IMG/VR virus record: IMGVR_UViG_3300037882_000699
Span: 1 to 27,583 of that record
DNA from: a virus
DNA length: 27,583 bases
Reading direction: 5' to 3' (one strand)
In this document: one piece after another, positions 1-27,583 of the stretch
How positions within the stretch are numbered: position 1 is the first letter of the stretch
Layout of the letters: each line of letters begins with the position of its first letter
Program-made: the position numbers and the translations under genes
Notes under the pieces: model-generated
Told to the model about the DNA's origin: nothing
The model's database searches: none
What the model saw: only the letters and a program-made list of their open reading frames with translations

Positions 1-485
1 GGATTCACTTCGGTACTGCTACCGCAGCAGGTTCATCTGTAAGAATTACTTCTAATTCTTTAGATGTTCAAGGATCTGGAGTGTTCTCTGGTGGAGTTAC
101 AGTAGGGGGTTCTTTAACTGTGGGTGGAGTCAGTGTAGCTCTTGTATCTAACACTGTAAGTAAGGCAACACCATCCCAATTATTCCAGAATATAGGAACG
201 GTAAGTGGTGCTATTAGTGTAAACGGATCAAATGGACTTCATATATTGGCTACCGTAAATGGTGACACTACTTGGACATTTCCAACCCCCAGTGCAACGG
301 AAGCTATGGCACTTACACTAGAACTTACAAATGGTGGTGCGCATACTATGACATGGCCTAGTGGCACAAGATGGACAGGCGGGGTTGTTCCTACACTTAC
401 AGCAAGCGGTACTGATGTTCTTGTGTTTACTAAAGCGGGGACAAATAATTGGAGAGGGTATCTATCCTCTAAAGACAGCAAATAA
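1..485 (+). CDS. Tail fibre-like virion protein, C-terminal part (5' end outside window)
   Basis: The reading frame is open from nucleotide 3 to the TAA at 483-485, so the gene enters from the left and only about 160 residues are seen. The sequence is rich in Gly, Ser, Thr and Val, with short repeats of the V-x-V-G-G-S-L-T-V-G-G kind typical of trimeric fibre shafts. It ends in a compact beta-rich domain with W-T-F, M-T-W-P and W-R-G-Y motifs that resembles phage fibre or receptor-binding C-termini. No catalytic motif is visible. The internal ATG at 81 is probably not a start because the upstream codons read as the same kind of protein. Fibre identity is inferred from composition and context. 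Confidence 0.65.
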   Translation, partial: IHFGTATAAGSSVRITSNSLDVQGSGVFSGGVTVGGSLTVGGVSVALVSNTVSKATPSQLFQNIGTVSGAISVNGSNGLHILATVNGDTTWTFPTPSATEAMALTLELTNGGAHTMTWPSGTRWTGGVVPTLTASGTDVLVFTKAGTNNWRGYLSSKDSK

Positions 486-525
486 AATACACACAAGGAT
501 GTGGTTATTCTTTTAAGGGGTAATT

Positions 526-1302
526 ATGGCTTTTAGTACAGGGGTGAGTTTACTACCTGTCGGTGGTTCCGCTTTAAAGTCTTCTATCAGAACATTTCTT
601 GAAATGAAGAGTGGAACCCATTATGTAAACGAGGTGACTGGAGTTACAGCAACGAGTTTGATTGGTGGTACCAATGCACAAACTACCGTAGGACAAGTTA
701 ACGCAACACTGGGAACGTATCACCTAATCAATAACCCGCAGAGTGGGGATGTCCTTAGAATTATTTCAAATACACAAGTAATGCCTGACTATCCAGCAAC
801 CTTTGTCACAAAGGATATGAGTGTTGCTTTCTGGCTCAAAGGGGATTCAGATGGGGGGTTCGGTGCGTCCAACGTAAGTAATAGGTTTATGCTTTTCGGT
901 ACAGGCACTAGCAGTAACACCTCTTGGGTTGGTATTGGAGTTAGTGCAAATAATAGTCTAACTGTGTACAACAATGCCTCTTCGACGGGTACAACTTGGA
1001 TTACTAATTCTTCATGGAGACTATATGTCTTCAATTTTCAATATAATATAGGGACAAGTAATTTTACAGTCACTTGCTATATTGATGGAAGTCTACAAGC
1101 AAACTCTTACAATATAGCAAGATTTGATACTTCTAATTACTGGTTGTTTACATCCTCTGTATTCCCTGTACTAAATACTCCAGACTTCGGTAATAATTGT
1201 GGGATAGATAACTTGTCTATTCAAGATAAAGTATTATCTTTAAGTGAAGTACAATACTTATATAATCTGGGGGCTGGTTTAAATTATTCCTCAATACTGT
1301 AA
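526..1302 (+). CDS. LamG/concanavalin-like lectin domain virion protein
   Basis: 258 residues, ATG preceded by a good ribosome site (TTAAGGGG, 9 nt upstream). After about 80 residues comes a jelly-roll pattern typical of LamG-like laminin G/lectin domains: V-A-F-W-L-K-G near residue 105, a C-Y-I-D-G strand in the middle, and a terminal I-D-N-L-S-I-x-D-K-V-L-S-x-S-E-V-x-x-L-Y-N-x-G signature. Such domains bind carbohydrate and are common on phage tails and spikes. There is no signal peptide. It lies between a fibre-like gene and the endolysin, so a role in adsorption is inferred. The exact polysaccharide target cannot be read from the sequence. Confidence 0.65.
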   Translation: MAFSTGVSLLPVGGSALKSSIRTFLEMKSGTHYVNEVTGVTATSLIGGTNAQTTVGQVNATLGTYHLINNPQSGDVLRIISNTQVMPDYPATFVTKDMSVAFWLKGDSDGGFGASNVSNRFMLFGTGTSSNTSWVGIGVSANNSLTVYNNASSTGTTWITNSSWRLYVFNFQYNIGTSNFTVTCYIDGSLQANSYNIARFDTSNYWLFTSSVFPVLNTPDFGNNCGIDNLSIQDKVLSLSEVQYLYNLGAGLNYSSIL

Positions 1303-1345
1303 TTGGTAAAGAACTTATACCCCCTTGTATATAATAGGTATCGTA

Positions 1346-1924
1346 ATGACATACACAAATAAACCTAAAGTTGTAAAACCAAAGCTAAACTTGAGAAACA
1401 CACTAATAGGGTTAGGTTTTTCATCTGCTGTGGTAATATCCGCAACTCAATTAACAGCACCCTCTGAGGGATTAGTACTTTCCCCTTACCTAGACCCCGT
1501 TAACATTGTAACTACATGCTATGGTACCACTGATAAAAATAATATCGGGGTTGTCATAGAAAATAAAGTGTACACCGAAAAAGAATGCACTATAATGTTA
1601 GCCAAAGAGTTATCTGAAATAGAAAAACAGATAACTCCAATGATTAAAGTTCATATAAACGATTACCAGAAAGCAGCTTTCATAGATTTATCTTACAACC
1701 TAGGAGTGGTGGGTTTTAAGAAGAGTAGTGTTTTGGGTTTTCTTAATGCAGGTAATATCGCCGCATCTTGTGAAGCATTGATGAGGTACGTCTTTGCTGG
1801 AGATTGTAAGAAGGGACAAAGGGACTGTGTACTTACTTCAAGTGGTAAATGGAAATTTAAGCTACAAGGGTTAGTCGAGCGTCGAAAATTGGAAATGAAG
1901 TACTGCTTAGGTGAAATAAAATGA
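1346..1924 (+). CDS. Endolysin, GH24 lysozyme of the signal-anchor-release (R21-like) type
   Basis: 192 residues from the ATG at 1346, chosen because AGG at 1336-1338 gives 7-nt spacing; a TTG 21 nt upstream is less likely. The basic N-terminus is followed by one weakly hydrophobic, Gly/Ser/Ala/Thr-rich segment (about residues 19-38), as in SAR endolysins. The catalytic triad follows at once: E41, D50 and T56, with the spacing of T4 lysozyme (E11-D20-T26) and phage P21 R21. The protein cleaves peptidoglycan between MurNAc and GlcNAc. The SAR segment implies Sec export as a membrane-tethered inactive form, released when the membrane is depolarised. Holin and spanin genes are separated from it by three virion genes. 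Confidence 0.9.
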   Translation: MTYTNKPKVVKPKLNLRNTLIGLGFSSAVVISATQLTAPSEGLVLSPYLDPVNIVTTCYGTTDKNNIGVVIENKVYTEKECTIMLAKELSEIEKQITPMIKVHINDYQKAAFIDLSYNLGVVGFKKSSVLGFLNAGNIAASCEALMRYVFAGDCKKGQRDCVLTSSGKWKFKLQGLVERRKLEMKYCLGEIK

Positions 1925-1978
1925 TATACAATTTAGGATATTCTAAAATTACCTACTTTACTTTAGAAGGGTGGAAAA

Positions 1979-2848
1979 GTGCCTACTAAATCACTGGAGT
2001 GGGGCAGAGACCCCAATGGTAAATTAAATGCTAACTACGATTCCGCAGGGAATCCGAAGGTAAGACTTCTAGGGTTGGGGAATTTTTCCACAGGGTCTAT
2101 AACACCGCCTACAGTATTAGCAGGTTACACATGGGGAGCTGATTCTGACGGGTCTATGGTTGTTGAATCAGGGGCACTAAGGATGAATTACCCCGCATTG
2201 GTGGGAGATCCCTTATGGCAAGGGGGGATTTATAACTACTTAAATTTTAATGTGCCAGATGGTCACAAGGAACTTTATATAAAGTTCGATGCAAGACTAC
2301 CTAACGCTAAACATGGATTGAAATTTTGTAAAATATTTGGGCGCAATGCTACAGGAGGTTCTAATACTGTAGCAAACACTACTTTTGGGTTAGATTACAC
2401 AGGACTAGATAATGGCTCCATGCGAGCAGTTGCTTTTGGAGACGGAACTACTGACTCTAACGATACCCAGAAAGTAGTGTTTCTGGATGGGACAAATGGA
2501 TCTTGGTTAGGAAGGAGCTGGGGAATTGGGGCAAATATTGTAAGTGGCGGTCAGATGTTTGATAGTGCAGATTGGGGAACTGGTTGGCACACTTTTAGAT
2601 TCAAAATCAAATTTAATGATGGAACTACAGCAGGTAATGAGGTGAACAACGGGGAGGTTCTTGTAAATATAGATGGGGTGGATTATGTACATGCTACGGG
2701 GTTATTCAATCGCCACTACACTAATGGAAACATAGCCTACGTCGCTTTCGGAGATTGGACACAGGCCCCCGCAGCAGGTAGTCCCGCTTTTGATATACAC
2801 TATGACAATATAGCTATCAGTACCAATGGGTTTTATGAGGGGGTGTAA
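1979..2848 (+). CDS. Virion protein with concanavalin-like beta-sandwich, possible polysaccharide binding or lyase
   Basis: 289 residues with a GTG start at 1979, supported by AAGG at 1967-1970 (8-nt spacing). The sequence is beta-rich with many Trp, Gly and Asp. The second half has a W-H-T-F-R-F-K-I-K-F strand, a V-N-I-D-G-V strand and a closing F-D-I-H-Y-D-N-I-A-I segment. That order matches jelly-roll carbohydrate-binding or polysaccharide lyase-like folds (concanavalin superfamily). No catalytic residues can be assigned without a structure. It lies directly before another tail-type protein (2-nt gap), so a tail or spike role is inferred. It may be a distant paralogue of the LamG-like protein at 526-1302. 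Confidence 0.55.
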   Translation: MPTKSLEWGRDPNGKLNANYDSAGNPKVRLLGLGNFSTGSITPPTVLAGYTWGADSDGSMVVESGALRMNYPALVGDPLWQGGIYNYLNFNVPDGHKELYIKFDARLPNAKHGLKFCKIFGRNATGGSNTVANTTFGLDYTGLDNGSMRAVAFGDGTTDSNDTQKVVFLDGTNGSWLGRSWGIGANIVSGGQMFDSADWGTGWHTFRFKIKFNDGTTAGNEVNNGEVLVNIDGVDYVHATGLFNRHYTNGNIAYVAFGDWTQAPAAGSPAFDIHYDNIAISTNGFYEGV

Positions 2849-2850
2849 AT

Positions 2851-4116
2851 ATGGCTATTTCGTTAATAAGTAGTGATCATGTTACTGCTAACTTAGTAAA
2901 CTCTTTTAGTTCCTCCGTCACCGCAAATGCAGGGGATGTTATTGAACTAGCTTTACAGTACCGAGAAATACCTACAGCTAACTTCGTACCTGTGTGGAAT
3001 GGACAGGCTTTCATAGAGATGTCCCCTAGGGTGTCTATTGCGGGTTTTCACTTTCACCGCTTCTACCTAAAAGCTAATACTACCGCAACCGCTAATATTA
3101 CCGGAGGTACAAGTCCTGATTATGTAACTTTAAATAGGTCTTGGAAGGTATGGAGATCTAGTGGTAATTCTTTCCCAACTAACCCGATAAAGGCAGGATC
3201 TTACCAAGCAGTAGTGTACTCCAGCGGTACTTACACTAACCCCAGTATAACTAATACTCTTAGTAGTGGTGAAGTAGTAAGTGCAGTTTTCGCAAGTCCT
3301 AATTGGGATACGGGGTATGGTACAGGGGTTGCAACCTTCTCAGAAAACCCTCCAAGTGTAAACATAGGAGAGTGCGTAAGTACCTATATAGGGTACGTAG
3401 AAATACTTAGATCCTTTTACACAGAAGGTTCAGGTAGTGTAACCTCCTCCTTAACAAAAACGGGTTCACACAACCCGATGTACCAGTTTAGTACCGCCAT
3501 ACTGCAAGAAACTTTATATTCGATTACCTCTATTAATGGTGGTAATCCTATAACTGTAGGACAAACCAATATCCCTATTGTAACGTCAGGTTTTACAGCT
3601 AAACCTACAGGGGTGGTAGTTACCCACTCTGGCGGCACATTAACCGCCACAATAGGTGCGGGGTCTGCTACTAACTTTGTGATAGACTTACAAGACAGGG
3701 TAGAAGGAGAGGATTGGCCTGTTAACGGGAGTAATTTATCCTTCACCTTTACTTATGGGGCAGAATCAGCATCTCTAAATCAGATAGTGGTGGGTAAGGT
3801 TGGGGAGGTGGTCTATACTTTTGTAGGGGTGATAACCACCGACCCATCCTCTATTGGGTATCACTTAGCAGCCGATGGGTTCACTGTAGAGGGAGGAGAA
3901 CATACCTATGTACCATACGGAGACTTGGTATTAGCCGCAGATGGGACGGGTCTAGCTACTAATGTTGGAACCTTTTCTAGCTGGTTTAGACCGTCTACTG
4001 GAACGGGGGCTGGAAACATATACCAGTATACGTGGAACATTAGTGAAGCTGGGATAGCTCCGGTGGGGGTAGTCAAGACTATATCATTAGGGGTAGGCTA
4101 CGGGTTAGGTATTTAA
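2851..4116 (+). CDS. Beta-rich tail or virion structural protein
   Basis: 421 residues. The ATG is preceded by GAGGGGG in the end of the previous gene (7-nt spacing), so the two are probably translationally coupled. The protein is dominated by Ser, Thr, Gly and Val with alternating beta patterns. The N-terminal half (about 1-215) resembles small virion beta-sandwich domains. A central segment around residues 225-315, starting S-I-N-G-G-N-P-I-T-V-G-Q, looks like an Ig-like or fibronectin-like module. The C-terminus is Gly-rich. No enzymatic motif, signal peptide or membrane segment is seen. I do not recognise a specific family; structural identity rests on composition and location. Confidence 0.5.
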   Translation: MAISLISSDHVTANLVNSFSSSVTANAGDVIELALQYREIPTANFVPVWNGQAFIEMSPRVSIAGFHFHRFYLKANTTATANITGGTSPDYVTLNRSWKVWRSSGNSFPTNPIKAGSYQAVVYSSGTYTNPSITNTLSSGEVVSAVFASPNWDTGYGTGVATFSENPPSVNIGECVSTYIGYVEILRSFYTEGSGSVTSSLTKTGSHNPMYQFSTAILQETLYSITSINGGNPITVGQTNIPIVTSGFTAKPTGVVVTHSGGTLTATIGAGSATNFVIDLQDRVEGEDWPVNGSNLSFTFTYGAESASLNQIVVGKVGEVVYTFVGVITTDPSSIGYHLAADGFTVEGGEHTYVPYGDLVLAADGTGLATNVGTFSSWFRPSTGTGAGNIYQYTWNISEAGIAPVGVVKTISLGVGYGLGI

Positions 4117-4140
4117 TTTTAATAAATAAGAGAGATGTAA

Positions 4141-4404
4141 ATGGCTATTATAAGCAGTGCAATCGCAAGGGATATATTCCCAATTACAAAACATGCTACA
4201 GACCCCGTAGGTGGTGCTGGAAGTACTAAGAAAGCTTACGGTATTAAAGTAGAGGGTGCTGGTACTATTGTAGGACGTACTGATGGGGGGACGGTGGATG
4301 TTACCTTAAACTTAGCCGCTGGTGAACGTGAACCTACAGTGTTTACCCATATCAGAGCTACTTCAACCGCAACAGGTATCTTTGGATACACTTTATATAT
4401 CTAA
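4141..4404 (+). CDS. Small virion protein, possibly a spike-base-like decoration protein
   Basis: 87 residues, ATG with AGAGA upstream. The pattern I-x-P-I-T-K-H-A-T-D-P near the N-terminus, then a Y-G-I-K-V-E-G-A-G-T-I strand, a D-G-G-T-V-D-V-T strand and a closing I-R-A-T-S-T-A-T-G-I-F-G segment, resembles small single-domain phage and gene-transfer-agent proteins described as spike-base proteins. In those, a short beta domain reads as a value/unit/offset series of strands. The resemblance is by pattern only. The gene sits between a tail-type protein and the holin; its stop overlaps the holin ribosome site. Confidence 0.4.
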   Translation: MAIISSAIARDIFPITKHATDPVGGAGSTKKAYGIKVEGAGTIVGRTDGGTVDVTLNLAAGEREPTVFTHIRATSTATGIFGYTLYI

Positions 4405-4413
4405 GAGGTGTTT

Positions 4414-4680
4414 ATGCCTAAGCTAGTTAACCATGTTGGAAAGGTATTCTATAAATACTCCTTCATTACTCACTTACTGAACGCTATCTCAGCTATTGGA
4501 ATGGTGGCTCTTGCTCCATTCTTGGGTTCTATCTCCTTACAATCCTACGCAATACTGACAGGAGTATTAGCCTTCTTAGGTATTGCTGGTAGCTTCATAT
4601 CTCAGCAGGTGAACGAGTATGAAGAAGACTTGGAGGAAGAGCAAGAGAAGTGTGAAGCTGAGAGAGATAAAGATGTTTAA
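4414..4680 (+). CDS. Two-transmembrane holin
   Basis: 88 residues from the ATG at 4414, chosen over the GTG at 4408 because AAGAGG at 4402-4407 gives 6-nt spacing to the ATG. Two hydrophobic segments (about residues 18-37 and 42-60) are joined by a short polar turn, followed by a highly charged Glu/Lys C-terminal tail. This is the architecture of class II holins. It is followed at once by Rz and Rz1, which makes a lysis function likely. With a SAR endolysin in the same genome it could act as a pinholin that depolarises the membrane rather than forming large holes. The 3' end overlaps the Rz start by 8 nt. Confidence 0.7.
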   Translation: MPKLVNHVGKVFYKYSFITHLLNAISAIGMVALAPFLGSISLQSYAILTGVLAFLGIAGSFISQQVNEYEEDLEEEQEKCEAERDKDV

Positions 4681-5113
4681 TGGAATCCTGTTAAAGGTAA
4701 TCTCTACCCTAGCCGCTATACTCCTTGCTACTAGCTTATTACTTGGCTCCTTATACTCAGGTACTAGGGATGAGTTAATCGAGCTACAAACGCAGTATAT
4801 CCAGCTTAAACAGGATTTAAGAGAGTCACAAGAGAGTAAGTCTAAAGTAGTGATTAGTTCCCAACAGGACGACGCATTAAACGTAGAGAAAGAAACGATT
4901 ATTTCTGCATTAGAAGATGAGAAAGCCTCCCTACTAAAAAGGTTAGATACCTTCTCTAAGAAAAGGTGTATTACCTCAACTACAAATACTTTAGAGATTA
5001 CTTCAAATGAGAAGACTTATATTGACCCCAATGCTTCTTGGGATACTGATATTCAGCAGTTGCTCAACGAAGCCTACGAAAGTAACAAAAGAAGTGCCAA
5101 TATTACCCCCTGA
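4673..5113 (+). CDS. Rz: Rz-like inner-membrane spanin (i-spanin)
   Basis: 146 residues from the ATG at 4673, preceded by AGAGAG. An earlier in-frame ATG at 4619 would put 18 highly basic residues inside the holin gene and is less likely. One N-terminal membrane anchor (about residues 4-28, I-L-L-K-V-I-S-T-L-A-A-I-L-L-A) is followed by a long periplasmic alpha-helical, coiled-coil-prone region rich in Glu, Gln, Lys and Ser. This is the usual i-spanin layout. The Rz1 gene starts inside it in the +1 frame. Together they would link inner and outer membranes and complete lysis of a Gram-negative cell. Confidence 0.8.
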   Translation: MFNGILLKVISTLAAILLATSLLLGSLYSGTRDELIELQTQYIQLKQDLRESQESKSKVVISSQQDDALNVEKETIISALEDEKASLLKRLDTFSKKRCITSTTNTLEITSNEKTYIDPNASWDTDIQQLLNEAYESNKRSANITP

Positions 5114-5282
5114 CTCACTGCTGATCAGTCCTTGTAAGCCCAGTTCTTCAGGGGTAACAGGTATAGATACGGTAAGGGCGTATATTGAAAATTCTTATTG
5201 TATAAACAAGTATGAATCTTCCCTTGAAACTTTACGTAAATGGAAAATTCAAAAACAAGAACTTTATAAAGAGAACAGATAA
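5007..5282 (+). CDS. Rz1: Rz1-like outer-membrane lipoprotein spanin (o-spanin)
   Basis: 91 residues; the ATG lies inside Rz and the two genes overlap out of frame for 107 nt. The N-terminus M-R-R-L-I-L-T-P-M-L-L-G-I-L-I-F-S-S-C is a lipoprotein signal peptide with C19 as the lipidated residue. Phe at -3 of the lipobox is a little unusual. The mature part has Pro-rich stretches, a second Cys and a W-K-I-Q-K-Q-E-L-Y end, as in other Rz1 proteins (small, Pro-containing, two or three Cys). It is predicted to be anchored in the outer membrane and to bind Rz through its C-terminus. Confidence 0.85.
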   Translation: MRRLILTPMLLGILIFSSCSTKPTKVTKEVPILPPDSLLISPCKPSSSGVTGIDTVRAYIENSYCINKYESSLETLRKWKIQKQELYKENR

Positions 5283-5284
5283 AA

Positions 5285-5608
5285 GTGGATTCCATAACAA
5301 CTACAATCATTGGAGGGGTAATATCCCTTTGTGTATCTGTTATAGCGGGAGTTGCTATACACCGAACTAATAAGGCTAGGGATAGTATTGATAAGGCAGT
5401 AAATGATATTATTGTCCTCCAGAATACGGCGGTTAATGATAGTCACGTTAGACGTGTAGTGAAGGAGGAACTACAACCTCTTGCCGCCAACTCAGAAAAA
5501 GTGTTGGAGGGAATGCACAAGATACAGATTTTTATCGCAGAACAGAAAGGATACACCAGCGCAAGGCTTGAAGCAAAACGTAGTAGGGTTAGTGACACTC
5601 CTTTATAG
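5285..5608 (+). CDS. Small single-pass membrane protein with coiled-coil tail
   Basis: 107 residues with a GTG start at 5285, GAGA at 5271-5274 (10-nt spacing), 2 nt after the Rz1 stop. A hydrophobic segment near the N-terminus (about residues 6-25, I-I-G-G-V-I-S-L-C-V-S-V-I-A-G-V) is followed by a charged helical region with heptad-like spacing of Leu, Ile and Val. I do not recognise the family. Its position beside spanins and holin makes an accessory lysis or antiholin role possible. An alternative is a virion or membrane adaptor. There are no catalytic motifs. Confidence 0.55.
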   Translation: MDSITTTIIGGVISLCVSVIAGVAIHRTNKARDSIDKAVNDIIVLQNTAVNDSHVRRVVKEELQPLAANSEKVLEGMHKIQIFIAEQKGYTSARLEAKRSRVSDTPL

Positions 5609-5616
5609 GTGAATAA

Positions 5617-5961
5617 ATGTTGGAAGTCATCACAAAAAATACAGAGTATAGCATAGAGTTTATCGTGGATATTGATGATAATACAGTCAAAGATCTAACA
5701 GATTTTACTCCGCTTATACAATTCAGACCTTACGCTGACAGCCCTATTGTGTTGGCGTCTTATGACATTAACTCTCCTTACATTACATTTACCCCTTTAC
5801 TAGGTTATGTGAAGTTATCATTACCCCCTTCAGTAACAGGAGCTTTTACTTTTAAGAAGGCAGTAATGGACTTACTTGTAACAAAAGAAGACGATACTGA
5901 TGGCGACCGATCTACATTAATAGATATAGTGGTACATACTGGTGTGAGTAGATCAACATGA
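5617..5961 (+). CDS. Small beta-rich phage protein, probably structural
   Basis: 114 residues, ATG with AGGTGA just upstream. The pattern (E-Y-S-I-E-F-I-V-D-I-D near the N-terminus, an I-Q-F-R-P-Y-A strand, then M-D-L-L-V-T-K-E-D-D-T-D-G-D-R and V-V-H-T-G-V-S-R-S at the end) resembles small beta-sandwich proteins found next to tail fibre genes in many phages, akin to N-terminal baseplate attachment domains. The stop overlaps the next gene's ATG (ATGA), so it is probably translationally coupled to the fibre-like protein. The exact function is unknown. Confidence 0.5.
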   Translation: MLEVITKNTEYSIEFIVDIDDNTVKDLTDFTPLIQFRPYADSPIVLASYDINSPYITFTPLLGYVKLSLPPSVTGAFTFKKAVMDLLVTKEDDTDGDRSTLIDIVVHTGVSRST

Positions 5962-7163
5962 CGATAATAAGAGTTATTGGACAACCTCAGACAACCACAG
6001 TAAGTGTAAGTAGCTTTCGCAGTGTCCCCCAAGGAGTGGAACTTACTTCACAGGGAGATGGGACACTATTTCTATCGGATGATGGGACATATTACCCTGT
6101 AAGTGGTGGAGGTGGTGGAAGTAGCCCCACTAATCTATCGGTGGCTAATAAAACATCAACCACCTTTACTATATTAAGCTCCACTGGTACAGATGCAACC
6201 TTACCTCAAGCCACTATAACTGAAGCTGGTTTACTTAACTCTGCTGATAAAACCACAATTCAGAATTTGGCTACAGTGGCAACAAGCGGTGATTATGCTG
6301 ACCTGAGTGGTATACCTTCTACATTTACCCCTTCCGCACACACTCACGTAATTTCAGATGTAACGGGATTACAGACAACTTTAGATGGGAAGTTTAATAA
6401 TCCTATTGGCGACACCACTCAGTATATTGCTGGTGATGGCAGTTTAGTTGCATTCCCTATAGCGGGACAAGCTGGTACGTTAGTCCGGCAAGTAAGAAAT
6501 GAGACGGGTTCTACAATCACCAAAGGGACAGTGGTTTATATCTCTGGTGCTTCTGGTAACAAAGCTTTAGTTAGTAAAGGTTTAGCCACTTCGGACGCAA
6601 CCAGTGCGCAGACATTTGGTGTGGTGCAAGCCGATATTCCAACCAACAACAACGGGTATGTTGTGGTTAGGGGGGATTTGATTGGTATCAATACTTCTGC
6701 GTATCTTGATGGAACTCAATTGTATCTTAGTGGGTCTGTAGCTGGTACATTCACATCAACTAAACCTGTAGCTCCAATACATATGGTTTATGTTGGTGTT
6801 GTCACTAGACAACATGCAACACAGGGTCAAGTGGAGGTAGCCATTCAGAATGGATATGAGATGGATGAGCTACACGATGTACTCATTGTTTCTAAAGCCA
6901 ACAAAGATGTAATCTCTTATGATAGTGTATCGGGTTTGTGGAAGAATAAGCAATTAGCCACATCTGATGTTGTAGGTTTAGACACTACTCTTAGCAGTAA
7001 ACAACCTTTAGCAACAGTATTAACGAACACCACAGCCTCTTTCACCACAACCCTTGAAACTAAGTTAAATGGTATTGCTAGTGGTGCGGGGGTAAATGTA
7101 AATGCGGATTGGGAATTTATTAAAACTACAAGTTCTACAGCTACTTTAGTGATACCTGAATAA
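5958..7163 (+). CDS. Tail fibre-like protein with SDVTGLQTTLD-type repeats
   Basis: 401 residues, ATGA-coupled to the preceding gene. After a short N-terminal domain there is a Gly linker near residue 52, then fibre shaft motifs: D-Y-A-D-L-S-G-I-P, H-T-H-V-I-S-D-V-T-G-L-Q-T-T-L-D-G-K, and a second S-D-V-V-G-L-D-T-T-L-S-S-K copy. A central beta domain (about 180-300) resembles capsid-decoration or fibre insertion domains (T-G-S-T-I-T-K-G-T-V-V-Y-I-S-G). Close to the end is G-A-G-V-N-V-N-A-D-W, a motif that in many fibres starts another repeat. Here the protein stops 18 residues later, so it may be a short fibre or an attachment protein. A terminator follows. Confidence 0.7.
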   Translation: MTIIRVIGQPQTTTVSVSSFRSVPQGVELTSQGDGTLFLSDDGTYYPVSGGGGGSSPTNLSVANKTSTTFTILSSTGTDATLPQATITEAGLLNSADKTTIQNLATVATSGDYADLSGIPSTFTPSAHTHVISDVTGLQTTLDGKFNNPIGDTTQYIAGDGSLVAFPIAGQAGTLVRQVRNETGSTITKGTVVYISGASGNKALVSKGLATSDATSAQTFGVVQADIPTNNNGYVVVRGDLIGINTSAYLDGTQLYLSGSVAGTFTSTKPVAPIHMVYVGVVTRQHATQGQVEVAIQNGYEMDELHDVLIVSKANKDVISYDSVSGLWKNKQLATSDVVGLDTTLSSKQPLATVLTNTTASFTTTLETKLNGIASGAGVNVNADWEFIKTTSSTATLVIPE

Positions 7164-7201
7164 GAAAGATAAATAATAAATACCTCTAATAATAAGAACT
7201 T

Positions 7202-7236
7202 AGCCCCTTCACTGTAATAGGTGTCGGGGCTTTTTT
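7202..7236 (+). terminator. Rho-independent terminator ending the + strand block
   Basis: AGCCCC at 7202-7207 pairs with GGGGCT at 7226-7231. A CAC/GTG extension lies inside a 2x2 mismatch, the loop is 8 nt, and a run of six T follows at 7231-7236. It stands 38 nt after the tail fibre stop. The reverse orientation lacks a T run, so it is mainly directional for the + strand. It lies between the two convergent gene blocks. Confidence 0.85.
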
Positions 7237-7254
7237 ATTTCTACTGCCTAACCC

Positions 7255-7473
7255 TTAATAAAACCTTCCGGTAGAATTCTCAAAGTACCAAACTGTATCA
7301 TCTGGATCACTTATCAACCCAAACATCTGTATAAGTATACTACCGCTTCCAATCAAGACGTTCAAAACATTTGACATACCTTCGGATGGTCTATATTCTG
7401 CACGTACTCCACGAGGGAGTGCTTCGTTCAGTGCATCTAGGAAGGCTTCTTGCTTTTCTTGTAGTTTAGTCAT
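7255..7473 (-). CDS. Hypothetical protein, 72 aa, last gene of the - strand block
   Basis: ATG start with GGGG 5 nt upstream; it overlaps the stop of the preceding gene as ATGA (7470-7473). The protein begins with a charged helical region and continues with a hydrophobic stretch (V-L-N-V-L-I-G-S-G-S-I-L-I-Q-M-F) and a C-terminal W-Y-F. It looks like a small alpha/beta domain. No family is recognised. No - strand terminator with a T run is seen between its stop and the + strand terminator. Confidence 0.6.
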   Translation of the reverse strand: MTKLQEKQEAFLDALNEALPRGVRAEYRPSEGMSNVLNVLIGSGSILIQMFGLISDPDDTVWYFENSTGRFY

Positions 7474-7886
7474 TTAATCCCCATAAGTGCAATACGCACC
7501 CCATCTTTAAATATCTCATCACAACCCTTATCTAACCACTCGCTGCTCTCACCATCAAAGCAACTGTAATAAGTCTCCCACATATCCTCCAGCTCTTGTT
7601 CTGTGAATCCATCAAGCTTCCTGTTAATTAACCTAACTACAATATCCCCCACACTTCCCCCTAGTAGTGTCAATGGTCGTACAAGCTCATCAATGGGCTT
7701 CCACAATACTTTCCATTCGTCATTCACTCGTTCTAAGTTACGGTACTTAGCAAGTAAGTCAGTAATACCCGCAAACCCGCTTGAGTTAAGCAGTTCTTGA
7801 TAGTAGTTCCAATAATCTACTATTTCTTTAAGTTGTTTATTCTCCCTTAGTAAGATAGCCACATCCTGTATCGTTATCATAGTCAT
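7470..7886 (-). CDS. Hypothetical protein, 138 aa
   Basis: Start placed at the ATG at 7886, with AGAGGGG 8 nt upstream. This ATG overlaps the previous stop as ATGA. An extension to 7907 would add seven residues and place the ribosome site inside the gene. The protein is mostly alpha-helical and acidic toward the C-terminus, with a W-N-Y-Y-Q-E segment and several Trp. No catalytic or binding motif is recognised. It belongs to a run of small coupled genes (7255-8854) downstream of the DenV homologue. Confidence 0.6.
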   Translation of the reverse strand: MTMITIQDVAILLRENKQLKEIVDYWNYYQELLNSSGFAGITDLLAKYRNLERVNDEWKVLWKPIDELVRPLTLLGGSVGDIVVRLINRKLDGFTEQELEDMWETYYSCFDGESSEWLDKGCDEIFKDGVRIALMGIK

Positions 7887-8149
7887 TTTAAATACCCCTC
7901 TAACCATTGCTCATCTAAAACATTATCAAACTCTTCATCTATGTCCGTATAACAAGTGGGTTGATCGTAGAGAAATATGTCTCCAAAACGATTAACCCCT
8001 AAAAAGCCCCACATCTGCGCTAGTGTAATTGACTGAATGTTGGACACATTATTGATATACCCATCAGTCACCAACCTACAGATCAACTCGCAGTACATCT
8101 CTTGGGTCAATACTGACGTTGGTATACAGTAGCTAATCGGGAATTTCAT
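7883..8149 (-). CDS. Hypothetical protein, 88 aa
   Basis: ATG start one base after the preceding stop; stop overlaps the next start (ATGA). Four Cys are present (residues about 8, 19, 24 and 66), too scattered for a clear zinc site. The C-terminus is acidic (D-I-D-E-E-F-D-N-V-L-D-E-Q-W). No family is recognised. Confidence 0.55.
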   Translation of the reverse strand: MKFPISYCIPTSVLTQEMYCELICRLVTDGYINNVSNIQSITLAQMWGFLGVNRFGDIFLYDQPTCYTDIDEEFDNVLDEQWLEGYLK

Positions 8150-8150
8150 G

Positions 8151-8672
8151 TCACTTGTCCAATATTGGGTTTACAAAATCTAGTTTACAGTAACCTACGA
8201 TAGAAGAATTTCCTTTGTCCTTATCCCAGAAAACGTAATTAGGCGACATACTCACAACAATGCCTCCATTTTCTAATAAGACAGCAAACCCCACACAATC
8301 TTTAAGCTCCTTCGGAGGAACATCTTCTTCTGTAGGTACCCAAGGTTTGAAGTGCAACTTGAAAGTATCAGTATAGGGTTCAGCATTATCCCACCAAGCA
8401 TCTTTATTACCATAGTGTAAATCTACTTTGCCCTTGTCTATGGAAGTTAAGAAACTTGTGAAAGCCCCTGCTTCTGTTGTGTCCCACAATTTAACCAAGC
8501 TACCAATATCCTTCTCGCTTACTGTGTAGTTGATTAATGGGTGTTTAGGTATCTCTGGTACTTCGGTATTACTTTCATTACAAACACTCTCCAAAGCTTC
8601 TACAAGAGCTTTTAGCTTATCTGTGTTTGAGTATAAGAGGGTTTGTGCTTTAACCATCAGTTCTGTGTTCAT
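8151..8672 (-). CDS. Hypothetical protein, 173 aa
   Basis: ATG with AGAGGA 6 nt upstream. A helical N-terminus (about residues 1-35) leads to a Trp- and Asp-rich region with W-D-T-T-E-A-G-A-F and D-A-W-W-D-N-A-E-P-Y segments, then a beta-rich end. The middle resembles small phage proteins seen beside nucleotide metabolism genes, but no named family can be assigned. It is coupled to its upstream neighbour by an ATGA overlap (8669-8672). Confidence 0.6.
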   Translation of the reverse strand: MNTELMVKAQTLLYSNTDKLKALVEALESVCNESNTEVPEIPKHPLINYTVSEKDIGSLVKLWDTTEAGAFTSFLTSIDKGKVDLHYGNKDAWWDNAEPYTDTFKLHFKPWVPTEEDVPPKELKDCVGFAVLLENGGIVVSMSPNYVFWDKDKGNSSIVGYCKLDFVNPILDK

Positions 8673-8854
8673 AGGGATTCCTCTAAGTCAATTGGTTTAT
8701 TCATTTCATAATTAAACCCTTGCATAAACCCCATGCCAAGGCTAAATCCAAAAATAAAGTGAGGGTTAACTTCAGTATTGAACAAGATATTAGCAATTAA
8801 GGCTCCAAGTGTGATACCAGAGGTAAATAAAACCCAAATACCAATGTATTTCAT
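8669..8854 (-). CDS. Small membrane protein with two hydrophobic segments
   Basis: 61 residues from the ATG at 8854, where GGAG lies 9 nt upstream. The in-frame ATG at 8860 is only 3 nt from the GGAG and is less likely. Hydrophobic segments at about residues 3-26 (I-G-I-W-V-L-F-T-S-G-I-T-L-G-A-L-I-A) and 32-48 (F-I-F-G-F-S-L-G-M-G-F-M) suggest a two-pass inner-membrane protein. The C-terminus is short and acidic. Function unknown; candidates include superinfection exclusion or a membrane anchor. Confidence 0.6.
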   Translation of the reverse strand: MKYIGIWVLFTSGITLGALIANILFNTEVNPHFIFGFSLGMGFMQGFNYEMNKPIDLEESL

Positions 8855-8860
8855 AATCAT

Positions 8861-9298
8861 TTACTCCAAAGTTGTTTGTGTATGTGTATTGTAGCAAGGT
8901 GGTCGTAGTTGTGCAAGAGGTTTATTTCGATTAGTAAACTTAGCATTAATTGGCATTCTATCAGCTATCCTAGCTCTGTTCAAAGCTAGAGCTTCTTCAG
9001 TAACAACATAGTCTCTGTAAAGCCTCTCAGGAACGCTCTCAGGCCACATAAAGGTAACATTGAAGCATCTATATAGGCATTCGTTGTAAAGCTCCATATA
9101 ACGACTGTGTAGCCATTTAAGCCTAGTATAAAAGAACTTCACATGACCAGTGCCAAGAGTGTACTCCTTTGGATATTTACCGTCAAGTATTGCTTTACCT
9201 GAGTTGATAGTGTTAGGGATGCGAACAAGCTCACGGTGCTCTGCGAGTAAATGGGAATTGCAAAGTTCTTCTACAGGGACAACGTTAATGCGCGTGAT
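8861..9298 (-). CDS. denV: T4 endonuclease V (DenV)-like pyrimidine-dimer DNA glycosylase/AP lyase, likely AUC start
   Basis: 145 residues if translation starts at the ATC codon at 9298-9296. From there the protein reads M-T-R-I-N and matches T4 endonuclease V in register: T2 (catalytic N-terminal amine), R3, H16, R22, E23 (catalytic Glu) and R26, then a G-x-G-H-V-x-F-F-Y motif, E-L-x-x-E-C-L-x-R-x-F-N and a R-x-D-Y segment. T4 EndoV is 138 aa. The enzyme cuts the glycosidic bond of cyclobutane pyrimidine dimers through a Schiff base at T2. GGAGG at 9305-9309 is 6 nt before the ATC. The nearest in-frame ATG/TTG (9343, 9382) would add 15 or 28 residues before T2 and block the catalytic amine. 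Confidence 0.85.
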   Translation of the reverse strand: MTRINVVPVEELCNSHLLAEHRELVRIPNTINSGKAILDGKYPKEYTLGTGHVKFFYTRLKWLHSRYMELYNECLYRCFNVTFMWPESVPERLYRDYVVTEEALALNRARIADRMPINAKFTNRNKPLAQLRPPCYNTHTQTTLE

Positions 9299-9415
9299 GA
9301 TACACCTCCAAGATTTATAGACAACAAAAAAGCCAGCCCTCATTACAAGGATTAGCTTAATCGTTTTGTTACTTAAGGTCAAACACTATTTATAATTGTT
9401 TACATATTGGAACAT

Positions 9416-9449
9416 TTACGGTAATCCCTGCAAGTGATATTTGCCGTAA
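9416..9449. repeat. Inverted repeat TTACGG-N22-CCGTAA between nrdA and the DenV gene
   Basis: Six-base perfect arms at 9416-9421 and 9444-9449, 22 nt apart, in the 168-nt non-coding stretch between the NrdA stop and the DenV start. There is no T run on either strand, so it is not a convincing terminator. It could be an operator or an mRNA hairpin at the end of the RNR transcript. About 35 nt further along on the - strand, TTGACC at 9382-9377 followed 17 nt later by TAAGCT (9359-9354) is a possible weak promoter for the DenV operon. Confidence 0.35.
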
Positions 9450-9466
9450 GGTTGGTTGTTGGTAAG

Positions 9467-11164
9467 CTACTGACAAGCGGTACATTCGTTCTTATCATTA
9501 CTTGCTTGGATACCAGCCATTGAGTAGACGTAGTATAAAGCTAAAATGTTAGGGTCTAAGAATGCTTGCTTATGAACAGAGTTCACATAACTTTCTTTCT
9601 CCCCCGCAGCAAAGAACAAGTTCAGAGATGCCCATTGATCTAGGTAATTGCCACGAGTAGAAGCAAGCCGTAAGATAACGTGTTGGTTAATCTCAAAAGC
9701 AGTTTTAAACACAGCCTTCTCTTCGTCACTCAGCCAACTTACACCTTGTACACTACCCATTGCATCTCTAACTTCTTCCACATGCTTCTGAGTATAAACC
9801 CCTTTTTCTTTCATTAGCTTCAGTAAATAAGGATTTACTCGGTCAATCTCACCACCAGCACTACGTTGAGTGTAAACCATAGCTGTATCTGGATTAATAC
9901 CTTCACTAACACCACCCATAATCAATGCGGTAGACTTAGTGGGGGCTACAGCTAAGCAGTGAGAATTGGCACGACCATAGCCTTTCAACCACTCTGGTTC
10001 ACCATACACAGAAGCAATCCACTCAGAAGCTCTTATTGACTCTTTCTGCATTGTGGAGAACACTTCTGTATTCCACATGTGGGCTTCAAGAGATTCAAAA
10101 GGTATCATCTTAGATTGTAAGTAGCTCCCAAAGCCACAAACACCTAAACCTAATGCACGACCTTTCTTAGTTGCAGCTACAGCTTTCTCCAAGCCTTTAA
10201 TATTCTTTGCACGTTCAATGAACTCTTGGCACACACAGTCTAAGAACACAGTGGCTTCAAATATAGCATCTGTATCTTTAAACTCATCCCAATGAACTAA
10301 GTTCATACTGGCGAGGACACATGTGTACGTGTATTCACTGCTTGAGTGTAAGATAATCTCGGAGCACAATTGACTAGCTTTAATATCTAAGTTTTGATCT
10401 ACGTACCACTTAGGACGTTTAGCGTTAGCTTTATCTTGGAAGAAGTAGTAACCCTTGCCTGAAACGAGCTTAGTCTTCAATGCTTTCGCATAACGTCTAA
10501 GAGCCTCTGGTTCACGATTCTCAAGCTTCTCCACAAACTCATTACTAATACACCAACCAATATTATTCCCGTCTGGCTGCTGTTCTAAGTAGGTACAGAC
10601 CTCATCAAAGTCTCCGTGACCTATTGGTAAATAACCTGCCCAACTGCCGCGTCTTGCTGTACCTTGTGCCACATACTCCATATCTTTCTGGAATCCCTCA
10701 ATCACAGGCAAAACCCCTGTTGAAGTTCCTCCTGTTGAGATTGGGGTGCCCCGACAACGAATATCCCCCAAATACCCTGCTGTACCAAAACCCATCTTTG
10801 TAAGCATCGCTGTCTCACGCTTTGCTTCGTAGATGTCATTGATACTGTCACCAATGTACGAACCAGCACATGACACTGGTAAACCACGAGCAGTCCCTGT
10901 GTTAGCTAAGATGGGAGTGGAGGGCGATAACCACCCCTTCCACATTAGATCAAAGAACTTCTTACCCCAAACTTCAGGGTCTGGTGTGTGAGCTGCCAGT
11001 GTCTTAGCGATACGTGTATATTGTTGTCTAGGTGTATCGGCTTGATACAAGTATTTATTCTTGAACAACTGCCAACCACCTGTACTCCAAAACTCAGGCA
11101 TCTCGCCTTCAGCTTGTAACTTCTTTCTTTCTTCACTCAATTTATCATAAGTACCACTAGACAT
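9467..11164 (-). CDS. nrdA: Class I ribonucleotide reductase large (alpha) subunit
   Basis: 565 residues, ATG with AGGAGAG upstream. It reduces ribonucleotides to deoxyribonucleotides with NrdB. Mapped by motif to E. coli NrdA: C99 (C225), C267 (C439, thiyl radical), E269 (E441), C282 (C462), Y544-Y545 (Y730-Y731 radical relay) and a C-terminal C-x-x-C at 561/564. The residue matching N437 is Gln (Q265-L-C-S-E269). The N-terminal ATP-cone of the 761-aa E. coli enzyme is absent, so overall dATP feedback inhibition is probably lost, as in many phage RNRs. The gene follows glutaredoxin and nrdB in one operon with an 8-nt gap after nrdB. Confidence 0.95.
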   Translation of the reverse strand: MSSGTYDKLSEERKKLQAEGEMPEFWSTGGWQLFKNKYLYQADTPRQQYTRIAKTLAAHTPDPEVWGKKFFDLMWKGWLSPSTPILANTGTARGLPVSCAGSYIGDSINDIYEAKRETAMLTKMGFGTAGYLGDIRCRGTPISTGGTSTGVLPVIEGFQKDMEYVAQGTARRGSWAGYLPIGHGDFDEVCTYLEQQPDGNNIGWCISNEFVEKLENREPEALRRYAKALKTKLVSGKGYYFFQDKANAKRPKWYVDQNLDIKASQLCSEIILHSSSEYTYTCVLASMNLVHWDEFKDTDAIFEATVFLDCVCQEFIERAKNIKGLEKAVAATKKGRALGLGVCGFGSYLQSKMIPFESLEAHMWNTEVFSTMQKESIRASEWIASVYGEPEWLKGYGRANSHCLAVAPTKSTALIMGGVSEGINPDTAMVYTQRSAGGEIDRVNPYLLKLMKEKGVYTQKHVEEVRDAMGSVQGVSWLSDEEKAVFKTAFEINQHVILRLASTRGNYLDQWASLNLFFAAGEKESYVNSVHKQAFLDPNILALYYVYSMAGIQASNDKNECTACQ

Positions 11165-11172
11165 ATTCTCTC

Positions 11173-12156
11173 CTAAAAACTAAAGCCATGTGTATCCCAA
11201 TCACGAGTGTATTGATTACCTTGTGAGTTGAAGAAGTCCTGCATTTGGTAGCCGTTGATTCCTTTGTAGAACCAATCTTGTATCGGATTGTACTCTACTT
11301 TAAACAGGTTCTTGTACCCAAGGTTACGTAAACACAAGTTGATACGGGACTGTGCAAAATGCTCTAATTGTGTGTCAGTAATCCCATCAATCTTACCTTT
11401 AGAGAATATTTTAGCAATGATTAACTTCTCATGCTCAAATACAATCTGTGCTGCCTCATAAATATCTTTCTCTAAAGATTCCACTTCTTCGATTGATATT
11501 AAGTTAGCTTGCTGCTTCTCTTGGAGTAATGTTCGGAATAACCAAGCTGCTGCTTCTGAGTGCAATGCTTCATCTCTGGCACTAAAGTTAATCCCACTTA
11601 CTACATTCACTAGCTTATTCTTACCTTGACTCTGAAAGTGTTTCAAGTAAGCGAAACTTGAGTAAAGTACAGCCCCCTCTCCAAAGGTAAAACAACCTAA
11701 TGCACGCAAGTCATCTTTCTTCAGTGTATTCTGTAGGAAGTCAATACGTTCTTTCAGTTCAGGGTCTTCTAAATACTCATTATAAAAATCATTGGTAGCT
11801 AACCCCAACTCCTCATTCAACTTAGCATAGAATTTACCATGCACTTGTAACTCCATTGCCCCAAACAAAGCAGCCATTGGTTGTATATCAGCAGGACGTG
11901 GGAACTTTTTAAACACAAAGTTAATCCAGAACTCATCTCCAATAATCTGTTCATACTTAGTAAACAACTTCAATACAGTGATAGTCCCATGACGTTCTGA
12001 TTCAGACATGTTGACAAGAATGTCTTGTTTATCTTTATGAACCTTAACCTCATTGTGAGGCCAGAAGACAGAAGCTTGGTCGTCTGCAAACTTTACTGCT
12101 TCTGGATAATCCACTGTGAATTCATGTTTCTTGGTTTGACATCTAACCTTACTCAT
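11173..12156 (-). CDS. nrdB: Class I ribonucleotide reductase small (beta) subunit
   Basis: 327 residues from the ATG at 12156, which shares one base with the glutaredoxin stop (TGATG) and follows GGAGG. Ferritin-like radical-generating subunit. Probable metal ligands are E69 (in the place of E. coli D84), E102, H106, E160 (F-G-E-G), E196 and H199 (R-D-E-A-L-H). Tyr110 lies four residues after H106, as Y122 does after H118. The E102 to H106 spacing is four residues, where E. coli has three (E115-T-I-H118). The region F-Q-S-Q-G-K-N-K-L resembles other phage beta subunits. The C-terminus D-W-D-T-H-G-F-S-F would dock on NrdA. Confidence 0.93.
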   Translation of the reverse strand: MSKVRCQTKKHEFTVDYPEAVKFADDQASVFWPHNEVKVHKDKQDILVNMSESERHGTITVLKLFTKYEQIIGDEFWINFVFKKFPRPADIQPMAALFGAMELQVHGKFYAKLNEELGLATNDFYNEYLEDPELKERIDFLQNTLKKDDLRALGCFTFGEGAVLYSSFAYLKHFQSQGKNKLVNVVSGINFSARDEALHSEAAAWLFRTLLQEKQQANLISIEEVESLEKDIYEAAQIVFEHEKLIIAKIFSKGKIDGITDTQLEHFAQSRINLCLRNLGYKNLFKVEYNPIQDWFYKGINGYQMQDFFNSQGNQYTRDWDTHGFSF

Positions 12157-12398
12157 CAAACCTCCGACTCAATATAAAAGATAATTTCTTTAACTGTTTC
12201 CACCTTACTGCCAATGTACTTTAAGCCTCCGATGGTAGTTACTGGAATACTCTTAATGCCAAGTTCTTTAGCCTTAGTCATACCTTCAGGGGTATCAATA
12301 TCTACTTCTGTAAATTCAATACCAGCTCCACTTAGTGCAGCCTTAAATGTTTTACAACCAGCGCACCAAGGGGTTGAATAAACAACTACTTCCTTCAT
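12156..12398 (-). CDS. Glutaredoxin/NrdH-like redoxin
   Basis: 80 residues, ATG, coupled to its upstream neighbour by an ATGA overlap. Thioredoxin fold of glutaredoxin size: beta strand V-V-V-Y-S-T-P-W-C-A-G-C (redox pair C12-x-x-C15), E-V-D-I-D-T-P-E after the first helix, and the cis-Pro motif S-I-P-V. It would recycle the C-terminal thiols of the phage ribonucleotide reductase, whose subunit genes follow directly. The CAGC active site is not the CPYC of classical glutaredoxins, so whether glutathione or thioredoxin reductase reduces it cannot be told. Confidence 0.88.
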   Translation of the reverse strand: MKEVVVYSTPWCAGCKTFKAALSGAGIEFTEVDIDTPEGMTKAKELGIKSIPVTTIGGLKYIGSKVETVKEIIFYIESEV

Positions 12399-12850
12399 AC
12401 ATCACCCTCATCATAAACTTCCACACTACATTCACTATCTTCTGTGAAGTCTTTCTTCTTGTTAGCTGCGTTACGTGGGTCTAAGGCAGACAAGGCATCA
12501 CGTAATGACTTGTCCTTAGTAAACAGTTTAGCCTCAAGACTTGCGATACCTGAAAGCAAATGTTCCTTATCGGTACGTTCAGTGTACTCAATACGAAAGC
12601 CTGTGTATGGGATATTACTTGTACGTGGTCGATGAGTGCAGAATCTAATCTGATAAGGCTTACTAATATCTGCACCATACCCCCAAAGGATACGTTCTAA
12701 CTCTTGTTTGTTCTGTGTCTCTTTACAACTTTGAAACCCCACTACACCTTCGAGGTCTTTGAAGGAGAGGTAGTTCTTTGGGTCTTCAATATTCTCTTCA
12801 AATAAGTCTTCTTTGTTTTCTACACCAAATAATGATACTACATTACTCAT
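12395..12850 (-). CDS. Hypothetical protein, 151 aa, in the RNR operon
   Basis: ATG preceded by AAGGGG 6 nt upstream. The N-terminus is acidic, followed by a compact domain with F-Q-S-C-K-E-T-Q, W-G-Y-G-A-D-I-S-K-P-Y and F-C-T-H-R-P-R-T motifs. The C-terminus is Lys/Glu/Asp rich and probably disordered. It overlaps the glutaredoxin start by 4 nt, so it is translated with the RNR genes. No family is recognised; a nucleotide-metabolism role is only suggested by position. Confidence 0.6.
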   Translation of the reverse strand: MSNVVSLFGVENKEDLFEENIEDPKNYLSFKDLEGVVGFQSCKETQNKQELERILWGYGADISKPYQIRFCTHRPRTSNIPYTGFRIEYTERTDKEHLLSGIASLEAKLFTKDKSLRDALSALDPRNAANKKKDFTEDSECSVEVYDEGDV

Positions 12851-12853
12851 TAA

Positions 12854-13024
12854 CTACCCCTTAGTCTCTTTCAATTTTATAAACTCAACAAGAACGCTGA
12901 GCAATCTATAGGCGTCCCCTACATCAGTTACCCAAACCGATTCGTAATGTGGGTAGCTCGTGTCTTCTGCAATAGACAGGAAATGGCCACCATTTTTAAA
13001 CTCTCTGATTTTGAATTCACACAT
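12854..13024 (-). CDS. Small hypothetical protein, 56 aa
   Basis: An open frame fills the whole gap between thyA and the 151-aa gene. ATG at 13024-13022 is 2 nt after the thyA stop and the TAG is at 12856-12854, so the gene also ends 3 nt before the next start. The protein begins M-C-E-F-K-I-R-E-F-K-N-G-G-H-F, and its C-terminal part (D-A-Y-R-L-L-S-V-L-V-E-F-I-K-L) looks like an amphipathic helix. The ribosome site is weak (GGCGGT), so coupling to thyA translation is likely. Function unknown. Confidence 0.65.
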   Translation of the reverse strand: MCEFKIREFKNGGHFLSIAEDTSYPHYESVWVTDVGDAYRLLSVLVEFIKLKETKG

Positions 13025-13026
13025 AA

Positions 13027-13908
13027 TTATACCGCCATAGGTGGACGTTCATTGGTAAACCCCTTAGTGTTAATTTCTAACCAAACTACTTCAAAATCTT
13101 CCCACTCTAAGCTTAGTAGATCTTCAAGAGTATTTAACTCTTTCTTGATAATAACTTCACCTTGTTTACCTAAATCTCTTTTAACCAATTCTTTTGCATA
13201 TTCAACCTGATTATTGTAAATATGTACATGAGATAAGTCAGCAGATAGTATGCCAAGCTTATACCCGAACATCTTACACAAACATAGTTGTAGTAGACGA
13301 TACTGCTGTACAGCAAATGAATAGCCAAACACACTATCTAAACTACGATTACGAAGTTTGAAGTGTAGGTATTCTCCAATCACAACAACTTGAAAGTTAA
13401 ACCAGCAAGGAGTTAATGGCATATACTTCTGTTCAACTGGATTCCATAAGTCAACCATCAGTCTACGAGAACATGGATCAGTCCTTAAACACTCAAGTAA
13501 GTTGCTTAGTTGATCTACTGAATCTTCTGCTGTCCAATTACCAGCACGTCTAAATTGTGTGCTGTAAGCTGATCCAATATTACCCTCAGGCAAATCAAGC
13601 CCACGTTTATCTAAGAATTCTCTCGCTGTATGGGCTTTCCAGAAGTTAACACCCTTAGCTTCAAGCTTCTTAGTATCTGTTTCTCCCCGTAAGAAGAACC
13701 ACAACTCCTCAAAAGCCATTCTTAAGCTTGCTGGCTTAACTGTAGAGAAGCAACCAAACCCATCTTCAGGATAAATTACCTTAGCATCAAACATTGATAT
13801 AGTGCCAACACCAGTACGGTCTGTTTGTGGTGTACCTAAATCTAACACATCTTGAATTAAATCCAAGTATCCACGTTCCCCATAGTATACATCGCAGCTA
13901 AATGTCAA
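13027..13908 (-). CDS. thyA: ThyA-family thymidylate synthase or related dNMP (hydroxy)methylase
   Basis: 293 residues, TTG start with GGGGG 6 nt upstream; overlaps the MazG-like gene by 4 nt. ThyA landmarks are present: D-R-T-G-V-G-T (R31), E68, W90, nucleophile C168 in T-P-C-W, S-R-R (R148-R149), R-S-L-D (D191), H229-x-Y231 and the terminal P-P-M-A-V. Two key positions differ from E. coli: the Asn that reads uracil O4/N3 (N177) is A199, and H147 after the nucleophile is W169. The fold and methylene-transfer chemistry are therefore likely, but dUMP specificity is not assured. dCMP or dUMP hydroxymethylases are homologues that differ at the same position. Confidence 0.88.
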   Translation of the reverse strand: MTFSCDVYYGERGYLDLIQDVLDLGTPQTDRTGVGTISMFDAKVIYPEDGFGCFSTVKPASLRMAFEELWFFLRGETDTKKLEAKGVNFWKAHTAREFLDKRGLDLPEGNIGSAYSTQFRRAGNWTAEDSVDQLSNLLECLRTDPCSRRLMVDLWNPVEQKYMPLTPCWFNFQVVVIGEYLHFKLRNRSLDSVFGYSFAVQQYRLLQLCLCKMFGYKLGILSADLSHVHIYNNQVEYAKELVKRDLGKQGEVIIKKELNTLEDLLSLEWEDFEVVWLEINTKGFTNERPPMAV

Positions 13909-14405
13909 AGATCACCCCCAAATTCAGTTGGTACAAATTCGTCTAAACTAACCTTTGGGAAACCAACCCACTTACTAACTTTATCGGTATCCCTACGTTT
14001 AAGACAGTAATAGGTTTCACCATCGTAGCAATTACTATCTACATAATAAGGGTTCTTCCACGGTGGTACCCCGCTAATATTGTGTTCCTCCCACCAACCA
14101 TCTGCTAGGACTTCACTTGTGGTGTATTTCAAGCTATTATTTTCTGCTACCGATTCACGAGCTGCCAGTAAATTACATCCAACTCGTTCTAGTAATGATT
14201 GGAGCTGGATAAGATAAACCTCAATATCAACAACATCATCCAACACACCTTGTACATATTGGAGTTGGTAACTTTCCTTGAGTTCATCAACCTCTTCTTG
14301 AAGTAATGGGATTAACTTTCCAATCTCTTCAAAGAATGTCTCCTTAGAGTCAATATCACGGTAGTTACCTGTTGCTTGTAGAAACTTAACTATCTCTGAT
14401 TTCAT
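13905..14405 (-). CDS. MazG-like NTP pyrophosphohydrolase
   Basis: 166 residues, ATG with GGAGGG upstream. The N-terminal helical part carries the all-alpha NTP-PPase pattern: L-L-Q-E-E-V-D-E-L (E38, E41) and L-D-D-V-V-D (D57, D60) on consecutive helices, the Mg-binding acidic quartet of MazG/dUTPase-2-like enzymes. The second half (about 95-166) is an unrecognised Tyr/Trp-rich extension. The gene precedes thyA with an ATGA-type overlap, so a dNTP pool-cleaning function such as making dUMP or removing unwanted dNTPs is inferred. The substrate is unknown. Confidence 0.7.
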   Translation of the reverse strand: MKSEIVKFLQATGNYRDIDSKETFFEEIGKLIPLLQEEVDELKESYQLQYVQGVLDDVVDIEVYLIQLQSLLERVGCNLLAARESVAENNSLKYTTSEVLADGWWEEHNISGVPPWKNPYYVDSNCYDGETYYCLKRRDTDKVSKWVGFPKVSLDEFVPTEFGGDL

Positions 14406-14626
14406 TTACCCTCCAATAATACTTCCAACATGTCACCAATACGAGTTTGGTTAATCAAAATCAACTTCAACTGACCAATAGCCCCGCTCACTAAACCTAA
14501 TGTACCAAGCATTACTGCCAACACAGGGTTACCAAATACAGAAGTAATACTGGCAATAATTAGCATACTCCAGAAGCAAAGATTGAACCCTTGGTACTGT
14601 GTTTCCAAATCAATATTCTTAAACAC
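14402..14626 (-). CDS. Small membrane protein with two transmembrane segments
   Basis: 74 residues, GTG start at 14626 with GGGGG 5 nt upstream; overlaps the preceding gene by 8 nt and the next by 4 nt. Hydrophobic segments at about residues 15-31 (L-C-F-W-S-M-L-I-I-A-S-I-T-S-V-F) and 34-53 (V-L-A-V-M-L-G-T-L-G-L-V-S-G-A-I-G) suggest a hairpin in the inner membrane. The C-terminus is amphipathic. Its position between nucleotide genes gives no clear hint of function. Confidence 0.6.
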   Translation of the reverse strand: MFKNIDLETQYQGFNLCFWSMLIIASITSVFGNPVLAVMLGTLGLVSGAIGQLKLILINQTRIGDMLEVLLEGK

Positions 14627-14897
14627 TGTATCCCCCTATCAGTATTGATATTAACGTAAGTTCAACAGACAGCTCCCTAAATTTACGCAGGATGAAACCT
14701 TCGAGGGCTTCATATTCTTCGTGAACCTCTAACCACTCACGTCCATCTGACTCTGAATCCCACAAACGAATGCCTGCAAACTCAATACTCTCCACGGAAC
14801 CATTAGATGTGTAGGTAAACTCTAACAGACTTTCCTCATAGCCACTGTCGTACAATTTTATGTTGAGTTTTTCAACTAAATCAAGTGCTTCACTCAT
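14619..14897 (-). CDS. Hypothetical acidic protein, 92 aa
   Basis: ATG start; overlaps the upstream gene by 8 nt. Acidic (many Glu), with an E-F-A-G-I-R-L-W-D-S-E-S-D-G-R-E-W-L centre and a hydrophobic C-terminus (L-T-L-I-S-I-L-I-G-G-Y). No family is recognised. It belongs to the tightly overlapped operon that leads to thyA. Confidence 0.55.
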   Translation of the reverse strand: MSEALDLVEKLNIKLYDSGYEESLLEFTYTSNGSVESIEFAGIRLWDSESDGREWLEVHEEYEALEGFILRKFRELSVELTLISILIGGYSV

Positions 14898-15135
14898 CGC
14901 TATCTCCTAATATCTCTAAGCTAACTTTAACTCCGTCTGTGGACAATACAACATCCACATCTGAAGCCATCCTATAAATATCTGGCGACACATCTAAGTG
15001 CTTAACACCAGAAGCCATCATAACTGCTGCTACATCTCTTGTCAAACTTGCTATGTCTGGGTAGTTCTCTGAGACAGCTTCTAACACCTCAGAAAGTTTA
15101 CCACGTAGTTCTGTGTTAGTTCTTGTTAGTGCCAT
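14890..15135 (-). CDS. Hypothetical protein, 81 aa
   Basis: ATG with AGGT 7 nt upstream; overlaps the upstream gene by 20 nt and the next by 8 nt. The N-terminus is helical with L-R-G-K-L-S-E-V-L-E-A-V-S, followed by small beta elements (V-D-V-V-L-S-T-D-G-V-K-V-S-L-E-I). No motif is recognised. Confidence 0.55.
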   Translation of the reverse strand: MALTRTNTELRGKLSEVLEAVSENYPDIASLTRDVAAVMMASGVKHLDVSPDIYRMASDVDVVLSTDGVKVSLEILGDSDE

Positions 15136-15427
15136 CCAGTTTACCTGTTACTTCAAACCACAATAGGAATAAAATACAACAACCTAAGTGCGCCAAGTGA
15201 CTCTTTCCAGTTTCAGGATCATTCTTCTGACCAGACAACCAGTCAGTGAAATGACGCAAGGCTGCATCTTTGTATCTTACAGGCTCAATCCTCATCCAGT
15301 TATCGGGGGCGTACTTAGTTGCCCCGAACCCAAGAACATCAACAATCTCTTTTAGGGCTACCCAAGGAATCAGGCTCCAGCGAGCCTTCCCTTGATCATA
15401 TTTAACCCCTGTGGTTAAATCACTCAT
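15116..15427 (-). CDS. dATP/dGTP diphosphohydrolase-like protein (DUF5664 family)
   Basis: 103 residues, ATG with GGAGG upstream and an ATGA overlap with the preceding gene. The family pattern is plain: G-V-K-Y-D-Q-G-K-A-R-W-S-L-I-P at the start, then G-F-G-A-T-K-Y-A-P-D-N-W, R-Y-K-D-A-A-L-R-H, D-P-E-T-G-K-S-H-L-A-H and a hydrophobic C-terminal helix. This is the phage family once called DUF5664 and now annotated as dATP/dGTP diphosphohydrolase N-terminal domain; some members (MazZ) work in phages with 2-aminoadenine genomes. No PurZ is in this window. A role in shaping purine dNTP pools is inferred. Confidence 0.8.
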   Translation of the reverse strand: MSDLTTGVKYDQGKARWSLIPWVALKEIVDVLGFGATKYAPDNWMRIEPVRYKDAALRHFTDWLSGQKNDPETGKSHLAHLGCCILFLLWFEVTGKLDGTNKN

Positions 15428-16005
15428 AATGTAGTAACCTCCGATAACTCACTTACCAACTCATCAATTTCATCTTGTGAAAATGTAAAGGGTACTCCCT
15501 TAATTAAGACGGTATACTTAACCTCTCGTGAAATTTCTACTAAAGGTATCTCTTCTATCAGGGATGAATCATCTACACTTATTTCCGTGTACACCTCTAA
15601 CTCAGCAAAAGCTAAATCGGGGAGTATCATATACTCCTGATTTCCATTTCCATCAATGAATTCTGGGCAATCAGTACCATCATCTTTATTTAGCGTAACT
15701 ATAACTCCTTTACGGAGGTCGCCATAGTTACATAGACACCTGAACTTAGTATCTTTTGTAAAACCCGCCTTTTGAAAGGGTGTCATAATTAAATCCTCTT
15801 CTTTGTAGAGTACCCAGCCGTGGCTATCTAGGGAAAACGGCTTATTTTCCAAATTTTTACCGAATAATTTGAACCAAGGTGCAGAGGTTCCATCATCTTT
15901 TACAAGTTCAATAATATCCTCATCATTGAAACAACAACCAGTTCCGACACCAAGTACCTCAATTACACTCCCAACCTTTAAACCTAAATCACTTGCATAA
16001 GTCAT
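15424..16005 (-). CDS. Hypothetical protein with an apparent internal domain duplication
   Basis: 193 residues, ATG with GGAG 8 nt upstream; first gene after the promoter at 16052-16080. Two similar segments can be seen: residues about 11-74 with D-I-I-E-L-V-K-D-D-G-T-S-A-P-W-F, and about 87-140 with V-I-V-T-L-N-K-D-D-G-T-D-C-P-E-F. Both are flanked by short beta strands and end in a Leu/Asp-rich strand, so each may be a small SH3-like barrel. The C-terminus (about 170-190) is an acidic helix. No known family is recognised. Confidence 0.6.
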   Translation of the reverse strand: MTYASDLGLKVGSVIEVLGVGTGCCFNDEDIIELVKDDGTSAPWFKLFGKNLENKPFSLDSHGWVLYKEEDLIMTPFQKAGFTKDTKFRCLCNYGDLRKGVIVTLNKDDGTDCPEFIDGNGNQEYMILPDLAFAELEVYTEISVDDSSLIEEIPLVEISREVKYTVLIKGVPFTFSQDEIDELVSELSEVTTL

Positions 16006-16051
16006 ATTTGTATCTCCTGTGTTAATTTGTATAAGTCTTTGTTAGGAATTA

Positions 16052-16080
16052 ATTATACGCTTCCTTGCTTATGGATGCAA
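16052..16080 (-). promoter_or_regulatory. Sigma70-type promoter for the nucleotide-metabolism operon
   Basis: On the - strand, TTGCAT (16080-16075) is followed by exactly 17 nt and a perfect TATAAT (16057-16052). It lies in the 78-nt gap between the metallophosphoesterase stop and the ATG at 16005. Transcription would start near 16045 and read the operon that includes DUF5664, MazG-like, ThyA, glutaredoxin and both RNR subunits. It suggests use of host RNA polymerase. Confidence 0.7.
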
Positions 16081-16083
16081 GCT

Positions 16084-17172
16084 TTAGTCTTCATATCTTT
16101 TCTGTAGATAGTCCAAAGATATAAACATTGGCAATCCGAAACCATCCTTAACTTCATGCAGCATTGTGATACCCCTGAAATGGTTGTTTCCTGTGTAACC
16201 TTTATAAGGTTCCTCGAAATCATAAGCTGCCCCATTGATAATACCAATTTGATGCTTACCGTCTAGGGTCGGTCGAATAGCTACATCCAAGCATTGCTTA
16301 TGTCCCACCACAAAGCTATTCCCTACCGTCTTCAACTGATTCATTGCAGTGCCACCATAAGGTTTTCCTGTCATTGGGTTAGCTAAGTAGTGGACAAAGA
16401 ATATATTCTCAACCACAGCAGGTTTTAAAAATGGGTAAACTTCCCATCCCATACCTGCCAAGGGTAAAGTATCTGTCCCTACAAACCCATCCAGCTCAGG
16501 CATCTCATCTGCTAGTCTATCAAATCTTGATTCATGGTTTCCGGTACAGAATATTAGTCTTGGATTGTAGCCATCTTTCTGGAACTCTGCAAGAAGTAAT
16601 CGCATACTCTCGTTACCAGCCTCAATATCAGCTTTCAGTCTACGACCTTCAAAAGATTTCTTACCTTTGTCATAACTTGATAAGCTTTCAAAGTCATAAG
16701 CATCCCCAATATGAACTACAATATCTGGTTTCTTATCAAAGATGTACTTACCGATCCACTTCATGTATTCTAAAGATACATTAGGTTTTGCCTGAGTATC
16801 AGCAATTATGCAGATCTTCAAAGGTTTATCCTTTTTATCTTCTTTCTCAGGCTTCATGTACTTCAAGGTAGTATTTATTGCCACATCAATCTCTGCTTTA
16901 GGTGCTGCCACCGCTGGTGCAGAAAGGTCAGCAAAAGTATCTTCTTTAGGTGCTTCATATCCAAACCCGTTGAAGTACCTATCAATAATTTCTTCATTCT
17001 CTAAGTGCCACCCTTTGTGAGTATCCTTAGCTATGAAATTCTGTATTGTTCTGGCAGGGATACCAAGCTCACGAGAAATCTCATAAGAGCTTTTATTGTT
17101 CCCGTAATATTCTTGAATGATCTGCATCTTAACAGAATCATTCTTAAGGTCTCTGTTATAAATACTTGTCAA
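16084..17172 (-). CDS. HTH domain-metallophosphoesterase fusion
   Basis: 362 residues from a TTG at 17172, which has AGGAG 9 nt upstream; the frame is open further up but without a ribosome site. Residues about 10-52 form a homeodomain-like/resolvase-type HTH (I-I-Q-E-Y-Y-G-N-N-K-S-S-Y-E-I-S-R-E-L-G, then P-A-R-T-I-Q-N-F-I). After a linker, a calcineurin-like phosphoesterase carries A-D-T-Q (D125), G-D (D157), G-N-H-E (N212, H213), V-H-Y (H261) and G-H (H291), a complete dinuclear metal site. It may be a nuclease or phosphatase brought to DNA by the HTH. Overlaps the upstream gene by 17 nt. Confidence 0.85.
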   Translation of the reverse strand: MTSIYNRDLKNDSVKMQIIQEYYGNNKSSYEISRELGIPARTIQNFIAKDTHKGWHLENEEIIDRYFNGFGYEAPKEDTFADLSAPAVAAPKAEIDVAINTTLKYMKPEKEDKKDKPLKICIIADTQAKPNVSLEYMKWIGKYIFDKKPDIVVHIGDAYDFESLSSYDKGKKSFEGRRLKADIEAGNESMRLLLAEFQKDGYNPRLIFCTGNHESRFDRLADEMPELDGFVGTDTLPLAGMGWEVYPFLKPAVVENIFFVHYLANPMTGKPYGGTAMNQLKTVGNSFVVGHKQCLDVAIRPTLDGKHQIGIINGAAYDFEEPYKGYTGNNHFRGITMLHEVKDGFGLPMFISLDYLQKRYED

Positions 17173-17458
17173 TGGGTATTTCTCCTGTGTAGATAAAGTT
17201 TCTTTCTGGACTATCTTCTGGATAAACAAGAAGCGTGTCTAATATTGCGTACTGAACATGCTTGAACCACCGAGGTTCTTGTTTATCATTTACAATACTA
17301 TCTATACAGAATAAAATATGGTGGTTCTTAAGATTACCATCATCTAATACAATGTGGCAATTACCGCCAACTACTTCTTTGTTATAGATAATCTGTTCTA
17401 ATTGTAGAAAGATGTCTCTAAGCTCATAAACCTCATGTCCTTTAAATGTATCTGTCAA
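17156..17458 (-). CDS. Hypothetical protein, 100 aa
   Basis: TTG start at 17458, directly after the previous stop (TAATTG), with AGAGGA 7 nt upstream. The protein has a beta-alpha character with H-I-V-L-D-D-G-N-L and I-L-F-C-I-D-S-I-V strands and an R-W-F-K-H-V-Q-Y-A-I-L helix. No family is recognised. Its 3' end holds the ribosome site and start of the metallophosphoesterase gene, so the two are coupled. Confidence 0.6.
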   Translation of the reverse strand: MTDTFKGHEVYELRDIFLQLEQIIYNKEVVGGNCHIVLDDGNLKNHHILFCIDSIVNDKQEPRWFKHVQYAILDTLLVYPEDSPERNFIYTGEIPIDKYL

Positions 17459-17677
17459 TTACAATTCCTCTTTAGGTAGTAAGGGGTTTGGAGTTCTGGG
17501 GTCAATTAGGCCAGCTTTCAAACTTAAACTCATAATATGTTTGATAGCTATCATTGGGTCAATCTTACCCTCTGCTTTAAACTCCTCAAATGCCCCCTTA
17601 ATGGCGTAATGTACTATCTCTGAAATAGCTTTAGCACTGCACTCAGTGTCAATCTTTACCGTTACAGTTGTTTCCAA
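17459..17677 (-). CDS. Hypothetical protein, 72 aa
   Basis: TTG start at 17677 with AGGAG 7 nt upstream. It starts with a T-V-T-V-K-I-D strand and continues with helices (A-I-S-E-I-V-H-Y-A-I-K-G-A-F-E-E-F) and a Pro-rich end. It looks like a small alpha/beta domain. Function unknown. Confidence 0.55.
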   Translation of the reverse strand: METTVTVKIDTECSAKAISEIVHYAIKGAFEEFKAEGKIDPMIAIKHIMSLSLKAGLIDPRTPNPLLPKEEL

Positions 17678-17694
17678 ACTTCTTCTCCTGTCAA

Positions 17695-17862
17695 TTAAAG
17701 TTCCTCATGTTGTGGAAGCAAACGTACACATTCGTCAGCAAAGAAGTCCTTGTCTGGGTGCCTTTCAAGTTCAGCTAACGTGTACAGAACTTGATGCACT
17801 GAGTGGTACTCTAAAGCTTGTCTTAATAACTCTCGCAAACTACAATCTAACATTAGATTCAT
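17695..17862 (-). CDS. Small hypothetical protein, 55 aa
   Basis: An open frame fills the gap between 17677 and 17859. ATG at 17862-17860 overlaps the previous stop as ATGA and has GGAGGG 6 nt upstream, the best ribosome site in this part. TAA is at 17697-17695. The protein is helical and charged: L-R-E-L-L-R-Q-A-L-E-Y-H, then V-L-Y-T-L-A-E-L-E-R-H-P-D-K-D-F-F-A. No family recognised. Confidence 0.75.
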   Translation of the reverse strand: MNLMLDCSLRELLRQALEYHSVHQVLYTLAELERHPDKDFFADECVRLLPQHEEL

Positions 17863-18092
17863 ATAGTACCCTCCACACTAGCTAAATACTTAATACAGGC
17901 TATCTGTAACACTTTACAGTAATCATAGTAAGACGTCAAATCGAAAACAGTAACATCAGATATTGTCGGTAGTGGACTACCTGTGAACCCTATGGTCCAA
18001 TTAACCCACTCCCCCGCGATCATTCTTAGTTGCCCAAAGAATCCTTCTACAAGTATTCTCATTTCTTTGTTTGAAGGTTTTACACTATTCAT
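17859..18092 (-). CDS. Hypothetical protein, 77 aa
   Basis: ATG start overlapping the previous stop as ATGA; the end overlaps the 55-aa gene in the same way. The sequence has a helical N-terminus (K-E-M-R-I-L-V-E-G-F-F-G-Q-L), a W-V-N-W-T-I-G-F-T-G-S-P centre and a Tyr-rich C-terminal helix. Function unknown. Confidence 0.6.
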   Translation of the reverse strand: MNSVKPSNKEMRILVEGFFGQLRMIAGEWVNWTIGFTGSPLPTISDVTVFDLTSYYDYCKVLQIACIKYLASVEGTI

Positions 18093-18613
18093 TTTAATAA
18101 ATACTCCACAATTTGTTTTCTACGCTTTGGGCTACTCTTCTCAGGTACAATACCTTTAGATTCTAGCCATTCAATATCAGCTTTATCTTTACACAAAGAG
18201 ATGGCTTGCTTCTCAGCAGATGCCTCTTTGAATGACTTACCTGTACGCTCAGAATAGCTTTTAACCTTGTGTGCAGCCTTTGTCACGCACTGTAATGAAT
18301 CTGGCGGTGGAACTAGGTGTTTAATGAAATTCAATATTTCACTTTCATCATTGATTGGCACATTACCACTCTTATGATCTATCTCTAATGCTGATTTACC
18401 TGCCCACTCACCACTTAACGCACAATATGCTCCACTCTTAGCCTTACCTGTGTAACCTTCTGGGGGCTTAGAGCAAGCCCCATTTTTGAAGGTGATTTTT
18501 ACAGGCGACTTGTTCCAAACAGCCCCACGTAAAGCTCCACGTAAGTAGGTAAAGAACTTTGACTTAGTTGGCCAGATGTCTGGATACCACAGCCATGGCT
18601 CCCATTTATCCAC
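18089..18613 (-). CDS. HNH-type endonuclease-like protein
   Basis: 174 residues from the GTG at 18613, which has GAGGA 8 nt upstream. A TTG 6 nt earlier (18619), overlapping the previous stop, is an alternative. Central motifs are C-A-L-S-G-E-W, L-E-I-D-H-K-S-G-N and, further on, Q-C-V-T-K-A-A-H-K-V-K-S, in the order of an HNH (beta-beta-alpha-metal) nuclease with DH, Asn-like and final His positions. The C-terminal part is basic and helical. Phage replication modules often hold such HNH proteins, either as packaging or recombination nucleases or as mobile endonucleases. Which one applies cannot be told here. Confidence 0.65.
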   Translation of the reverse strand: MDKWEPWLWYPDIWPTKSKFFTYLRGALRGAVWNKSPVKITFKNGACSKPPEGYTGKAKSGAYCALSGEWAGKSALEIDHKSGNVPINDESEILNFIKHLVPPPDSLQCVTKAAHKVKSYSERTGKSFKEASAEKQAISLCKDKADIEWLESKGIVPEKSSPKRRKQIVEYLLK

Positions 18614-18615
18614 AA

Positions 18616-18999
18616 TCAATATCCTCGAAATAACGAAGTAACCTGATACAACTTAAACACCAACCAAGCCTTAAACTGCTCATACTTAGATGGCACAGCA
18701 TTGCCTGCACTAACGTAAGTGATATTACGTGAGGCTACATCTACAGCTTTACTTACTGGCGCTGGCATTTGATACTCGTGTCCCACTCTACCCTCTGGTG
18801 GAACTGGCTTCTCAACTACAGCCTTCTTAGGGCGGCCTCTAGGCTTAGCTGGAGCCTTGCTATTAGCTCGTTTAGGCTTAGGGGTTGCTACGGTATTACT
18901 TTCAACCTTAACGTCCTCTACGGCTTGTTTAGGCGGCGTAGAATTGATCGTAGATGGAGCTTGTTGGGTTGGTTTCTTAGTTTGTGTACGTTTAGTCAA
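18616..18999 (-). CDS. AT-hook-containing basic protein
   Basis: 127 residues, TTG start at 18999 with GGAG 7 nt upstream; overlaps the exonuclease end by 8 nt. The N-terminal two-thirds is low complexity (Lys, Pro, Thr, Ala) and includes K-P-R-G-R-P-K-K, a canonical AT-hook core that binds the minor groove of AT-rich DNA. The C-terminal 30 residues are hydrophobic and aromatic (F-K-A-W-L-V-F-K-L-Y-Q-V-T-S-L-F), perhaps a membrane or protein contact helix. Could be a nucleoid-like or DNA-tethering protein. Function inferred only. Confidence 0.6.
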   Translation of the reverse strand: MTKRTQTKKPTQQAPSTINSTPPKQAVEDVKVESNTVATPKPKRANSKAPAKPRGRPKKAVVEKPVPPEGRVGHEYQMPAPVSKAVDVASRNITYVSAGNAVPSKYEQFKAWLVFKLYQVTSLFRGY

Positions 19000-20014
19000 T
19001 TTTAATCTCCAATTTCTTTAAGACATCTTTAAGAATAACTTCAGGCTCACCTTTCACTCTGCGCATTCTTGCCATTGTAAAACATTCTTGCATTACATAG
19101 AGCCAGTCAGTCTCAAAAGTATCACCTCTCCAGCCAGTAATTACTTTAGGTTCAGGGTAAAGAACTTTGTATGCCTCCACCATTCGAGACAGTGCATCTT
19201 TATCGTTTATAGAACCTTCTAACTTCTTGTAGGCTGACTTATCTCCCCAACTCATTTCTGAGAAGCAGTTAGCCTTAAAATTATCAACAGAGTCTCCATT
19301 GAGTGTTTGATAGTAGAGCCACATACGGCCATAACCCCTGACATCTGTTTCTACTTTACCTTTTGAGTTTACTTTCTCTTGTAGCCAAAGCTTTCCAAAA
19401 CAGTCACAATCAATAATGCCTTCATCTGGCTTATTAACATTGAAGAATCTATTAGGTTGCCCGTAGTAGTCTTTATCCTCCCCCACAGCTACATTATTTG
19501 GTTGACGATAGCACTCTTGTGTAACACGTTCATCTGTCTCTTCATAAGTAACAACTTCACATTTCAATCTGTGTTCCAAGTAATCAGTTACAGCATCAAT
19601 GTGTATGGGTTTAGGTGCTGGTCTATCTTTGTACTTCAGGAGGGTACTTCTCTCCAATCGGAAACTGTCACCTTTACCAATAAACCCTTTATGACGTTTG
19701 GTACCAATACAAGTGTACATAGCTTCATACATCAAACGAGTTGTGTGAAGGACATTCTGTATTGGTTCTGCAACAACAATATCTTCTATTGTGAACTCAG
19801 AGGGGAGAATAATACTCTCCCTCCCCTTGTTGTACTCTGCCAACCACCCCCCAGCCTTCTTAGCGTAGTGTCCGTAGAAGTCGGTTCTTGTTCCAAACAC
19901 TACGCTAATATTTAATGTTGGATGCGTAACTGATATAGAGCTTTTCTGTCCAGCAAAAGAAGCTCCATATTTAATCATGTCAGCATCTATGATTGCTGTT
20001 AAAAAACTACTCAT
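18992..20014 (-). CDS. 5'-3' exonuclease, T7 gp6-like (FEN superfamily)
   Basis: 340 residues, ATG overlapping the upstream stop by 8 nt. The N-terminus I-I-D-A-D-M-I-K-Y-G holds the first metal-binding Asp pair. A central R-P-A-P-K-P-I-H-I-D-A-V-T-D-Y-L segment and V-G-E-D-K-D-Y-Y-G-Q-P resemble T7 gp6 and related phage exonucleases. L-N-G-D-S-V-D-N-F-K near residue 237 is the metal/H3TH motif of the FEN family. It would remove RNA primers and degrade host DNA 5'-3'. It follows the polymerase and SSB-like genes, as in other T7-type replication modules. Confidence 0.8.
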   Translation of the reverse strand: MSSFLTAIIDADMIKYGASFAGQKSSISVTHPTLNISVVFGTRTDFYGHYAKKAGGWLAEYNKGRESIILPSEFTIEDIVVAEPIQNVLHTTRLMYEAMYTCIGTKRHKGFIGKGDSFRLERSTLLKYKDRPAPKPIHIDAVTDYLEHRLKCEVVTYEETDERVTQECYRQPNNVAVGEDKDYYGQPNRFFNVNKPDEGIIDCDCFGKLWLQEKVNSKGKVETDVRGYGRMWLYYQTLNGDSVDNFKANCFSEMSWGDKSAYKKLEGSINDKDALSRMVEAYKVLYPEPKVITGWRGDTFETDWLYVMQECFTMARMRRVKGEPEVILKDVLKKLEIKID

Positions 20015-20231
20015 CTACAGGCACCAGTTTAACCTTAACAATTTCATATTTATCTTGGTCATCGAATTTAGTCTTAACATAACGATTAAGTAAACCACCA
20101 CAATACCGTTCACTTGCGTGCCAATAAGAAGTTTTAGCTCCAGCGGTACTCAAGTAGACCTCACTAGACCAAAGCTCTTTAGTTACCTTGTCTACGATTA
20201 CATACTGTCTTTCATCTTCTAGCTTACCCAT
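20007..20231 (-). CDS. Hypothetical protein, 74 aa
   Basis: ATG at 20231 is chosen because GGGAG lies 5 nt upstream. A TTG at 20243 is inside the ribosome site. The protein is beta-rich (Q-Y-V-I-V-D-K-V-T-K-E-L-W and Y-E-I-V-K-V-K-L-V-P) with a Trp/His/Tyr/Cys segment between. No family is recognised. It overlaps the exonuclease start. Confidence 0.6.
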   Translation of the reverse strand: MGKLEDERQYVIVDKVTKELWSSEVYLSTAGAKTSYWHASERYCGGLLNRYVKTKFDDQDKYEIVKVKLVPVDE

Positions 20232-20368
20232 ATCTTCTCCCAAGTTATATAACTCAATTTACGAAACAACCACCGTAAGTTTTGCTTAATACGTTTCTCA
20301 ATCTCTGGAGTAATATCATGATAAGGTAATGTGTATTGCTCACAGGACATTTCAATACCAAAGAACAT
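20219..20368 (-). CDS. Small hypothetical protein, 49 aa (start uncertain)
   Basis: ATG at 20368 with AAGGG 7 nt upstream, TAG at 20221-20219, overlapping the next gene by 13 nt. The protein starts M-F-F-G-I-E-M-S-C-E-Q-Y, then I-T-P-E-I-E-K-R-I-K-Q-N-L-R-W-L-F-R-K-L. The frame stays open for another 14 codons upstream, back to the stop of the previous gene in the same frame, and these codons also read like protein (I-N-I-R-Y-K-G-K-V). A non-canonical upstream start is possible. Confidence 0.55.
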   Translation of the reverse strand: MFFGIEMSCEQYTLPYHDITPEIEKRIKQNLRWLFRKLSYITWEKIWVS

Positions 20369-20410
20369 TACCTTACCCTTGTAACGGATATTGATACCCG
20401 TAGTGATCCC

Positions 20411-20656
20411 TTAAAGACCTAGTTCATCTACACTTTCAATAGAAATCTGCAAGGCTTCAAGTTGCTTCTCCGCCTTATCACGATCATGCACAGTCTTAAC
20501 ATCTAAAGCAAACTCTTTAGGATCAAAGCCAGACTCTTTAGCGGCTTCTTTAATTTCTTTCATACGTACAGCCAATAAGTCTTTAGCTTGTAAGTTAGCT
20601 ACCGCTTCTTTCACGTATCCACGATATGAGTCTTTCTTGTTTTGTTCAGCAGTCAT
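20411..20656 (-). CDS. Small charged helical protein, possible DNA-binding
   Basis: 81 residues from the ATG at 20656, with GGAG 8 nt upstream; a TTG at 20677 lies before the ribosome site. Highly charged and helical: L-Q-A-K-D-L-L-A-V-R-M-K-E-I-K-E-A-A-K and G-F-D-P-K-E-F. The pattern recalls small GapR/DUF2312-like DNA-binding helices (charged helix, then 'G-F-D'), but the match is weak. It follows a terminator hairpin. Confidence 0.55.
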   Translation of the reverse strand: MTAEQNKKDSYRGYVKEAVANLQAKDLLAVRMKEIKEAAKESGFDPKEFALDVKTVHDRDKAEKQLEALQISIESVDELGL

Positions 20657-20675
20657 GTATATTTCTCCAATTATC

Positions 20676-20703
20676 AAAATTAAAGGGCTACCATAAATAG
20701 CCC
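20676..20703 (-). terminator. Hairpin with T-rich tail downstream of the HNH gene
   Basis: On the - strand GGGCTA (20703-20698), a 7-nt loop and TAGCCC (20690-20685) are followed by TTTAATTTT (20684-20676). It lies between the stop of the HNH gene and the next ribosome site. The T run is interrupted, so termination may be partial. Confidence 0.6.
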
Positions 20704-20720
20704 ATATTGTTAAGTGTTAG

Positions 20721-21218
20721 TTAGATTAGAATGGAGTCAGGGTCACGCCCAATCTCATTCAATCTTTTGTGCTCAGTCCCGTGACACTTAGGACATAACC
20801 AAACTACATCTAGCCAGTGTTCCTCTAAATAAGACCAATGGTGTTTATGCAGCTTCTTATCCTCGGTGCCACAATGTTCGCAGGATGTTTTACGTTCTAA
20901 TTTACCACCCCTCACAGCATTAGTTGCTGAGTATTGTGCCTTACGTTTTAGAGGATTTCTATCAGCCCACCCTTTCTTGGTGGACAATACTTTCTCCTTA
21001 TATTCTGGGTTGGAGTGGTACTTTGTCTTGTTTCTTTCTACAACTTGCAAATTACGTTCTACTTTGTTGAATCTGTTTCTATCGTACTCTAAGTAATACT
21101 CTGACTTAAGCTGCCTATTTAATCTAACAGCAGCTTTAGTACATTCTTTACACTTGCTAGTTTTAGGATAGAAATCAGTAAGAGGCTTTTCGGCCTCACA
21201 CTTATTACATACTATCAA
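20721..21218 (-). CDS. Zinc-finger HNH endonuclease-like protein
   Basis: 165 residues with a TTG start at 21218 (AGGGGG just upstream, in the end of the SSB-like gene). The N-terminus holds C-N-K-C and C-K-E-C pairs, a four-Cys zinc site. A long basic Tyr/Arg/Lys-rich helical middle leads to a second four-Cys module, C-E-H-C then C-P-K-C, with the HNH-like core K-H-H-W-S-Y and H-G-T-E-H. Similar free-standing proteins are common in phage replication modules and many act as homing-type nickases. A terminator hairpin follows it. Insertion here as a selfish element is possible. Confidence 0.75.
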   Translation of the reverse strand: MIVCNKCEAEKPLTDFYPKTSKCKECTKAAVRLNRQLKSEYYLEYDRNRFNKVERNLQVVERNKTKYHSNPEYKEKVLSTKKGWADRNPLKRKAQYSATNAVRGGKLERKTSCEHCGTEDKKLHKHHWSYLEEHWLDVVWLCPKCHGTEHKRLNEIGRDPDSILI

Positions 21219-21226
21219 AGTACCCC

Positions 21227-22354
21227 CTAGAACGGCGGGCCGTCCTCTCCAATATTATCAGGTACCTCTGCTGCTGGTGGTGTATTACCCTTCGGAGTAG
21301 CTTTAGGCTCCTCTTGAGCTGGCTCAGCTTTATCTTCTGCTTCTGATTGTGTTAACTCGCCAAGAGCTTTAGCCAACCCGCTGTCCTTAAACTCACAACC
21401 GATGATAAAATCTGGGTACTTTACTGGGCTAGGTTTAAAGCTCGTAGCACGTTTAACAACCTCAACCAATTCCTTACGATTCTTAATATATTCAATAGCC
21501 TCAGGGTCATAAGAATCTGCATTAAAATGTACCCCCATAAAGCTAACACTACACTTAGGGATTTGTTGTTCTACCGTAATCTTAATATCACCAGCTACAA
21601 CCTCTTCAATCCTAGAGGCATCTTTAATTGTGACATTGTAGAATGTCTTATCCCCTGAAATATTCCTCTCACTAACTACAGACCACTTACACGCCTTTCC
21701 AGCTAACACACCAAGATCATAACCGCTAGACTCGAATTCTTGAACAACCCCCATCTTGTCTGCAATCTTGTAGATGGGGTTCTTATTACCTAATAGGTTA
21801 GTCTTGAAGTCTAGGGTTAGTGGTAGGGTGCGATTAAATACTAACTGTCCTGTCTTACCATACCGACCATTGTAACTGACACGTAAAGGCTTTTGACCGA
21901 GTTTATGCATCTCTTCGTTTGGGTGTTTAGTCCAATCAACAACGACTTCTGGAAAATCGAAGAAGAATGCATATTCCTGTTCAGGTCGCTTCGGTGCTGT
22001 TTGTTTGCGTTTAGTGTTACCTTTATCATCCTCCACCCAAATGAAGCTATTAGTTGGGTACTTCTCCATGTGGGCTAACTCTTCAATGGAGAACTCCTCC
22101 CCCTCTAAGGGTATTGCACATTTAGTATCATACTGCCCATCAGCTTGTGGTTGGAAACCCATATCCATAATGAAGTTAAGGATGCCTACTTGTGTCTTAG
22201 TACGTGTTGTCTTCCCCCTCTTACCAGATACAGCAACATCATCGGCTTTGATGAGATTGTGTAGGTATTCCCCCCACTCTGCCCACTGTTCTGTTGTTAC
22301 ACTGCCTTCTGAGCCACCTGTTGGGAGTTGCGGCTTCATTGAAAAACTGCTCAT
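21227..22354 (-). CDS. Replication-module protein with SSB-like acidic C-terminal tip
   Basis: 375 residues, ATG with GAGG 7 nt upstream. The N-terminal 320 residues are a large mixed domain with aromatic and basic strands (F-F-F-D-F-P-E-V-V-V-D-W, K-C-S-V-S-F-M-G-V-H-F-N). The last 50 residues are a low-complexity Ala/Glu/Pro linker ending N-I-G-E-D-G-P-P-F. An acidic tail with a terminal Pro-Phe or Phe is the protein-docking tip of bacterial SSB and is analogous to the acidic tail of T7 gp2.5. Lying between polymerase and exonuclease, it is a good candidate for the phage ssDNA-binding protein. No OB-fold could be proven by eye. Confidence 0.6.
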   Translation of the reverse strand: MSSFSMKPQLPTGGSEGSVTTEQWAEWGEYLHNLIKADDVAVSGKRGKTTRTKTQVGILNFIMDMGFQPQADGQYDTKCAIPLEGEEFSIEELAHMEKYPTNSFIWVEDDKGNTKRKQTAPKRPEQEYAFFFDFPEVVVDWTKHPNEEMHKLGQKPLRVSYNGRYGKTGQLVFNRTLPLTLDFKTNLLGNKNPIYKIADKMGVVQEFESSGYDLGVLAGKACKWSVVSERNISGDKTFYNVTIKDASRIEEVVAGDIKITVEQQIPKCSVSFMGVHFNADSYDPEAIEYIKNRKELVEVVKRATSFKPSPVKYPDFIIGCEFKDSGLAKALGELTQSEAEDKAEPAQEEPKATPKGNTPPAAEVPDNIGEDGPPF

Positions 22355-22381
22355 TGTGTTTCCTCTTTGGTTTGTTTAAAA

Positions 22382-22678
22382 TTAATTACGATTACTAATT
22401 TGTGTACTAACTTCATCATAGACCAAATCATTTATATAGTCTGTTAGTAAAGTTGTTAGCTTACTCTCAAAGGTTGGTTCAGGTTGTTTCTCTTCCCCAT
22501 TTTGAGGTTTTACTAGATTTAATTTAAGTGCTACATTACGATGTATAAGTTTAGTGATAGTTATACGGTCATAGGAAGATTTACCCATATCACACTCAAT
22601 ACGAATCTCTACGAAATCTTTCTTATCTTGTCCAGTGACCCCACTTACATCACAGACATACGTTGTTACAATTGCCAT
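22382..22678 (-). CDS. Hypothetical protein, 98 aa, in the replication module
   Basis: ATG with AGGAG 7 nt upstream. A beta-rich N-terminal half (I-V-T-T-Y-V-C-D-V-S-G-V, F-V-E-I-R-I-E-C-D) is followed by a polar linker and a C-terminal helix rich in Leu, Thr and Asp. It sits between the DNA polymerase and the SSB-like gene, which suggests a replication accessory function. No family is recognised. Confidence 0.6.
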   Translation of the reverse strand: MAIVTTYVCDVSGVTGQDKKDFVEIRIECDMGKSSYDRITITKLIHRNVALKLNLVKPQNGEEKQPEPTFESKLTTLLTDYINDLVYDEVSTQISNRN

Positions 22679-22707
22679 TTTGTTTCTCCTACTTTGTTAA
22701 TTAAATA

Positions 22708-25164
22708 TTAGTGACAATCTGCCCAGTTCCGGCCTATGATGTATCCTGCGGTTAGTGGCACATTAAGTTTATAAAATCTTCCAGCCTCATTTACTGCTTC
22801 TGAAGCTAATTCCCCCGCCCTACAGTAAGCAACATAAAATCCACCTTTAGGGCTTTCTTTAATATCAGACCACACTTGAGTCTGTACATCTTTGAAGGCT
22901 TGAGCTTCCTCTTTAGTTGCAAACATCTTAAACTTCACAAGACCCTTAGAGACTTCGCACTGGGCTTCATCGTGATACGCCACCAATTGTTGACAGAAAG
23001 TTTTACTCTTCCAGTCCTCTTTAAAGAAGTCTACCGTTAACCCCTCAGCCTTAAGTTTATGATAGTGTAACACCATAGCCTTCTTAGCACATATCACACC
23101 AGCCGACTGGAACAGGCTGTTTAAGATAGCATGAGCTGAACGGGTTGGAACTTTACGTCCATCAATACCCAGTATAAACTTCTTACCTCCAAATTTTTCC
23201 CAGTAAGCTTTTAAAGCAATCTTCAAACTGTCCAAAGGAAAAGCTGCTTGCCAGAAAGCTTCAAATACTTGAGCACCAATGTGTAAAGGCTCCCCAATCG
23301 TCTTAGCAATCTTTTTCTCTGTTGCACCATACGTTGCTGCATACTTCGTAGATTTTGCAGGGGTACGATTAAATGTTCTCCCGATTAATTTACTAATCTT
23401 TGCTGCCAATACTGTATGCACATCATTTGGCTTATCCATTGTCAATGAGTTGCAGTACTCTTTAGTTTCATCATAACGCCAGCAATAAGAAGATTCCATC
23501 TTAGCCTCTAGCGAATCAAAGTCATAACCTAATTGGTAATGCTGCTCATCTACACAGAACATAGCCCTCATCTTATTCCCGTACAACGAACTTACTCTGG
23601 GGATATTAGCTACTACCTTATGCTTGAATCTGCTTGTAGCTGCACCACAGGTATCTGCTGGTGTGGCTATACGTCCATCCTCTCTTACATAAGCCATATA
23701 GCCTTTTTCTGCCTCTTCCTCTTCGTCCCACTCTAACCCACCACCAAGAATACTATTACGTCTGTGCTTATACGTTAAGTAGTCTACCACATCCCTAGCA
23801 TACGGGAATTTCTCAGCCATTGCAAGTAAATTAGGACATATTTCTTTTTCTTGTCCCTTGGTAAAATTTGGGTTAGTAAGTACCTTACAACCCTTACCAT
23901 CTTTAGTCCTCAAAAGTTTAGCCTTAAGTCCTGCCTTTGTTGTTTCTAGGTGGTCACAACGATCCTCTGCAAAGTTAGAGTTCAATGTCTGTTCCACATA
24001 ATCATCTACAGCAGCTTCAAACTCTTCTCTGGTACGTTTAGGCTTACCCTTGCCAGACTTAACAGATAGATCCTTCTCCTTATACTCAGAGGGCGACCAG
24101 CCAAGCCCCACTAACCAGTTTTTAATATGGGTAGAGTCATCTAATGTAGCCTTAACTTCTGTAATCAGTGGTTCTTGTGGCATTGGTAGTTCATGCACCT
24201 TGCCGAATATCTCAACCTTCAAAGGAAAATCTATTTCTTCGCTTAGTAACTTGCCATCGTGTTTCTCAACAAACTTCTTAATATAAGAAGAGTAACTACC
24301 ATTTTTTAAGAACTGCACTGCTGGTGGTGTAACTGTCTTCATAAAAGCTTGTGTAGGTTTTTTCATAGGAATTACAGGCTCAGCCCTAACCCTACGCTCC
24401 TCCATAAGAATATCAAGCTCTGCAATATTACTTTCAGCTAGCACCTTATCAAACTTGAAACCCCTATGTTCTTGGTTAGTAATAATCCAAGCCACAGCCT
24501 TCTCTAGTTTGATAGCAGGTTCCCAGTTCCAACCTGCCTGTTCTTCAAGCAACCACTTGTACACTGAAGTATTCGCCACAACGTCTTTGATGTTGTAGTA
24601 AAGCATATCAGCAGCAAAATCCAAGTAACGAACAGATTCGTGCAGATGCTTACGGAACTGCACCTTCTTGTCTCCAGTTTTCTCAGCTAATGCATCCAAA
24701 CTGTGGCCACCAAACCTGTCTGGGTTTTGAGTTTTAGAGATTACAAGTGTATCTTTAAAGTCTACAATTTTATCACACCAAGTATCTTCTTCGATTGTGT
24801 AGTCCATACCATCTTCTAACTTACCAATAAGTAAGTCGAAGTTAATTTGGTTATGTGCAATCACTTTATCAATATCATTTTCTAAAATGTACTTCTTAAA
24901 ATCTTTTAACGGTCTGTGCTCGTATTCAATAGGTTCATAATTTTCAAGAATATAAGCCCTACCTTGATTACTCTCACTGTACCTACGACCATCTAAGATG
25001 TATTTGGTTCCATCATAGAATGCTAATATCTTACCAGTTTGGTGTTCTTGTACAACAATTGAATGAGTTTTAAAACTGGACTTCAACTTGTAAGGACTAG
25101 AAAGATAGTCAATAGAAGTTTCATTCAGGAGTCCATTTGTTTCTCTGTCCCAACTAATATCCAC
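22708..25164 (-). CDS. Family A DNA polymerase with 3'-5' exonuclease, T7 gp5-like
   Basis: 818 residues, GTG start at 25164 with AGGAG 6 nt upstream. Exonuclease motifs: D6-x-E8 (Exo I), N105-x-x-x-F109-D110 (Exo II), Y190-x-x-x-D194 (Exo III). Polymerase motifs: A with D548 and E553 (Y-D-F-D-S-L-E), B (O helix) R600-T-P-A-K604-x-x-x-Y608-x-x-x-Y612-G, C H731-D732-E733. Tyr608 sits at the T7 Y526 position, which predicts low discrimination against dideoxynucleotides. The C-terminus N-W-A-D-C-H matches T7 gp5. It is about 110 aa longer than T7 gp5, mostly in the region before residue 470. It would replicate the genome with the primase-helicase encoded just upstream. Confidence 0.95.
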   Translation of the reverse strand: MDISWDRETNGLLNETSIDYLSSPYKLKSSFKTHSIVVQEHQTGKILAFYDGTKYILDGRRYSESNQGRAYILENYEPIEYEHRPLKDFKKYILENDIDKVIAHNQINFDLLIGKLEDGMDYTIEEDTWCDKIVDFKDTLVISKTQNPDRFGGHSLDALAEKTGDKKVQFRKHLHESVRYLDFAADMLYYNIKDVVANTSVYKWLLEEQAGWNWEPAIKLEKAVAWIITNQEHRGFKFDKVLAESNIAELDILMEERRVRAEPVIPMKKPTQAFMKTVTPPAVQFLKNGSYSSYIKKFVEKHDGKLLSEEIDFPLKVEIFGKVHELPMPQEPLITEVKATLDDSTHIKNWLVGLGWSPSEYKEKDLSVKSGKGKPKRTREEFEAAVDDYVEQTLNSNFAEDRCDHLETTKAGLKAKLLRTKDGKGCKVLTNPNFTKGQEKEICPNLLAMAEKFPYARDVVDYLTYKHRRNSILGGGLEWDEEEEAEKGYMAYVREDGRIATPADTCGAATSRFKHKVVANIPRVSSLYGNKMRAMFCVDEQHYQLGYDFDSLEAKMESSYCWRYDETKEYCNSLTMDKPNDVHTVLAAKISKLIGRTFNRTPAKSTKYAATYGATEKKIAKTIGEPLHIGAQVFEAFWQAAFPLDSLKIALKAYWEKFGGKKFILGIDGRKVPTRSAHAILNSLFQSAGVICAKKAMVLHYHKLKAEGLTVDFFKEDWKSKTFCQQLVAYHDEAQCEVSKGLVKFKMFATKEEAQAFKDVQTQVWSDIKESPKGGFYVAYCRAGELASEAVNEAGRFYKLNVPLTAGYIIGRNWADCH

Positions 25165-25177
25165 CTATTACTCCTAA

Positions 25178-26929
25178 TCAAAATCCTCTTGGATGTTCTG
25201 CAAGATAATCATCTTTATCCCAAATCTTATGTGTACTGTTCTCATAGTAATATTCACCAGCAAAACCTGTGAAGCCAATACCACGAGCCTTAGTTACTTT
25301 CAATCTACTCACATTACGTTCAAACTCATCCTCATCTTCTTTGTTACGAGAAACGATTAAGTTAATACCACCAGACTTGTAGATTGAGCTGTGCCCCATC
25401 ATGTCTTCTTCTGAGAGGTCTGCACCTTTACTCCCAGCCTTCTGCCCGCCTTGGGCTTTACGTGAGTGTGAAATGTTTACAATAGTAACTTGTTCACGTT
25501 TCACTAAATCTTTCTCCCATTTCATAAAGGCAGCTTGCTGATCATCCGGCATAGCATCAAATATATCTTGAATTGGATCAATAACAATAATCTTACAACC
25601 TAGCGCAACAATAAGGTATTCGATCTTCTGTTTCATTGTATCAATGTCAGGATCTACAATGTAGAAGCGATCATTGCCATTCTCATCGGTAAATAGTGTC
25701 TGTAAAGCTTCTTCATTATTTGTGATGGACGCTAAACGTTCTTCTACTGTGATACCTAGATTAATCTTACATTCAATAAAAGCTGAGCCAATATTAACCC
25801 CATACTCGCCCTCACTAGCTTCCAGTGAGACTACACCAACCTTATACTCTGTGTTCATAATCCAGTGAAGGATCATTGCATCAATGTATGTACTCTTACC
25901 TGCACCAGAAGCAGCCATAATGTTAATGATGTACCCTATTGGGAAACCACCACGTAACTTCTCTTCTAGTTTGTGTAGAAACTTTGGTAATGTGATACGT
26001 GCAATACTTACATATTCTTTCATCTTGTCTAAGAGGCTAGATGAACCGGTGACACCAGTCATCATAATCTTCTTAGCTTTAAAGAACAAGTTGATCCACT
26101 CTCGCTGCTTACCATCTACCAAGTATTTATTTGTATCTCCGTGAGTAAGCTCCATCTTGTAAGCCTTACCACGAGGCAATACCTTAGCCAGTTTCTCTAC
26201 AGCGGCATCGCCTGCCTTGTCTGGATCATAACAAATAATACAACGCTCAAATCCATTAAACCATTCGTACTTCTCTTGTAGTTGACTTACAGAAGATTCA
26301 CCAAGCGTACTACTAACACAAGGGATATACCCATACTCTGATTGTCCTTTCCCGTCTGTGTATTCTTTCAACATCTGGTAGCCACTTAAGCAATCTAATT
26401 CACCAGCTAAGATTAGGCAATACTTACCAGATACACCTTTAAATCGAAACCAACCAAAAGGATCACACTCTTTACCTGTTGTGCCATAGCTGTCAAAATC
26501 TTTAGGAACCTTTCTTACTTTCAGTCCTGAGAGTTCTGCATCAATTGTTGTTGGATAGAACTGTTTAACTACTTGACCTGTTTCGGTATCAAACTCGTGA
26601 CGTACACCAAAGTAGGTGGTAGTCTCTTTCTTAATTCCTCGGAAGTTCTTACTGTCTGTAGAAGTTACTTTCTTTAATTCTTCAAATATTTCTGTACTGA
26701 ATTCTCTGCCCATAATCTCAAACTCTTCCTCGTCTGCTTGGTCAATACCCCGTTTCTCTTTTTCTGCATCACTGAGTTGTGTCATTCCACAACAGTGGCA
26801 GAAACCTCCTAATGTTTTTCCGTAGTGGTGGTAATTATTGCCTGACTTATCTTGCCCATTTTTACGGCAACGATAGCATGGATTTTTACCCACCCTTAAA
26901 GAAGCTAACCATTCTTGCCATTTATTCAT
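25178..26929 (-). CDS. Bifunctional DNA primase-helicase, T7 gp4-like
   Basis: 583 residues, ATG with GGAG 4 nt upstream. N-terminal zinc-binding domain: C18-x-x-C21 and C44-x-x-C47. TOPRIM primase: E177 in A-G-E-L-D, D235-P-D237 in Y-D-P-D-K-A-G-D. C-terminal DnaB/RecA-type helicase: Walker A S-G-A-G-K345-S-T, catalytic E370 (S-L-E), Walker B I-I-V-I-D451, then a K-x-R-G-I-G-F-T-G segment with the likely arginine finger. It would unwind DNA 5'-3' and lay primers for the polymerase 13 nt downstream. Length is close to T7 gp4 (566 aa). Confidence 0.95.
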   Translation of the reverse strand: MNKWQEWLASLRVGKNPCYRCRKNGQDKSGNNYHHYGKTLGGFCHCCGMTQLSDAEKEKRGIDQADEEEFEIMGREFSTEIFEELKKVTSTDSKNFRGIKKETTTYFGVRHEFDTETGQVVKQFYPTTIDAELSGLKVRKVPKDFDSYGTTGKECDPFGWFRFKGVSGKYCLILAGELDCLSGYQMLKEYTDGKGQSEYGYIPCVSSTLGESSVSQLQEKYEWFNGFERCIICYDPDKAGDAAVEKLAKVLPRGKAYKMELTHGDTNKYLVDGKQREWINLFFKAKKIMMTGVTGSSSLLDKMKEYVSIARITLPKFLHKLEEKLRGGFPIGYIINIMAASGAGKSTYIDAMILHWIMNTEYKVGVVSLEASEGEYGVNIGSAFIECKINLGITVEERLASITNNEEALQTLFTDENGNDRFYIVDPDIDTMKQKIEYLIVALGCKIIVIDPIQDIFDAMPDDQQAAFMKWEKDLVKREQVTIVNISHSRKAQGGQKAGSKGADLSEEDMMGHSSIYKSGGINLIVSRNKEDEDEFERNVSRLKVTKARGIGFTGFAGEYYYENSTHKIWDKDDYLAEHPRGF

Positions 26930-26944
26930 ATATCTCCAGTGCCG

Positions 26945-27280
26945 CTAATATAGTTTATATCGGTTAAGTAGGGCTTCTGCTACTTTTGGATTTTCTTGTA
27001 GCTCCGCAAGTCTACAAGCATACCCATGCTTCTTAATTCTCCATGCAAGGTGGGTAAGTTCCTGAGTCTTGAATAGACCAATGTAGCCCCCCCTTCTCGT
27101 AACTAGTATTTCCAAAAGGATTACCACATTGTGCTCTCCATTATTCCCATTGACAGCAAAGCAATAAGCATCTATCAAACTAAGTATATCCAACACTTTA
27201 TCATGGTTAAACGATAGCTTAGCTGTGTAGAGCTTATGGAATACTTTTTCATGTATTTCTAGTCGCTGTTTATTATTCAT
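26945..27280 (-). CDS. Hypothetical protein, 111 aa
   Basis: The ATG at 27280 is preferred because it overlaps the stop of the small frame at 27273-27401; a GTG at 27295 is an alternative. Neither has a clear ribosome site. The protein is helical and basic (R-L-E-I-H-E-K-V-F-H-K-L-Y-T, H-N-V-V-I-L-L-E-I-L-V-T-R-R-G-G-Y, W-R-I-K-K-H-G-Y-A). It may be a small DNA-associated protein upstream of the primase-helicase. No family is recognised. Confidence 0.6.
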   Translation of the reverse strand: MNNKQRLEIHEKVFHKLYTAKLSFNHDKVLDILSLIDAYCFAVNGNNGEHNVVILLEILVTRRGGYIGLFKTQELTHLAWRIKKHGYACRLAELQENPKVAEALLNRYKLY

Positions 27281-27401
27281 GTGGTGCCCATTCACTAATC
27301 AGGTTAGAGAAAAGCTCCCGCATCTGCTTGTCAAGTAGATTTAATCTCTTCCAACCAAAACTTATTACCAGAAAAATTCGGCAAGGGTTGATAACAGACA
27401 C
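27273..27401 (-). CDS. Candidate small protein, 42 aa
   Basis: Frame from a GTG at 27401 to TAA at 27275-27273. It reads M-S-V-I-N-P-C-R-I-F-L-V-I-S-F, then W-K-R-L-N-L-L-D-K-Q-M-R-E-L-F and ends I-S-E-W-A-P-H-E. The second half looks strongly coding, and its stop overlaps the next gene's ATG by 8 nt. It overlaps the 3' end of the neighbouring gene in another frame. The start is uncertain (a TTG lies further up). Confidence 0.4.
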   Translation of the reverse strand: MSVINPCRIFLVISFGWKRLNLLDKQMRELFSNLISEWAPHE

Positions 27402-27583
27402 TGTACTTAAGTAAGTCAATCTCTGGATGTACCTTAATTATCTGTGCCAGAAACAACTCTTGGTTGTCGTACACTTGTTGCTGCACAGCATAACTGCAAG
27501 GTCGAATGCCCGTTTAGCCCTGTTGAACCTGTAAACTTCACACCAAGCACCTTTACCCAAATTGGCAGAATAAGCTTCTGAAA
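27331..27583 (-). pseudogene. Partial gene with an apparent frameshift at 27513-27516
   Basis: From the window edge one frame reads K-G-A-W-C-E-V-Y-R-F-N-R-A-K and then turns Cys-rich and stops at 27438. From about 27512 the adjacent frame reads T-G-I-R-P-C-S-Y-A-V-Q-Q-Q-V-Y-D-N, continues V-H-P-E-I-D-L-L-K-Y, and stops at 27331. Joining them by one extra base in the AAA run gives a single natural-looking protein of 80 or more residues. It could be a sequencing error, a real mutation, or two overlapping genes (second from GTG at 27486). Confidence 0.4.

Follow-up and report, generated by a model that had tools for sequence, protein, structure and literature searches.

The window analysed here, the whole stretch of 27,583 bases, is a single metagenomic viral contig (IMG/VR record IMGVR_UViG_3300037882_000699) that contains an endolysin gene and a run of DNA-metabolism genes encoding a DNA polymerase, a primase/helicase, thymidylate synthase and ribonucleotide reductase subunits. 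A denV-like gene is placed after nrdA on the minus strand, and the features around its start are listed in Table 1. The protein read from an ATC codon matches Pyr_excise (PF03013) at 1.7e-13 and 51.2 bits (cut-off 23), PHROG 1183 at 7e-37, and T4 endonuclease V (solved structure 2END) at an E-value of 9.4e-21 in an alignment which begins at residue 1. Alignment with 11 phage homologues shows T2, R3, I4, N5, H16, E20 and E23 as invariant columns and R26 as nearly invariant; the window copy runs the full length and retains every catalytic residue. Counting from the ATC, residues T2, H16, R22, E23 and R26 carry the T4 endonuclease V numbers, as a previous reading of this DNA made from the letters and their open reading frames (the sequence-only reading) had claimed, and the alignments with 2END and with the phage homologues both agree. 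On this family evidence the gene is a homologue of T4 endonuclease V (DenV), with predicted glycosylase/AP-lyase activity on pyrimidine dimers.

Table 1. Features at the start of the denV-like gene and its neighbours (window coordinates)
Feature	Position	Strand	Remarks
nrdA, ribonucleotide reductase large subunit, upstream gene	9467..11164	-	resembles annotated phage ribonucleotide reductases
Upstream in-frame TTG	9380..9382	-	about 28 residues added before Thr2
Terminator-like hairpin with T run, after nrdA	9323..9365	-	-15.6 kcal/mol, z -3.95
Upstream in-frame ATG	9341..9343	-	about 15 residues added before Thr2
Extended Shine-Dalgarno GGAGGTG	9303..9309	-	GGAGG core 9305-9309; longest match among scored genes
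Second, tandem in-frame ATC	9299..9301	-	directly upstream of ATC 9298-9296; absent from the sequence-only reading
Proposed start codon ATC, immediately before Thr2	9296..9298	-	placed by aligning the protein with T4 endonuclease V and 11 phage homologues
denV-like gene (pyrimidine dimer DNA glycosylase / T4 endonuclease V homologue)	8861..9298	-	145 codons and stop, counted from ATC
Small hydrophobic protein, 63 aa, next gene	8669..8860	-	ATG follows the denV stop without a gap (TAA-ATG)

In the T4 enzyme the alpha-amine of Thr2 forms an imine with DNA (PMC3285167). The window protein belongs to the same sequence family, with the same numbering from Thr2, the catalytic E23 and R22/R26/H16, and an N-terminal Thr after Met removal would be expected in it as well. 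As DenV proteins have to begin at Thr2, the family serves well as a reporter, its start codon being identifiable from the sequence alone.

The minus strand at the gene start reads TTGGAGGTGTATC-ATC-ACG-CGC-ATT-AAC. T-R-I-N directly follows ATC 9298-9296, GGAGG (9309-9305) is located 6 nt before this codon, and no in-frame ATG, GTG or TTG is found between the Shine-Dalgarno and Thr2; on these three points the sequence-only reading was accurate, coordinates and spacing included. The Shine-Dalgarno duplex with the 16S tail at the ATC start reaches -13.2 kcal/mol, the third strongest of the 45 window gene starts scored, and equally good pairing is found in only 0.3% of random 19-nt windows. The GGAGGTG match before the ATC is not due to chance. 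ATC 9301-9299 is not the preferred start, because the Shine-Dalgarno is too close to it (3 nt). A tandem ATC pair before Thr2 is present both in the window (9296-9301) and in a homologue described below, L175, and in each of the two a short out-of-frame ORF starting with GTG or ATG stops at a TAA overlapping the Ile-Asn codons. Frameshifting from the overlapping GTG 9305 (GTG TAT CAT CAC GCG CAT TAA) was rejected, as its product would not begin at Thr2.

The frame is open upstream of Thr2 as far as TTG 9382, with ATG 9343 within it, and translation from ATG 9343 (or TTG 9382) would give an N-terminally extended protein, either inactive or activated by proteolysis. We consider this highly improbable: both codons lack a Shine-Dalgarno, ATG 9343 is located within the terminator-like hairpin, the ATC relatives do not have any canonical upstream start, and the extension would bury the catalytic Thr2 amine (PMC3285167). 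Furthermore, the 16S-tail duplexes of ATG 9343 (-2.4 kcal/mol) and TTG 9382 (-1.3 kcal/mol) are the two weakest of the 45 scored starts. These canonical upstream starts are not usable alternatives. None of 200 shuffled sequences was as stable as the hairpin, which looks like the nrdA terminator; such a structure between nrdA and denV would further lower DenV output.

Other candidate signals around the start were discarded. A T4-type late promoter (TATAAATA) has a counterpart in TATAAATC at 9312-9319, such motifs being no commoner than chance, and transcription starting from it would remove the Shine-Dalgarno. A sigma-70-like match at 9324-9297 overlaps the start codon, and matches of this kind are present at chance numbers. 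Neither the window nor the loci of genes with ATH (ATA, ATC or ATT) before Thr2 showed a special phage tRNA.

The codon before Thr2 was surveyed in DenV homologues, leaving out loci without a clean motif. Annotated phages showed 10 ATG and one GTG; viral contigs showed 65 ATG, 10 GTG and one ATC, which belongs to L084; and bacterial genomes showed 72 ATG, two GTG, one TTG and one CTG. The start codon thereby sets the window gene apart from the T4 endonuclease V family, in which the relatives surveyed have nearly all ATG, some GTG and one TTG. A single-sequence search for close relatives of the window denV found none; the nearest relatives of this gene share about 57-60% identity with it and have ATG or GTG. 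In the alignment of this codon, proposed as a check by the sequence-only reading, ATC recurs in other DenV lineages and is absent from the nearest relatives of the window gene. In the chromosomal DenV homologue of Pseudogemmobacter bohemicus (L165:1501), Thr2 is preceded by CTG and an in-frame stop is located five codons upstream, so that CTG is probably the start.

Two pattern scans of IMG/VR for ATH before the TRIN...HL.AE motif found five and seven stretches (12 in all), and matching scans for AAG, ACG or AGG before the same motif found none. An ATG scan with the longer spacing found at least 120 stretches; ATH therefore represents at most about 5% there. Intact, full-length DenV genes outside the window show ATC in four lineages (L084/L224/L225/L223, L201, which is the same as L219, L222 and L177) and ATA in one (L220), all of them without an in-frame canonical start upstream. 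The sequences of L224 and L225, from separate datasets, are the same as L084 over the compared part, ATC included, and L223, also with ATC, encodes a protein 98% identical to that of L084 behind different upstream DNA. ATC is conserved before Thr2 within this one clade (L084/L223), and relatives slightly further away have ATG. The ATC relatives around L084 lack a Shine-Dalgarno, so compensation by the ribosome site is not universal. A TATCTTTA motif, about 15-25 nt upstream of denV, is common to the L084 relatives L181-L200, and we take it to resemble a Bacteroidota -10 element. L220 is a weaker case, as its ATA could reflect an error or recent polymorphism: it differs from L293, which has ATG, in 3 of 399 bases and in none of the 150 upstream.

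Two other ATH genes are damaged, which indicates that decay at times accompanies a weak start. One of them, found in three datasets (L173:4317, L174:3511 and L176, minus strand), shows AAGGAG and ATT as first codon, with a 1-nt deletion that causes a frameshift near codon 21 and the remaining protein intact in another frame. The other, L175 (minus strand), has ATC before Thr2, a GTG 13 codons upstream and, at codon 87, a TAG in frame. Its homology is clear past the TAG up to a TGA; this TAG may be a nonsense mutation or may be read as an amino acid, and the other ORFs of this contig give no clear answer on its meaning.

Comparison of L221 and L223, both with ATC, gave a dS of 0.16 and a dN of 0.01; at least one ATC clade has thus diverged to a real extent while retaining its ATC and a protein under constraint, and is, judging by these rates, under strong purifying selection. 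Values between L219 (ATC) and L200 (ATG) were similar, with a dS of 0.14 and a dN of 0.01. At least 8 changes between ATH and NTG have to be assumed on a quick tree of 229 homologues, which points to repeated origins of ATH. For the window gene, the pattern read from these alignments is one of recurrence and not of conservation. Random substitution is expected to change the second and third bases about equally often. Third- versus second-base changes were 8:0 lineages with the window included (chance 0.004 under equal likelihood) and 5:0 for the intact lineages outside the window (chance 0.03), both counts being made after the fact and on few lineages; the bias of the third base towards C, over A and T, likewise comes from few lineages. 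Neighbouring gene families, used as a start-codon background, showed 103 ATG, and none had an AUH start that lacked an ATG close by; this is a rough control only, with DenV loci partly chosen for ATH.

The observations that speak against initiation at AUC include the origin of the ATC base from one contig, the ATG or GTG of the nearest relatives, the missing Shine-Dalgarno of the ATC genes around L084 and the two damaged genes. The first two would fit a sequencing or assembly error, with ATG as the true codon and one wrong base in the contig, and the pair L220 and L293 shows that near-identical contigs can differ at the start-codon base. We consider such an error highly improbable, since the same ATC was assembled from several separate datasets (L084/L224/L225) and in the diverged sister L223, and since errors should be equally frequent at the second and third bases, against the count of no stretches with AAG, ACG or AGG versus 12 with ATH. 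It is also highly improbable that the start has been lost and the window denV is a decaying pseudogene. The damaged genes, in which ATT is paired with a frameshift (L173/174/176) and ATC with an in-frame TAG (L175), would be precedents for such decay; against it, the window copy is complete in length and catalytic residues behind a strong Shine-Dalgarno, the ATC genes elsewhere are intact and under purifying selection, and in a decaying gene the first two bases of the start codon would not stay unchanged. From the distribution of codons among the homologues, random error or decay would not yield a recurrent ATH pattern which leaves these two bases unchanged.

Authentic but weak, IF3-sensitive initiation at AUC 9298-9296, aided by the strong Shine-Dalgarno and followed by Met removal that exposes the catalytic Thr2, is in our judgement very probable. 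The natural AUC start put forward in the sequence-only reading is supported by the rank of the Shine-Dalgarno, the weak upstream starts, the independent ATC lineages, the purifying selection on one clade and the absence of second-base variants, and the functional constraint it proposed finds support in the conserved Thr2 and the published chemistry (PMC3285167). For the window denV we infer AUC initiation, Met removal and a low yield. The ribosome would be positioned by the extended GGAGGTG, and initiator fMet-tRNA would be used at AUC in spite of the mismatch at the third position; removal of the formyl group and Met, as for AUG, would then leave Thr2 at the N terminus, where its exposed alpha-amine would act as the catalytic nucleophile. 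The yield would fall far short of that from an AUG start, with the shortfall partly offset by the strong Shine-Dalgarno, and would be sensitive to IF3 activity because AUU, AUC and AUA starts are disfavoured by IF3. Low expression, suggested in the sequence-only reading, is by analogy with the known cases a plausible selected purpose of the AUC. A more tentative proposal, which we hold to be rather doubtful, is that the change from AUG to AUH (mostly AUC) is a repeated, convergent and selected throttle on phage denV through IF3, possibly tying its output to the translation state of the host.

Non-AUG starts are already known, and the interesting part is their recurrence within one phage family. 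The infC gene starts at AUU in E. coli and at AUC in Streptomyces (PMC5472188); it resembles the window denV in having an AUH start codon in a bacterial translation system, but infC is autoregulated, its product reading its own start, and DenV has no such loop. Streptomyces sigR, which IF3 represses, has a GTC start preceded by AGGAGGTG (PMC5472188). Both sigR and the window denV have a C-ending non-canonical start behind an extended Shine-Dalgarno; however, sigR encodes a cellular sigma factor with GTC in 32 of 34 species and a demonstrated low output, while denV is a phage repair gene known from its sequence. The AUA and AUU starts of S. aureus have extended Shine-Dalgarnos, and in poor medium their output is about 10% of that of AUG (PMC13009471). 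Of these, ccpN (AUA) and cvfC1 (AUU) are similar to the window gene in their AUH starts with strong extended Shine-Dalgarnos and differ in being cellular genes with ribosome-profiling evidence. An AUU start of E. coli pcnB is attributed to Binns and Masters (2002) in PMC13009471. Our literature search found no paper on non-canonical starts in phage pyrimidine dimer enzymes.

Well-characterised natural AUH starts are very few, gene finders miss them, and AUH-start genes may be listed as truncated or absent in annotated phage genomes. A repeated change of the start codon that spares its first two bases, within one phage gene family, goes beyond a curiosity. If AUC starts work, phage genomes would offer natural cases for measuring the frequency of weak starts, their compensation by the Shine-Dalgarno and selection for low expression. 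In the window itself, the thymidylate synthase start (13908, minus strand) is a TTG preceded by the strongest Shine-Dalgarno found there, GGGGGTGATC, at -17.5 kcal/mol, and TTG is apparently the start of several other window genes too; weak starts may therefore be common in this phage.
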